A stretch of 42,653 nucleotides of DNA, from positions 1-42,653 of the IMG/VR virus record IMGVR_UViG_3300033149_002557. One strand, given 5' to 3'. Positions 1 through 42,653 of the stretch are shown here, in pieces. The first letter of the stretch is position 1, and the number at the start of each line of letters is the position of its first letter. The notes under the pieces are model-generated. The model searched no databases. It saw only the letters and a list, made by a program, of their open reading frames with translations, and was not told where the DNA came from. The translations under genes were made by a program, and so were the position numbers. Source of the stretch: a virus.

Positions 1-86
1 CCCGTGCAGTTTTTTCTGCGAAATTGGCGATTGGGCCCATTAGTTATGAGGTGGGGTTCGGGGGGGTAAGGATAAAAGCACTAATA

Positions 87-1298
87 ATGAGTAAAGATAC
101 CGGGACAATCCGCGATCGAATCAAAGAGTTCCGGCGCGTGCCGGCGGGCGAGTTGCGGCCGTCGCCGCGCAACTGGCGGCTGCACACGGCAGCGCAGACG
201 CGAGCCCTGCGTGGCGTGTTGGCCGAGGTTGGCTGGGCGGATGCCGTTCTGGCCCGGGAGGTTGATGGCGGCCTGGAGTTGATCGACGGGCATTTACGGG
301 CCGACGTAGCGGCCGATGCCACGGTCCCGGTGTTGGTGCTAGACGTGGACGAGGCCGAGGCGGCTACGATCCTGGCCACACATGACTCGATCGGCGAGAT
401 GGCAGAGGTCGATGAGGGTGAGTTGCAGAGTCTATTGGGGGGTATTCGTACCCGTAGCAAGGGAATGGACTCCGCGATCGCCGGCATTGCGAAGCGAAAG
501 CAGATCGATTTGGACATGAGCGGCAACGGAGAGGCCCCAGCGAAGGGCGAAGCCTTGCCCCCACACCTGGCGGGGCTGTCGGTGGAGGAATTCATTGAGG
601 CTCACCGGCATAGTTACCTGGCGATGAGCGGCGGGAAAGACTCGACGGCAGCGGCGATCTGGTGTGAAGAGCACTTGGGCGCGATGCCCCAATGGGTGTA
701 CCTGGAGACGGGAATCCACTGGCCCGGCAGCCTGGCACACGTCGAATCACTGGCTGAGAAGATGGGAGCGCGGTTATCCGTGGTCAGCGCACCCGATCCC
801 GAGGGTGTGTGGCGCGAGAACTTGCGACGGTTCGGGATGCCATTCATCGGGCGCTGGTGGTGCCAGCGACGACTGAAGGACGCCCCGGCCAATAGGTGGC
901 GCGCCGCCCAAGGCTGGAAGAAGAGCGACACGTGTATCATCACCGGCGTGCGGCACCAGGAGTCATGGGCCCGAGCGGGAAATACGGCCACCAGCATGCG
1001 CGATGGTCAGGCGTTTGCCGCCCCGGTGATCGAATGGACGGAAGAAGAAGTGTGGGCGGCAATCAAACGTCGCGGCTTGCCCATCCACTGGGCCTATGAA
1101 ATAATGGACCGGGTAGGGTGTTTCTGCTGCCCGCTGCATTCGCTGGAGGAATGGGCGGCAATGCGCCAGCACCGGCCCGTCGAGTGGGCGAGGTGCATCG
1201 ACTACCTGGCGATGGCCGGGCAGAATAACAAGTATGCTCGCAACCACTTACCCCGGTTGTTACGGGCGATGACCGGGCAGGGTGAGAGGGTGAAATGA
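87..1298 (+). CDS. ParB-like domain fused to PAPS reductase-type protein
   Basis: Two-domain protein of about 403 residues. The N-terminal part resembles a ParB/Srx-like domain, with an SPRNWRLH segment and LIDGHLRADVA, the DGxxR-type signature. The C-terminal part is an adenosine nucleotide alpha-hydrolase / PAPS reductase domain with the PP-loop SGGKDST at about residues 181-187 and cysteines in WWCQRRLK and in GCFCCP that could hold an Fe-S cluster. The ATG at 87 follows a TAAGGA sequence and is preferred to an in-frame TTG at 24. It overlaps the next gene at ATGA. ParB/PAPS fusions occur in phages next to packaging genes. The domain pairing recalls the DGQHR and PP-loop proteins (DndB, DndC) of DNA phosphorothioation, but a sulfur-modification role is only inference. 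Confidence 0.8.
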   Translation: MSKDTGTIRDRIKEFRRVPAGELRPSPRNWRLHTAAQTRALRGVLAEVGWADAVLAREVDGGLELIDGHLRADVAADATVPVLVLDVDEAEAATILATHDSIGEMAEVDEGELQSLLGGIRTRSKGMDSAIAGIAKRKQIDLDMSGNGEAPAKGEALPPHLAGLSVEEFIEAHRHSYLAMSGGKDSTAAAIWCEEHLGAMPQWVYLETGIHWPGSLAHVESLAEKMGARLSVVSAPDPEGVWRENLRRFGMPFIGRWWCQRRLKDAPANRWRAAQGWKKSDTCIITGVRHQESWARAGNTATSMRDGQAFAAPVIEWTEEEVWAAIKRRGLPIHWAYEIMDRVGCFCCPLHSLEEWAAMRQHRPVEWARCIDYLAMAGQNNKYARNHLPRLLRAMTGQGERVK

Positions 1299-1309
1299 TG
1301 GCAACAACG
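1272..1309 (+). repeat. Repeated gene-junction element, copy 1
   Basis: A 38-bp stretch spanning the end of the ParB/PAPS gene and the start of the next gene recurs at 1535-1572 with 34 of 38 identical positions. It recurs in degenerate form near 1785-1822. It contains the ribosome-binding context GAGAGGGTGAAATG and encodes the GQGERV C-terminal tail of two upstream proteins. Confidence 0.75.
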
Positions 1310-1543
1310 ATATACGAGGTGTATCGACACAAAGATCAAATGTCGTCGCGGCGATACTTGGTTGTTGTTGATGATCCGAACTGCGATGTTTCGGTGGTTC
1401 TCGACACGCTCCCAAAGTGTGGCGATCCGCACCCCAATGAGCCGGCGTCCGAAGTAACGGATATAGTGCTGCATCCGAAAACCGAGCGTATGTGGGAAGC
1501 GACAATCACTTATAATGTTGTCGTGCAACAAAAGACCGGGTAA
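1295..1543 (+). CDS. Small protein, paralogue of the tail protein N-terminus
   Basis: 82-residue protein of unknown function. It begins at the ATGATG overlapping the upstream stop codon, so it is probably translationally coupled. Its middle aligns by eye with the N-terminus of the tail protein at 16443-17474: both have a YLVVVDD/FLVVSDV strand, a DPHP motif in an LPKCGDPHPN/MPTLDDPHPD context, and a terminal WEATITYN/WEVTVTYS strand. It is therefore probably a free-standing copy of that beta-rich domain. No enzymatic motif, signal peptide or membrane segment is visible. Confidence 0.7.
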   Translation: MMATTIYEVYRHKDQMSSRRYLVVVDDPNCDVSVVLDTLPKCGDPHPNEPASEVTDIVLHPKTERMWEATITYNVVVQQKTG

Positions 1544-1572
1544 GGCGAGAGAGTGAAATGATGGCAACAACG
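1535..1572 (+). repeat. Repeated gene-junction element, copy 2
   Basis: Second copy of the junction repeat (34 of 38 identical to 1272-1309). It covers the stop of the 82-residue gene, its AGGCGAGAGAG ribosome-binding context and the ATGATGGCAAC start of the next gene. Confidence 0.75.
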
Positions 1573-1809
1573 GGCCTCGACCGCTTGCCGTGGCAACGAG
1601 CGTGGCAACGCACTACCATTCCGATGGCGGGGAGAATCCCGGTCGAGGTCTGTTGTATGCCCGAGTCGTTCCGGATCGACAATGGCTACTATCCCGCTGG
1701 CGACTACTTGGTGCGCAACCCGACCAATGGCCACCTACTATCAGTGTGCAAGGCGGTCGATTTTGCTGATCGTTTTACGTTGGTGGGGCAAGGCGAGAGG
1801 GTTCGATAA
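1558..1809 (+). CDS. Small protein, paralogue of the protein at 40977-41228
   Basis: 83-residue protein of unknown function. It shares a clear family signature with the protein at 40977-41228: LDxLPWQRAW near the N-terminus, a VEVCCM/TIEACRM segment, and AGDYLVR/AGDYLIR in the middle, followed by an acidic DF motif near the C-terminus. The two copies sit on opposite sides of the late region. No membrane segment or catalytic motif is apparent. The C-terminal GQGERV repeats the tail of the ParB/PAPS protein because the gene junction itself is repeated. Confidence 0.7.
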   Translation: MMATTGLDRLPWQRAWQRTTIPMAGRIPVEVCCMPESFRIDNGYYPAGDYLVRNPTNGHLLSVCKAVDFADRFTLVGQGERVR

Positions 1810-1847
1810 AATGGCAATGGGGTTATCAACCTGAAAGGAAACCGAAC

Positions 1848-2156
1848 ATGCCGGTAAATTTGTTGGAGCGGGAACACGACGAACAGGTCGTTACCCGACG
1901 ATTCCGGATCATGACGAATGGCCAAGACTATCGAGTCGAGAAACTACAGATGGTTGGGATGCTGTGGTGGCGACGAGAGGAATGGAGGCCGCTTCCGTTG
2001 ACTGAATGTCCACTGCTGAGAACGGCAGTGACAGACATGGCGGAAGCGATCGCCACCGAGCGGGCACGGCTGCGCGGCTGGCAGCCCGTCACGGAGCAAG
2101 AGATTCAACGGCTCTCCGGCCGCATAAGCCACCTACCGGCGACACCGCGATTGTGA
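1848..2156 (+). CDS. Small protein with RFRITTNG/ERARLRGWQP signatures
   Basis: 102-residue hypothetical protein preceded by a GAAAGGAAACC ribosome-binding site. It shares two conserved ends with the protein at 25189-25425: an N-terminal RRFRIMTNGQDYRVEKL and a C-terminal ERARLRGWQP. At the DNA level 30 bp are identical (2058-2087 and 25375-25404). A third relative, at 25752-25964, keeps only the N-terminal QRWRITANG. The N-terminus probably forms a short beta-hairpin module. Function is unknown. Confidence 0.7.
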   Translation: MPVNLLEREHDEQVVTRRFRIMTNGQDYRVEKLQMVGMLWWRREEWRPLPLTECPLLRTAVTDMAEAIATERARLRGWQPVTEQEIQRLSGRISHLPATPRL

Positions 2157-2172
2157 AAGGAGCGTAGCCCCC

Positions 2173-2293
2173 GGACCGGCGCGGTTGTGACCGCGCCATG
2201 ACAAACGCCGAAGCCGGCTTGATCACCGGCAAGTAGGCCAAACCTTACGTGGTTGTTTGGGACCGCGCGGGAATACCGCGTCGGTCCTTTTTT
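2173..2293 (+). terminator. Long-range hairpin and terminator before the small terminase
   Basis: GGACCGGCGCGG (2173-2184) can pair with CCGCGTCGGTCC (2276-2287) in a 12-bp stem with one G-U pair, followed by TTTTTT. The same 3' strand can instead pair with GGACCGCGCGG (2260-2270) in a compact terminator. The 5' strand can instead form GGCGCGGT/ACCGCGCC (2178-2197). The alternatives compete, as in an attenuator. The element lies just upstream of the terminase genes and could insulate or regulate them. Confidence 0.65.
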
Positions 2294-2317
2294 ATTGCGC
2301 GAATGGAAAACGAAGCC

Positions 2318-2797
2318 ATGACCAGAGGCAGGAAGAAAACCCCCAGTGCCCTGAACGAGTTGCGCGACAACCCGGGCAATCGCCGGCAGAACACGCGCGA
2401 GCCGAAGACCGAGCCGTGCCTGCCCGAGCCACCGGAGTACATCCAGGGCGACGTTCGCGCGGCGTGGAAGCGGATCGGTTCACTGGTGTTCGGGATGGGC
2501 GTGTTGAAGGCATCCGACGCGGTGGCGCTGGAGGTGGCGGCCGTGGCCTACGTGCAGTGGCGCGTGACGGCGCAGTGGGTGATCGACCATGCCCAGGCCG
2601 CCGAGCTGCAGAAGGACGTGAACGGCACGTTGCGGCGGCATCCGTTGGCCATCGCCCACAAGCAGAACACAACCGAACTGACACGGATACTCGCCGAATT
2701 TGGCATGACGCCGGTCACCCGAACGCGGCTGATGACCACCGAACCGCCGCATGAAGAGACGGAAGAAGAAAAACTGCTGAAGGTATACCGGGCATGA
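2318..2797 (+). CDS. terS: Terminase small subunit, P27 family
   Basis: 159-residue protein recognised by its N-terminal TRGRKKTPSALNELRDNPG, typical of P27-family small terminases, and by its place directly before the large subunit. Small terminases recognise phage DNA and regulate the packaging motor. I chose the ATG at 2318 because the conserved GRKK start follows it directly. In-frame upstream starts (ATG 2303, GTG 2249) would extend into the terminator region. The gene ends with an ATGA overlap with the large terminase. The acidic C-terminus (ETEEEKLLKV) may contact the large subunit. Confidence 0.88.
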   Translation: MTRGRKKTPSALNELRDNPGNRRQNTREPKTEPCLPEPPEYIQGDVRAAWKRIGSLVFGMGVLKASDAVALEVAAVAYVQWRVTAQWVIDHAQAAELQKDVNGTLRRHPLAIAHKQNTTELTRILAEFGMTPVTRTRLMTTEPPHEETEEEKLLKVYRA

Positions 2798-4449
2798 TCG
2801 CAACCGCATCCCACATCCCGAATGACTTGGTGGGCTATGATCCGGTCGCCACGGCGGGGAAGCTGGTGACCGTGGATACGGACAGGGGTATTCACTATTT
2901 CGACTCGGGGCTTTCATACCATGAGGGCGCGGCCGACCACGCGGTCCGGTTCATCGAGACGCTGTGCTGTCACGTCAAGGGGCGTTGGGCCGGCCAGCCG
3001 TTTCTGCTGGAGCCGTGGGAAGCGGCGTTCATCCGCACGCTATTCGGCTGGAAGCGCAAGAACCGCACCCGCCGTTACCGGATGGCCTACGTGGAGATCC
3101 CGCGCAAAAACGGCAAGTCACTGTTGACCGCGACGATTGGGGTGTATCTACTAATAGCCGACGGTGAGAAGGGCGGCGAGATTTACAGCGCCGCCACCAC
3201 GCGCGAGCAGGCCGGCATCGTGCACCGTATGGCGGCGGACATGATCAAGCACAACAAGCTGTTGTCGCAGCGGTGCGAAGACATCCCGTCCCGGAACCGC
3301 ATCATTCACCCGGAGAGCAACAGTTTTTACAAGGCGGTGCCGGCTGAAGCCGGAGCCCAGATGGGGTGGAATGCCCACGGCATTCTGTTCGACGAATTGC
3401 ACGAACAGAAAACCCGCGACTTGTGGGACGCGCTATTCACGTCGCGCGGAAGCCGCGAACAGCCACTGGCCGTGGCCATCACGACCGCCGGCAAGACCCG
3501 GCTCTCTCTGTGCGGCGAACAGCACGACTACGCCGAGAAGGTGCGCGACGGGATCATCGACGACACGTCGTTTCTGCCGGTGCTGTACTTCGCCGACGTG
3601 GACAAGGACTGGACCGACCCCGAGGTATGGAAGGAAGCCAATCCCAACTACGGAGTCAGTGTGTCGCATGAGTACCTGGCGGCAGAATGTAAGCGCGCCC
3701 AGGAAACACCCGGGTATGAAAACACGTTTCGCCGGCTGCACCTGAACCAGTGGGTCGAGCAGGACATTCGCTGGTTGAGCATGGAGAAGTGGGACGCCTG
3801 CGGTGGCGAACGCACCGACCTGGCGGGCCGCGAATGCTTCGCCGGCCTGGACCTGGCATCAACGATTGACGTCACGGCGCTGGTGCTGGTGTTCCCCGAC
3901 GACGATGGGGGTTATTCCCTATTGCCGCATTTCTGGATTCCGCGCGAAGGGGCGCGGGAACGGGAGCGCAAGGATCGCGTACCCTACGTCGAGTGGGCGC
4001 GACAAGGTTACCTGGAAATAGCCGGCGACAAGCGCACCGACTATGACGTGATCCGAAAGCGGATCAACGAATTGGGCCAGCGGTACAACATCCGCGAGAT
4101 CGGGGTCGACCCCTGGAACGCGACCCAACTCAGCCTGCAACTGGCCGGCGACGGCTTTGAGGTAGTTCACGTCCCGCAGAGCTTCCGGGAATTCACCACG
4201 CCCAGCAAGGAATTCGAGGCGCAGATAGTCAACGGCACGCTGCGTCATTTCAACCACCCGGTGCTGCGGTGGATGGCATCCAACGTGTCGGCCAAAGACG
4301 ATACGGCCGGTAACCTGATGCCCTGCAAAAAAAAGAGCTTTGAAAAGATCGACGGCATTGTGGCTGCGATCATGGGTATCGGCCGGGCGCTGGTGACGCC
4401 ACCGGCGCGCGAGTCGAAATACGAACGCGAAGGACTGTTGTCTTTTTAA
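2794..4449 (+). CDS. terL: Terminase large subunit
   Basis: 551-residue DNA-packaging ATPase/nuclease. The ATPase domain shows a Walker A-like PRKNGKS (residues 103-109) and a Walker B GILFDE (196-201). The RNase H-like nuclease domain begins at AGLDLASTID (350-359), where D353 is the likely first metal ligand. Length and order match HK97-type large terminases. It is translated from an ATGA overlap with the small subunit, which suggests coupled synthesis. The protein docks on the portal encoded two genes downstream. Confidence 0.95.
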   Translation: MIATASHIPNDLVGYDPVATAGKLVTVDTDRGIHYFDSGLSYHEGAADHAVRFIETLCCHVKGRWAGQPFLLEPWEAAFIRTLFGWKRKNRTRRYRMAYVEIPRKNGKSLLTATIGVYLLIADGEKGGEIYSAATTREQAGIVHRMAADMIKHNKLLSQRCEDIPSRNRIIHPESNSFYKAVPAEAGAQMGWNAHGILFDELHEQKTRDLWDALFTSRGSREQPLAVAITTAGKTRLSLCGEQHDYAEKVRDGIIDDTSFLPVLYFADVDKDWTDPEVWKEANPNYGVSVSHEYLAAECKRAQETPGYENTFRRLHLNQWVEQDIRWLSMEKWDACGGERTDLAGRECFAGLDLASTIDVTALVLVFPDDDGGYSLLPHFWIPREGARERERKDRVPYVEWARQGYLEIAGDKRTDYDVIRKRINELGQRYNIREIGVDPWNATQLSLQLAGDGFEVVHVPQSFREFTTPSKEFEAQIVNGTLRHFNHPVLRWMASNVSAKDDTAGNLMPCKKKSFEKIDGIVAAIMGIGRALVTPPARESKYEREGLLSF

Positions 4450-4464
4450 CCGGAGGGCGAAAAC

Positions 4465-5025
4465 ATGGCAACTTCACTGACAAATTTTAACGTGCTGGCG
4501 CGGCTGACGTGCGAGTTGAGCGAGAGCTTTGACGATTCGCACGTGCTGGCCGATACGACCGGCGCCGGCCTCGTCCTGGAGCCGGCGACGCTGCTGAGCA
4601 ACGGCACGACGGCCAACAAGGCCGATCGCCTGGTGCAAGATCGGGACCGCGAACTTGGCAGCGGCAACACGCGCGATCTCGACATGTACAGTATCGGCAA
4701 CATGGAACCGCGAGGGACCGGCCTCGATTTGCTTGGCAACACCGTTACGCTGGCCGAGGTTGTGACGGTGCTGATCTACAACCATCCTGGCGATAGTGCC
4801 GGCAACTTGCTGGTGGGCGGCAAGGGTGATTCCACCGCCTGGAACAGCCCGTTTAACGGCGACGACGATGCGGTGATGGTAGCCGTGCCCGGCGGCTGGC
4901 TAATGCTTCACGCGCCCACCGACCCGGCTTACGCCGTAGCCGATGGGTCAAATCACATTTTGCAACTCGAAGCCAGCGGCGGCGACGTGACTTACGATAT
5001 TGCCGTGCTTGGACGTAGTGCGTAG
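4465..5025 (+). CDS. Putative structural protein between terminase and portal
   Basis: 186-residue protein preceded by CGGAGGGC. It has no transmembrane segment and looks beta-rich, with many Gly, Asp and Thr and short hydrophobic strands (VTVLIYNH, AVMVAVPGGWLMLHA, YDIAVLGRSA). The fold could be a jelly roll like other small head or tail surface proteins. Its place inside the packaging operon suggests a virion role such as decoration or a receptor-facing part, but I recognise no family. Confidence 0.6.
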   Translation: MATSLTNFNVLARLTCELSESFDDSHVLADTTGAGLVLEPATLLSNGTTANKADRLVQDRDRELGSGNTRDLDMYSIGNMEPRGTGLDLLGNTVTLAEVVTVLIYNHPGDSAGNLLVGGKGDSTAWNSPFNGDDDAVMVAVPGGWLMLHAPTDPAYAVADGSNHILQLEASGGDVTYDIAVLGRSA

Positions 5026-5034
5026 GGTATTCAC

Positions 5035-6747
5035 ATGTTCGGTACAATAACCGCGCTACCGCGGCGAGCGGCCGTCGCGGCCTGGCGCAAATTGTTTGGC
5101 GGCGCGCGACAGTCGCTCGGCTACGCCGGCGATTGGCTGGCGCACTTTGGCGACATGGTGTTCCGCACCGCGTCCGGAGTCAACGTCAACGAGAACACGG
5201 CGCTCAACTATTCGGCCGTGTGGGCGGCCACCCGGCTTATCAGCGAGACAGTTGCGCTCCTGCCGCTCAAGCTGCACCGCCGGCTGCCGGATGGCTCGAA
5301 GGCTGATGCGTTCGATCACCCTATCTACCGCCTGATTCACGACGCGCCGAATGACTACATGAGCGCATTCACCTGGCGGGCCACCATGACGGCGCATCTG
5401 CTGAACTGGGGTAATGCCTGGAGCGAGATCGTGCGCGGCGGCGGCGCGGTGCTGAGACTCAATCCGATTCACCCGTCGAATGTCGAACTTGATAAGGAAA
5501 GACCCCCGACAGGCGAATTCTTCAAGGTGCGCCGCGATAACGGCGAGGTTGTATCGATTCACGCCACCGGCCTGTTGCACTTGACCGGTCCATTGTCCGA
5601 CGACGGTATCATGGGCCGGGGCGTGATCCGGCAGGCGCGGGAATCGATCGGCATGGGCCTGGCAACCGAACAGTTCGGGGCGGCGTTCTTTTCATCCGGC
5701 GGCCGGCCACCGGGGGTATTGACCTACCCCGAGGAACTCAGCAAGGCAGCCAAGAAGCGGATGCGTAAGAGTTGGCGACAGGTATACGGCAAACCGGGCC
5801 AGCGAAAGATCGTCGTACTGGAAGAAGGCGTAACGTACACGCCGATCGGCATTCCGCCCGAAGACGCACAATTTCTGGAGACCCGGCAGCATAATATCAC
5901 GGAAATCGCGCGGTGGTACAACTTGCCGCCGCACAAGCTGGCCGAGTTGACGCACGCCACGTTCTCCAATATCGAGCATCAAGAGATCGAGTTTGTGCAA
6001 TCGCTGATGCCGTGGATGGCGCGTTGGGAGCAGGAGATATGGCGACAATTGTTGACTCCCGCCGAACAGAAAGACCTGTTCGCCAGGCATACCGTAGCCG
6101 GCCTGCTGCGCGGCGACTCGAAAGCCCGCGCCGAGTTCTATGAGATCATGTCTCGCATCGGGGTGTTCTCTCCCAACGATATTCTGGCGCTCGAAGAGTA
6201 CAACGGTATCGGCGAAGACGGCGACCATCACTTCGTACAGATGAACATGATCCCGCTCGACCGGCTGGGCGAGATCGAATTCAAGAGCAAGGCCGGCACG
6301 GGTGAAAAAACGCCAGGTGGAGCCAACAATAGTGACGGCGACTTGCGAGCCGAGGCCAACCGGGAACTGCTGACCGATGCGCTACGGCGCTGCATTCATG
6401 GCGAGGCGGTGGCGGCGCGGCGGGCCTGCAAGCACTCCAGTCAATGGCTCGATTGGTTGGACGAATACTACGACCGCCGCGTCGGGCAAATCGCCACGGC
6501 GTTGCGCCCGGTGCTACATGTAATCGCCCCGGACAAGGGTTCGACGGCGGACATTATGGCCGCGCGGCACGTCGAGCAGTCGAAACGACAATTGTTGCGA
6601 CTGTACGATACGGAGACCGTCGACAACTTCCAATCCGCGGTCGAGGCGTGCGTGAATGATTGGGAGCAATACCGGGCACCTTTGTCGGCCGAATCGATAT
6701 TGCGGCACGTCGAAAAGGGAGAACTGTGCGATGGCGACTCAACTTGA
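5035..6747 (+). CDS. Portal protein, HK97 family
   Basis: 570-residue portal protein forming the dodecameric DNA gate at one capsid vertex. The family is recognised by VNENTALNYSAVWAATRLIS near the N-terminus, LPLKLHRR, the segment YMSAFTWRATMTAHLLNWGN, and the later ITEIARWYNLPPHKL. The C-terminal part (from about residue 430) is longer than in the shortest portals, is charged, and may be a clip or tail extension. Order after terL is canonical. The stop lies 17 bp inside the next gene. Confidence 0.95.
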   Translation: MFGTITALPRRAAVAAWRKLFGGARQSLGYAGDWLAHFGDMVFRTASGVNVNENTALNYSAVWAATRLISETVALLPLKLHRRLPDGSKADAFDHPIYRLIHDAPNDYMSAFTWRATMTAHLLNWGNAWSEIVRGGGAVLRLNPIHPSNVELDKERPPTGEFFKVRRDNGEVVSIHATGLLHLTGPLSDDGIMGRGVIRQARESIGMGLATEQFGAAFFSSGGRPPGVLTYPEELSKAAKKRMRKSWRQVYGKPGQRKIVVLEEGVTYTPIGIPPEDAQFLETRQHNITEIARWYNLPPHKLAELTHATFSNIEHQEIEFVQSLMPWMARWEQEIWRQLLTPAEQKDLFARHTVAGLLRGDSKARAEFYEIMSRIGVFSPNDILALEEYNGIGEDGDHHFVQMNMIPLDRLGEIEFKSKAGTGEKTPGGANNSDGDLRAEANRELLTDALRRCIHGEAVAARRACKHSSQWLDWLDEYYDRRVGQIATALRPVLHVIAPDKGSTADIMAARHVEQSKRQLLRLYDTETVDNFQSAVEACVNDWEQYRAPLSAESILRHVEKGELCDGDST

Positions 6748-6919
6748 TCGTATCGAGGAAAAACTGAACACCATCTGCGAATGGATCAACGGCAACGGCA
6801 AGCCGGGGGCAAAAGTGCGGCTGGACCGACTGGAACGGGCGCTTGCCGTATTGCGGTGGGGGGTGGCGATCGTCATCGTGGCGCTGGCCGGCGCCGGCGC
6901 GCACTGGCTGTTCGGGTAA
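6731..6919 (+). CDS. Small XhlA-like membrane protein
   Basis: 62-residue protein with a heptad-like N-terminus (LDRIEEKLNTICEWI), a GNGKPG turn, a second amphipathic helix (RLDRLERALAVL) and one C-terminal membrane helix (WGVAIVIVALAGAGAHWLF). This layout resembles XhlA-type haemolysin-associated phage proteins. The ATG at 6731 overlaps the portal gene end and is preceded by AAAAGGGAG. XhlA-like proteins usually lie near lysis genes; here it lies in the head module, so a membrane or head-assembly role is also possible. Confidence 0.7.
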   Translation: MATQLDRIEEKLNTICEWINGNGKPGAKVRLDRLERALAVLRWGVAIVIVALAGAGAHWLFG

Positions 6920-6946
6920 TAACCCTAACGAGAGGGAGAATCTATC

Positions 6947-7771
6947 ATGTCAACAGGCACAACAGTATGGCTGCGGGCGCAGCTCATTCGATCAGCGAAA
7001 CCTTTGGGGGTCGACCGCGAGGCGAAGATGATTCGCGGCATGGTAATGGCGCAGGAAGGTCCGTTCAAATCGGAAGGTCGCGGCGAGTTTGATGCGGCCG
7101 CAATCCGGGATATCGTGCGGCTGGCCAGAGAGAAACCGGCCGGTCTCAAAAGCCACTTCGCGCACCCCACGTTGTCGGACGACGGGCTCGGCAAGCTGCT
7201 GGGCCGGGTCAAGAACGTGCGAACCGACACGCTGGAACGGGACGGCAACAAACTGACCATCGCTCGCGGCGACCTGCACTTTCTGGACTCGGCTTTCGAG
7301 ACGCCGTTCGGCAATTTGGCCGGATATGTCATGGACTTGACGGAAGAGGACTCCGACGGGCTGAGTAGCAGCCTGGTGCTCCAGATCGTGGAAGAGTATC
7401 GCATAGACAAGAAAGGCCGGCCGAAGGTCGATGACGATGGCGAACCGCTTCCGCCGTTGTGGCGGCCAATCGCGCTGCACGGCTCGGACATCGTGGACAG
7501 CGGCGATGCCGTGGACGGGCTGTTGGGGGCCCAGCTTGACTTCGGTGGGCTGCCGGACGGCGTGGTTCGGCAGGGCGCGGCGCTGCTGGACAAGCAGTTT
7601 GCCGGTCGGTCGCGCGACGAGATTCGGCGACATTGCCTGGCCTGGTTGGGCCGGTATCTGTCTTTGCGATTCGGTGATGATGATCCGGCGCCGAAGCCGC
7701 CGGAGCAACCTCGGCGTCCGACAGGGGCCGAAATGCGGGCGATACGAGAAAGCAGGAGCAAACGACAATGA
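6947..7771 (+). CDS. Putative prohead protease
   Basis: 274-residue protein in the usual place of the prohead maturation protease, between portal and capsid. Candidate catalytic residues are His70 or His73 in LKSHFAHP, followed by a GKLLGRV strand, and a serine in LSSSLV (residues 139-144). These fit the His...Ser pattern of caudoviral prohead serine proteases. The C-terminus is Pro- and Arg-rich and could bind scaffold. The match is by pattern and position only. The gene overlaps the next one at ATGA. Confidence 0.6.
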   Translation: MSTGTTVWLRAQLIRSAKPLGVDREAKMIRGMVMAQEGPFKSEGRGEFDAAAIRDIVRLAREKPAGLKSHFAHPTLSDDGLGKLLGRVKNVRTDTLERDGNKLTIARGDLHFLDSAFETPFGNLAGYVMDLTEEDSDGLSSSLVLQIVEEYRIDKKGRPKVDDDGEPLPPLWRPIALHGSDIVDSGDAVDGLLGAQLDFGGLPDGVVRQGAALLDKQFAGRSRDEIRRHCLAWLGRYLSLRFGDDDPAPKPPEQPRRPTGAEMRAIRESRSKRQ

Positions 7772-7971
7772 GCGAATTGCGAAGCGGTGATCCCTGCCCG
7801 GTACGTGGCTGTGAAGGCCGAATGGCGACGCGATCGTCGTGCAAATCACCCTGTGGCCAGTTCTACCACCGCTACTTGCGGTGCAACAAGTGCGGCAAGA
7901 GTCGCACCGTTTTGATCCCCACCGGCCTGGTTCGCGTTGGGGGTAATCACACAATGAAAATGTGTTGCTGA
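7768..7971 (+). CDS. Small cysteine-rich zinc-ribbon-like protein
   Basis: 67-residue protein with cysteines spaced as PCPVRGC and later LRCNKCGK, which suggest a treble or zinc-ribbon fold; a terminal CC follows. It starts inside the stop of the protease gene (ATGA), so it is translationally coupled. Small zinc ribbons between protease and capsid occur in environmental phages. Nucleic-acid binding is possible, but the sequence gives no specific function. Confidence 0.65.
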   Translation: MSELRSGDPCPVRGCEGRMATRSSCKSPCGQFYHRYLRCNKCGKSRTVLIPTGLVRVGGNHTMKMCC

Positions 7972-8026
7972 GTTTGTGACCCGCGTAGAATTGCGGTAGG
8001 GTAAAAGTCAATTCATTTTGCGAGGT

Positions 8027-8110
8027 CGGCACGGCGCAAGCGCCGGGCGGCACGCGGTCCAAAGGAACCATCCTTTGCCGGTGGCCACTCGGCGCTTGTG
8101 CCGTTTCGTT
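8027..8110 (+). ncRNA. Folded leader upstream of the major capsid gene
   Basis: CAAGCGCCG (8037-8045) pairs perfectly with CGGCGCTTG (8090-8098). CGGCA (8027-8031) extends the stem with TGCCG (8099-8103) across a 5-nt bulge. A small hairpin AAAGG/CCTTT (8061-8076) lies inside. The segment ends in TTTCGTTT and is followed by GAGCGGAGGG and the capsid ATG. It may stabilise or regulate the abundant capsid mRNA, or act as a processing site or weak terminator. Confidence 0.5.
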
Positions 8111-8144
8111 TGCCGCCGGCTCAACATGAGCGGAGGGTAGACAC

Positions 8145-9494
8145 ATGAATAAGCTGGCTGAACTCGAACAGAATCGCGCCGCGCTCGGCACGCAACAGGC
8201 GGCGATTGAGGATGCCGCCGAGCAGAATGACGGCGGGGTGCTCACGGACGAGCAGCTTGCCGAATGGGAAAAGCTCGACGAGCAGGTCAAGGCGCTGACC
8301 GCCGAAATCGACGGCATCAAGGCGTCCCGCGAGGCCATTCGCCAGGCCCGCGAACAGCGAGCGGAATTTTCAAAACCGACCAGCCCGACCGGCTCGACGA
8401 CCGGGCGGATTGGCCAGCCGCGACTGGCGGCCGAAAACGACCCCAAGCGCGGATTCAAATCGTCGCAACAGTTCTTTCTGGCGGTCATGCAGGCCGCGCA
8501 AGGCAGCCGGCCAGACGAACGGTTGCTCGGGCTGGGACTACGGCGTAGTGAAATGCTGACCGCCGGCAGCGACGAGGCCGGCACCTATAGCGGCCCGTAT
8601 GGTGGTTTTTTCGTGCCCGAGGGTTTTTTGAGCCAGTTTCTGACCACGCCCAGTGAGGGCGACCCGATCGCCGGCCGCACGACCATCATCCCCATGGCCA
8701 CGCCGACAGTGACGCTGCCGGCCCGAACGGACAAGGACCACTCGACCAGTGTATCGGGCGGCTTGACCGTGCGGCGGCGCATGGAGACCGAATCGGTTAC
8801 GGCGACCCGAATGGAAATCGAACAGGTCAAGCTTAGTTCGTTTGCCTTGTTCGGCACCAGCTACGCCACTGAGGAATTGATTTCCGATTCGGCAATCAGT
8901 TTCGCGGCGCTGCTTCAACAGGGCTTCGCCGACGAATTCCGGGCAGCGATTCTCAACGAGCGGATCAACGGCTCGGGCATCGGTTGCATGGAAGGTGTCA
9001 CCAACTCGCCAGCCAAGATCGAAGTCGCCGCAGAAGACAACCAGGTCGCGGACACGATCGTCTACGAGAACATCTACAAGATGTTCGCGCGGTGCTGGCA
9101 GCCGGGCAATGCGATCTGGCTGGCCAATCACAACACGATTCCGCAACTGGTGATCCTCAACCAGTCGGTCGGCACGGCCGGCGTGCCGGTGTGGATGCCG
9201 TCGGCGGTCGGCGGCGTGCCGAACACGCTGTTCGGTTTGCCGGTCTTCTTCACCGAGTTCTGCGCCACGCTCGGCGATGCCGGCGATATCATTCTCTGCA
9301 ACTGGTCACAGTACCTGGAGGCCACTTATCAGACTCCGCAGTCGGCGTCCAGTATTCACGTGCGGTTCGAGAATCACGAGCAGACGTTCAAGTTCTTCAT
9401 GCGCAACGACGGTCGTGGGTGGTGGCGTAGTGCGTTGACCCCCAAGAACGGCGATACACTCAGTCCGTTCGTCACGTTGGCCGAAAGGGCGTAA
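8145..9494 (+). CDS. Major capsid protein, HK97 fold
   Basis: 449-residue major capsid protein. Residues 1 to about 85 are a charged coiled coil (NKLAELEQNRAAL; QVKALTAEIDGIKAS) that acts as an internal scaffold (delta domain) and is normally removed by the prohead protease. The mature fold probably starts near residue 137, where MLTAGSDEAGTYSGPYGG precedes the FFVPEGF strand. The C-terminal FFMRNDGRGWWRSALTPKNGD ending is typical. An isolated RBS (GAGCGGAGGG) and a structured 5' leader suggest high expression. Confidence 0.95.
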   Translation: MNKLAELEQNRAALGTQQAAIEDAAEQNDGGVLTDEQLAEWEKLDEQVKALTAEIDGIKASREAIRQAREQRAEFSKPTSPTGSTTGRIGQPRLAAENDPKRGFKSSQQFFLAVMQAAQGSRPDERLLGLGLRRSEMLTAGSDEAGTYSGPYGGFFVPEGFLSQFLTTPSEGDPIAGRTTIIPMATPTVTLPARTDKDHSTSVSGGLTVRRRMETESVTATRMEIEQVKLSSFALFGTSYATEELISDSAISFAALLQQGFADEFRAAILNERINGSGIGCMEGVTNSPAKIEVAAEDNQVADTIVYENIYKMFARCWQPGNAIWLANHNTIPQLVILNQSVGTAGVPVWMPSAVGGVPNTLFGLPVFFTEFCATLGDAGDIILCNWSQYLEATYQTPQSASSIHVRFENHEQTFKFFMRNDGRGWWRSALTPKNGDTLSPFVTLAERA

Positions 9495-9547
9495 ACCCTA
9501 TAAGTAACCAAACCCCAAACTCAAATCCTTTTATGGAGGAATAAACC

Positions 9548-9997
9548 ATGGCAACCGCACTGGCAGCCACGCCGCTAAGCGAAGAACTTGCGGTCACAAT
9601 GTACGATTTCGATCCGGATGCAACAACGGCAACCGATGTCGCCTGGGTCGATATGCAAGGTTATGACTCGATTATGGTTATGATCTTTCGCACGGTTGGA
9701 ACTGCCGCAACTACATTTCTGTTGCAGGGCAATACGGAGAGCGACGGCAGCGGAACGGATGTCACGCTGAAAACTCACGCGATTGATGATGAGCCGAATG
9801 CCGTCGGCGATTTCATCTTTCTGGAAATCACCGCCGCCGAAATCGAGGCCGTGGGCCGAGCGCAAGCGACGCCGATTAGCCCGCGTTACATTTGCGCCGT
9901 GGTGTCAGTGGCCACCAATACTGACGAAATGGTCGTGACATACATCCGCAAGAGCAACCGGCCGCATCGCGCGTTGACGGTAGATACGGTCGCATAA
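9548..9997 (+). CDS. Putative capsid decoration or head structural protein
   Basis: 149-residue beta-rich protein directly after the capsid gene, with its own strong RBS (TTATGGAGGAATAAACC). Strands alternate with short Gly/Asp/Thr loops (MVMIFRTVGTAATTFLLQG, FIFLEITAAEIEAVG, ICAVVSVATNTDEMVVTYI). No family name is recognised. Position and composition suggest a head decoration or stabilising protein with a jelly-roll-like fold. Confidence 0.6.
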   Translation: MATALAATPLSEELAVTMYDFDPDATTATDVAWVDMQGYDSIMVMIFRTVGTAATTFLLQGNTESDGSGTDVTLKTHAIDDEPNAVGDFIFLEITAAEIEAVGRAQATPISPRYICAVVSVATNTDEMVVTYIRKSNRPHRALTVDTVA

Positions 9998-10087
9998 GTC
10001 ACACAACACAACAACCAACCGCCGGGCGTTCGCGCGACCGGCACCATTCGGTAGGTCAATTTCTACTAACAGAAAGGAACCCTGAAA

Positions 10088-11014
10088 ATGGCAGGCGCAA
10101 GAACACCCCTGTTTTCTCGCAAGAATCCCGGCGGCGTGTATACTGTTGAGGATGCGAGCCGGACCACCGGTTCGCTGTTCTGGGTGGATTCCACTACCGG
10201 CAGCGATACCGCCAACGACGGCAGTAATCCCGATTCGCCCCTGGCGACCTGGGACGCGGCGGTCAACAAGTGCACGGCATCAAAAGGCGATATCATTTTC
10301 CTGATGCCCGGCCATGCCGAGAATATCACGACCGCCACGGGCGTCAATTTCGACACGGCCGGCATCACGACCATCGGGCTGGGCGAGGGGAATCTGATCC
10401 CCACGATTTCATTTACACTGTTGGCCGGTAGCGTGACGATCGGTGCCGCCAATATCACATTGAGAAACATCCGCTTCGTGGCCAATGTTACTGACGGAGT
10501 AACAACTGGTCTCACGATCGCCGCGGCCGGTGACGGTTGCACGCTGGACGGTTTGCAATTCCGCGACACGTCGGCGACGAAAGAATTCCTGAAACATATC
10601 AGCGTGGCCACCACGGTCACGGACCTGACGATCAAGAACTGCTCGTTCGTCGGCGCCGCTGGCACCATGAGCGGCTCGGTGGTGTTCGCCGGTTCGTCCA
10701 CTAATTGTCTACTGGAGAACAACTACTGGTACGTCGATTCGTCCGACTCGGTTGTGGATCACCAGACTACGGCAGCGGTGAACCTGGTGTTGCGGGACAA
10801 TTGCATCATCAACGTCGACTCGGACGCGGCCGGATACTGTATCGAGGCCAAGACGGCCAGCACCGGCGCGGCCTACCGGAATTTCTTCGGCTACGGCAAG
10901 ACCGATGCCGAAGTCTCGCTGGGCGATGCAATGTGGTGGTTCGAGAATTATGCCTCGAACACTATCGCCGAATCCGGTCTGCTGGACCCGGCCACCACCC
11001 ATGAGATTCCGTAA
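10088..11014 (+). CDS. Right-handed beta-helix structural protein
   Basis: 308-residue protein with a typical parallel beta-helix pattern: a start VDSTTGSDTANDGSNPDSPLATWDAAV as in pectate-lyase-like virion proteins, then repeated strands such as ITLRNIRFVAN, CTLDGLQFRD, LTIKNCSFVG, CLLENNYWYV and LVLRDNCIINV. Beta-helix proteins near the capsid gene in environmental phages are thought to decorate heads or bind glycans. No catalytic residues are evident. It is preceded by CAGAAAGGAACC. A second beta-helix protein (36830-38263) is the tailspike candidate. Confidence 0.75.
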   Translation: MAGARTPLFSRKNPGGVYTVEDASRTTGSLFWVDSTTGSDTANDGSNPDSPLATWDAAVNKCTASKGDIIFLMPGHAENITTATGVNFDTAGITTIGLGEGNLIPTISFTLLAGSVTIGAANITLRNIRFVANVTDGVTTGLTIAAAGDGCTLDGLQFRDTSATKEFLKHISVATTVTDLTIKNCSFVGAAGTMSGSVVFAGSSTNCLLENNYWYVDSSDSVVDHQTTAAVNLVLRDNCIINVDSDAAGYCIEAKTASTGAAYRNFFGYGKTDAEVSLGDAMWWFENYASNTIAESGLLDPATTHEIP

Positions 11015-11025
11015 GGAGGTGCCTC

Positions 11026-11613
11026 GTGGGAAACGTGGTCACGGTCGCGCCGGCGGTGGAGCCGGTTACGGTTGCCGAGGTGATGCGGCACTGCCGGATC
11101 GATTCGCTCACCAGCGACGAACAGACCGACGTCGAGACGATGATCCAGGCGGCGCGGGAGCGGGTCGAGGAAGTGCTGTGGCGGGCGCTGATTACGCAGA
11201 CTCGCAAGCAGACGCTTGACGAGTGGCCGGCCGGCGACCAGATCGATCTGGACTACCCGCCGTTGCAATCGGTGACGTCGATCACTTACGTCGATACGGG
11301 CGGCACCGAGCAAACGCTGAGCACCGATGCTTATGACGTGACCACGACCGACCTCTATGGTCGCATTACACTGGCCCACGGATACACGTGGCCCACTGCG
11401 CGCGACGACGCGGACACGATCCAGATCACCTACGTAGCAGGTTACGGCGACGCGGCGTCCGATGTGCCAGCCATGATCCGATTGGCGATCAAACAGATCG
11501 TAGCCGACTGGTGGGAACACCGCGAGCCGACGCTGGTGGGCACGATTTCTTCGCAGATTCCAAACATGGTACTAAAAGCCCTGGGGCCTTTCCGGGCATA
11601 CGAGTGTGTATGA
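11026..11613 (+). CDS. Head-tail connector protein, gp6-like
   Basis: 195-residue protein starting at GTG 11026, with AAGGAGGTG 8 to 10 nt upstream as a strong ribosome-binding site. The order VAPAVEPVTVAEVMRHCRID, SDEQTDVETMIQAARERVE and the LPPLQSV-like YPPLQSVTSITYVD are typical of phage gp6-like head-tail connector proteins, which form the adaptor ring under the portal. The C-terminal helix (IRLAIKQIVADWWEHRE) fits the family. Confidence 0.85.
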   Translation: MGNVVTVAPAVEPVTVAEVMRHCRIDSLTSDEQTDVETMIQAARERVEEVLWRALITQTRKQTLDEWPAGDQIDLDYPPLQSVTSITYVDTGGTEQTLSTDAYDVTTTDLYGRITLAHGYTWPTARDDADTIQITYVAGYGDAASDVPAMIRLAIKQIVADWWEHREPTLVGTISSQIPNMVLKALGPFRAYECV

Positions 11614-11614
11614 C

Positions 11615-11932
11615 ATGCGCGCCGGCCAACTACGAGAACGAATCGAGATCCAGCGGGACGATGGCACGCCGGACGGCCTGGCGGCGCACGTACCGGATTG
11701 GACCACGATCGCCAGGGTATATGCCAGGGTGGAAACACTATCGGGCCGGGAGCTGGTCGAGGCACAACAACTGAAACAGGATGTGACGCACCGGGTGACG
11801 ATCCGTTATCTGTCGGGGCTGACCGGCAAACATCGGGTGCTGCGGGCAAGCGACTCGATCCTGAACATCGAAGCGGTAATCCCCGATGAGCGCAACACGC
11901 GACAGCAGCTTATGTGCAGGCAGGTGACGTAG
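11615..11932 (+). CDS. Head closure / head-tail adaptor protein
   Basis: 105-residue protein of the phage head-tail adaptor family (HK97 gp10/SPP1 gp16-like). The start MRAGQLRERIEIQR is characteristic, followed by WTTIARVYARVETLSGRELVEA, HRVTIRYLSGL and HRVLRASDSILNIEAVIPDERNTRQ. I chose ATG 11615, just after the connector stop codon, because the family begins with RAGxLRxRI. An in-frame GTG at 11606 is less likely. It closes the head after packaging. Confidence 0.88.
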   Translation: MRAGQLRERIEIQRDDGTPDGLAAHVPDWTTIARVYARVETLSGRELVEAQQLKQDVTHRVTIRYLSGLTGKHRVLRASDSILNIEAVIPDERNTRQQLMCRQVT

Positions 11933-12493
11933 ATGGGTATAGGTGCAACACCCCTGTACGGCGGCAAAAAAGGGAAAGGGCTGGAACTGTACGGCGACAA
12001 GGCGTTGATGGCGGACCTCAAGTGGTTGGGCGGCCCGCATATCAAGAAGGTCGTGCGGGCCGCCATGCGGGAAGCGGCGAAGCTGATACTGGCGGAAATC
12101 AAACGGGTGGCGAACAGCGTCGGCAAAAAATATCGCACGGGCAACCTCGCAAATTGGGTCAACAGGTATTTCAAGGTGCGGGCGATTCGCCGCACGCGGC
12201 GCGGCATCGGCGTGACAATCGAGGCGGCGCCGACCGCACGGCAACGCAAAGCGGGATTGGGCAAGGCGCCCCGGTACTGGATTATGGTTGAATTGGGAAC
12301 AAGGAGAACACCCCAGCAATCGTATATCCGGGCCGGGTTCGATAACAAACAAGCCGAGGCTGAGCGGCTGATAATCAAAGTGTTGCGATCAAAGATTCAT
12401 TGGACAAAGAAAGCTGTGGCGGCGGGCCTGGGCAGGGGCGGAGCGGCCCAGATGGAAAAGTGGTTCAAGTTAACGGGGCGTGAATATACATGA
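11933..12493 (+). CDS. Neck/minor tail protein, HK97 gp10-like
   Basis: 186-residue basic protein. Family features are MADLKWLGGPHIKKVVRAAMREAAKLILAEIKR, the central YRTGNLANWV and RYWIMVELGTRRTPQQSYIRAGFDN, which match HK97-gp10-like tail-component proteins that join head and tail. The gene abuts the adaptor stop and overlaps the next gene at ATGA. Its basic C-terminus (LRSKIHWTKKAVAAGLGRGG) is a local feature. Confidence 0.85.
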   Translation: MGIGATPLYGGKKGKGLELYGDKALMADLKWLGGPHIKKVVRAAMREAAKLILAEIKRVANSVGKKYRTGNLANWVNRYFKVRAIRRTRRGIGVTIEAAPTARQRKAGLGKAPRYWIMVELGTRRTPQQSYIRAGFDNKQAEAERLIIKVLRSKIHWTKKAVAAGLGRGGAAQMEKWFKLTGREYT

Positions 12494-12939
12494 GCATCCG
12501 CGTCGATCTGCTGAACTACCTGAAAAGCAAGGCGGTGATAACGGAGATTGTGGGCCCGACCGGTGTCTATTGGCAACGGGTGCCGCAATCGACCGCGGTG
12601 AATGCCGTGGATGGTTCGGGTCGGGCTTGTGTGGTACTCAGCCGGATCGGCGGCTACCGGTATCACGACCTGGCCGGCGAGGCCGGACTGGTGACCGCGA
12701 CTTTCCAGATCGATTGCTGGGCGGATAACCCCAATACGCTCGACGCATTGGCCGAGGCGGTGCGGCGGATCGACGGCTACGGACCGGAAACAATGGGATC
12801 AACGCGGGTACAGCGGATACGCTTGATCTCCGAGTTGGACCGGCCGGAGTTCCCCGGCGACGGCAGTGATCGGAGCCTGGATCGAATACAGTTGGATTTC
12901 GAGGTAACACACCGGGAGTCGATCCCGGTACACGTCTAA
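12490..12939 (+). CDS. Tail completion/terminator protein, DUF3168-like
   Basis: 149-residue protein in the tail-terminator position. The pattern RVDLLNYLKSKAVITEIVG, VVLSRIGGYRYHDLAG, ATFQIDCWADNPNTLDALAEAVRRID and the C-terminal LDRIQLDFEVTH match DUF3168/tail-completion proteins, which cap the tail tube at the head end. It starts in an ATGA overlap with the neck gene. Confidence 0.85.
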   Translation: MSIRVDLLNYLKSKAVITEIVGPTGVYWQRVPQSTAVNAVDGSGRACVVLSRIGGYRYHDLAGEAGLVTATFQIDCWADNPNTLDALAEAVRRIDGYGPETMGSTRVQRIRLISELDRPEFPGDGSDRSLDRIQLDFEVTHRESIPVHV

Positions 12940-12953
12940 CGGAGGAGGAAGAC

Positions 12954-13406
12954 ATGGCGACAAAATACCTGAGCGACGCAGCGGTAATCAAGGCGTATTA
13001 CAGCGCCGCGTTCAATACGATCGGGTCCGTGCTGAGCGTCAACGGCCCGGACATGTCGGCCGAGACACCCGACGCGACGACGATGGATTCGACCAAGAGC
13101 GGCCCGGCGGCTGGTGGGGCGATTGCCCGGGAGTTCTTGCAGGGCATTGTGGACTACGGCGAGGTATCGATCAGCATGCTGTTCGATCCGGCTGACAACG
13201 GCCACGAGTTCCTTTGTGATTCTCTGGGCGCTGGCACAATCAAGATTCAGCTTACCGAACCGGACGGGGTGATCGTGTGGCCGAAGTCCGGCGACTGGAA
13301 CGTATTCGTGACGGCAATCAGTCCGGCGCGGGCGCTGGGCGAAGCATTCACCTGTGACGTGACGTTCAAGACTACCGGCGCACTCAAGATTCCGTCGGCG
13401 ACATAA
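12954..13406 (+). CDS. Major tail tube protein
   Basis: 150-residue protein with AGGAGGAAGAC upstream. The sequence order VLSVNGPDMSAETPDATTMDS, GEVSISMLFDPADNGH, then an Ig-like/lambda gpV beta sandwich ending FTCDVTFKTTGALKIPSA, is typical of siphophage tail tube proteins. Position between terminator and chaperone genes supports this. It polymerises into the tube whose length is set by the tape measure. Confidence 0.88.
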   Translation: MATKYLSDAAVIKAYYSAAFNTIGSVLSVNGPDMSAETPDATTMDSTKSGPAAGGAIAREFLQGIVDYGEVSISMLFDPADNGHEFLCDSLGAGTIKIQLTEPDGVIVWPKSGDWNVFVTAISPARALGEAFTCDVTFKTTGALKIPSAT

Positions 13407-13418
13407 GGAGCGCGAGCC

Positions 13419-13883
13419 ATGAAAGTGCGACTGACACAAATAGGTGAATCGCCCACGGGCGAAATCATACCGGCCGGAACCGTGCTCGGTTCGCCGATGT
13501 GGGGCCGACGGCCGTTGCCGTTCCAGGCGGAACAGGATGCGCGCAGCCGCGAGCGGTTGGACTTGCTGCGGATGATGCAAATGGGCCGTGGCGAACCGGC
13601 CGATGCTGAGGCGCGGCAAGCCATCGCGGAGTCGAACGCCGCCAGGGCGGCCGCGCAGGAAAAGCGCGACAAGATCGCGGCCGCTCGGCAAGCCGAACAG
13701 GATGCCCAAGACCAGGCCATCGCCGAGGCGGCGGCCAAAGCGCGAACCGAAGAGTTCGCCAAACAGTTGATGGTCGGGACATTGCCGCCGGCTGGAGAGA
13801 CAATTGATAACCAGCCGTCGATCGACGACGGCGTGGACCTGGAAAAAGCATTGGGAGAACCAGACGATGACGAAGACGAATGA
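13419..13883 (+). CDS. Coiled-coil protein of the tail module
   Basis: 154-residue protein. The N-terminus is beta-rich (KVRLTQIGESPTGEIIPAGTVLG). Residues 35-115 are a long alanine-, glutamate- and arginine-rich helix (AEARQAIAESNAARAAAQEKRD; EQDAQDQAIAEAAAKARTEE) that should form a coiled coil. The acidic C-terminus ends GEPDDDEDE. It overlaps the chaperone gene by 17 bp. I do not recognise a family; a tail assembly factor is plausible. Confidence 0.65.
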   Translation: MKVRLTQIGESPTGEIIPAGTVLGSPMWGRRPLPFQAEQDARSRERLDLLRMMQMGRGEPADAEARQAIAESNAARAAAQEKRDKIAAARQAEQDAQDQAIAEAAAKARTEEFAKQLMVGTLPPAGETIDNQPSIDDGVDLEKALGEPDDDEDE

Positions 13884-14307
13884 GAGTCGGGCCTTGACGG
13901 CTGATGAGATTCTGGAGCAGAGCGATTGTACCGAAGTGCGCCGGGTCGAGGTGCCGGAGTGGGGCGGGCATGTTTATGTGCGAATGATTACTGCCACGGA
14001 GCGCGACCAGTGGGAGCAAAAGTTCGTGGGCCGGGAGACCGGCGATCGCAACTTGCGTGGCAGCTTCGTGTGGTTGTGTTTGTGCGATGCCGGGGGAAAG
14101 CCCCTGTACCTGGAAAAGCCCTACCTGGCAAACGGTTTTGCCAAGAAGAGCGCCCGGGTGATAAACCGCATATTCGAGGCGGCGCATGACCTGAACGGCA
14201 TGGGCGAAAAAAGCATCGAGGAACTGGAAAAAAACTCCGAGACAATCCCCGGCGACGATTCGCCTTCCAACTCGCCGGACACCTCGGATGCACCGTCGGA
14301 GAGTTGA
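13867..14307 (+). CDS. Tail assembly chaperone, zero-frame product (gpG-like)
   Basis: 146-residue product of the unshifted frame. It contains the chaperone-like segment VRRVEVPEWGGHVYVRMITATERDQWEQ. After the slippery site at 14229-14235 it ends in a low-complexity Ser/Pro/Asp tail (PGDDSPSNSPDTSDAPSES), as expected for the part of the reading frame that is not the functional continuation. ATG 13867 overlaps the upstream gene. Confidence 0.85.
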   Translation: MTKTNESRALTADEILEQSDCTEVRRVEVPEWGGHVYVRMITATERDQWEQKFVGRETGDRNLRGSFVWLCLCDAGGKPLYLEKPYLANGFAKKSARVINRIFEAAHDLNGMGEKSIEELEKNSETIPGDDSPSNSPDTSDAPSES

Positions 14308-14516
14308 TGGGGCGAATAATCGAGCGGGAATTCAACGAGTGGGTCGCGTTCAACCGGATCGAGCCCATCGGCGGCGAGCGGCAGGATTTTAACGCGGCGG
14401 TGGTGGCCTCGAAGTGGTCGAGCAAGCCGGTTGACCCGGCCCCGTTCGCCATCAAGCCGCCGCCGGCGGCCGGCGAAATCGGGCGGGCGTTTGAATCGAT
14501 GCAAGGTGGTAAATAG
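13867..14516 (+). CDS. Tail assembly chaperone, -1 frameshift fusion (gpGT-like)
   Basis: A -1 slip on A AAA AAC (14229-14235, in frame as GAA AAA AAC) joins 123 residues of the gpG-like frame to 93 residues of the -1 frame, giving about 216 residues. The -1 frame is open throughout and reads FAFQLAGHLGCTVGELMGRI then EFNEWVAFNRIEPIGGERQD, which is the classic gpT/DUF4035-like signature. That similarity starts well upstream of the only local ATG (14307), which argues for a fusion instead of a separate gene. A TGATG overlap at 14305-14309 could also give some coupled re-initiation. Confidence 0.85.
14229..14241 (+). promoter_or_regulatory. Programmed -1 ribosomal frameshift site with downstream hairpin
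   Basis: Slippery heptamer AAAAAAC at 14229-14235, with codons GAA-AAA-AAC. A hairpin can follow: CCGGCGA (14249-14255) pairs with TCGCCGG (14272-14278), and an outer CCGAG (14237-14241) pairs with CTCGG (14283-14287). Confidence 0.85.
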
Positions 14517-14518
14517 AC

Positions 14519-16441
14519 ATGGCACAGGGATCACGCACAATTCGATCGCTGACCGTGGTGCTCGTCGCGCGGACCAAGCAATACATCGACGGGCTGAAGA
14601 AGGGTGAACGCGCGACGAGCAAGTTTGGGCGGCAAGCCAAAAAGACCAGCACGACGGTTGGCGCGCTGAACAAATCGTTTGCCAGTTTCTCGAAAACGCT
14701 GATCGGGCTGGCGGCGGCGGGCGGGGGTATCGCTGCCCTGACCCGCACGATGCAAACCCTGGACCGGATCGGAAAGACGGCCGACAAGTTGGGGGTGACG
14801 ACCGAGAGCCTGATAGCCTTACGGCACGCGGCCGAATTGACGGGCGTCGCGTCGAACACGGTCGATATGGCCTTGCAAAGAATGACTCGCCGGATGGCTG
14901 AGGCAGCGAAAGGAACCGGCGAGGCAAGGAACGCGATCGCCGAGTTGGGGCTCGATGCACAACGACTGGCCACTATGGGGCCCGTGGCGGCGTTTGGCGA
15001 AGTTGCCGAGGCCATGAAGAGGGTGGAAAACCAGGCCGACAAGGTACGGCTGTCGTTCAAACTGTTTGACTCCGAGGGTGTGGCGATGGTAAACACCCTA
15101 CGGCTCGGCAAGAAGGGGCTGGCTGATGCGGCGGCCGAAACCAGAAACCTCGGCATGGCGCTGGATCGGGCGGCCATCAAGAAAATCGAAGAGGCCAATG
15201 AGGCGATGATGCGGCTGAAGATGAGCTTCGCCGGATTGGGCGCAACGATCGCAACGGATGTGGTCGGACCGTTGAAGTCGATTATCGACCTGCTGACCAG
15301 GCTGAGCAAGTACAAGGGTGTTCTCACCGCCGGTGCAGGCGTGCTTGTAGGTGGTGCACTAGCCGGCAAGACAGGCGCATTGATCGCTATCAGCGTTGGC
15401 GTAATCAATATGATATACCACGCGGCCGAAGGATACTTTGACGAGGTGTACAAGAAGTGGGCGAAGAAAAAAACCTGGACACCAAAAAAAGGAAAGGCAC
15501 CGGTTGTGGGCGACGCCAACGACCCGGTATTGGCAAGGCTACAAGAGAAACTCCATGACATCGAGCACAGAAAGATCGACAAGGCAAAGAAAGCCTTGCG
15601 CCTCGCTATCGAGGAATATCGTGCAGCAAACCAGAAAAAGAAAGGCCTGCGCGGCTTTATCGAGAAATATCATCCACTAGAAATGTATCCCCAGGTTCTC
15701 GTCAACCGCATTAAAACCGCGGCGCAACAATCCCTCGAATTGCGGCAAGCGGAACACGATAAGGCGTATCGAGAGCGCCGAGCCGTGAAAGCCGACATAC
15801 GAGGGCGCAGAGAACAGTTGGCTCACGATCGAGCCGCAGTGCGCGCCATGAAGGCCGCGCGGCTCGCGTCTGTCGGCAGGGCGATTTCGAGTGCCATGTC
15901 GTCCATTCTTTCGCCAACACAAACTGCCGGAGGCAAAGCAATATCCGGGGGCAATTGGCTGAGCGCGCAGATAAGCAAAGGGGTCGTTGCGGCCGAGAAT
16001 CAAATAGTTAAAACCATTGCAATCGCGGCAAAACGAACGGCGGCAACAGAACAGGCCAAGGATATTTTCGAGGCCATGCGAACACCGCTCGAACGAATCA
16101 AGAAAGACTACGAGGACATCCAGCGATTACACAAGATTGGAGCATTCGCGGGAGCGGGCGGCGAGGAAACGTACCGCCGGGCGATCGCCGACATCATCCA
16201 GCGAGCGCGCGGCTTGTTGCCGGAAAAAGAGCGGGCGACCTATCAACGCCAGCGACCGGGCCTCGTTCAGGCCGGCACGATGGCGGCATGGGAGGCAATC
16301 CAGCGCTCTTCGCCGGCATTAACCGAACAGCAGAAGCAGACCAAAGAGTTGAAAAAGCAGACCGAGCTGCAACGGGGGACCAACGAATTTCTGGAAAAGA
16401 TCGCCGATGAAACAGGCGAAGTAGCGGAAGTGGGGCTTTAG
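14519..16441 (+). CDS. Tape measure protein
   Basis: 640-residue tape measure protein, the internal ruler of the tail. Features: an N-terminal motif LIGLAAAGGGIAALTRTMQTLDRIGKTADKLGVTTESL typical of tape measures; long alpha-helical stretches; a hydrophobic segment (VLTAGAGVLVGGALAGKTGALIAISVGVINMI, about 275-306); then a charged coiled coil. Length suggests a tail near 0.1 micrometre if about 0.15 nm per residue holds. ATG 14519 follows the shifted chaperone frame stop at 14516. Confidence 0.92.
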   Translation: MAQGSRTIRSLTVVLVARTKQYIDGLKKGERATSKFGRQAKKTSTTVGALNKSFASFSKTLIGLAAAGGGIAALTRTMQTLDRIGKTADKLGVTTESLIALRHAAELTGVASNTVDMALQRMTRRMAEAAKGTGEARNAIAELGLDAQRLATMGPVAAFGEVAEAMKRVENQADKVRLSFKLFDSEGVAMVNTLRLGKKGLADAAAETRNLGMALDRAAIKKIEEANEAMMRLKMSFAGLGATIATDVVGPLKSIIDLLTRLSKYKGVLTAGAGVLVGGALAGKTGALIAISVGVINMIYHAAEGYFDEVYKKWAKKKTWTPKKGKAPVVGDANDPVLARLQEKLHDIEHRKIDKAKKALRLAIEEYRAANQKKKGLRGFIEKYHPLEMYPQVLVNRIKTAAQQSLELRQAEHDKAYRERRAVKADIRGRREQLAHDRAAVRAMKAARLASVGRAISSAMSSILSPTQTAGGKAISGGNWLSAQISKGVVAAENQIVKTIAIAAKRTAATEQAKDIFEAMRTPLERIKKDYEDIQRLHKIGAFAGAGGEETYRRAIADIIQRARGLLPEKERATYQRQRPGLVQAGTMAAWEAIQRSSPALTEQQKQTKELKKQTELQRGTNEFLEKIADETGEVAEVGL

Positions 16442-16442
16442 C

Positions 16443-17474
16443 ATGGCCATTATCTCCGGTCCGAGTGAACGAATGCGGAAGAGCGGCCGTGGCGACCGCA
16501 GGGGCACAATGTCCTATAAGCGGGTGTTTCTGGTCGTCTCGGATGTTGTGGACGAGAATATCTCCGACATCATCGCGTGCGACAATATGCCGACCCTGGA
16601 CGACCCGCACCCCGACAACATCGCCGCGCTGGCCACCAACATCGAGGCCCGCCAGATCGACGACAGCGGCACGGCGTGGGAAGTAACGGTTACCTACTCG
16701 ACCGACGAGGGCAGCGGCGGCGGGACGTCGGAGAGCCCGGACAACCCGTTGTTGGAGTTTGGGACCCTGGAACTGAACGACATCAAGTACCAGCAGGAGA
16801 TCCGCTACGATCTGGACGGCAAGCCGATCGCAAACGCCCTGGGGGAATTCTATGATCCGCCGCTGGCAATCGATGCCAACCGCACGCAAGTTATCATCAC
16901 GCGGAACGAAGCGCAGCACAACCCCAACCAGGCGATGGTGCCGCACTTGTTCCCCAGCCCAACGAAATACGTCAGTCGACGTGTCTTGCAAACGGCTCGC
17001 AATACGATCAACGAAAAAGACTTTTTGGGATACGAACCAGGCATCGCAAAACTCAGTGCAATCCGAGCCCGCCCGGCATCGTTCATTTTCAAGGACGACG
17101 ATACACACCCCACTTACGGTCAGCGGGTCTATTATCGACAAGTAACTTATGAGATCGACATTTGCGAGAAGCGCAGGATCTGGCGGGGCAACGACCGGTT
17201 CATCGTCAGATGGCAACCGAAACTGTTGCACGTTGGGCTCTGTGAACGGCTGTTTAAGGACAAGGATGACAAGTGGATCAATACAAACATTATGAACGAC
17301 AACGCGCCGATCACCAAGCCGGTACCAATCTATGAGGTTGAAGGTGAAGGCGGGATGATATTGCGGTGGCGTAAAGATGAAGACGATGTGGATTTGTTGG
17401 AGTTCCAGGACTTTCGCGTTTACCGCCAGATGGGTTGGGACGCTCTGAACTTCAGCCTGGAAACACTGCGGTAA
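16443..17474 (+). CDS. Tail protein with a duplicated N-terminal domain
   Basis: 343-residue protein directly after the tape measure, where distal-tail or baseplate proteins lie. The start may be ATG 16443 or the internal ATG 16509 (MSYKRVFLVV), which has AGGGG upstream. Residues after this start resemble the small protein at 1295-1543, sharing DPHPDN and WEVTVTYS. The rest is a beta-rich domain (FGTLELNDIKYQQEIRYDL; YRQVTYEIDICEKRRIW). No named family is recognised. Confidence 0.75.
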   Translation: MAIISGPSERMRKSGRGDRRGTMSYKRVFLVVSDVVDENISDIIACDNMPTLDDPHPDNIAALATNIEARQIDDSGTAWEVTVTYSTDEGSGGGTSESPDNPLLEFGTLELNDIKYQQEIRYDLDGKPIANALGEFYDPPLAIDANRTQVIITRNEAQHNPNQAMVPHLFPSPTKYVSRRVLQTARNTINEKDFLGYEPGIAKLSAIRARPASFIFKDDDTHPTYGQRVYYRQVTYEIDICEKRRIWRGNDRFIVRWQPKLLHVGLCERLFKDKDDKWINTNIMNDNAPITKPVPIYEVEGEGGMILRWRKDEDDVDLLEFQDFRVYRQMGWDALNFSLETLR

Positions 17475-17497
17475 CCATGTATAAATAGGGTAAAAAC

Positions 17498-17965
17498 ATG
17501 ACACTATTTACAGCGGAAATTACGAACCTTCGCAGCAAGGACTTGTCAACCGCCAAGGCGCATCGCGGCGATCCGACGGTGGTGATCCAGCAGTATGCGG
17601 TCAGGTACTCGCAGGCCGACGGTACACAAGTTGCCTCCGCTACCGTACCGATCCATATTGCTTACGCCAGCGGCACAATCCTGGCTGTCGAGGCGATGCT
17701 GATTACCAACTGTAAAGAGGACCCGGCCGAAACCGTAACGGTAGACATCCAGAAAGGCAACGCCGGCGGGGCTTACGCGACAATCCTGGATGAGGTGATT
17801 TCGTTTTCTGTCGCCGACGCCGACCGCGAGGTAAAGGCCGGGGTACTGGTGACCACAACTTATTCCGCCGAAGATTCGTTTATCGTGATTGTCACCGTCA
17901 CCAACCCCGGTGAGGCACAAGGTCTGGTAGTCAACCTCTGGCTGCGCGAACATCCGGCGGACTGA
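17498..17965 (+). CDS. Putative tail structural protein
   Basis: 155-residue protein with several beta strands (VQYAVRYSQADGTQVASATVPIHI-type pattern, then AETVTVDIQKG and DSFIVIVTVTNPGEAQGLVVNLWLRE). Preceded by TAGGGTAAAAAC, a recurring initiation context in this genome. Probably a tail-tip or fibre-associated protein. No enzymatic motif is visible. Confidence 0.6.
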   Translation: MTLFTAEITNLRSKDLSTAKAHRGDPTVVIQQYAVRYSQADGTQVASATVPIHIAYASGTILAVEAMLITNCKEDPAETVTVDIQKGNAGGAYATILDEVISFSVADADREVKAGVLVTTTYSAEDSFIVIVTVTNPGEAQGLVVNLWLREHPAD

Positions 17966-17971
17966 GCACCG

Positions 17972-18658
17972 ATGGGCAAAATCGTTACCTACAACGCGCG
18001 GGCCCGGCAGCGGATACGGCGCGGCATCGAGCGCACCGAGTCCGACCGCTACGGATACGACCGGCGGCCAATCGATCACCCTACCGTGATACCCATACGG
18101 TCAGAAGTTCAAGCGTATTTGGACCATGCGGATAATGAGGAAACATTCGACGAGAACAACGACTGGGGCTATCTGAAGTTTGTTAAAGATTTCATTATCG
18201 GCAACGATCTTGAATTGTCGAAAGAAGGGGACTCCGGCGTTTATAGCGCTGTGCGCAATCGGACTCACGAAATCGGTAGCGGCGCCGGCCGGCTGCTGTT
18301 GCTGGAAGTATCGTGGGATATCACGATGGAACGGCGAGGTGCTGCCAGTAGTCCACCTGCTTCGGTTGACGGTAAGGCCACAATCGAAACAGCACTCACT
18401 CGATATGATGCCAACGATATCGGTGGCGCGATTGACGGCTCGCACCGTCGCATTTCGACGACAACTGTTGACGCGCCGTACCGTGGCGGTAGTGCTAGCG
18501 GCACGATGGATGTGTTTTTGGAGCCGGGACACTACCTAAGATGGTTCATTTACTTTCGTTATAGCGGCAGTTCAGTGGACGAGTACAAAACCCTTGCCGA
18601 TCATTGCAGCATCCGCGTGAAAGAGAAGGACTCTTATCCGCCCCCTAGCACGATGTAA
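17972..18658 (+). CDS. Putative tail-tip protein
   Basis: 228-residue protein, last gene of the forward late run. N-terminal part is basic (ARARQRIRRGIERTESDRYGYDRR), with a charged middle and a C-terminal beta-rich domain (TMDVFLEPGHYLRWFIYFRYSGSS, SIRVKEKDSYPPP) resembling a jelly-roll. It follows the previous gene by 6 bp and stops 9 bp before the reverse-strand gene. No family recognised. Confidence 0.6.
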   Translation: MGKIVTYNARARQRIRRGIERTESDRYGYDRRPIDHPTVIPIRSEVQAYLDHADNEETFDENNDWGYLKFVKDFIIGNDLELSKEGDSGVYSAVRNRTHEIGSGAGRLLLLEVSWDITMERRGAASSPPASVDGKATIETALTRYDANDIGGAIDGSHRRISTTTVDAPYRGGSASGTMDVFLEPGHYLRWFIYFRYSGSSVDEYKTLADHCSIRVKEKDSYPPPSTM

Positions 18659-18667
18659 ACCGTTGCA

Positions 18668-19369
18668 TCAATCGTCCCGTTGCCGGCGGGCTATCAGGTC
18701 CAGCAGCTTCCGCGTTTCGCCGGAGTCGATCGCCACGTCGATCGCCAAATCAACGAATGAGCCGGCGGTCCTGAAGATTATGCCCCACACGAAGAGGCTG
18801 GGGATAACTGCCCACACTACCAAGCCGCCCCCTTGCCCTTGGTCCGCGACATAAAGCCCCCACGCTAGCAGCCCGGCGGCCGCCAATAGGCATAGCACGC
18901 CGACCAGGCGGAGAATGCCGCCCATCATCCGCAGGTCGGCATATCGCTCCGGCTGCGGAGCCGTTGCGTTCCGTCTTTCCGCCTGTCGAGCCATTTTCGC
19001 CTGCCGAACTGTTTCCGCGAGATCCGGCTCTTGCCGTGGTTCGGGTGTTTTATCCTGGTCCCGCCGCGGCGGCGATTCCGGTACCGGCGGCACCAGAGGT
19101 GTTTGCCCCGGGGCTATTGGCGGCGGCCGCTTGATCGCCGGACCGTGTTGTTCGGTCTCCAGCGGCGCCAGCGGATACTCTTGTTCGCGCCGCTGTTTGG
19201 CGAACAATCCTTTCAGCCGTCCGGCGGTGGTCCACTCACTGCCGGGCACGTCGCGGCGAACCAGCGAATCCGGCGCGATAGTCCCGGCCTCAGCCAGTGC
19301 CTGGAGTTCAGCCGTCGACACCGGGCCGCGCTGCCAACCGTTGGATTGATAGAGCCATTGCCAAGCCAT
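18668..19369 (-). CDS. GYF_2/DUF4339-like membrane protein
   Basis: 233-residue protein on the reverse strand. The N-terminus (WLYQSNGWQRGPVSTAELQALAEAGTIAPDSLVRR...WTTAGRLKGLF) is the GYF_2/DUF4339 type seen very often in planctomycete proteins. A Pro-rich, charged linker (about 60-140) follows, then two membrane helices (LVGVLCLLAAAGLLAWGLYVA and GLVVWAVIPSLFVWGIIF). It looks like host-derived cargo in a phage genome, possibly expressed from the prophage. It follows the 33-residue gene, with GGAG before its ATG. Confidence 0.75.
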   Translation of the reverse strand: MAWQWLYQSNGWQRGPVSTAELQALAEAGTIAPDSLVRRDVPGSEWTTAGRLKGLFAKQRREQEYPLAPLETEQHGPAIKRPPPIAPGQTPLVPPVPESPPRRDQDKTPEPRQEPDLAETVRQAKMARQAERRNATAPQPERYADLRMMGGILRLVGVLCLLAAAGLLAWGLYVADQGQGGGLVVWAVIPSLFVWGIIFRTAGSFVDLAIDVAIDSGETRKLLDLIARRQRDD

Positions 19370-19381
19370 GCGTTGTCTCCG

Positions 19382-19483
19382 TTATTCACCACCCAAGCCC
19401 ACAAGCCACCGCACGGCAAGCCAGGCCAACCACGCGGCAATGCCAGCGGCGCCGACGAACCAGTATCGTTCGTAGCGGTTCAT
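19382..19483 (-). CDS. 33-residue single-pass membrane protein
   Basis: Short reverse-strand gene reading MNRYERYWFVGAAGIAAWLA then WLAVRWLVGLGGE. It has one membrane helix with a basic N-terminus. It directly precedes the GYF_2 gene on the same strand and probably forms a two-gene unit with it. A TGGTATACT extended -10 lies only 6 nt upstream of the ATG, so the message may be leaderless. Confidence 0.5.
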   Translation of the reverse strand: MNRYERYWFVGAAGIAAWLAWLAVRWLVGLGGE

Positions 19484-19488
19484 TCCGG

Positions 19489-19498
19489 CAGTATACCA
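19489..19498 (-). promoter_or_regulatory. Extended -10 promoter for the reverse-strand genes
   Basis: On the reverse strand TGGTATACT (19490-19498 in + coordinates) fits an extended -10. There is no good -35 at 17 bp. The ATG of the 33-residue gene lies at the expected start of transcription, suggesting a leaderless mRNA. Confidence 0.4.
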
Positions 19499-19615
19499 GC
19501 GTCGGGGTGCAATTTCCCGAAAAACTTTCCCGATTACGGGCCGAATCGACGTAACTCTATGCGCCGCAAGGACTTAAAATTTCCGACAAAATGGGCCCGG
19601 GAGCCGGTTTTCCTG

Positions 19616-19644
19616 TTGCTTTATACGGCAGGGAGCGATATAAT
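19616..19644 (+). promoter_or_regulatory. Strong sigma-70-type promoter, early left unit
   Basis: TTGCTT at 19616-19621, a 17-bp spacer, and TATAAT at 19639-19644. It lies 47 bp before the HNH gene, in the divergent gap between the reverse-strand cargo genes and the forward early unit. Confidence 0.75.
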
Positions 19645-19690
19645 TAAAGCAGACAAGGGAGAGAAAACGGCCGACAGGAGGAAACAAGAA

Positions 19691-20077
19691 ATGTCAACCG
19701 CACGAAAAAAAGCCCGCAACAAGCACCAGGCGACCGGGCAGTGGATCCGAGCCGACAAGCGGCTAGCGATCTACCTCCGCGACCGGTTCACGTGTTTGTA
19801 TTGCTGCCGGGATTTGCACGATGCCGACCCTGCCGATATCACGCTCGATCACGTCGTGTGCCAGTCGGACGGCGGGAGCAACGACGAGAGCAACCTGGTC
19901 ACGGCTTGCCGGCACTGCAATTGCGAGCGACAGGACAAGCCGCTAGCCCGCTACGCCGGTCCCGAGACCCGAGCGCACATCCGCCGCAACACGCGACGGA
20001 GCCTGAAAAAATACCGCACGTTGGCCAAGGCAATCATCGCCGGCGAGTGCGGATTCGAGGACGCGATTGAGAAGTAA
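19691..20077 (+). CDS. HNH endonuclease
   Basis: 128-residue HNH nuclease. The motif is clear: YLRDRFTCLYC, then TLDHVVCQSDGGSNDESNLVTACRHCNCERQDK, with paired cysteines (CLYC, CRHC) for structural zinc and the DHV/N.L core of the beta-beta-alpha-Me active site. ATG 19691 follows ACAGGAGGAAACAAGAA. It is the first gene after the strong promoter and could be a packaging-associated or homing nuclease. A second HNH gene begins at 42402. Confidence 0.9.
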   Translation: MSTARKKARNKHQATGQWIRADKRLAIYLRDRFTCLYCCRDLHDADPADITLDHVVCQSDGGSNDESNLVTACRHCNCERQDKPLARYAGPETRAHIRRNTRRSLKKYRTLAKAIIAGECGFEDAIEK

Positions 20078-20082
20078 TTACC

Positions 20083-20104
20083 CCAGGCGGGCAACCGCCG
20101 TAAC
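20083..20104 (+). repeat. GNRA-hairpin leader repeat, copy 1
   Basis: 22-bp repeat also found at 20365-20386. It holds a GGCGG-GCAA-CCGCC hairpin with a GNRA tetraloop, then GTAAC and a ribosome-binding site. No T-run follows, so it is not an intrinsic terminator; it may protect mRNA ends or modulate translation. Confidence 0.8.
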
Positions 20105-20123
20105 CACGGGAAAGGAGAAACAC

Positions 20124-20360
20124 ATGAAACCGCCAGCCATCCCCTCCGATGTTGTGGCGATCGGGCCAACGTTTGAGAATCACCGATTTATCCTGTATTG
20201 TTATCCCAATGAAAAATACCCATTTGTAGTCGCTCGTGCTGTTGCTGACAATGACATAGTGGCCGTGCGTCATTATCGACTACTCTCCATGGCGCTAGAC
20301 GGTTGGTTGGATTATATCGAGCGTCAACGCCTCGCGACCAGCCAAAATTCAGTTGACTAA
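20124..20360 (+). CDS. Small hypothetical protein
   Basis: 78-residue protein with GGAAAGGAGAAACAC upstream of ATG 20124. It contains a beta-rich core (HRFILYCYPNEKYPFVVARAVADNDIVAVRHYRL) and a C-terminal helix (LDGWLDYIERQRLA). Its leader holds the GNRA-hairpin repeat. No family is recognised. Confidence 0.6.
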   Translation: MKPPAIPSDVVAIGPTFENHRFILYCYPNEKYPFVVARAVADNDIVAVRHYRLLSMALDGWLDYIERQRLATSQNSVD

Positions 20361-20364
20361 CAAT

Positions 20365-20386
20365 CCAGGCGGGCAACCGCCGTAAC
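20365..20386 (+). repeat. GNRA-hairpin leader repeat, copy 2
   Basis: Identical to 20083-20104: GGCGG-GCAA-CCGCC hairpin at 20368-20381 followed by GTAAC and GAAAGGAACGAACG before the ATG at 20401. Confidence 0.8.
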
Positions 20387-20400
20387 GAAAGGAACGAACG

Positions 20401-20592
20401 ATGAGACGGTACCCCATGTACAAGGGTCGCATTAAATGTTGTGCGTGCCGACGTGTGCGCAAGAGCAACGAGCCCCTTTTCCATTGGTGTCAATCTCCGG
20501 TTGGCGGCGATGGCTACACTTGGGAATGCCCTGATTGCGTGTCGAAAAAGCAAAATACCGAAGCCGCCGCGTACGAAAGGAAAGAACGATGA
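20401..20592 (+). CDS. Small zinc-finger-like protein
   Basis: 63-residue protein with CCACRR and ECPDC cysteine pairs (CxxC...CxxC) suggesting a single zinc site, and an acidic/basic C-terminus (QNTEAAAYERKER). It overlaps the next gene at ATGA 20589. Possibly DNA- or protein-binding; no specific family recognised. Confidence 0.65.
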   Translation: MRRYPMYKGRIKCCACRRVRKSNEPLFHWCQSPVGGDGYTWECPDCVSKKQNTEAAAYERKER

Positions 20593-21110
20593 ACATTACA
20601 CCCGCAGAACCGCAACGCGGTACACCTCGCGGCGAGTACGCCGCCCGGGGAAAGAGCAACAATTTTATCGCCGCCCAGGACGCCGGGCGCCTGACCGCTG
20701 GCCAGGCCGCCAGGTGGTTGTCGAAGAAGTTTGATCGCAAAATCACCGCCGCGCAAGTTGAGCCGCTGGCGACCGAGTACCATCACGCCGGTCGCTTCGG
20801 AAACAACAAAGCCCGGCGGGTGTTTTTCTTCTCGCCGGCAGAACTCGATCAGATCACGCTGGCGGACATCGAGCGAGCCGCCGCGCCGGTTTACGGCTGG
20901 GTACTTGGTTTTCGCGCCGAGCATACCGGTCGTTACGGCAAAAAGCGGTACGTGCCGATCATCGCCGAAGCCGGCCAGTTTTCTGCCAACAAAGCGCACC
21001 GGCTGGGCGACAAATTCCACCCGTTGAGCGAAACAGAAGCCTCCGAGGCACAGGCCGCCGTAGGTAAACAATTGCCTCCGTATTGCGAAGACTGGAGGAA
21101 AGCGCGATGA
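20589..21110 (+). CDS. Hypothetical early protein
   Basis: 173-residue protein, coupled to the upstream and downstream genes by ATGA overlaps. Contains an alpha-helical region (DAGRLTAGQAARWLSKKFDRKITAAQVEPLATEYHHAG) that could be a winged-helix-like DNA-binding fold, followed by NKARRVFFFSPAEL and a C-terminal mixed domain (GWVLGFRAEHTGRYGKKRYVPI). No recognised family. Confidence 0.6.
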   Translation: MNITPAEPQRGTPRGEYAARGKSNNFIAAQDAGRLTAGQAARWLSKKFDRKITAAQVEPLATEYHHAGRFGNNKARRVFFFSPAELDQITLADIERAAAPVYGWVLGFRAEHTGRYGKKRYVPIIAEAGQFSANKAHRLGDKFHPLSETEASEAQAAVGKQLPPYCEDWRKAR

Positions 21111-21394
21111 GCCCAGGCACGGATTACATGCTGCCTCGGTGGCTGATAGACGATTCAGCCGGCATAACGAATGCTCGCGTGTTCGCCATCCACACCCAGG
21201 AACCGCGATTGATAGGCGAGTTGCTACCAGAACGAGAAGCCGGGCTGGAGGGCATTCAACTGACCGGCTTGCCTTACGGCGAAGTGCTGGCGCGAATTGT
21301 GTGGATTGACGATCCGGTTTTTGACGCTGATGACCTGTGCCGGTCACTTGCCCGCGCCATCGAACATCATGCCACCGTGCGAAACTGGACGTAA
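21107..21394 (+). CDS. Hypothetical early protein
   Basis: 95-residue acidic protein (many D/E; ARIVWIDDPVFDADDL) coupled by ATGA overlap to the preceding gene and followed 1 bp later by the XRE gene. No family signature is visible. It might be an inhibitor or accessory of the neighbouring regulators, but this is speculation. Confidence 0.55.
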   Translation: MSPGTDYMLPRWLIDDSAGITNARVFAIHTQEPRLIGELLPEREAGLEGIQLTGLPYGEVLARIVWIDDPVFDADDLCRSLARAIEHHATVRNWT

Positions 21395-21395
21395 G

Positions 21396-21653
21396 ATGAA
21401 AACCCTCACAGTAATACCCCTATCTGACGACAACCGCAACTACCTCCGGCGCGCCATCAAGCGCGCCGGGGGACAGGTGGCGGTAGCCGAACGAGCCGGC
21501 CTGCGACAAGCAACCATTTCCGAACTGCTGTCGCTGGACCCAAGGAAACAACGCAATCCGCTGGAACCGACACTAGCGCGGTTGTGCCGGGCCCTCGACT
21601 TGCGGTACGACTACGTTCCGCCACGGATAGCATTGCGGCGGATTCGCAATTGA
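21396..21653 (+). CDS. XRE-family HTH regulator
   Basis: 85-residue protein with a helix-turn-helix: AIKRAGGQVAVAERAGLRQATISELLSLDP followed by TLARLCRALDL. This layout is typical of small Cro/CI-like regulators. It is the last gene of the early left unit, before the terminator at 21686-21733, with the integrase convergent on the other side. Its operator is unknown. Confidence 0.8.
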   Translation: MKTLTVIPLSDDNRNYLRRAIKRAGGQVAVAERAGLRQATISELLSLDPRKQRNPLEPTLARLCRALDLRYDYVPPRIALRRIRN

Positions 21654-21685
21654 CAGGGCTGAGTAGGCGGAACATCCGTGTAGGG

Positions 21686-21733
21686 CCAGCCAGCAAGGTC
21701 ACCTGGAACGTGTTACTTGTTGGCTGGTTTTTT
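21686..21733 (+). terminator. Rho-independent terminator between early unit and integrase
   Basis: CCAGCCAGCAAG (21686-21697) pairs with CTTGTTGGCTGG (21716-21727), 12 bp with one G-U pair, followed by TTTTTT (21728-21733). It ends the forward early unit before the convergent integrase. Confidence 0.9.
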
Positions 21734-21739
21734 GCGCGC

Positions 21740-22612
21740 TCACAATGTGGGTACTTGCGGCCGAACGCCATAGCTGATTGTCGGGTCGATGTATGCGCGT
21801 TCCGCCAGCCCCGGCGAGCGGTGCCCCAGGTGCGCCTGGCCGCCGCCGGGGTTGTCGCGCACGTAGTACGAGACGCTCGACCGTCGCAACCACTTGATGG
21901 TGCCGGTGTTGATCCCAGCGGCGTCACGGATGATCTTGATCTCGTCGTAGATGTACTCCCGTCGATATGGCCACGGGAACAGCAATTCCCGGTGCGGCGG
22001 GAATGTGGCCCGAATCGCTTCCAGCGTCGCCGGCCACAACGGCGGCGTGACATGCACGTGACCGGTCTTGTGCTGTGCTACTACTATCGTGCCGTCAGCT
22101 TGCACGTCTTCGGTCGTCAATCGGAGCAAATCGCCCAACCGCAAGCCGGTATCGTAGGCGGTGCGGATGAACGCGCTCCACCATCGACTGCGGCGAATCC
22201 CGCTGCGATAATAGCATCCCGGTCGCGTCTCCGCCGCCGCCAGCAACCGGCGTATCTGTTCGATCGTCCAACATCGCGGCACCGGCCGAGCGACGCGAAT
22301 TCGTCGCACGCGGCGGGTGTTCGGTTCCCGGTCATGGTAGCCGATCGTCGCGGCGTAGCGCCATGCGGCGAGTAATGCAGTCCGCTTGTTTTTGATCGTG
22401 CGCGGCGCTTGCTCCGTTGCTTCCAGGCTTACCAGCCAACGATTGATGGTCGCTTCATCGAGCGCCGCAATCGGCACCCGCCGGCCGGCCCACCGCTCGA
22501 ACAGCCGAGCGGCAACGACAAGCTGCTCCAGGGCATCGGGGCAAATGCCCCGCTCAAGACCGTAGACGTGCGTGACAAACTCTGTCAGTGAAAGCTGTTG
22601 CTGCGCAATCAT
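21740..22612 (-). CDS. int: Tyrosine integrase
   Basis: 290-residue tyrosine recombinase. It has an N-terminal core-binding domain and a catalytic domain with Arg158 (TGLRLGDLLRL), Lys182 (HKTGH), Arg243 (KWLRRSS), His264 (LGHRS) and the nucleophile Tyr274 (AERAYID). The usual HxxR first residue is Lys240, an unusual but tolerated variation. It inserts the phage at the tRNA-Leu site encoded just upstream. The reverse-strand promoter is at 22707-22735; GGAG precedes the ATG. Confidence 0.93.
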   Translation of the reverse strand: MIAQQQLSLTEFVTHVYGLERGICPDALEQLVVAARLFERWAGRRVPIAALDEATINRWLVSLEATEQAPRTIKNKRTALLAAWRYAATIGYHDREPNTRRVRRIRVARPVPRCWTIEQIRRLLAAAETRPGCYYRSGIRRSRWWSAFIRTAYDTGLRLGDLLRLTTEDVQADGTIVVAQHKTGHVHVTPPLWPATLEAIRATFPPHRELLFPWPYRREYIYDEIKIIRDAAGINTGTIKWLRRSSVSYYVRDNPGGGQAHLGHRSPGLAERAYIDPTISYGVRPQVPTL

Positions 22613-22706
22613 CGGTGAGTCTCCGAAGCTGCGCGGGCGTCTCCTTATTAGCCTCCATGCGGGTCAGGCCCGCTAGAAATTGTGAATGACTTTTTTACCC
22701 CCATAT

Positions 22707-22735
22707 ATTGTAACCAGCGCCTAGGGAAAACGCAA
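22707..22735 (-). promoter_or_regulatory. Integrase promoter
   Basis: On the reverse strand TTGCGT (22730-22735 in + coordinates), a 17-bp spacer and TACAAT (22707-22712). The -35 lies 3 bp from the tRNA-derived attachment segment, so crossover position would decide whether the promoter stays intact after integration. Confidence 0.65.
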
Positions 22736-22738
22736 TGA

Positions 22739-22796
22739 AGAAGGTTGAGGGCCTAGTGACCCTTAGGTCGTGGGGGTTCGAGTCCCCCTTCCCGCA
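22739..22796 (+). other. attP: attP-like site: 3' part of tRNA-Leu(GAG)
   Basis: This segment reads as the 3' part of a class II tRNA: anticodon loop TTGAGGG (GAG at 22747-22749), variable arm GACC-CTTA-GGTC (22758-22769), T-arm GGGGG-TTCGAGT-CCCCC (22772-22788), acceptor strand TTCCCGC and discriminator A at 22796. No CCA follows. The matching 5' half (acceptor GCGGGAA, D-arm) is absent upstream, so this is not a whole tRNA gene. Next to the integrase it is best read as the attP core. Confidence 0.85.
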
Positions 22797-22809
22797 ATTT
22801 GAAAATTGA

Positions 22810-22877
22810 AAACACGGCGGGTGCCGGGATGCGGTAACGCCCCGGGGGAGTCATGTCCTACCCCGCCCGCCGCGTTT
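22810..22877 (+). ncRNA. Folded RNA element between attP and repressor promoter
   Basis: AAACACGGCGGG (22810-22821) pairs with CCCGCCGCGTTT (22866-22877) with one mismatch. Inside are a hairpin CCGGG-AT-GCG-GTAA-CGC-CCCGG with a GNRA loop, and a third stem CGGGG/CCCCG. Together they make a three-way junction. The closing stem resembles those of the elements at 26233 and 26694. It may be a terminator for transcription entering from attP, or a small RNA. Confidence 0.5.
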
Positions 22878-22896
22878 GGAATCAAAACGAATCGCG

Positions 22897-22926
22897 TTGA
22901 CAAATTGTAGTTTATACCATACAATT
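22897..22926 (+). promoter_or_regulatory. Repressor-gene promoter with overlapping operator
   Basis: TTGACA (22897-22902), 17-bp spacer, TACAAT (22920-22925). A perfect inverted repeat AATTGTA...TACAATT (22903-22909 and 22920-22926) covers spacer and -10, so the site looks autoregulated by the downstream HTH protein. Confidence 0.8.
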
Positions 22927-22931
22927 AGGGA

Positions 22932-23225
22932 ATGCAAGACATGGCCAACGTTGAAATTGTGGAGTTGCGGCGTGCCGAGAATTTACGGCGCAATCTTTGC
23001 CGAATTTTCTCGACATGGGGAAATCAAACTCGCGTGGCAAAGGATGCCCAGATTCACCGAGTCCATTTGGCACAAATCCTGAAGGGAAAAGCACTCAATC
23101 CAACGATTGGGACTATCGAATCGCTGTCGGTCGCGCTAGAAATCCCCGTAGAAACCTTACTGTCTCTTGATCCGTCGGACGTTGATCTGCGAATCCCGGC
23201 CGAAAAAAACAAGATCGGGGCTTGA
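22932..23225 (+). CDS. XRE-family repressor-like protein
   Basis: 97-residue protein with an XRE HTH: FSTWGNQTRVAKDAQIHRVHLAQILKGKALNPTIGTIESLSVALEIPVETLL. It is the size of a DNA-binding domain plus a short C-terminal extension; it lacks the autoproteolytic domain of lambda CI. It lies first after attP under a promoter with an inverted-repeat operator. It could be the lysogeny repressor or an early regulator. A start at 22941 is an alternative. Confidence 0.85.
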   Translation: MQDMANVEIVELRRAENLRRNLCRIFSTWGNQTRVAKDAQIHRVHLAQILKGKALNPTIGTIESLSVALEIPVETLLSLDPSDVDLRIPAEKNKIGA

Positions 23226-23250
23226 CGGCTAGCAAGATATATCTTACAAT
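23222..23250 (+). promoter_or_regulatory. Early right promoter with palindrome in the spacer
   Basis: TTGACG (23222-23227), 17-bp spacer, TACAAT (23245-23250). The perfect palindrome AAGATATATCTT (23234-23245) sits in the spacer. It overlaps the repressor stop codon and points to the methyltransferase operon. This is the best candidate for the main early promoter. Confidence 0.7.
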
Positions 23251-23251
23251 C

Positions 23252-23470
23252 GCCTTCGACGCTGATGAAAGTCGGCGTCGGAGGTATCTTCGGTCGAAGC
23301 TTCGGCCTCCCGTGGGTGCCTCATCCGGGAAAAACAGCCCTCAAAAGTAGCTGTGCAGCTCTTGATTGGTACGCGGCGGCGAAATTCACGGCTCGTTTGC
23401 CCGGCACAACCCGTAATATCGCGTCAGGTTGCACAGGAGCCCCGTGTGTGCGTCTTGAGGGCTGGGGGTA
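23252..23470 (+). ncRNA. Long structured leader before the methyltransferase gene
   Basis: From the expected start of transcription onward this untranslated stretch holds CGACGC...GCGTCG (23257-23280), GGAGG...CCTCC (23280-23310), and a perfect 10-bp closing stem CAGCCCTCAA/TTGAGGGCTG (23335-23344 with 23455-23464) around about 110 nt. It could be a riboregulatory leader or a separate small RNA. A short open frame inside (23265-23471) has no RBS and is rejected as a gene. Confidence 0.5.
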
Positions 23471-23519
23471 GTCCCCACCAATGGCCGCCGAGGCTCCAGA
23501 ACGGCCAAGGAACCGAATC

Positions 23520-24551
23520 ATGGCGACGGATGCCCGCGCACGGCCTACGGCTTTTGATTATACCGGCCTAACCGATGCCGAGGCAAAGGCGTTGGAAGGC
23601 CACGCAAGGGCCATTGACGCCACGCAAGACCGGGTTCGTCGAGTTACGGCCGAAGGCGTCCTGGCTCTTGGTCGGCACCTGAAGGCCGCTCAAGAGCGGC
23701 TGGCGAATTGCAAAAACGGCGTATTTGTGAAGTGGGCCAAACAACGGTGTGGCATCAGCACAGGAACCGCCTACAACGCCATTTCTGCTTTCAATACTTT
23801 CCAAAATTTGGAAAGTATATCACAGTTTGACGCCTCTTCCCTCTACCTTCTCTCCGCCGATTGCTGTCCCGAAAAGGCCACCACAAAAGCCTTGCGACTT
23901 GCCGACAAAGGCGAGCGCATCACGCACAAGCGGGCGCAAGAACTCATCGACGAGTTTACGATGGACGAGGAACCCTACTCGCCCGACTCGGCGGATCTTC
24001 CCGACGGTTGCTGTTGCGTCACCAGTCTTGATGAACTCGCCGGCGAACAGTTCGGGACGATCTACGCCGACCCGCCGTGGCAGTACGGCAACCAGAGCAC
24101 GCGGGCGGCGACTGACAAGCACTACCGCACCTTGACGGTTGACGAACTGTGCGCGATGTCGGTTGGTGACCTGGCAGCGGACGATGCCCACCTGCACTTA
24201 TGGACTACAAACGGATTTCTGCCGGATGCGTTTCGCGTCATCGCGGCGTGGGGATTCGATTACAAGTCATGTTTCGTATGGGTGAAGCCGCAGATGGGTA
24301 TCGGCAATTATTGGCGAGTCTCCCACGAATTCTTGCTGCTTGGTGTGCGGGGCGATGCGACACGATTCAATATGCGGGACAAGATGAGTTGGCTTCAAGC
24401 CGACCGCACGAAACATAGCGCGAAGCCGGAAGTAGTGAGTCAGATAATCGAACAGGTTAGTCCCGGCCCATTTCTGGAACTATTCGGGCGCCGGCCGGCG
24501 AAGGGCTGGACGGTGTTCGGGAACCAGATAGAGGCCAGGTTATTCGCATGA
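23520..24551 (+). CDS. MT-A70-type DNA adenine methyltransferase
   Basis: 343-residue protein. The C-terminal part is an MT-A70 methyltransferase with the catalytic DPPW in TIYADPPWQYGN, then HLHLWTTNGFLPDAF, WVKPQMGIGNYWR and a terminal FLELFGRRPAKGWTVFGNQ. The N-terminal 170 residues (LGRHLKAAQERLANCKNGVFVKWAKQRCGISTGTAYN) resemble a DUF3102-like DNA-binding domain. Likely N6-adenine methylation of phage DNA. ATG 23520 has AAGGAACC upstream; 23481 is an in-frame alternative. It overlaps the next gene at ATGA. Confidence 0.88.
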   Translation: MATDARARPTAFDYTGLTDAEAKALEGHARAIDATQDRVRRVTAEGVLALGRHLKAAQERLANCKNGVFVKWAKQRCGISTGTAYNAISAFNTFQNLESISQFDASSLYLLSADCCPEKATTKALRLADKGERITHKRAQELIDEFTMDEEPYSPDSADLPDGCCCVTSLDELAGEQFGTIYADPPWQYGNQSTRAATDKHYRTLTVDELCAMSVGDLAADDAHLHLWTTNGFLPDAFRVIAAWGFDYKSCFVWVKPQMGIGNYWRVSHEFLLLGVRGDATRFNMRDKMSWLQADRTKHSAKPEVVSQIIEQVSPGPFLELFGRRPAKGWTVFGNQIEARLFA

Positions 24552-25165
24552 CTGAACAAGATGCTCAAGAGCGGATTTGGAACATGGGCGCGGAACGCCT
24601 TGGGCAATTTGGTGAAGCAATATGGGCGCGGATATTCAAGGCATCAAACGTGAACTACATTCCGCTACACCAGATGATCGGCGATGGTGCTCCGATGGCT
24701 CAAGGGCAAGACAAAATGATACTACCGGATTTCGACGTTGCCGGCGAGAAATGGTGCGCTTATGTTGATTCAAAGGCAAAGACTCGGAGTATCTTGTTCA
24801 GGCGAATGAAACAAGAACGCCACGGCATCGACCGACGAAACTGGCAACAATATCAACTCATCGCAAGCAAGTACAAGAAGACGTGCGGGCTGGGAATCGT
24901 TGAGGGTTTTACGGAAGTGCGCAGCCAATGGTCTGGTAGTTTGCTATTGGAAACACTAAGTAACCTTGGTCAGCCTGCGCTGGGTATGAATGACCAAGGT
25001 CACATGGTTTACTGGCCTCGTAAACTGTTCGTTGAACTGGACCGATGGAGCGCGCTGGAGTTGTTAGCCATTGCCAATGGACAACTCAAAGTTAGCTACG
25101 AACATGAATTGACTCATATATTCTACACGCGGCATTTTAAGCAGCAACAACTATTTTCTTGCTGA
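24548..25165 (+). CDS. PD-(D/E)XK-type nuclease candidate
   Basis: 205-residue protein translated from an ATGA overlap with the adenine methyltransferase. Likely active-site pattern: Glu23 (FGEAIW), Asp61 (LPDFDV) and Asp74-Ser-Lys76 (YVDSKAK), which fits a D-x-K version of the PD-(D/E)XK core. Pairing with a methyltransferase suggests a restriction-modification-like unit, but it could also be a phage repair or resolvase nuclease. A closer family assignment is not possible from sequence alone. Confidence 0.6.
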   Translation: MTEQDAQERIWNMGAERLGQFGEAIWARIFKASNVNYIPLHQMIGDGAPMAQGQDKMILPDFDVAGEKWCAYVDSKAKTRSILFRRMKQERHGIDRRNWQQYQLIASKYKKTCGLGIVEGFTEVRSQWSGSLLLETLSNLGQPALGMNDQGHMVYWPRKLFVELDRWSALELLAIANGQLKVSYEHELTHIFYTRHFKQQQLFSC

Positions 25166-25188
25166 CCGATAGACAGGGAACACGAATC

Positions 25189-25425
25189 ATGGATGACATA
25201 CCTCAACGGTTCCGGATCACGACGAATGGCCAGCATTTCCGAGTCGAGCGACTCCACAAGCCGTGGTTTTGCCGCGTTGCAATTTGGCAGCCCGATTACC
25301 AGGCAAACGGTAAGTACGGTTGTTTCCCCGATGTCGAGTCAGCAAAGCAAGCCAAGGCCGCGGCGATCGCCAGGGAGCGGGCACGGCTGCGCGGCTGGCA
25401 GCCCATCGAGGAGGACACCCCATGA
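25189..25425 (+). CDS. Small protein, relative of the protein at 1848-2156
   Basis: 78-residue protein sharing RFRITTNGQHFRVERL at its start and ERARLRGWQP at its end with the 1848-2156 protein; 30 bp are identical at the DNA level. The middle differs. It ends in an ATGA overlap with the next gene. Function unknown. Confidence 0.7.
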   Translation: MDDIPQRFRITTNGQHFRVERLHKPWFCRVAIWQPDYQANGKYGCFPDVESAKQAKAAAIARERARLRGWQPIEEDTP

Positions 25426-25637
25426 TGTACCTCGACTTTATCCGCGATCATCCACTCGTCGGCTGGCTGTTTGGCGGCATGATCGTCAGCAGCGTGATCG
25501 GCGGCATGATCGTCTCCGCTTGGAGCCGAGCTGCTGAGCGACGGCGGTGGACCAGGACGGCAACCCCGCTGCTTGAAGAATACGAAAAGATTCGCCAGCG
25601 ACAACGGACACAGGACCGCGAAGGAAATAAGGAATAA
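25422..25637 (+). CDS. Small membrane protein with glycine zipper
   Basis: 71-residue protein starting in an ATGATG overlapping the upstream stop. One membrane helix WLFGGMIVSSVIGGMIVSAW contains GGMIVS twice, a glycine-zipper-like pattern that favours oligomerisation, followed by a charged C-terminus (RRRWTRTATPLLEEYEKIRQRQR). It may act in superinfection exclusion or membrane anchoring, but this is only a suggestion. Confidence 0.65.
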   Translation: MMYLDFIRDHPLVGWLFGGMIVSSVIGGMIVSAWSRAAERRRWTRTATPLLEEYEKIRQRQRTQDREGNKE

Positions 25638-25651
25638 CCCCCATGTTCCAC

Positions 25652-25737
25652 GGGAGTCACCACCATCAATTTGCTCTTTTCCTGGCGCCGGTCGGTGCGC
25701 GTTCGGGTGACTCCCGCGTGCCGGCCGGTGTTTTTTG
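25652..25737 (+). ncRNA. Terminator with upstream complement to its loop (switch-like)
   Basis: CCGGTCGGTGCGC (25689-25701) pairs with GCGTGCCGGCCGG (25717-25729), 13 bp with three G-U pairs, followed by TGTTTTTT. Its loop contains GGTGACTCCC (25707-25716), which is exactly complementary to GGGAGTCACC (25653-25662). The two pairings cross, so the RNA can form a pseudoknot or switch between two states. This architecture is attenuator- or riboswitch-like. Confidence 0.65.
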
Positions 25738-25751
25738 TATAGGGTGAGGCC

Positions 25752-25964
25752 ATGAATCAGCGATGGCGAATCACGGCGAACGGCAAGCTGTTGTGCGTTG
25801 ACTATGGCCCGGCGATGTACCAGCTTGACACCTTGTGGCCGCCGGCCGGGCACCGGTGCCGGTGGCGCGCCGAACAAGAGCCGGGCACGATGTTCGAGGC
25901 GGTCGGATTGGAAGACAAGCGGGAGTTCTGCTTCCTCATTTCACAATACGAGCACGAAGGGTAA
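25752..25964 (+). CDS. Small protein with RWRITANG start
   Basis: 70-residue protein preceded by TAGGGTGAGGCC. Its N-terminus QRWRITANGKLLCVDYG resembles the start of the proteins at 1848-2156 and 25189-25425. The rest is distinct (TLWPPAGHRCRWRAEQEPG, FCFLISQYEHEG). Function unknown. Confidence 0.65.
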   Translation: MNQRWRITANGKLLCVDYGPAMYQLDTLWPPAGHRCRWRAEQEPGTMFEAVGLEDKREFCFLISQYEHEG

Positions 25965-25968
25965 ACAC

Positions 25969-26232
25969 ATGAATATGACAAAAGAGTTGCACTGCGAGCA
26001 TTGCCAGAATGTTTTTGAGGCTGTGGCGGATGCCATCAATTCGCACCCCAGGTTTGTCGCTGTCGCGTTGCCAAGCCTGGATGGCAAGCATGTCTGGAAT
26101 AAAGTTGAATATGTATCGGACAGCACGTTCTGCGAGCGCGGAGAATCGTGGCTGGATGTCGATGACGAAGTAGAAATCATGGCGCAAGCATTTGAGGAAT
26201 GCGCTCAATTGATACGAGGAACCAATGAATGA
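25969..26232 (+). CDS. Small hypothetical protein
   Basis: 87-residue acidic protein with CxxC (CEHCQNVF) near its N-terminus. Preceded by AAGGGTAAACAC, one of the recurring AGGGTAAA initiation contexts. The C-terminus is rich in Glu and Asp (DVDDEVEIMAQAFEECAQLI). No family is recognised. Confidence 0.6.
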   Translation: MNMTKELHCEHCQNVFEAVADAINSHPRFVAVALPSLDGKHVWNKVEYVSDSTFCERGESWLDVDDEVEIMAQAFEECAQLIRGTNE

Positions 26233-26361
26233 ACACACGGCGGGGGAGTTTGTGCTAGAGTGCCAGAACGCGGAGCCAAGCGGGGTCTACGTCTACCAGC
26301 CTCGTAGCCACGTGCCGCGCGGGTTATCCTCGGCTTGAAGCCCGTTCTCTCGCCGTGTTTT
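26233..26361 (+). ncRNA. Duplicated structured RNA, copy A
   Basis: ACACGGCGGGGG (26235-26246) pairs with CTCTCGCCGTGT (26347-26358) in a 12-bp closing stem with two G-U pairs, ending in TTTT. Four internal blocks are shared, in order, with copy B: AGCCAAGCGGGG (26274-26285), TACCAGCCTCGTAG (26294-26307), CCACGT (26308-26313) and CTTGAAGCCC (26334-26343). Between blocks the sequence differs. It precedes the 98-residue gene; GGAGAAACACGACC follows as RBS. Confidence 0.65.
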
Positions 26362-26393
26362 GAACAAGGTAAACTCAAAGGAGAAACACGACC

Positions 26394-26690
26394 ATGGCTG
26401 ACGTGTATGTTACGCAGTATCTCTTACCGCACGGCAAAACAAGACGGATGGTAACGTCGGTGCCCGATGATTTGGCGGACACAATCCAAATAATCAAAGA
26501 TGTTGGCGCGGTGCTGGAGGCAGAAATACTTACGACAGGCGAAGTCAGTGTGACTATTACGAGTGGGGAGTGGGGCGATTATGACATTGCCGTGGTGCCG
26601 AACGGCCCGCAAGTTCCGGCGGCCGTAGAGCAACTCATCCGACGATTTGACCCGCAAGAATACTGCGCCTACGAACAGCTACAAACATGA
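26394..26690 (+). CDS. Small hypothetical protein
   Basis: 98-residue protein preceded by AAAGGAGAAACACGACC. It begins MADVYVTQYLLPHGKTRRMVTSVPDDLADTI, then a beta-rich EVSVTITSGEWGDYDIAVVPNG. Lies between the two copies of the duplicated RNA, whose presence in its leader suggests shared regulation with the next gene. Function unknown. Confidence 0.65.
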   Translation: MADVYVTQYLLPHGKTRRMVTSVPDDLADTIQIIKDVGAVLEAEILTTGEVSVTITSGEWGDYDIAVVPNGPQVPAAVEQLIRRFDPQEYCAYEQLQT

Positions 26691-26693
26691 AAC

Positions 26694-26812
26694 ACACGGT
26701 GAGAGAGTCCCTTTGGGGATGTGAAGCCGAGCGGGGAGCCATTACCCTCGTTAGACACAACCACGTTGGGCTGCTCCCGAGCGCTGAAGGCCCACGCTCT
26801 CGCCGTCTTTTT
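26694..26812 (+). ncRNA. Duplicated structured RNA, copy B
   Basis: ACGGTGAGAG (26696-26705) pairs with CTCTCGCCGT (26797-26806), followed by CTTTTT. Relative to copy A, changes in the closing stem keep pairing (C-G to U-G; two G-U to A-U). Blocks AGCCGAGCGGGG (26725-26736), TACCCTCGTTAG (26743-26754), CCACGT (26761-26766) and CTGAAGGCCC (26784-26793) match copy A in order. It precedes the 74-residue gene (RBS ACAGGAGGTGAC). Confidence 0.65.
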
Positions 26813-26829
26813 GAACAGGAGGTGACAAC

Positions 26830-27054
26830 ATGAATCCGCGATTGACAATCATAACTCCGAAACACGCATGTGACATAGCGCCGTTACCCACAGAAGAAAC
26901 CAACGACCTGGAAAGTGCGCTGACCGCGATGCTGGTTGGTGCATACAAAGGCGTGGGGAACGGCGCACTGCGACGCAAAGCGAAGGCCATGCGCGCGGCG
27001 GCCGATAAATTGGTTGAAAGCACATTAGTGGAACAAATGAATCACGAAGGCTAA
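26830..27054 (+). CDS. Small hypothetical protein
   Basis: 74-residue protein with AGGAGGTGACAAC upstream. A helix-rich C-terminus (GALRRKAKAMRAAADKLVESTLVEQM) follows a short N-terminal strand. Its leader is copy B of the structured RNA. No known family. Confidence 0.6.
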   Translation: MNPRLTIITPKHACDIAPLPTEETNDLESALTAMLVGAYKGVGNGALRRKAKAMRAAADKLVESTLVEQMNHEG

Positions 27055-27058
27055 GGAC

Positions 27059-27967
27059 ATGAATATCGAACCACACACATTTACGCACGATGGCGACCGT
27101 GTGCTCGGCTTGCGGCGCTGCAATGCCGACGGCACCTCGTACCGTGGTTTTGCCTGGCCTCGCGAGGGTCCGGTGGTCGCCGACAACTGGGAACCAACGG
27201 ATTGTTGCGGGCATGGTCTGCACTGCTGGCCGTGGGGCTTGGGTCTGGGCGAGGGCTGCGACTTCGATCTGATAGAGGATCGGTGGCAGGTCCTGGAAAT
27301 CGACCCTCGCACGCCGATCGTGGGCAACCTGGAGGGCGGCTGGAAAATGAAATGCCGCGAATGCGTGGTTCGCACGTTCGACAATTTTTCCGATGCCTGG
27401 GATGTAATCGCGGCGGGACAGGCAGCGCTGATTGCATTGATGGCGGCCGGCGGGAAGAACAAACTTGTCGCAACGGAGGTGGGGAGCAAACTTGTCGCAA
27501 CGGGCGCGGACAGCAGACTTGTCGCAGCGGGCGCGGGGAGCACGCTTGTTGCGGTCGGCGCGGACAGCGAACTTGTGGCGGCTGGCACGGACAGCAGACT
27601 TATCGCGACCAGCAAACGGAGCAAGCTGGCCGCGACCGGCCTGGAGTCGTGTTGCGTGGCGGTCGGCGCGGAAAGCAAACTTGTGGCGGCGGACGTGGCG
27701 AGCAAACTTGTCGCAGCGGGCGCGGACAGCACGCTTGCCGTGGTCGGCAGGTACAGTAAGCTGACCGCAATCGGCGCGGAGTCGTGTTGCATGGCGGCAG
27801 GCGTGGGGAGCAAGGTGCGAGTCGGTGACGGTGGGGCGTTTTGCCTGCGCGGCAACGACCCCGCCGGCAACCCGCGACTTGTGGTGGGCCACGTCGGCGA
27901 AAACAGCATCGTGGCCAATACGTGGTACGAACTCGACGAGAACCTGCAAATCGTTCCGGTAGAATAG
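27059..27967 (+). CDS. Protein with decapeptide beta-solenoid repeats
   Basis: 302-residue protein. The N-terminal domain (GLRRCNADGTSYRGFAWPREGPVVADNWEP...CCGHGLHCWPWGLGLG) is a compact Cys/Gly-rich module, followed from about residue 135 to 260 by some twelve degenerate ten-residue repeats of the type SKLVATGADS and SRLVAAGAGS, encoded by roughly 30-bp imperfect DNA repeats. Such repeats form a small parallel beta solenoid. The C-terminus (LVVGHVGENSIVANTWYELDE) closes the fold. It starts 4 bp after the preceding gene. Confidence 0.75.
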   Translation: MNIEPHTFTHDGDRVLGLRRCNADGTSYRGFAWPREGPVVADNWEPTDCCGHGLHCWPWGLGLGEGCDFDLIEDRWQVLEIDPRTPIVGNLEGGWKMKCRECVVRTFDNFSDAWDVIAAGQAALIALMAAGGKNKLVATEVGSKLVATGADSRLVAAGAGSTLVAVGADSELVAAGTDSRLIATSKRSKLAATGLESCCVAVGAESKLVAADVASKLVAAGADSTLAVVGRYSKLTAIGAESCCMAAGVGSKVRVGDGGAFCLRGNDPAGNPRLVVGHVGENSIVANTWYELDENLQIVPVE

Positions 27968-28091
27968 GACCGACAGGCATGAGGCCGGTCGGAGGGAGCG
28001 GCGATGACGCCGCATTGACAGGACCGCAGTGGCGCGAAAGTGTGTCGCGGACGGCGCTCGCCGGCAAGGTGGCGGGCGGGCGCCGGCTTTT
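27968..28091 (+). ncRNA. Hairpin-rich intergenic RNA before the RecE-like gene
   Basis: Contains a GACCG/CGGTC hairpin (27968-27990), GCGGCG-ATGA-CGCCGC (27998-28013), and GCCGGC/GCCGGC (28060-28065 with 28082-28087) followed by TTTT. It resembles a leader with a weak terminator. No gene fits here. Confidence 0.45.
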
Positions 28092-28108
28092 GAGCCAAGG
28101 GCAAATAC

Positions 28109-28999
28109 ATGAGCAACGCCGAAACATGGACCTGCACGAACGAAGAATACCACGCCTCCCCGGGCGTGAGCCGGTCAATGCTGGAAGATATCGCCGAGCC
28201 GGCCCTGTATCATGGTCGCTATGTGACGGGCGACATCCCTCGACGAACGCCGAGCGCCGCCATGCAGTGGGGCAGCGTGGCCGATGAGATTGTCACGGCG
28301 CCGAGCGGCTTGGGCTCGACGATGCAATTGATACCGCCGAAGGTACTTAGTAAGTCCGGGGCCAAGGCCGGCAAGGCTTGGAAACAGTACGCAAATGAGC
28401 ACGCGGACAAAGTGCTGTTAAAAGAACCCGAGTACGCCGAATTCTCGCAAATCGTCGACGGCATACGGTCGAACGGCATGGCCCTGTCGCTCATCGAAAT
28501 GGCCACGCACCACCAGTTCAACATTCGCTGGACCGATGATGAAACCGGCCTTCTGCTGCGTTGCCGGATCGATTTGCTGCTGCCGGAAGTCTTGGTGGAC
28601 TATAAGACCTCTCGGGATATTACTCCGAGCGGATTCGCTAGTGAGATCGCCAACTTTGGCTACCACCGCCAAGCCGCGTTCTATCGCATGGGAGCGCGGG
28701 AGTTGTTTGGACGAGACATGCCGTTTCTGTTCATCGTCTCGAAAAACAGACCCGCTTACGGGTGCGAGGTGTACGAACTGAACGATAAGTCTATCGAGTT
28801 GGATGAGACCGGAGAGACAGTATACAGCTTCCCTGAGACGTTTTTGGAGATCGGTGAAAGGCAGAACCGAGCAAACCTGCGCCAACTGGCTAAGTGCCAA
28901 TCAACCGGTAAGTGGAAGACACCTACTAGCGGACAAATCATTACCTTGTCACCGCCTGCCTGGTTGGTGACGCAATTACAATACCAAGTGGAGGATTGA
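28109..28999 (+). CDS. RecE-like exonuclease, PD-(D/E)XK
   Basis: 296-residue exonuclease of the exodeoxyribonuclease VIII/DUF3799 type. Signatures: GSVADEIV, then CRIDLLLPEVLVDYKTS with Asp155 and Asp164-Tyr-Lys166 as metal-binding core, and YHRQAAFYR with Gln188. It should degrade one strand of double-stranded DNA to load the RecT-like protein encoded next. The next ATG follows a GGAGG at its stop, so the pair is coupled. Confidence 0.87.
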   Translation: MSNAETWTCTNEEYHASPGVSRSMLEDIAEPALYHGRYVTGDIPRRTPSAAMQWGSVADEIVTAPSGLGSTMQLIPPKVLSKSGAKAGKAWKQYANEHADKVLLKEPEYAEFSQIVDGIRSNGMALSLIEMATHHQFNIRWTDDETGLLLRCRIDLLLPEVLVDYKTSRDITPSGFASEIANFGYHRQAAFYRMGARELFGRDMPFLFIVSKNRPAYGCEVYELNDKSIELDETGETVYSFPETFLEIGERQNRANLRQLAKCQSTGKWKTPTSGQIITLSPPAWLVTQLQYQVED

Positions 29000-29001
29000 G
29001 T

Positions 29002-30207
29002 ATGGCGGGCCAAACAACGGAAACGGCGGGAGCGCAACCGCAAGTTACTACTCAAGAACAGGCGGCGGCGCTATTGGAGGTAGTGCTCGAACAGCACCCC
29101 GAAGAGCGCGGTCGCGTGGTGCGCGATGCGCTGCAACGCCAGGAGCGGATCGACCAGATCGAAGAACTGCTGCCGGATCAAATGAAGGGACAGGCGCCGC
29201 GACTGGTCAAGCGCGCCATGCTCACGTTTGCGCGGTCGGAAAAATTGATGCGGTGTACGCCGGCGTCGTTTATCCGCTGCGTGCTGGAGGCGGCCGAGTT
29301 GGGTTTGGCCATCGACGACCGGCTCGGCTACGCCATTCCATATAACAATAAATACAAGGTAGGGAACCAGACCAAGTGGCGGTTGGAAGCGCAGTTCCAG
29401 CCCGACTACAAGGGGCTGATTGCCATCGCTCGCCGCACACAACAGATCAAAGACATATATGGCGACGTGGTGTGCGAAAACGATGAGTGGAATCACGGGC
29501 GAAGTGGCTCGCAATGCCGGCTGGAACACGCGAAGCCGATCGACCGCGAGCGGGGCAAGGTGGTTGGCGCCTACGCCGTCGTGACGTTCCTGGATGGGAG
29601 TTGGCGCGACGAGGTGATGACCCTATCACAACTCGACCACGTGCGAAAAAAGTCGAAGGCCAAAGACAACGGGCCGTGGGTAACGGATACCGAACAAATG
29701 CAGATCAAGACGGTCATCAAGCGCTGCCTGAAACTGTATTGCGACGATCCCGGATTGATTCGGGCTATTGAATTCGACGACCGGGAATACGAGGACGCCG
29801 ACGGCGAGATTCACACTATTCGCAAGAAGGCCCGCGTCTCGCCGTTGAATGATACGATCGGCGCCAAGACGCCGGAGCCGATGGCGGAACCGACACCAAC
29901 CACCGACGCGACGGAACCCGAGCCCGAACCCGAACCCGAACCCGAGCCCGAACCCGAACCCGAACCCGAGCCCGAACCTGAACCTGAACCTGAACCCCGA
30001 GACAAGCACGCGACCAAAATGTTCCGGGAACTTCGCAAGCAACTTGCCACGGCGGATTCGGTAAGCAAGGTGTTGGAAATCGAGACGGAGTTCCTGGGTA
30101 TCAAGTGGACGCCTTCGCCGGCCGAGTCGGATGAAATCCGCAACATTTGCGACCAGGCCCGAACGGGAATCCGCGACACCCGGAGCACAAATTCCAAACC
30201 GTTTTGA
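29002..30207 (+). CDS. RecT-family ssDNA-annealing protein
   Basis: 401-residue RecT-type recombinase. Family segments: CTPASFIRCVLEAAELGLAIDDRLGYAIPYNN, LEAQFQPDYKGLIAIARRT, and GAYAVVTFLDGSWRDEVMTLSQLDHVRKKSKAKDNGPWVTDTEQMQIKTVIKRCLK. An insert of 14 Glu-Pro repeats (DNA 29914-29997, hexamer GAACCC/GAGCCC) separates this core from a C-terminal domain, which could bind single-strand DNA-binding protein or the host replication machinery. ATG 29002 lies after GGAGG; the TTG at 28996 is unlikely. Confidence 0.9.
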   Translation: MAGQTTETAGAQPQVTTQEQAAALLEVVLEQHPEERGRVVRDALQRQERIDQIEELLPDQMKGQAPRLVKRAMLTFARSEKLMRCTPASFIRCVLEAAELGLAIDDRLGYAIPYNNKYKVGNQTKWRLEAQFQPDYKGLIAIARRTQQIKDIYGDVVCENDEWNHGRSGSQCRLEHAKPIDRERGKVVGAYAVVTFLDGSWRDEVMTLSQLDHVRKKSKAKDNGPWVTDTEQMQIKTVIKRCLKLYCDDPGLIRAIEFDDREYEDADGEIHTIRKKARVSPLNDTIGAKTPEPMAEPTPTTDATEPEPEPEPEPEPEPEPEPEPEPEPEPEPRDKHATKMFRELRKQLATADSVSKVLEIETEFLGIKWTPSPAESDEIRNICDQARTGIRDTRSTNSKPF

Positions 30208-30254
30208 CGATCAGTATTGTGGTCACAGGTAAAGGATAGCACGGAGGTCAACGG

Positions 30255-31085
30255 ATGGCCGGCGACTGGATTCCCGTCAGACACGACCTCGAAGAAGAGC
30301 CGGAGGTCGTGCAAATCGTGTCCGCAATTTGTCCGCAGAGTGTCCGCAATTTGTCCGCGCGTATGCGCAACGTGACGTTAGTTGTCGGCGCATTGCAGCG
30401 CACGTGGCGCCTTTTCGACATGCTGACGGATGACGGAAAACTTGTCGGTTACACCGCCGAATGGCTTGATGCGCATGTCGGGATCGAAAACTGGTCACAC
30501 AACCTCCAGCAGGTCGGCTGGTTGGAAGTCGGCGCGCAAAGCCTTGTCATGCCACGATTTACGACGTGGCTTGGCCAGTCCGCCAAGCGCCGGCTGAAGG
30601 ATTCCCAGCGAAAAAAAGCTGTCCGCAATTTGTCCACGGAAAGTGTGCGCAATGCGCGCACCTCTGTCCGCAATTTTGCGGACAAAAAGCGGACTACAGA
30701 ACAGAAGAGAACAGAACAGAACAGAACAAAGAAGACTTCGTCTTCTCGTCACAGAAAATTCTCGGATGCTGATTTTGCAACTGCTGCCTGGATGCACGAG
30801 CAAAATCTGATTCTGCAACCGGGGCGCAAGAAACCCAACCTGGACACATGGGCCAACGACGTGCGGTTGATGCGAGAACGCGACGGCCACGCGGATGCCG
30901 AGATTCGCGGCTTGTACCAGTGGTGTCATAACGACCCATTCTGGCGACTCAATATCTTGTCCCCCGCCAAGCTGCGCCAGAAATGGGATGACCTTCAGTT
31001 ACGGAAAGACCAACCCCATGACAAAAAGCAAGACGAGCCCCGTGCTCGTGCCTACGATCCCAACAAGCCAGTCAGACCTATCTGA
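30255..31085 (+). CDS. Replication initiator, gpO-like
   Basis: 276-residue basic protein in the place of a phage replication initiator, before a DnaC-like loader. The N-terminus has a winged-helix-like segment (LVVGALQRTWRLFDMLTDDGKLVGYTAEWLDAHVGI). A hydrophilic linker (DKKRTTEQKRTEQNRTKKTSSSR) and a C-terminal domain (DADFATAAWMHEQNLIL...LYQWCHNDPFWRLNILSPAKLRQKWDDL) follow; the latter is like DnaT/primosome-interacting tails. The gene contains iterons (30319-30684), as lambda O contains ori. Confidence 0.8.
   Translation: MAGDWIPVRHDLEEEPEVVQIVSAICPQSVRNLSARMRNVTLVVGALQRTWRLFDMLTDDGKLVGYTAEWLDAHVGIENWSHNLQQVGWLEVGAQSLVMPRFTTWLGQSAKRRLKDSQRKKAVRNLSTESVRNARTSVRNFADKKRTTEQKRTEQNRTKKTSSSRHRKFSDADFATAAWMHEQNLILQPGRKKPNLDTWANDVRLMRERDGHADAEIRGLYQWCHNDPFWRLNILSPAKLRQKWDDLQLRKDQPHDKKQDEPRARAYDPNKPVRPI
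30319..30684 (+). other. ori: Putative phage replication origin with iterons
   Basis: Inside the initiator gene TGTCCGCAATTTGTCCGC occurs at 30319-30336 and 30341-30358, and with one change at 30620-30637. A related perfect inverted repeat TGTCCGCAA-TT-TTGCGGACA lies at 30665-30684. A purine-rich run of AGAAC units (from about 30699) follows. This matches the lambdoid layout of iterons inside the initiator gene followed by an unwinding region. Confidence 0.75.
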
Positions 31086-31800
31086 GTTGCTTGGTGAAAT
31101 GCGGCGAAAACTGGATTCCCCGGAGTTTCAAGCGACGGAAGAAGCTCGACAAAGGAGGGTAGCCCGAGCGCAGGCAATCCTCGACGCAACGGAAAAGGAG
31201 CGCAAGATGTCCGATTTATGGAAGGCACGGGGACGGCGCTACGAGCACTGCACGCTCGATAACTTCGAGGTGACGACGCCAGCGCAACAGACCGTTCTGG
31301 CGGCCGTGCGGGGCTACCTCGACGACCTGGAGGGAATGGTTGGCAACGGTGACGGGCTGTTTTTGTATGGCCCGCCGGGTACCGGAAAAGATCACTTGCT
31401 CGCGGCGGTGATGAGAGCGGCCGTCAGCCACGGAATAGAAGTAGTATGGCGCAGCGGTCCCGAAATGTTCGCGGAACTGCGCGACCGGCTCGACGATGAC
31501 CGCACGACCGAAAGCAATTGGATTGCCGGCTTGCGATCCCCAAAGGTACTAGCGATATCAGACCCTATGCCGCCAGTCGGCGGCCTGAGTAAATATCAGG
31601 CGGCGATGTTCTATGCGGTTGTTGATGCGCGGTACAACATGCGGCGCCCGACTTGGGTGACGTGCAACGTCACCGGCTCCGAAGACGCGGATGCTCAATT
31701 GACGCCTCCGATTTTCGACCGGCTGAGAGACAAAACATTAGCGCTCTGCTGTGACTGGGAGAGCTACCGTAAACCCCGCGCCTGCGACATACAGGGGTGA
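31018..31800 (+). CDS. DnaC-like helicase loader ATPase
   Basis: 260-residue AAA+ protein. Walker A GPPGTGKD at residues 118-125 (Asp where Ser/Thr is usual), followed by HLLAAVMRAAV and a Walker B-like VLAISDP. The N-terminus is a helical, probably helicase-binding part. It should load host DnaB at the initiator-bound origin. The ATG at 31018 lies in the last part of the initiator gene (68-bp overlap); the exact start is uncertain. Confidence 0.8.
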   Translation: MTKSKTSPVLVPTIPTSQSDLSELLGEMRRKLDSPEFQATEEARQRRVARAQAILDATEKERKMSDLWKARGRRYEHCTLDNFEVTTPAQQTVLAAVRGYLDDLEGMVGNGDGLFLYGPPGTGKDHLLAAVMRAAVSHGIEVVWRSGPEMFAELRDRLDDDRTTESNWIAGLRSPKVLAISDPMPPVGGLSKYQAAMFYAVVDARYNMRRPTWVTCNVTGSEDADAQLTPPIFDRLRDKTLALCCDWESYRKPRACDIQG

Positions 31801-31849
31801 ACATTCAATGACAACAATCGGTAAAAACCCTAATAAGGAGGTTCAGGAC

Positions 31850-32065
31850 ATGAGCGTACATTGCGAAAACTGCAAATACTGGCAGCTACTCGCCGACAAG
31901 GTGGGCATGTGCCGCTATTATCCACCAGTCGTAGATGGTGATATTGCAAGACTGTACGGGAACATGAAGCAAACACTGCTGGAGCAAGGATGGTGGCCTC
32001 GCGTGTCCTCCACGGATTGGTGTGGTTACTTCAAGGAACGAACGGATGATTCCAGCGACGCATAG
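31850..32065 (+). CDS. Small Cys-rich zinc-binding protein
   Basis: 71-residue protein with CENCKYW near the start, MCRYYPPVV in the middle and WCGYF near the end, four cysteines that fit a single zinc site. The pattern CxxCxYW...CR..PP...WCG.F is common in small phage proteins. ATG 31850 has AAGGAGG 8 nt upstream; an upstream ATG (31808) is less likely. It follows ACCCTAA (31827-31833). Confidence 0.75.
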   Translation: MSVHCENCKYWQLLADKVGMCRYYPPVVDGDIARLYGNMKQTLLEQGWWPRVSSTDWCGYFKERTDDSSDA

Positions 32066-32075
32066 GGGTAAAAAC

Positions 32076-32549
32076 ATGGCGAAGAAAAAAACACGGTCGC
32101 AACTCGGCCGCCTCAGTAAGGAAAAGTGCAAGCGCACAGAGCGGGAGGTGGTCGCGCTGCTTCAGGAGCAGGGGTTTGCCGACGCGCTGCGAACCCAGCA
32201 GTACAGCGGCAAGGGTGGCGGTCCGTCGGACGTGATCTGCCCGAAGTCGTTGCCGCGTGTGCATATCGAAGTCAAGGCCGACCAGAAGATCAAGCTCGGA
32301 AACCAGGCCCTGCGCGACGCGATGTTGCAGGCCATGCGCGACGCCGAAGGCGATCGATGGTGGGTTGTGTTCTGGCGGCGCGACCGGTCGCGCGTGACGT
32401 GGCGGCTGACGTTTCCTTCGCCGTTTGGATTGTGCGCGCCGACCGTAACGCACCCGGCGGAAATGGCCAGGGTGCTGCGAGAGTTGAACAAAAAGGAAAT
32501 TGCAAACGAACCGGTTCCCGATGGTCGGGAATCACCCCATTACACGTGA
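32076..32549 (+). CDS. Holliday-junction resolvase-like PD-(D/E)XK nuclease
   Basis: 157-residue protein with a resolvase-like core: REVVALLQEQGFADALRTQQYSG...PSDVICPKSLPRVHIEVKADQKI. Likely active-site residues are Glu22 or Glu24, Asp52 and Glu65-Val-Lys67. Position in the recombination/replication block fits resolving branched DNA. Its 3' end contains the first copy of a 30-bp direct repeat (32508-32537). Confidence 0.8.
   Translation: MAKKKTRSQLGRLSKEKCKRTEREVVALLQEQGFADALRTQQYSGKGGGPSDVICPKSLPRVHIEVKADQKIKLGNQALRDAMLQAMRDAEGDRWWVVFWRRDRSRVTWRLTFPSPFGLCAPTVTHPAEMARVLRELNKKEIANEPVPDGRESPHYT
32508..32537 (+). repeat. 30-bp direct repeat, copy 1
   Basis: Identical to 32823-32852. It contains the palindrome GAACCGGTTC and the hairpin TTCCCGA-TGG-TCGGGAA. 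This copy lies inside the end of the resolvase gene; the second is intergenic. The two flank the 86-residue gene. Confidence 0.9.
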
Positions 32550-32563
32550 CACGGAGACCTGAC

Positions 32564-32824
32564 ATGAACGAGCAACAGACCAGCGGCGGCGACCCGGCCG
32601 GCGAAGACGCGGTGGCAGGCACAGAGGCATTTGACCTCAGGGCGGCCGGGGCGCGACTCCGGAATGCCATTGCGGAAGAGTGGGTAGCGTGGCCCGACTG
32701 GAAAGGAAAACGAGCGAAGTTTGCCGAATGCTTGCGGCAGTTTGCGAGCGAGATACAAAAGGTTGACGAGCAGGAAGGCGTTGCACCGCGAGCCGGCGGG
32801 ACGGGACGAGACAAGGAAAATTGA
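32564..32824 (+). CDS. Small hypothetical protein in a repeat-flanked cassette
   Basis: 86-residue protein. A flexible Gly/Ala/Asp-rich start is followed by a helix (AARLRNAIAEEWVAWPDWKGKRAKFAECLRQFASEIQ-type pattern) and a basic tail. It lies between two identical 30-bp repeats, so it may be a mobile or duplicated cassette. No family is recognised. Confidence 0.6.
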   Translation: MNEQQTSGGDPAGEDAVAGTEAFDLRAAGARLRNAIAEEWVAWPDWKGKRAKFAECLRQFASEIQKVDEQEGVAPRAGGTGRDKEN

Positions 32825-32852
32825 ACCGGTTCCCGATGGTCGGGAATCACCC
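32823..32852 (+). repeat. 30-bp direct repeat, copy 2
   Basis: Second identical copy (see 32508-32537), overlapping the stop codon of the 86-residue gene and followed by ACCCTAA and the RBS of the next gene. Confidence 0.9.
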
Positions 32853-32877
32853 TAACCCCTGTTTATGGAGGAAGAAA

Positions 32878-33540
32878 ATGCCAACGAAAGCGAAGGCTAA
32901 AAACGCAACCGCGCCACGGGGCGCAGCGCTGACAATCGATCCGCCCAACTTCCAGATTGCGGAGTTCCGGATTCGCGGCGTGACGGCTTACGTGCAAAAC
33001 AAGTTCTCGACGAAGGCCCGCGAGACGATAAAAAAGACGCAAGAGGCCGGGCAAAGCGGGCGCAAAGGCAAGGCTCGGGAGCCGAAGGATTTCAAGGCCG
33101 CCTATAAAAATGCGATGCACGTGTCGAGCGCGGGTTGGCACGGCATCCCCGCCCCGGCATTTCGCAATGCCATGATCTCCGCTTGTCGGATGACCGGCTA
33201 CGCCATGACGCGCGCCAAGCTGAGCGTATTCGTGATCGCGGATGGGTTTGACAAGGACGATTCAACGCCGCTGGTAAAAATCACGAAAGGCAAGCCGGAG
33301 TATTCCGAGTTGCCGACCCGGAATGCAACGGGAGTCTGTGACCTGCGGCCGCGACCAATGTGGCAGCCGGGATGGGAAGCGATGGTGCGCGTCCGATATG
33401 ATGCCGACCAGTTTACGCTGAATGACGTGGCCAACCTCGTGGTTCGGGCGGGGATGCAGGTCGGCATCGGCGAAGGGCGAGCCGATTCCCGGGAAAGTAA
33501 CGGCATCGGCTGGGGAGAGTTCGAGGTGTTGAATAAGTAA
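32878..33540 (+). CDS. Conserved phage protein of the recombination block
   Basis: 220-residue protein. The C-terminal LVVRAGMQVGIGEGRADSRESNGIGWGEFEV is a glycine-rich signature also seen in phage proteins near recombination genes, and an N-terminal strand EFRIRGVTAYVQNKFSTKARE precedes it. The fold may be a two-domain alpha/beta protein. Function is unknown. TATGGAGGAAGAAA is the RBS. The first GGCNN array follows the stop. Confidence 0.7.
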   Translation: MPTKAKAKNATAPRGAALTIDPPNFQIAEFRIRGVTAYVQNKFSTKARETIKKTQEAGQSGRKGKAREPKDFKAAYKNAMHVSSAGWHGIPAPAFRNAMISACRMTGYAMTRAKLSVFVIADGFDKDDSTPLVKITKGKPEYSELPTRNATGVCDLRPRPMWQPGWEAMVRVRYDADQFTLNDVANLVVRAGMQVGIGEGRADSRESNGIGWGEFEVLNK

Positions 33541-33551
33541 ACGCCCTATAT

Positions 33552-33824
33552 GGCAGGGCAAGGCGCGGCAAGGCTTGGCAGGCGAGGCGCGGCGAGGCCT
33601 GGCGGGGCAAGGCCTGGCAAGGCGCGGCAGGCGCGGCAGGCGAGGCTTGGCCAGGCCGGGCATGGCCGGGCGGGGTGAGGCACGGCTGTCATGGCAAGGC
33701 GAGGCTTGGCCTGGCGAGGCTCGGCGCGGCGAGGCATGGCGTGGCAGGCAAGGCTTGGCGAGGCTTGGCCAGGCCGGGCGAGGCCTGGCGAGGCCAGGCG
33801 CGGCAAGGCACGGCGGGCACGGTG
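33552..33824 (+). repeat. GGCNN pentanucleotide array 1
   Basis: About 55 units of GGC plus two variable bases, with a dominant 5-bp period (occasionally 4 bp), between the stop at 33540 and the gene at 33855. The variable dinucleotides (AA, GC, TT, GA, CT, CG and others) do not follow an obvious order. Long open frames in it are byproducts of the 5-bp period. A landmark GGCACGGCTGTC is shared with array 2. Confidence 0.95.
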
Positions 33825-33854
33825 TAATAAGTTTTTACCCTAACGAAAGGATTT

Positions 33855-34391
33855 ATGATGTACGGAACACTCACCAAACAGCAGCAAGCGGAACTGGCTG
33901 CATTGAAGAAGAAACGCAAGACGATTCTGCCAGCGGAGGTAGTTGACTTCGCCCGCGATCCAAACACCGCATTGCACTCCCGGTTCACCTGGGAGGACAG
34001 TGAGGCCGCCGAGAAGTGGCGGCTACATGAAGCGCGAAACATATTGCGCGTGGCCGTGTTCGTGCCCAAGGGCAGCACGAAGCCAATACGCGCGTACGTG
34101 TCGCTGCGCGACGATCGTTCGGCGGCGGGCGGTTATCGATCCGTGGTGGACGTGCTGTCTGACGCGGAATTGCGCGACAAGATGTTGCGGGAAGCGCTGG
34201 AAGAGTTTCGCCTCTTTCAGCAGAAATATCGGGTGCTGTCGGAACTGGCGCCGCTATTCGAGGCGGCGGCTCGCGTGCGAAAGCAAAAGGCCCGGGCAAA
34301 GGCCAGTGATAACGGGCACCGGCGGCGAGCCGGAAACCTGCGAGGGCGAAAACCCGCGAAGACACGAGCAAAGGCAACGGTAAACGCCTAG
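33855..34391 (+). CDS. Conserved hypothetical protein bracketed by arrays
   Basis: 178-residue protein. Family-like segments: EVVDFARDPNTALHSRFTWEDSEAAEKWRLHEARNILRVAVFVPKG and YRSVVDVLSDAELRDKMLREALEEF, which resemble a conserved phage protein of unknown function. The C-terminus is very basic (KQKARAKASDNGHRRRAGNLRGRKPAKTRAKATV) and probably binds nucleic acid. AAAGGATTTATG is the RBS. It is bracketed by the two GGCNN arrays. Confidence 0.75.
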   Translation: MMYGTLTKQQQAELAALKKKRKTILPAEVVDFARDPNTALHSRFTWEDSEAAEKWRLHEARNILRVAVFVPKGSTKPIRAYVSLRDDRSAAGGYRSVVDVLSDAELRDKMLREALEEFRLFQQKYRVLSELAPLFEAAARVRKQKARAKASDNGHRRRAGNLRGRKPAKTRAKATVNA

Positions 34392-34408
34392 CACTTGCTT
34401 TTGCTCAC

Positions 34409-34587
34409 GGCAGGCACGGCGAGGCTAGGCCAGGCAAGGCGGGGCTTGGCTCGGCCGGGCAAGGCTTGGCAGGCGAGGCGAGGCGGGGCATGGCATGGCA
34501 CGGCTGGGCTTGGCGTGGACGGCACGGCTGTCGTGGTTAGGCACGGCTGGGCGTGGCAAGGCACGGCGAGGCAAGGTGTGGTACGGA
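34409..34587 (+). repeat. GGCNN pentanucleotide array 2
   Basis: About 33 GGCNN units in the same orientation as array 1, between the genes at 34391 and 34624. It shares the landmark GGCACGGCTGTC with array 1. Some units are degenerate (GGTTA, GGAC). Confidence 0.95.
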
Positions 34588-34623
34588 AGTAATAACCAGA
34601 AACCCTAATTATGGAGAACAAAG

Positions 34624-35034
34624 ATGACCAAAACAAAAACCCCAGCGGCGAAATTCACGGCCCCGGTCGAGTTCGGCAACGTGTCGATCGGCGACGGGAC
34701 CGTCGGCCTGTCGATCAAAATCGACCGCACACACCTCGATCCGCAGCAAGCGGACGACCTGCTGTGCGGCCGGCGGCTTCAGTCCCGGTTAGCGGTGGGA
34801 AAGCCGGGCGATGACGTCGACCAGACGTACTTGTTTGACGACGCCGAACACAAGCTGACGGCAAGTTTCGACGTCAAGGGATTTGCCGTCAAGCCAAAGC
34901 ATATTCGAGCGACCTTCTGCGGGGCACTGGCCGACCTGGAGATCGAGGAGTTGGGTCATTTCGCCAAACGGGCCGGCCGGTTGTTGATTGATGCCGTTAG
35001 TGAATTGGAGGACACTAGTGACGACAGGATTTGA
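34624..35034 (+). CDS. Hypothetical protein, phage early block
   Basis: 136-residue acidic protein, preceded by ACCCTAA (34602-34608) and TATGGAGAACAAAG. Beta-rich N-terminus (FGNVSIGDGTVGLSIKIDRTHLD), then ADDLLCGRRLQSRLAVGKPGDD and an alpha-helical C-terminus. Similar proteins occur next to recombination genes in other phages, without known function. Confidence 0.65.
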   Translation: MTKTKTPAAKFTAPVEFGNVSIGDGTVGLSIKIDRTHLDPQQADDLLCGRRLQSRLAVGKPGDDVDQTYLFDDAEHKLTASFDVKGFAVKPKHIRATFCGALADLEIEELGHFAKRAGRLLIDAVSELEDTSDDRI

Positions 35035-35094
35035 GAATAAGGGAATACCCTAACATCGAAAAGACAGGAGAATCACAGCGGAAAGGGTAAACGC

Positions 35095-35421
35095 ATGACC
35101 TTTGACGATTACCAGACCATCGCCGTGGCGACAGCCGTATACCCGACCGACATCCGCGTCCTCTACCCGGCACTCGGCCTTGCCGGCGAGGCCGGCGAGG
35201 TTGCCAACAAGGTCAAGAAGATTTACCGCGACGATGGTGGCCAAGTGACCGATGATCGGCGGACACAGATCGCTCACGAACTTGGCGGCGTGCTCTGGTA
35301 CGTGGCGGCGGTCTGTGCGGACTTGAACCTCAACATGGGCGACGTGGCCCGCGAGAACGCTACCATCCTCGCATCGCGGCAAGAACGTGGCACGCTCCAC
35401 GGCGACGGAGACGAACGATGA
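35095..35421 (+). CDS. MazG-like protein with altered active site
   Basis: 108-residue MazG/nucleotide pyrophosphohydrolase-like protein. GLAGEAGEVANKVKK fits the first ExxE of the family, but the second motif reads HELGGVLWY where ELGD is expected, so the metal-binding Asp is replaced by Gly. It may be inactive or use another residue. It has an ATGA overlap with the methyltransferase gene and AGGGTAAACGC upstream. Confidence 0.7.
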   Translation: MTFDDYQTIAVATAVYPTDIRVLYPALGLAGEAGEVANKVKKIYRDDGGQVTDDRRTQIAHELGGVLWYVAAVCADLNLNMGDVARENATILASRQERGTLHGDGDER

Positions 35422-36194
35422 GTGACCCGCCCCGATGCTATCGATGCGGCAAACACCCCTGTGAGTGTCCTGACGATATTACGCTGTACTGGGGTGACGC
35501 GCTGAAGGTACTGCCCGCGCTTGATGAAGGGGCGTGTATCTTTGCCGACCCGCCGGACAACATCGGCCTCGGCTACAATGAGTTCAAGGACAATCAGCCG
35601 GACGATGCCTACGTGGCGTGGCTGGGTGACTGCTTGCGGTTGTTCATTCGGAAGGCCGGCATCGTGTGGGCCTCGTACAACGCGCGGTGGAGCTTCGCGG
35701 TGGGCATGATCGTTCACGATCTGCTCGGCGAGCACAAATGGCTCGAAGCGAAACCCTGCGTGCAGACGTTTACCTTCGGACAGCATCGACACAACGACTT
35801 GGGCAATAACCACCGGCCCCTTCTTCGGCTCAAACGCGACGACGCACGACTCTATCCCGATGCCATCCGCGTCCCGTCCTGGCGACAGGAGCACGGCGAC
35901 AAACGAGCAGACCCGCGCGGCCGGGTGCCGGGGGACGTGTTTGAGTTCCCGCGCGTAACGGGCAACGCCAGGCAGCGCCGGGCCTGGCACCCGACGCAAC
36001 TTCACGAAGAACTTGTCGAGCGGTGCGTGAAGCTGAGCGCTCGGAAGGGCGAGGTGGTCATTGATCCGTTCGCCGGCTCCGGCACGACGCTACGGGTGTG
36101 CAAGCGGCTCGGACGACCTTGCACGGGAATCGAGATCGATCGCGGCTACTGCGAACACATTGCCGACGAGCTTGCGGAGCGGACTTTGTTTTGA
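35418..36194 (+). CDS. DNA methyltransferase, N4/N6 type
   Basis: 258-residue methyltransferase. N-terminal CYRCGKHPCEC suggests a small zinc site. Catalytic motif IV is FADPPDNIGLGYNEF (DPPD instead of DPPY). The SAM-binding motif I, IDPFAGSGTTLRVC, lies near the C-terminus, so the order is of the beta class. Probable base methylation of phage DNA, possibly against host restriction. It is coupled to the MazG-like gene and followed by small zinc-protein genes. Confidence 0.87.
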   Translation: MSDPPRCYRCGKHPCECPDDITLYWGDALKVLPALDEGACIFADPPDNIGLGYNEFKDNQPDDAYVAWLGDCLRLFIRKAGIVWASYNARWSFAVGMIVHDLLGEHKWLEAKPCVQTFTFGQHRHNDLGNNHRPLLRLKRDDARLYPDAIRVPSWRQEHGDKRADPRGRVPGDVFEFPRVTGNARQRRAWHPTQLHEELVERCVKLSARKGEVVIDPFAGSGTTLRVCKRLGRPCTGIEIDRGYCEHIADELAERTLF

Positions 36195-36204
36195 GGGTGC
36201 AAAC

Positions 36205-36348
36205 ATGACATGCGAACTGTGCGGCGAAGAGGTCGAGGGCCTCACCGAATGCGAGGGCTGCGGTCGGATGGTCTGCAACGGGTGTCTGGCGTTTCAGACG
36301 GACGATGACCGTGACGAGCGCGGGACTTTTTGCGAAAAGTGCTTTTGA
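36205..36348 (+). CDS. Small treble-clef-like zinc protein
   Basis: 47-residue protein starting at ATG 36205, 10 bp after the methyltransferase stop. It has CELCGEE, CEGCGRMVCNGC and FCEKC, so at least six to eight cysteines, compatible with two zinc sites. Probably a nucleic-acid or protein-interaction module. Confidence 0.75.
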   Translation: MTCELCGEEVEGLTECEGCGRMVCNGCLAFQTDDDRDERGTFCEKCF

Positions 36349-36361
36349 CTTGGATTGTAAC

Positions 36362-36526
36362 GTGGGCCGCAAAACCAAGGTAACTCGGACCGGCTCGCCG
36401 CGCACGATTCGGATCGGCGGGGTCGCGCGCGTGATTGTGCGCTGGTTGCGGCGTGGCGCGATCGAGATCGAGGTCGAGGGACGTGAAAGTAAACATCTTG
36501 AAAAACGTAAGGGAAAAAATGAATAA
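36362..36526 (+). CDS. Small basic protein
   Basis: About 54 residues from a possible GTG at 36362 (no good RBS). A beta-hairpin-like core RTIRIGGVARVIVRWLRRGAI is followed by EIEVEGRESKHLEKRKGKNE. The pattern recalls small beta-barrel RNA-binding proteins such as CsrA but is not a convincing match. The end overlaps the next gene. Confidence 0.4.
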   Translation: MGRKTKVTRTGSPRTIRIGGVARVIVRWLRRGAIEIEVEGRESKHLEKRKGKNE

Positions 36527-36743
36527 ACACAAGACCACTGACACTCTACGGCGGATTGCGATCGAGGCGGACGAGGAACATTGGGGCTGGGAAAACAAAA
36601 TTACCATCGCCTGCCGCTGGGCGGCGGATGAAATCGAACAGTTGCGAGACCAGATTTGCCGGCTACGGCGTAGCGAAATTGCCGACGGATCGCGCGACGA
36701 ATCGAAAACCCCCCTTGACAAACCGTCCGCTGGAGACGAATAA
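36519..36743 (+). CDS. Small coiled-coil-like protein
   Basis: 74-residue protein with GTAAGGGAAAAA upstream. Helical region TLRRIAIEADEEHWGWENK and ACRWAADEIEQLRDQICRLRRSE, then a charged disordered end. Last gene of the forward early run before the hairpins at 36762-36802. Confidence 0.6.
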   Translation: MNKHKTTDTLRRIAIEADEEHWGWENKITIACRWAADEIEQLRDQICRLRRSEIADGSRDESKTPLDKPSAGDE

Positions 36744-36761
36744 TTCAGAAAACCCCACCCC

Positions 36762-36802
36762 GGCGGAATAATCCGCCGCCACAAGACGCGGAATAATCTG
36801 CG
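36762..36802 (+). repeat. Tandem hairpins before the tailspike gene
   Basis: GGCGGA-ATAA-TCCGCC (36762-36777) and CGCGGA-ATAA-TCTGCG (36787-36802, one G-U) are two tandem hairpins with the same ATAA loop in a 25-26 bp repeat. No long T-run follows. They separate early and late forward genes and could mark an mRNA boundary. Confidence 0.6.
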
Positions 36803-36829
36803 CGACAAGAGACAACGAGGTCTCCGCGC

Positions 36830-38263
36830 ATGATTCTTGCCTCCGCACATGGCATCGAGCCCACGGCCTCGCCCACCGAGAATTGTCGGCTGCTGCAAGC
36901 ATTTCTGGACGCGGGGCAGCACGTTATTCTCGACACGCCGGGGACGTATCGCGTCGATCGCGGCCTGACGGTCGAGCGAGGGCGCCCCTTCCGCCTGACC
37001 GGCGGCGTGGGTTGCGGGTCCAATAACGAGGCCGGCGGGACGGTGCTCCGGCTGGTCGACGGTGCCGAGGCCGACGCCATACTGACCATCGGCGCATCGG
37101 GCCCGATCGCCAACACGACCCCCGTAGTGGTCGAGCATATCGACTTCCGAGCCGACGGACAGCTGCGAACCGTGGACGGCGTGGTCATTCGCCAGGGCAC
37201 GCAAGCCCAAATCGCTCATTGCCGAGCCATCGGGCTGCGAACCGGATTCAAGGCCGCCTACAGCGCTCGGCTGATTGGGCCGACTTTCTCGCATGATTAC
37301 ACCTACGGCTGCGAAGTTGGGTTTGAACTCGACGGCATGGGCGGGCAGTCGGTCAACACGACATGTGGGGCCAGGATCGAATCGTGTGAATCGGATACCC
37401 CCCCGGATTGCAACCGGATCGGGTTCTGGATTCACGATTACGGCCGGGGTTTCCACCTCGATTCGTGCGTTGCCCACGCCGCCGGCGAAGCCTGTCTGCT
37501 GGTCGAGCATAGTCGGGGGGTCATCACCAACAGCTACTTCGAGCGAATTTCGCAGAGCGGGACCACCGCCCGGTCGGCCGTCTTTCATCGTGCAGCCGTG
37601 GAATTTATCGGCGGCGTGATGAACTATCCGGAGGTCGATGAGGATAGTCAGGTATGGGTCACGCAACAGACCAGCTTGGGATCGTGGCACTTTACCCGGC
37701 CGACGGTGCTGGGCCGGCAATCGGATTCGCTCGACGAATCGGATCATATCTGGGGACCGCCGGTCGGACCGTACCGCAAACAGAAACGCGGCTCCGCTGG
37801 GGGATTCACTTCACAATGCGGCTCGCTGTGGAAAGACCCCCAAGGCATTGTGTGGCGCGACCATCATGGCGGCACGCAAAAATACCAGCAGTGGATGCCG
37901 GCCGACGGTCGAGCACATATCCCGATCACCGATCAGACGAAAGTCTGTCAGCCCCGCAAGCCGTGGACCGGCGATACGGCCTGGTACGTCAAGCGGCCGT
38001 GGTTGCTTCGCAAAATCACCCCGCTGTCCATCGAAGCGGACATCGCGCCGTACAAATTGCTCATCGGCACACCGGCGTTGCCGGATTTGTATGGTGTCTT
38101 CGAGGTGGCTGAATCCGGCGAAATGGTTTGGACGCCGGGCGATATGCCTGGTCTGAACATGCGAACGGTCGATTCCGCCACCTGGATGATAAGTTGCGAC
38201 ACAACGCAGCACCCGGTCAAGAGCGGTAAGCTGGTCGTGATGTTCGAGGGGGTATTGGTATGA
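36830..38263 (+). CDS. Tailspike-like right-handed beta-helix protein
   Basis: 477-residue protein. The N-terminal segment ENCRLLQAFLDAGQHVILDTPGTYRVDRGLTVERGRPFRLTGGVG is typical of pectin/pectate-lyase-like tailspikes, followed by beta-helix rungs (VVVEHIDFRADGQLRT, IAHCRAIGLRTGF, FHLDSCVAHAAGEACLLVEHSRGVITNSYFERIS). A separate C-terminal part (WHFTRPTVLGRQSDSLDE to the end) follows. It probably binds or cuts host surface polysaccharide. Late gene, with ATGA overlap to the next. Confidence 0.8.
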   Translation: MILASAHGIEPTASPTENCRLLQAFLDAGQHVILDTPGTYRVDRGLTVERGRPFRLTGGVGCGSNNEAGGTVLRLVDGAEADAILTIGASGPIANTTPVVVEHIDFRADGQLRTVDGVVIRQGTQAQIAHCRAIGLRTGFKAAYSARLIGPTFSHDYTYGCEVGFELDGMGGQSVNTTCGARIESCESDTPPDCNRIGFWIHDYGRGFHLDSCVAHAAGEACLLVEHSRGVITNSYFERISQSGTTARSAVFHRAAVEFIGGVMNYPEVDEDSQVWVTQQTSLGSWHFTRPTVLGRQSDSLDESDHIWGPPVGPYRKQKRGSAGGFTSQCGSLWKDPQGIVWRDHHGGTQKYQQWMPADGRAHIPITDQTKVCQPRKPWTGDTAWYVKRPWLLRKITPLSIEADIAPYKLLIGTPALPDLYGVFEVAESGEMVWTPGDMPGLNMRTVDSATWMISCDTTQHPVKSGKLVVMFEGVLV

Positions 38264-38493
38264 ATACACTATATGCCCTGTTGATCGTGCTGACGGGATT
38301 CGTGTATGTTACGGTGTCGCTGTGGGCCGGCATCGTGGTTGCCGAAGAGCGGCGACGACAGCACCCCCGTGAAACCGTGACGCCGGTGTTATGGGGTATA
38401 TTTACTATTGCGACCTGGCCGGTGTTGGTGGCGGCCGCGCTGGTGTGTTATGCGTGGGAATACGCTTCCACTATATGGAGGAAATCGCCATGA
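38260..38493 (+). CDS. Two-helix membrane protein (holin candidate)
   Basis: 77-residue protein with two membrane helices (TLYALLIVLTGFVYVTVSLWAGIVV and LWGIFTIATWPVLVAAALVCYAW) separated by a short charged loop. This fits a small holin or phage membrane protein in the lysis area. It overlaps both neighbours at ATGA. The better holin match by pattern is at 40759-40980. Confidence 0.6.
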   Translation: MNTLYALLIVLTGFVYVTVSLWAGIVVAEERRRQHPRETVTPVLWGIFTIATWPVLVAAALVCYAWEYASTIWRKSP

Positions 38494-38759
38494 AGTCCAA
38501 AACGGGTCTGAGTAGAAAAGAGCGTAAGGCGATGGGCCTGACGTTCGCGGGTATTGTGAAGCGACTGAAAAGACTGAAGAAGGCCGGGGCGCTGAAGGAC
38601 GCCGCGACGACCGAAGAGATCGCCGCGCTAGTCCTGAACCAGGCCGTTGCGGATCATCCGAAAGTCGCCGCCAATCTGTCGATCGACATGGATGCGCTGC
38701 TGGCGTGGCTGGAGGTCATCGTCAAGATCATCATGCTGCTGGCGCCGTTGTTCTTGTAA
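38490..38759 (+). CDS. Small protein with C-terminal membrane helix
   Basis: 89-residue protein with a basic N-terminus (KSKTGLSRKERKAMGLTFAGIVKRLKRLKKAG), a middle helix and a C-terminal membrane segment (LLAWLEVIVKIIMLLAPLFL). Starts in an ATGA overlap with the two-helix protein. May be a membrane-linked lysis or tail accessory; no family recognised. Confidence 0.6.
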   Translation: MKSKTGLSRKERKAMGLTFAGIVKRLKRLKKAGALKDAATTEEIAALVLNQAVADHPKVAANLSIDMDALLAWLEVIVKIIMLLAPLFL

Positions 38760-38794
38760 GTGTTCTTGTAAACGTTCCTATAAGGAAAAACAAA

Positions 38795-39058
38795 ATGTCT
38801 GAAAACCCTAAAAAGCAATCGTCTGTGGAACAAGAAATGGTTCAGTTGGAGGCCAGCATTGAAGCCTGTGAAGCAAGTGTTCGCACACTTGAGCCGGCTT
38901 TAGCAAGTGTGCTCTGTCCGCCCGACCCGGAAACTTGCAATGAGAAAGTTGACGAGCCGGTGAGAGTTCCGTTGGCTCAAGCGATCCATTCGGCAAGTGA
39001 ACGTGTTACTTGCCTAACCTTGACAATCAATAGTGTGCTTAAGCGATTGGAATTATAG
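38795..39058 (+). CDS. Small coiled-coil protein
   Basis: 87-residue, mainly helical protein (VEQEMVQLEASIEACEASVRTLEPALASV; LAQAIHSASERVTCLTLTINSVLKRLEL) that should form a coiled coil. The 5' region repeats TGTTCTTGTAA twice (38760-38780). RBS is TATAAGGAAAAAC. Possibly a tail or membrane accessory; function unknown. Confidence 0.6.
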   Translation: MSENPKKQSSVEQEMVQLEASIEACEASVRTLEPALASVLCPPDPETCNEKVDEPVRVPLAQAIHSASERVTCLTLTINSVLKRLEL

Positions 39059-39067
39059 GATAAAGTC

Positions 39068-39910
39068 GTGTACCATAAAGACAACATCGGTTGGGGCCTG
39101 GTCGTGGCGGGCGTCGCCGGGATCGTCCTGTCGTTGCTGACTGCGATTGTCGGCTGGGGGATCGAGATCAGCCCGCCGCCGAAGGACGTCGAGGTCGGCG
39201 AGGACATTGAACTTCGGATCGCGGGCATCAAGATCAGCCCGCCGCCGGAGGACGTGGAAGTCGGCGAGGACATCGAACTTCGGATTACGGGTATCGACTA
39301 CAAGGAAATTCAGGGCGCCAAGCTGATCTATTACCCGCGCGAGAAAGTCAAGGTCCGCGACACGCTGTCCTGGCAACTCGTGCCGCGAATCGACTTTCGG
39401 GCCATGCGAGCGGGCAGCTATTTCGTCGCCGTGGCGGCTGAGCAGGACGGTAAGCTAGTGTACGACGAGGTGGTCGTGGTCGTGGGAGGCGGCCCGGGCC
39501 CGGACCCTCCCGATCCGACGCCCGAGCCCGACCCACCCTTGCCGCTCCCCGGCGATTTGTGGGCGGTGACGATCTACGAGACTGGCCAACGAACAGGCCC
39601 GAGCGGCGAGAGGTTGAAACTGTTACATCTGTACCTCGACAAGGCGGAGGCGGCTGGCGAGATTCAGGCCAGGTACTTAGATCAAGACACCCAAGACGCA
39701 ACTACGGGCAATACCCCCGAGTGGTTTCGCCCTGTGCTCCAGGCGGTACGTGACGGCCAGGTCAAGCTACCGGCGGTAGTTATCGCCGTGCGCAATCCGG
39801 ATACTGGTATCTTTACCCCCGTTGACACAACTCACCTGGACAACGCGGCGGTGGTCATGCAGTGGATCAAGACACACATCGACGCACGAAAGGGGAGGCG
39901 ACGAAGATGA
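39068..39910 (+). CDS. Membrane-anchored protein with 66-bp tandem repeat
   Basis: 280-residue protein starting at GTG 39068. An N-terminal membrane anchor (GWGLVVAGVAGIVLSLLTAIVGWGI) is followed by two 22-residue tandem repeats (ISPPPKDVEVGEDIELRI type; DNA about 39169-39300), a beta domain, a Pro-rich linker (GPGPDPPDPTPEPDPPLPL) and a C-terminal domain. Outside the cell it could act in adsorption or lysis. It is next to the papain-like protease gene (ATGA overlap). RBS near the GTG is weak. Confidence 0.65.
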   Translation: MYHKDNIGWGLVVAGVAGIVLSLLTAIVGWGIEISPPPKDVEVGEDIELRIAGIKISPPPEDVEVGEDIELRITGIDYKEIQGAKLIYYPREKVKVRDTLSWQLVPRIDFRAMRAGSYFVAVAAEQDGKLVYDEVVVVVGGGPGPDPPDPTPEPDPPLPLPGDLWAVTIYETGQRTGPSGERLKLLHLYLDKAEAAGEIQARYLDQDTQDATTGNTPEWFRPVLQAVRDGQVKLPAVVIAVRNPDTGIFTPVDTTHLDNAAVVMQWIKTHIDARKGRRRR

Positions 39911-40737
39911 GCGATCTCATTTTTCCACCGGGTCGCGTGCCGGGGTGTTTGCCCCGCCAGTCGGTGTTCGGCGAGTTGGCCGGCTGTCCCGCACTAGCGG
40001 ATCGGATTAAAGTCATTCCGCAAAGCGAATGGCAATCGCTAATTGACGGTGGTGCGGGCGTAAAGGAGTACAGCAAAGACACTCTGGATCAAGATGCCGT
40101 AGGAAGCTGCGCCTCGGAAGCTGGTGGGCAAATTCTAATGACCTGTCGGGGCTGGGAGAACCAGGCGAGGATAGTAATTAACCCTTGGAGTATTTACCCC
40201 TTCGTCAACGGCGGCCACGACGGCGGCTCCACGATCGAGGACAACCTGGAACATATCCGCGACGTGGGCGCGCTGCCCATGGAGATTTGGCCGCGCTCCA
40301 AGGGCTGGAACACCAAGCCGCCGGATGAGTTGCTCGACAAGGTGGCGGTTCATTTCCGGTTGCACGAGTTCTATGACATTGGCTCCATAGAAGAGGCCGG
40401 GACAGCACTCGTCGAAAACTACGCGGTCCAGTTCGGCTGGGACGGGCATTCGGTTATGGCCACGTCGCTGAAGACGCCGACTGTTCTCGACTATCACAAC
40501 TCGTGGGGCGTGGGTTGGGGTAACAACGGGTTTGGAGAACTCGCGCTGCGCAGGGTGCATTTCGGCTACGGCATGTACGCCGCGCGGTCGGTCGTCGATG
40601 GCAGCGAGTACGTGGCAAGGCGTGAGGAGTACCTGGCACTAGCACGTCGGTTGTGCGAGAAGTTTCCGGACTACACGCCACAAGAAATCGCCGCATCGGC
40701 CAGAGCCTCGCGCATGGCGCATGGCTTGCCGGTGTGA
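39907..40737 (+). CDS. Papain-like cysteine protease
   Basis: 276-residue protein with a papain-family (C1A-like) active site: Gln62 and Cys68 in DQDAVGSCAS, His181 in WDGHSVMA, and Asn198 in DYHNSWGVGWGNNGFGEL. The order and spacing match the family, so it is likely an active protease. It sits in the lysis-like region, between an anchored protein and a holin-like protein, where an endolysin is expected. It might attack host surface or cell-wall proteins or mature tail proteins. Confidence 0.8.
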   Translation: MSDLIFPPGRVPGCLPRQSVFGELAGCPALADRIKVIPQSEWQSLIDGGAGVKEYSKDTLDQDAVGSCASEAGGQILMTCRGWENQARIVINPWSIYPFVNGGHDGGSTIEDNLEHIRDVGALPMEIWPRSKGWNTKPPDELLDKVAVHFRLHEFYDIGSIEEAGTALVENYAVQFGWDGHSVMATSLKTPTVLDYHNSWGVGWGNNGFGELALRRVHFGYGMYAARSVVDGSEYVARREEYLALARRLCEKFPDYTPQEIAASARASRMAHGLPV

Positions 40738-40758
40738 AAAACATGAAAGGGTTAAAAC

Positions 40759-40980
40759 ATGAAACCGTTTTCAAAACCGTTTTGGGAGAGCAAGACATTT
40801 TGGGTGGGGTTCGCACACTTCCTTATTGCCGTGTTGCTGGCCGCGATCGGCGAAGCAAAGGTACAACCGTACCTGGAACAATATCCGACCGTGCTGGCCT
40901 GGGTCGTGGGCGCCGAAGGAATCCTGATGATTATCCTGCGGATCATCACGGACCAGAAACTGCTGTGGCGCAAACAATGA
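40759..40980 (+). CDS. Holin-like protein
   Basis: 73-residue protein with two membrane helices (TFWVGFAHFLIAVLLAAIGEA and YPTVLAWVVGAEGILMIILRI) and basic ends. The pattern WESKTFWVGFAHFLIAVLL...QYPTVLAWVVG...ILRIITDQ resembles phage holins. Preceded by AAAGGGTTAAAAC. Together with the papain-like protease it could form the lysis pair. Confidence 0.75.
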   Translation: MKPFSKPFWESKTFWVGFAHFLIAVLLAAIGEAKVQPYLEQYPTVLAWVVGAEGILMIILRIITDQKLLWRKQ

Positions 40981-41228
40981 CCGTTGTCATCGACAACAAC
41001 ACGGACCTCGACCACCTGCCGTGGCAGCGGGCGTGGAAAGTGCTGTCGGAGTCCAAGTGGGTTGTGACCATCGAGGCTTGCCGCATGGGCGAAAGATTTC
41101 AATGGGGCGGGCTGGATTTCCTCGCCGGCGACTACCTGATTCGTGTTCCGAAGGAGGGAGCAACGACAGACCTGTCGGCGTTGTCGGCACGGGACTTTGA
41201 TAAATGTTATGAACTGGAAGACGAGTGA
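40977..41228 (+). CDS. Small protein, paralogue of 1558-1809
   Basis: 83-residue protein starting in an ATGA overlap with the holin-like gene. It contains LDHLPWQRAW, TIEACRM and LAGDYLIRVP, the signature it shares with the protein at 1558-1809. Both copies lie in the late region, so a virion or lysis-associated role is possible. No catalytic motif is seen. Confidence 0.7.
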   Translation: MTVVIDNNTDLDHLPWQRAWKVLSESKWVVTIEACRMGERFQWGGLDFLAGDYLIRVPKEGATTDLSALSARDFDKCYELEDE

Positions 41229-41256
41229 ACACAAACCTTACAAAGCGAGGTGAATT

Positions 41257-41607
41257 ATGGCGACCTGGATCGGTCAGCGCCTGCCGGGCGAAAACCCTAG
41301 CCACATAAAACAGGCGGCGATCTCCGGCAATACGAATGGCGATAACGAACTGGTGGCGCTGGTGGCCGGCAAGAAGATTCGCGTGCTGGCGATGAGCGTT
41401 ATTGCGGCCGGCGCGGTTGATTTCCGGTTGGAATCAAATGCCGGCGGAACGGCGCTGACCGGTGTAATGAGTCTGCCGGCCAACGGCGGCTTCGTGTGGA
41501 ACCACAATCCGATCGGCTGGTGCGAAACAGCGGCCGGAGAAAAGCTCAACATGGAACTGGGCGGCGAGGTGCAAGTCAGCGGGCTGCTGACCTATGTGGA
41601 AGTGTAA
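41257..41607 (+). CDS. Putative small virion protein
   Basis: 116-residue beta-rich protein (KIRVLAMSVIAAGAVDFRLESNAGGTALTGVMSLPANGGFVWNHNPIGWCETAAGEKLNM). This jelly-roll-like pattern is common in small tail or baseplate surface proteins. RBS is AAGCGAGGTG. Upstream of the LamG-like gene. Confidence 0.65.
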   Translation: MATWIGQRLPGENPSHIKQAAISGNTNGDNELVALVAGKKIRVLAMSVIAAGAVDFRLESNAGGTALTGVMSLPANGGFVWNHNPIGWCETAAGEKLNMELGGEVQVSGLLTYVEV

Positions 41608-41622
41608 TCAATTCGAGGTGAC

Positions 41623-42405
41623 ATGATGACCGCACTACCACTCAGCGGCGCGGGACACGCGGCCGGCGGCGGCTTTCGGCATGACACCGTGGCCGGTCTG
41701 AAGTTGTGGATCTGTGCCGGCTTGGTGAAGAACCAAAGCGGCTATGCTTCGCAGGTCTTTGATAAGTCGGGCAATGGAAATGATCTGGTACAAGCGACAC
41801 CGGATTACCGACCGGCAATCGTGGCCAGCGCAATCAACGGTCAGCCGGTATTGCGGTTTGACGGCGACGATGAGTTTATGTGGCGAGCCGGTGACTTGGG
41901 GCTTTTCACTGGCGACGACGTGAAGCTCACGTCGTTCGTGGTGTATCAGCACGCGACGGGGAGTTTGGCCGGGAATGAGATTTTGTGGTCGGCTAACAAC
42001 GACACGACATACCATCCACGGCACTCCGTGGAAGTGGACGACGACGAAAAGTATGTACACTACAAGCGGCCCACGTATCTAGCCGCTAGTCAGGTGTTGA
42101 GCGATGCCGCCCAGGTGGATACCGATCCGCACATTCGCGTGGACTTGCACCATGGCACGACCGTCGAAATGTTCCGCGATGGCGGCACGAAGGTCAACAC
42201 CACGACGGCCCAGGACACGGCCGAAATGCCGACGATTAAGCGGTTTTGTGTTGCCGCCCGGCACGAAAATGTGACGGCCTACTACTGGAACGGCGACATC
42301 GCGGAGGTGTTGATCTATGCGGGTGACAAATCGGCAGCCGACATCAACCTCGTCGGTGCGTACCTGGAGGCGAAGTACGGCATCACTTGGACGAATATCA
42401 CATGA
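41623..42405 (+). CDS. LamG/concanavalin-like tail protein
   Basis: 260-residue protein with a LamG/concanavalin A-like fold: GLKLWICAGLVKNQSGYASQVFDKSGNGNDLVQAT, GQPVLRFDGDDEFMW, FVVYQHATGSLAGNEILWSA, then VAARHENVTAYYWNGDIAEVLIYAGD. Such domains bind sugars; a receptor-binding tail role is likely. ATGATG start; its end overlaps the HNH gene at ATGA. Confidence 0.75.
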   Translation: MMTALPLSGAGHAAGGGFRHDTVAGLKLWICAGLVKNQSGYASQVFDKSGNGNDLVQATPDYRPAIVASAINGQPVLRFDGDDEFMWRAGDLGLFTGDDVKLTSFVVYQHATGSLAGNEILWSANNDTTYHPRHSVEVDDDEKYVHYKRPTYLAASQVLSDAAQVDTDPHIRVDLHHGTTVEMFRDGGTKVNTTTAQDTAEMPTIKRFCVAARHENVTAYYWNGDIAEVLIYAGDKSAADINLVGAYLEAKYGITWTNIT

Positions 42406-42653
42406 ACCCGGCGATCATCAAGACACCGTGTGCGCGGTGTGGCAGGGCCACGACGGGCCGGTATTGCGAGGAGTGTCGCAAGGCCGAAGGGCGAAGGCAG
42501 TCGAAGCGGCGGCGACAACGGGACAAGGAGCGGGGTGAACACTCGATCTACAAGACAGCGCGATGGTACCGGCGGTTCAGGCCACGGTTCCTGGCCAAGC
42601 ACCCGTTGTGTGCCGAGTGTTTGCGGCACGGGGTCGAGACGTTCGCCACCGAG
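42402..42653 (+). CDS. HNH endonuclease, 5' part only
   Basis: 84 codons are present; the window ends inside the gene. The N-terminus is Cys-rich (CARCGRATTGRYCEECRK), then a basic linker, and YKTARWYRRFRPRFLAKHPLCAECLRHGVETFATE, which is the start of an HNH fold of the kind found before terminase genes. The catalytic DHxxP part lies outside. ATG 42402 overlaps the LamG gene stop. Confidence 0.8.
   Translation, partial: MNPAIIKTPCARCGRATTGRYCEECRKAEGRRQSKRRRQRDKERGEHSIYKTARWYRRFRPRFLAKHPLCAECLRHGVETFATE

Follow-up and report, generated by a model that had tools for sequence, protein, structure and literature searches.

The Phage and the Genes at the Locus

The window, that is, the whole stretch of DNA analysed here, comprises the 42,653 bases of a virus record, in which genes for terminase, portal, major head protein and tape measure are present together with an integrase, a small possible repressor and further genes for replication, a methyltransferase, RecT and a DUF3799 protein. 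The record is that of a temperate tailed phage. The two intergenic elements considered in this work, E1 and E2, lie among small genes on the plus strand, and the relevant features are as follows.

21740–22612, minus strand: integrase gene
22932–23225: small possible repressor gene
23222–23250, plus strand: promoter-like site TTGACG-17-TACAAT, the nearest good one upstream of E1 and E2
25969–26232, plus strand: gene for an 87-aa protein without family match, upstream of E1
26232–26365, plus strand: E1, with closing stem, 94-nt insert, T-run and GAAC tail
26236–26249, plus strand: 5' arm of the E1 closing stem
26274–26285, plus strand: shared internal block, E1 copy, AGCCAAGCGGGG
26344–26357, plus strand: 3' arm of the E1 closing stem, followed by TTTT at 26358–26361
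26394–26690, plus strand: gene for a 98-aa protein with relatives in Rhizobium phages only, between E1 and E2
26690–26814, plus strand: E2, with closing stem, 85-nt insert, T-run and GAAC tail
26696–26705, plus strand: 5' arm of the E2 closing stem
26725–26736, plus strand: shared internal block, E2 copy, AGCCGAGCGGGG
26797–26806, plus strand: 3' arm of the E2 closing stem, with the T-run at 26808–26812
26830–27054, plus strand: gene for a 74-aa protein without match, after E2

Beside the integrase gene, positions 22742–22796 contain the 3' end of a tRNA-Leu, which runs from the GAG-containing anticodon loop as far as the acceptor end. Judged by its sequence this fragment is the probable attP core, and integration into a tRNA-Leu gene would follow. 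No exact match to it was found in the species genomes, and partial matches were obtained only in sampled planctomycetes. Among the genomes found in the species collection, none has a terminase more than 52% identical to that of the phage, and the closest one comes from a planctomycete bin; one viral fragment of 15.6 kb carries an identical terminase, the other terminase matches reaching at most 52%.

Two Related Elements with a Common Closing Stem

The first-pass annotation of this DNA described two related intergenic elements with a common closing stem, and both are indeed present, their likeness as wholes exceeding that of all 2000 shuffles. E1 is closed by the stem ACGGCGGGGG/CUCUCGCCGU, which reaches 14 bp when extended, and E2 by the 10-bp stem ACGGUGAGAG/CUCUCGCCGU; the 3' arm CTCTCGCCGT is identical in the two copies, to which the T-run and GAAC are also common. 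In the fold predicted with 40-nt flanks, the pairs of the closing stem have probabilities of 0.88–1.00 in both elements. The stems differ at three places (C-G to U-G once, G-U to A-U twice) and pairing is kept at each of them, as had been reported, with the qualification that comparison of the two copies yields one-sided changes only: because all three lie on the 5' strand, they are weak evidence. When any position in the element was allowed, a stem matching the E1 stem in length was rare in shuffled sequence (2 of 300), while one matching the E2 stem was not (61 of 300).

The T-run after the stem is short, 4–5 nt (TTTT in E1 and CTTTTT in E2), and is followed by an RBS-like sequence (26377–26383 and 26817–26822, respectively) and then by a small gene, in agreement with the order described earlier. 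The 5' arm starts 3 nt (E1) and 5 nt (E2) past the stop codon of the upstream gene, the 3' arm and U-run sit 110–125 nt beyond that codon, and the whole stem-loop measures about 111–122 nt.

The likeness between the copies is concentrated in the arms. That of the 3' arm with its tail was matched by none of 2000 shuffles and that of the 5' arm by 0–10 of 2000, whereas between 47 and 334 of 2000 shuffles, according to the scoring used, equalled the likeness of the interiors (~90 nt) once the arms were removed, and that likeness is marginal. Thus, of the four internal blocks said to be shared in the same order, one clear block, AGCCRAGCGGGG, was recovered. The interiors fold no better than shuffled sequence (z of +0.98 and −0.42), and the conserved internal structure expected of a regulatory RNA family was not found in E1 and E2. 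A common inner helix, AACG/CGUU in one copy and UGUG/CACG in the other, was considered and rejected, since 22% of shuffles did as well. What looked like duplicated RNA is for the most part common stem and tail.

Searches for Relatives

The search of phage and planctomycete sequence with a covariance model, proposed in the first-pass annotation, gave nothing outside the window. Rfam produced no match above the gathering threshold in the window, and a permissive search of the region gave chance-level matches only. In IMG/VR, the paired arms as a DNA pattern had no match; the internal blocks had 30, whose 50-nt flanks showed no arms; the 5' arm had 13, none with the 3' arm; and the 3' arm plus T-run had one, without the 5' arm in the flank viewed. 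A single IMG/VR match to the stem with compensation allowed was discarded, as it lies inside a 662-aa coding frame.

Searches of phage records by blastn with E1 and with E2 returned no match, and RecT as a route to related phages led to none. The 98-aa protein, used in the same way, has relatives in Rhizobium phages only; there the homologous gene overlaps or abuts the preceding gene, so no E1- or E2-like element fits. The model built from the two copies found nothing in 21 terminase-related virus records and the best planctomycete genome, and in 392 planctomycete genomes it gave a single match, confined to the inner part and no better than expected by chance from so many genomes. A profile of the 98-aa protein had no match in the planctomycete genomes.

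A Weaker Third Site and Other Stems between Genes

Within the phage, the same model found a third site.

22807–22884, plus strand: E0, shorter, with related arms and a poor T-run, adjoining the attP-like tRNA fragment

The likeness of its two arms to those of E1 was reached by 0 and 3 of 3000 shuffles; that to E2 is less clear (34 and 126 of 3000). By its sequence E0 appears to be a weaker relative of E1 and E2.

Stems were surveyed throughout the phage by gene calling and folding of all spacers, and by a terminator scan that permitted long loops. Strong spacer stems with a T-run were also detected at the following positions.

2173–2287: 13 bp, 89-nt folded insert, T6
8031–8104: 21-bp helix, just before the major head protein gene
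21684–21729: stem with T-run
25684–25730: hairpin with T6
28052–28085: stem with T-run

A T-run follows 7 of 11 strong spacer stems against a background of 4.4%, a contrast whose computed p-value exaggerates it, part of the set having come from the scan that requires a T-run. These data fit the view that terminator-like stems between genes are a general habit of the phage, E1 and E2 being long-looped examples that share one stem.

Some of these spacers have peculiarities of their own. The stem at 2173–2287, upstream of a 164-aa gene that precedes the terminase gene, has the architecture of E1 and E2 without clear sequence similarity. In the hairpin region 25651–25736, the 13-nt loop region contains GGTGACTCCCG, the exact complement of CGGGAGTCACC at 25651–25661, a possible pseudoknot or switch on a terminator. 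In addition, a structured non-coding stretch of ~250 nt (23226–23480), bounded by the outer 10-bp inverted repeat CAGCCCTCAA/TTGAGGGCTG, stands between the promoter-like site, which it follows directly, and the MT-A70 methyltransferase gene, and is a candidate leader RNA.

What the Elements May Be

The undescribed family of regulatory RNA put forward in the first-pass annotation was not supported, given the lack of homologues, the one-sided stem changes, the lack of a common interior fold and the terminator-like stems in other spacers. A dedicated regulatory RNA, whether a leader with a sensing domain, an attenuator or an sRNA freed at its own terminator, would have the insert as its working part, and such a reading, which we consider unlikely, could draw on the existence of two related copies whose closing stem is well formed, on the one internal block and on the placement before small genes with an RBS. 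It is opposed by the negative results in Rfam, phage records, IMG/VR patterns, the related virus records and the planctomycete genomes, by interiors that are marginally alike, fold no better than shuffles and have their inner helix at chance, and by the fact that no promoter of their own was seen for E1 and E2. The bolder proposal, a phage RNA class of which they would be the founding pair and whose terminator stem, fitted with a ~90-nt sensor insert, would be switched by upstream translation or a bound factor, ranks below every reading discussed here except the protein-coding one, and a new regulatory RNA class is required by nothing found here.

RNase III-type processing sites are known from phage T7, and E1 and E2 could be intercistronic processing or stability elements of this type, the helix being cut or protecting 3' ends and stopping being beside the point. 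The location between small genes of one operon would suit such a role, as would the long helix before the major head protein gene; however, the U-run directly after the stem is not needed for it, and the closing stems are short, since an RNase III site is a helix of about two turns and the continuous helix of E1 and E2, by prediction only, has 10–14 bp. We rate it a little below the regulatory RNA. Lower again comes duplicated DNA without a role of its own, its arms having been dispersed by recombination or having come in as the inverted repeats at the ends of a small insertion: the arms are common to three sites with inserts of different lengths, and TGAA-like sequence flanks them on both sides, but these flanking repeats are short and partly within the stem, no copies were found elsewhere in phage records or the 392 planctomycete genomes, all stem differences keep pairing and the T-runs are on the coding strand. 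As to coding capacity, open reading frames run over both elements (26225–26338, 37 aa, in E1; 26687–26833, 48 aa, in E2), begin at the upstream stop codon and stand in one and the same frame when measured from the shared ends, with a net length difference of 9 nt. In codon score each stands at about −0.17 bits per codon, which is the level of wrong frames and lower than in over 99% of true coding windows, unlike the small neighbour genes (+0.18 to +0.32), and the E1 frame ends ahead of the best conserved stretch; by codon usage both frames look non-coding, and two small protein genes are highly improbable.

Codon score, closing stem and the U-run on the coding strand bear out the earlier statement that this is not ordinary spacer but non-coding and structured. 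E1 and E2 are real, related and terminator-like. Of what had been suggested for their role, a terminator or attenuator fits best, and about half of our confidence goes to the reading that, as paralogous 3'-end elements, they belong to the intrinsic-terminator type and sit between the cistrons of a rightward early operon. Their function is probably ordinary, and what is unusual is the insert. In favour of the terminator reading, a T-run on the plus strand follows the 3' arm immediately in both copies; the insert lengths of 94 and 85 nt, the short T-runs and downstream genes in need of read-through count against it, and a plain terminator leaves the internal block AGCCRAGCGGGG unexplained, if that is more than chance. 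Arms that are alike around interiors that are marginally so are expected if stem and tail are what matters.

The terminator-type reading takes stem, U-run, strand polarity, position, non-coding character and arm likeness from the sequence, and from these we infer termination, partial read-through and an effect of the ribosome. The nascent RNA would fold the GC-rich closing stem of 10–14 bp directly before the U-run of 4–5 nt, at which a fraction of polymerases may halt; alternatively, the stem may set the 3' end of the upstream message. Remaining polymerases would continue past the stem and transcribe the next small genes as well as the recombination genes. Since the plus strand showed no promoter-like site from 23250 to 26822, the genes after E1 and E2 need read-through, for which partial stopping or antitermination would be the route; antitermination lets long operons carry internal terminators (PMC8955417), and in phage HK022 it is performed by a leader RNA (PMC9378689). 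In Escherichia coli, the efficiency of a terminator fell from ~90% to <10% through the action of ribosomes when a stop codon was relocated to 5 bp in front of it (PMC4824070). As the 5' arm begins only 3–5 nt after the stop codon, a terminating ribosome could keep the stem open here, and stopping may thus hinge on translation of the upstream gene. The 3' arm comes ~100 nt later, and any such effect would vary with the distance at which the ribosome follows.

If the stems stop transcription, terminators with inserts of ~90 nt exist and are repeated within one phage, tools with the usual loop limits (13–20 nt; PMC12207403) would miss them, and the elements would offer a simple setting in which to ask whether a terminator can be controlled by a ribosome standing at a stop codon >100 nt upstream of its U-run. 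If they do not, what remains of the apparent duplication is mainly the common stem and tail.

Comparison with Described Elements

Canonical intrinsic (Rho-independent) terminators have a loop of 3–13 nt and a stem-loop of at most 59 nt (PMC12207403). E1 and E2 resemble them in having, after a gene and on the coding strand, a GC-rich stem (10–14 bp where at least 4 bp are required, with pair probability near 1) and directly after it a U-run, although a short one (TTTT and CTTTTT). With loops of 94 and 85 nt and a total of ~111–122 nt they exceed both length limits, and for this reason are not filed as canonical terminators; they may nevertheless work like one.

Among repeated inverted repeats described in front of small phage genes, the closest are the extended start-associated sequences (ESAS) of cluster K mycobacteriophages, which likewise precede small non-structural genes, have arms of 17 bp, a spacer of 4–13 bp and an adjoining 13-bp start repeat (SAS), GGGATAGGAGCCC, and are of unsettled function (PMC3203893). 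The elements of the present phage differ in their spacers of 44–98 nt (85–98 in E1 and E2) and in the trailing T-run; GGGATAGGAGCCC was not seen in the E1 and E2 spacers, and both fall outside the definition of ESAS. Several terminator-like stems to be passed inside one operon recall conjugation operons (PMC8955417) and HK022, whose put RNA (PMC9378689) has a further parallel in the structured stretch after the promoter-like site at 23222. In those systems internal terminators go together with antitermination; for the present phage an antitermination factor or a put-like RNA would be hypothetical.

Other Observations on the Phage

The 403-aa protein encoded at 87–1298 matches both the ParB-like and the phosphoadenosine phosphosulfate reductase families. 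A small gene segment occurs in two copies that are distant in the phage (1898–2096 and 25206–25413; 80–84% in parts), and long GGCNN-type repeat arrays (33552–33815 and 34404–34583) occupy the spacers flanking one gene on either side. The repeat GAAGGGTAAACACATGA is present around ribosome-binding sites and start codons at 8129–8152, 25953–25976, 27043–27066 and 35079–35102, an arrangement similar in idea to start-associated sequences.

What the first reader, a model, noticed from the sequence alone, without database searches (positions are those of the whole stretch)
33552..34587. Two GGCNN pentanucleotide arrays bracketing one gene
A run of about 55 and a run of about 33 GGCNN units, both in the same orientation, flank the 178-residue gene at 33855-34391. 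A shared landmark (GGCACGGCTGTC) shows they are related. The two variable bases are diverse while GGC is constant, which suggests selection or a replication-slippage/templating process acting on a 5-bp unit, not on coding frames. Binding sites for a repeat-recognising protein, a recombination tract or a structured RNA are possible roles.
Basis: seen in the sequence. Interest (0 to 1): 0.8.

Follow-up and report, generated by a model that had tools for sequence, protein, structure and literature searches.

The report
Phage VIPR guide-RNA arrays
The repeats are most likely guide-RNA arrays of a VIPR system, a recently described CRISPR-like weapon that phages carry against rival phages, here in an uncultivated phage.

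Summary
Two same-strand arrays of GGCNN units lie at 33552-33823 (53 GGC) and 34409-34582 (31 GGC); the reversed control pattern gives none. The decisive clue is the gene just upstream (32878-33540). Its family was detected in 82 of those 110 loci and in 0 of 51 viral loci fetched without asking for arrays. The family profile matches the solved SUSP1 Vipr protein (E 5.7e-43), and the model folds like the CRISPR protein Csm3 (Z 12). This is a VIPR system (PMC13142463): GGY/NN guide RNAs whose NN pairs read DNA with one skipped base. As that rule predicts, the NN pairs here resemble codon positions 1-2; 4-nt GGCA units cut the arrays into guide-sized blocks. No natural target was found (six scans, five of seven guides). 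Verdict: new member of a known kind, not the SUSP1 type; its clade shares a candidate accessory gene (33855-34391) and GGCA punctuation.

The parts
32878..33540 (+). vipr gene (RAMP-family guide-RNA-binding protein, 220 aa)
   Evidence: family profile hits SUSP1 Vipr 36pp_D, E 5.7e-43; same profile finds the SUSP1 gene in KT454805, E 1.3e-46; AlphaFold2 model pLDDT 92.4 matches Csm3, Z 12.0; phrog_4652 E 1.7e-8
33552..33823 (+). vrRNA array 1 (53 GGC), starts 11 nt after the vipr stop codon
33552..33576 (+). block a, 5 units, then GGCA 33577-33580
33581..33625 (+). guide block b, 9 units, then GGCA 33626-33629, one unit, GGCA 33635-33638
   Evidence: sense-codon score +5.9
33639..33683 (+). 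guide block d, 9 units, then separator GGCTGTCAT 33684-33692
   Evidence: score +3.5
33693..33742 (+). guide block e, 10 units, then GGCA 33743-33746
   Evidence: score +3.8
33747..33811 (+). guide block f, 13 units
   Evidence: score +6.2
33855..34391 (+). candidate vap (VIPR accessory protein), phrog_15946, 178 aa
   Evidence: phrog_15946 E 5.4e-16; beside the Vipr family in 25 of the 82 array loci that have Vipr; model pLDDT 91.1 but no significant PDB fold match
34409..34582 (+). vrRNA array 2 (31 GGC plus GGT units)
34413..34467 (+). guide block g, 11 units, then GGCA 34468-34471
   Evidence: score +0.9
34472..34516 (+). guide block h, 9 units, then irregular GGAC, GGCAC, GGCTGTCGT up to 34534
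   Evidence: score +2.7 over 8 units
34535..34579 (+). guide block i, 9 units (begins with GGT)
   Evidence: score +1.5 over 7 units

Best explanation
A VIPR (Viral Interference Programmable Repeat) locus of a tailed phage: vipr, guide array 1, candidate accessory gene, guide array 2, all on one strand. Shown here: the arrays, the Vipr homology and RAMP fold, the tight linkage of arrays and Vipr across phages, the strand, the guide-sized punctuation, and codon-like NN pairs. Inferred from the SUSP1 work (PMC13142463): the arrays are transcribed and give guide RNAs of about 9-13 units; Vipr coats each unit by its GGY; the exposed NN pairs bind double-stranded DNA with one unpaired base between pairs, so the skipped base falls on the codon wobble position; binding silences genes of a competing phage or prophage. 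All seven window blocks tested score as sense-strand coding targets. Which rival is targeted is unknown.
For: Profile of the upstream gene family hits SUSP1 Vipr at E 5.7e-43, next best Csm5 at 0.023. Reverse check: the profile picks the SUSP1 gene (ALH47069) at E 1.3e-46, with GGYNN arrays on both sides of it. Model fold: Csm3 chains, Foldseek E 5.0e-6, Z 12.0. Vipr found in 82 of 110 array-bearing viral loci, 2 of 10 without arrays, 0 of 51 array-blind viral loci, 5 of 11 array-bearing and 0 of 109 array-free bacterial loci. Of 142 intergenic arrays, 112 have both neighbours on the array strand and 3 both opposite. In 81 loci the NN pairs fit sense codon positions 1-2 best in 44, antisense 1-2 in 18, all other models in 19. 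Blocks are more strand-coherent than shuffled ones (6 of 3000 reach the observed value), and 4-mer spacings of 8-13 units are 104 of 177 against a shuffled mean of 40.4, maximum 61 of 1000. Isolate phages Brocalys and Ecliptus and the named assembly Cy-LDV1 carry the same gene pair plus arrays.
Against: A single-sequence search with the window protein finds no Vipr, and it is only about 13% identical to SUSP1 Vipr over 172 aligned residues. No structured 3' tail was found: array ends fold no better than shuffles (z 0.12 and -0.86). Six scans of viral contigs, for five of the seven guides of 9 units or more, gave 133 stretches with an exact 8-unit core but no convincing full target. 28 of 110 array loci show no Vipr, some of them cut short at the array. 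Transcription was not tested; no sigma-70-like promoter was seen.
Confidence: 0.92

Rival explanations
1. DNA-level array of binding sites (iterons, operators or a partition site) for a phage protein that recognises GGC every half turn.
For: Long same-orientation arrays of a fixed triplet; arrays flank small genes.
Against: Arrays follow the transcribed strand (112 of 142 against 3), which DNA sites need not do. NN pairs are codon-like and block-coherent, which a binding site with free spacers does not explain. The linked protein is a guide-RNA-binding RAMP.
Confidence: 0.03
2. RNA array that Vipr or another ring-forming protein wraps to control the phage's own operon (like the TRAP protein on its triplet repeats; resemblance recalled, no TRAP family search was run).
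For: Sense-strand intergenic position, triplet plus 2-nt spacer geometry.
Against: Does not predict codon-phased NN pairs or punctuation every 8-13 units.
Confidence: 0.03
3. Neutral microsatellite made by replication slippage, or an assembly artefact.
For: Partial internal duplications, e.g. the 23-nt GGCGAGGCTTGGCCAGGCCGGGC twice.
Against: Recurs in many unrelated contigs and in isolate phages next to the same gene family; NN stays near maximal entropy.
Confidence: 0.02

Closest known systems
VIPR of Escherichia phage SUSP1 (type II in PMC13142463; whole main text read)
   Same: RAMP-type Vipr, GGY/NN arrays on the same strand beside it, small adjacent gene, phage-borne
   Different: SUSP1 has four separate vrRNAs of about 100 nt with an invariable 3' tail and vap1; the window has two long continuous arrays cut by GGCA, no detectable tail, and a different accessory family (the B profile does not hit SUSP1)
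Cyanophage Cy-LDV1 BK059895 (named record, found here)
   Same: Vipr 58-59% identical, same order vipr-array-B-array, GGCA punctuation
   Different: arrays more broken up and a different genome context (excisionase, Bet recombinase nearby)
CRISPR Csm3/Cas7 RAMP subunits
   Same: fold (Z 12.0, 151 residues aligned, rmsd 3.6)
   Different: 13% identity in that match; no CRISPR repeat-spacer array or cas operon seen here; guide code is interrupted every 2 bases

Membership tests
VIPR | RAMP-like Vipr protein homologous to the published ones | tested here: met
   profile hit to SUSP1 Vipr 36pp_D E 5.7e-43; reverse check E 1.3e-46; Csm3-like fold. Single-sequence search was negative.
VIPR | alternating GGY/NN repeats in noncoding DNA next to vipr | tested here: met
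   array 1 starts 11 nt after the vipr stop; GGC constant, NN 3.3 bits
VIPR | 9-16 repeats per vrRNA | tested here: inconclusive
   continuous arrays of 53 and 31 GGC, split by short units into blocks of 9-13 repeats plus a 5-repeat one; real RNA ends unknown
VIPR | NN pairs read DNA with a one-base skip at the wobble position | tested here: inconclusive
   NN composition fits codon positions 1-2, but no target was found
VIPR | adjacent accessory gene (vap) | tested here: inconclusive
   candidate at 33855-34391, linked to Vipr across loci; function and DNA binding not shown
VIPR | guide RNA expressed and bound by Vipr | not testable with these tools
   needs RNA sequencing and pull-down
VIPR type II (SUSP1-like) | invariable structured 3' tail after the repeats | tested here: not met
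   array ends fold no better than shuffles (z 0.12, -0.86)
VIPR type II (SUSP1-like) | vap1-type accessory gene | tested here: inconclusive
   profile of the window's accessory family does not hit SUSP1; a vap1 profile was not built
CRISPR-Cas array | long direct repeats separated by unique spacers | tested here: not met
   tandem repeat scan shows 5-nt-based units only; no Rfam CRISPR or other match

The most novel reading that the evidence does not exclude
The window belongs to a VIPR lineage with its own architecture: tail-less continuous arrays in which a one-base-short GGCA unit punctuates guides every 8-13 repeats, paired with the phrog_15946 accessory protein. The short unit could be the mark for guide processing or for Vipr phasing. 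Whether this equals one of the seven published types (for example the 'staggered arrays') could not be checked, because the supplement was not readable here.
Probability: 0.35. Interest if true: 0.65.

Novelty: new member of a known kind. Interest (0 to 1): 0.5.

Why it matters
VIPR was first described in a 2026 preprint as an RNA-guided system that may predate CRISPR. This locus adds an uncultivated-phage member far from SUSP1. More usefully, the codon phase of the NN pairs shows up in 81 loci from composition alone, which supports the one-base-skip rule without any target search, and the GGCA punctuation gives a way to read guides from sequence. Array-bearing isolates such as Dokdonella fugitiva and mycobacteriophage Brocalys offer cultured material for tests.

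Tried and rejected
Targets. Exact 8-unit cores with one-base skip were scanned in viral contigs: block e 25 stretches, f 14, g 12, b 60, d 8, f (second core) 14. Matching beyond the core was 0.37, 0.29, 0.26, 0.14, 0.22 and 0.27, near chance. The best case, block e, reaches 20 of 21 bases in four contigs that share one protein; by my estimate chance alone would give about 0.3 such cases, so it is not claimed. Blocks h and i were not scanned in the collection. No self-target stood out in the window: with a one-base skip the best match was 14 of 18 bases.

An all-against-all search of guides against 1.12 Mb of held viral DNA gave slightly more one-base-skip matches at 16 of 20 (1100 against 891, 869 and 941 for the other skips) but no clear target and no control for codon structure; not used as evidence.

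BLAST of array 1 against named phages found nothing, probably because of the low-complexity filter, since named phages do carry such arrays. The accessory protein has no Pfam or NCBIfam match at the limits used and no significant fold match; the weak best rows are forkhead domains at E 0.54. Foldseek's top rows do not list Vipr itself; the library stops in April 2026.

The GGCA/accessory association is 22 of 27 loci against 7 of 50. The accessory-bearing loci are one clade (29 of 31 leaves, support 0.98, midpoint root), so these loci are not independent.

The bacterial genome scan also stopped at 120 stretches; only 11 carry degenerate arrays by the criterion, the rest being simple or coding repeats. 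In one search, 37 of 179 arrays overlap a called ORF by more than half (26 same strand, 11 opposite) and were left out of the strand count.

Considered and dropped: recombination hot spots, G-quadruplexes, coding repeats (4-nt units break any frame).

Full report
The window is a 42,653-base IMG/VR virus record. Array 1 (33552-33823) has 53 GGC with 45 spacings of 5 and 5 of 4; array 2 (34409-34582) has 31 GGC with 26 spacings of 5. No other strict run exists in the window on either strand, and a 7-unit pattern matches 28 times forward but 0 times reversed. A codon-based gene caller of mine puts no gene in the arrays. Rfam and ARAGORN report nothing in the window.

The pattern is widespread. 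By a stricter definition 110 of these 120 hold degenerate arrays, 179 in all. Of these, 37 overlap a called ORF by more than half; of the other 142, 112 lie between two genes on the array's strand and 3 between two genes on the opposite strand. Many start within 15 nt of the upstream stop codon. So the G-rich strand is the sense strand of an operon.

Clustering proteins near the arrays gave one dominant family. The window gene 32878-33540 belongs to it, with 77 loci counting the window. A profile of 73 members finds the family in 82 of the 110 array loci, 2 of 10 loci without arrays, 0 of 51 viral loci fetched by unrelated patterns, 5 of 11 array-bearing bacterial loci and 0 of 109 array-free ones. 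The profile was built from these loci, which helps sensitivity but cannot create the zero counts in the controls. A second family, that of 33855-34391, accompanies it in 25 of the 82.

The profile's best match in the PDB is 36pp_D, 'SUSP1 Vipr protein', E 5.7e-43; the next is Csm5 at 0.023. The window protein alone finds no Vipr and is about 13% identical to SUSP1 Vipr, so the link is by profile and fold. The AlphaFold2 model (pLDDT 92.4) matches Csm3 and related RAMP chains, Z 12.0. As a positive control the profile finds one gene in SUSP1, E 1.3e-46, with GGYNN arrays on both sides.

The whole main text of PMC13142463 was read; its supplement was not available. It describes VIPR: Vipr, an ancestral RAMP; vrRNAs of 9-16 YNNGG repeats; DNA recognition by the NN pairs with one skipped base, usually at the wobble position; use against competing phages; seven types with varied arrays and accessory genes. 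Three paper searches for VIPR found no second paper on it.

Two tests of that model were made here. First, if guides target genes with a one-base skip, the NN pairs should look like codon positions 1-2. In 81 loci with at least 15 units, sense positions 1-2 fit best in 44, antisense 1-2 in 18, frames 2-3 in 7 and 3-1 in 0, their antisense forms in 5 and 2, whole-locus composition in 5. Against whole-locus composition, sense 1-2 wins in 59 of 81 (p 1.3e-5; loci are not fully independent). In the window (74 units) the log-likelihood per unit is -2.63 for sense 1-2, -2.80 for whole-window composition and -2.96 for antisense 1-2. Within loci, guide blocks are more strand-coherent than shuffled ones (6 of 3000 shuffles reach the observed value), and all seven window blocks tested lean to sense.

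Second, the arrays are longer than one guide, but short units divide them. In the set (191 arrays, 115 loci), 235 of 289 four-base units are GGCA. In the set, 104 of 177 spacings between four-base units are 8-13 units, against a shuffled mean of 40.4 (maximum 61 of 1000). In the window this gives blocks of 9, 9, 10, 13, 11, 9 and 9 units plus one of 5. Some relatives use GGCATCGCA or GGCACCGCA instead (L127, L094, L039).

A tree of 77 Vipr proteins puts all 29 with the 33855-34391 family in one clade of 31 (support 0.98, midpoint root). At least two GGCA units occur in 22 of 27 such loci and 7 of 50 others. The window is therefore not SUSP1-like in array or accessory gene. Its array ends show no structure beyond shuffles, so type II is not claimed.

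Target search failed. Six scans with exact 8-unit cores for five blocks gave 133 stretches, and matching beyond the cores was near chance. This fits a poorly sampled host and rival, but leaves the target unknown. The host is unknown too; Vipr homologues occur in 9 of 294 Planctomycetota genomes.

Noticed in passing
window 30319-30690: Repeated TGTCCGCAATTTGTCCGC-like motifs inside the gene that matches replication initiation O-like proteins (30255-31085), reminiscent of iterons within a replication gene (resemblance to lambda O recalled).
   Followed up: no
window 27443-27731: About eleven 27-base repeats within the ORF at 27059-27967.
   Followed up: no
window 29914-29997: Fourteen 6-base repeats inside the RecT-like gene 29002-30207, a Glu-Pro run.
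   Followed up: no
window 39157-39285: Two 66-base tandem copies, 90% alike, inside the ORF 39068-39910.
   Followed up: no
window 34624-36194: Downstream of array 2: an unknown 136-aa gene, a MazG-like gene and an N6/N4 DNA methyltransferase; their link to the system was not tested.
   Followed up: partly
L071 1950-3536: A 158-kb contig with six arrays in a row, about 250 units and 30 GGCA units, the largest set seen.
   Followed up: no
L304, L305, L306/L310: Bacterial genomes with Vipr genes: Dokdonella fugitiva with two arrays, a Desulfobulbaceae MAG with four, an Alphaproteobacteria MAG with two Vipr genes and an array beside one of them.
   Followed up: partly
L127, L094, L078 array ends: These relatives end their arrays in a similar ACCG...CGGGGTA sequence that could be a hairpin tail; the window lacks it.
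   Followed up: no

Follow-up and report, generated by a model that had tools for sequence, protein, structure and literature searches.

At positions 39907-40737 lies a gene for a 276-aa cysteine peptidase with a predicted papain fold, and just upstream of it a same-strand gene for a predicted membrane-anchored, thioredoxin-fold protein, in the siphovirus-like genome of IMG/VR record IMGVR_UViG_3300033149_002557. The window, by which we mean the whole stretch of 42,653 bases analysed, also encodes RecT and further replication genes, and its relevant features are as follows.

2794-4449: TerL
5035-6747: portal
6947-7771: protein encoded between the portal and capsid genes
8145-9494: capsid
14519-16441: tape measure
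21740-22612, minus strand: tyrosine integrase
36830-38263: beta-helix protein, flanking the module region
38260-38493, plus strand: small membrane protein, 77 aa, with a LydA-type holin Pfam match below the cut-off (E 0.022)
38490-38759, plus strand: small protein of 89 aa carrying a hydrophobic helix at the C-terminus
38795-39058, plus strand: small protein, predicted soluble, between the membrane-protein genes and the partner gene
39068-39910, plus strand: partner protein with a TM helix, Pro-rich linker and thioredoxin-fold domain (structure prediction, HMM)
39907-40737, plus strand: 276-aa cysteine peptidase of the C1A type, xylellain-like, with a papain fold (structure prediction, alignment, profile search)
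40759-40980, plus strand: small hydrophobic holin-like protein, 73 aa, with a weak match to PHROG 297 holin (E 0.03)
41623-42405: LamG-like/PHROG virion protein, flanking the module region

A comparison of the record ends detected no overlap, and an HNH gene is cut by the right end, indicating that the record is not closed. A 15.6-kb contig from another IMG/VR dataset (L003) matches the 5' third of the window phage, and the portals of the two are 100% identical. The window also holds a 302-aa protein (27059-27967) that consists mostly of SKLVAAGADS-like repeats, with a 27-bp unit in about 10 copies, and is possibly the DUF7666-like Pfam match of the window. Two GC-rich arrays of short repeats of the GGCAAGGCGA type (33557-33815 and 34406-34567) flank the gene at 33855-34391.

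We then collected homologues of the peptidase. In the phage collection, a single-sequence search brought up one distant match, with 23% identity, in the 595-kb genome LR756511.1, and the viral contig collection gave no matches either in single-sequence pattern searches with the papain and partner proteins or in a search with a two-row alignment. We then encoded the stretch Y..(I/V)NGG.D.G, seen in the window protein and the LR756511.1 protein, as a degenerate DNA pattern and scanned the viral collection with it. The scan yielded 83 stretches, nearly 60 of which encode papain homologues, and 33 of these entered the alignment. Since only the DNA pattern worked, the homologue counts are lower bounds and are biased to the motif of the pattern.

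The ATG start of the peptidase gene is preceded by a GGGGAGG Shine-Dalgarno-like stretch and shares a 4-nt overlap (ATGA) with the stop of the upstream gene. A chance open reading frame at this place was ruled out, since an HMM of the homologues built without the window recovered the 276-aa protein at 2.6e-27. The protein had no match in Pfam or NCBIfam at E up to 1, and a single-sequence search matched PDB papains only at E 0.1-0.3, through the NSWG motif; among the homologues, L060 scored 27.4 bits and L002 18.0 bits against the PF00112 cut-off of 20.7 bits. The active-site Cys, His, Asn and Gln named in the first-pass annotation are indeed all present at the papain positions (Gln62, Cys68, His181 and Asn198), with the catalytic-region motifs DQDAVGSC, WDGHSV and NSWGVGWGNNG. 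In the alignment of diverse homologues, Gln62, Cys68 and His181 are each conserved in all 33 sequences and Asn198 in 28, and the four residues lie outside the DNA pattern by which these sequences were gathered. Because the Asn is missing in the other five, full peptidase activity is not certain in every member. The 276-aa protein has neither a signal peptide nor a secretory pre-region.

Structure prediction, which had been proposed as a check of the papain-type assignment, gave a confident papain fold (AlphaFold2, pLDDT 89.5, pTM 0.86). The best solved match was xylellain (3ois), with a VIA-align Z of 23.3, an rmsd of 2.2 Å over 210 residues and a Foldseek E of 8e-10, and Z values against papain and cathepsins were about 18-21; the model thus has the papain two-domain fold. 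Pro-papain and procathepsins matched at Z 19-21 with about 30 more residues aligned than in the mature enzymes, and the N-terminal approximately 40 residues of the model superpose on the pro-peptide segments that fill the active cleft in these proenzymes. This pro-segment-like N-terminus of the model suggests a latent enzyme. The helical C-terminal tail of 45 aa is peculiar to the window protein.

The first-pass annotation had described the upstream neighbour as membrane-anchored. Indeed, a TM helix was found at residues 7-29, but the earlier description had overlooked both the thioredoxin-fold domain at residues approximately 159-278 and the conserved pairing with the papain gene. All of the best 50 structural matches of the domain (residues 159-277) are thioredoxin-like, with Z 7.6-9.4; the pLDDT is 61.7 for the whole model and about 80 within the domain, and a domain HMM built without the window recovered 39068-39910 at 6e-7. 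A partner-type gene lies directly upstream of the papain gene, on the same strand, at all 43 loci with an intact upstream flank, which represent 38 distinct partner sequences, and the two genes overlap by 1-8 nt in 24 of the 43 pairs. An N-terminal hydrophobic segment is present in 42 of the 43 partners, and a Pro-rich linker is usual. None of the 43 contains a CxxC motif, and the window partner has no cysteine at all, so that the partner is not a redox thioredoxin. The partner HMM also matched beside phage-type loci outside its training set (L124, L125, L130, L140, L141 and L154), and gave no match beside about 60 other C1 matches. Furthermore, at L088 a single open frame encodes the anchor, the linker and both the thioredoxin-like and the papain domain. 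The papain gene and 39068-39910 thus constitute a conserved two-gene module. A second candidate fusion, G001:C149 (L130/L152), was set aside, as its long frame is probably just an alternative frame that happens to be open across the partner gene. Within the window partner gene, a 66-bp tandem duplication repeating ISPPPKDVEVGEDIELRIAGI (39157-39285) looks recent.

Thioredoxins of the CxxC type also occur around the module. An exported one, scoring over the Pfam cut-off, follows the papain gene in L031, L076 and L155, and in L060, L043 and L065 the papain protein itself carries a CxxC thioredoxin-like domain as a C-terminal fusion. Plausibly, such thioredoxins would maintain the catalytic cysteine in its reduced state outside the cytoplasm.

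Next, we investigated the distribution of the module in cellular genomes. The pattern scan of 84,980 prokaryote species detected three phage-type loci with the partner, one each in the genomes of a Gemmataceae species, another member of the Planctomycetota and a Thermoguttaceae species, and a family-model search limited to Planctomycetota added two further genomes with a partnered copy; all of the partnered cellular copies were found in Planctomycetota genomes. In the Halanaerobium phylum (388 genomes) and another control phylum (232 genomes), C1 matches were obtained, with no partner at the fetched loci. In the tree, the phage-type members fall on one side of a 100/100 branch, apart from the secreted cellular C1A peptidases (500-1800 aa, many phyla), which were accordingly rejected as close kin, as they form a separate clade and have no partner. 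The window protein groups, at 100/99, with the protein of a 19-kb viral contig (44% identity) and with the copies of two of the cellular genomes (G211 and G333). The restriction of partnered cellular copies to Planctomycetota and this grouping indicate that the host of the window phage is very probably a planctomycete, as the first-pass annotation had suggested.

The genomic position of the module is also conserved. TerL lies at most a few kb downstream of it in four Planctomycetota genomes with prophage-like surroundings (G002, G003, G211 and G333) and in the viral contigs G398, G407 and G408, as well as in G430 if that contig is circular. In G408, whose TerL matches that of the window at 1.7e-75, the order is as in the window, with small membrane proteins, partner, papain, membrane protein, HNH, TerS and TerL. 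In the distant portal relatives L004 and L005, no module was seen, and these contigs may not cover the lysis regions.

Small TM proteins are enriched around the module, occurring within 2.5 kb of it in 9 of 26 cases versus 3 of 68 elsewhere (p 0.0004), although 2 of the 9 are partner genes. By eye, small proteins resembling that of 38490-38759 lie near the module in many relatives. The gene at 40759-40980, earlier called holin-like, does encode a small membrane protein. In G398, the closest relative, a homologue of it (4.1e-5) is encoded a short way downstream of the papain gene, and the holin part of the claim has this homologue and the weak PHROG 297 match in its favour. A search for homologues beside holins in other phages had been proposed as a check: the small membrane proteins are there, but the holin-family matches near the module are weak (E 0.01-0.03).

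We also searched for a classical endolysin. None of the peptidoglycan-hydrolase families was detected among the 53 window proteins (Pfam, 25 of the 27 matched families listed), in agreement with the previous observation that no muramidase, amidase or transglycosylase gene is visible, but this agreement extends to a record that is not closed, and a lysin gene could lie in its missing part. Amidase_2, Phage_lysozyme, M15_4, SLT, M23 and Amidase_3 were absent from the 39 module-carrying IMG/VR records, including the window; such records are often partial, and unfamiliar lysins could escape a scan of six families. In a control set, Amidase_2 was found in 1 of 27 unrelated viral records. Since the records may be fragments, lysins may be missed and Amidase_2 is rare in the controls, the absence is weak evidence, and we rejected it as proof, Amidase_2 being missing from 26 of the 27 control records too. 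The 595-kb huge phage with the module has one M23 peptidase gene elsewhere in its genome.

On the grounds of position, partner and the absence of a recognised endolysin, lysis or exit is the best reading of the locus, and we give about even chances to the proposal that the gene pair 39068-39910/39907-40737 serves planctomycete phages as a late module for lysis or exit. The role in lysis or exit suggested in the first-pass annotation thus gains from the placement of the cassette upstream of the terminase, the nearby membrane proteins and the absence of the six lysin families, but the protease activity itself is only predicted. The rationale given there, a protein-rich host envelope in which a protease could serve, is incomplete, since planctomycetes possess peptidoglycan (PMC4432640) and a protein-only wall is thus not the reason. 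In the mechanism that we propose for lysis or exit, the peptidase would build up in the cytoplasm in a latent form resembling a zymogen, with its N-terminal segment in the active cleft as in pro-papain, until the holin-like proteins open the inner membrane and allow it to reach the periplasm. There it would dock on the anchored thioredoxin-fold partner, while the exported CxxC thioredoxin encoded in the same operon in some phages would keep its active-site cysteine reduced. The peptidase would then cut envelope polypeptides, either wall or membrane proteins or, equally well, the stem peptides of peptidoglycan, and this cleavage would replace a classical endolysin. More tentatively, a membrane-tethered papain-type protease, in place of a muramidase, amidase or transglycosylase, might be the envelope breaker shared by phages of planctomycetes as different as 33-kb siphovirus-like and 595-kb huge ones, with thioredoxin-fold proteins placing it and, in some of the phages, holding it in a reduced state outside the cytoplasm.

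A narrower form of the lysis reading, whose confidence overlaps with it, is that the papain-fold enzyme is itself a peptidoglycan endopeptidase, i.e. a clan CA endolysin from C1A rather than from CHAP or NlpC/P60, which would cut the stem peptides of the planctomycete wall. The presence of peptidoglycan in these hosts, the lack of any other recognisable wall hydrolase and a viral C1A-like protein in BFVD named 'Peptidoglycan binding-like' (A0A6J5MXS7) favour this idea, but no peptidoglycan-binding domain was recognised in the window protein, the anchored partner does not have a fold known to bind cell walls, and C1A enzymes are known as protein-cleaving enzymes; we consider it somewhat unlikely. 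The TM segment fused to the papain domain in L088, which indicates that the enzyme there is probably membrane-tethered and outward-facing, would also suit a host-takeover or superinfection factor, in which the partner displays the protease at the surface, while the phage infects or persists as a lysogen, to trim host receptors or other surface proteins, apart from lysis. The small exported Cys-rich or thioredoxin genes that follow the papain gene in several phages point in the same direction. However, the late slot upstream of the terminase is fixed across phages of 33-595 kb and no substitute lysis gene is recognisable, which together argue for a core late function, and a surface factor is thus an unlikely explanation.

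Since the beta-helix gene (36830-38263) and the LamG-like virion-type gene (41623-42405) flank the region, a structural or entry role fits as well, with the enzyme acting as a virion-associated or tail-fibre-processing protease for entry or for the maturation of neighbouring tail or decoration proteins. Nevertheless, a partner with a membrane anchor poorly suits an enzyme of virion maturation, the genes retained most frequently beside the papain gene encode the partner and small membrane proteins rather than fibres, and the portal-capsid slot usual for a prohead protease is occupied by 6947-7771, so that we regard this role as quite improbable. A prohead protease in particular was rejected, since its usual slot is filled and the papain gene sits among membrane-protein genes towards the opposite end.

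Returning to lysis or exit, we compared the module with known systems. Lambda-type holin-endolysin cassettes likewise lie just upstream of the terminase and beside small membrane proteins, but the enzyme of the module belongs to the C1A peptidases and not to the known peptidoglycan hydrolases, and the anchored thioredoxin-fold protein has no counterpart in those cassettes. The C-terminal domain of the partner aligns with thioredoxin-like chains only (Z up to 9.4), and differs from thioredoxin (PF00085) in the missing CxxC, the membrane anchor and the Pro-rich linker. With papain and the cathepsins (C1A, PF00112), the peptidase shares Gln, Cys, His, Asn and the two-domain fold, and the homologue L060 exceeds the Pfam cut-off, whereas the window protein has no Pfam match and no secretory pre-region. 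Xylellain (Xylella fastidiosa C1A, PDB 3ois) has the same fold and is also short, and the match takes in the N-terminal segment, at 19% identity. According to a published survey (PMC10380794), xylellain-type C1A peptidases have been acquired by Myoviridae and Siphoviridae; the short bacterial C1A (xylellain-type) peptidases so reported in Caudoviricetes are of the same enzyme class as the window protein, so that this class is already known in phages. What sets the present family apart is its constant, anchored partner of thioredoxin fold, together with NGGxDxG signatures, a fixed place among the late genes and Planctomycetota hosts, and we found no published description of any of these features.

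In the papers searched, we found no description of the paired module, of its planctomycete restriction or of its place beside the terminase. Nor was any report on phage exit from Planctomycetota found in the literature covered, which mostly excludes subscription journals and preprints, and such exit seems to be unstudied. The two-gene module, conserved in very different planctomycete phages, is thus a concrete and testable exit candidate, and should it prove to be lytic, lysis led by a protease would represent a new way for phages to leave their hosts. Whatever its function, the module is useful as a marker tying viral contigs to planctomycete hosts.

Several further features were noted at the homologous loci. 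In L052 (5923-7836, minus strand), an intein lies directly before the catalytic Cys of the papain homologue (SS/CFPAGTRIRM...VHN/CTGQ), a placement as expected of inteins in important active sites. At the huge-phage-type locus L002 (9151-11727), the module is followed by a gene for an exported protein with CxxCH haem-binding-like motifs and a weak cytochrome c match, and similar CxxCH-protein genes adjoin the module in L069 and L052. In many phages, the gene after the papain gene encodes a small exported protein that bears CPxGxCP motifs and is rich in Arg at its C-terminus (L006:4150-4401, L087:3854-4471 and L019:2894-3538, and also downstream of the papain gene in L084). Finally, in L053 (1111-2415, minus strand), the papain ORF runs on in frame into a downstream helical 'KYGPEVLSTI...KKFGPNVLDFLL' protein, which is encoded by its own gene in the relatives of L053.
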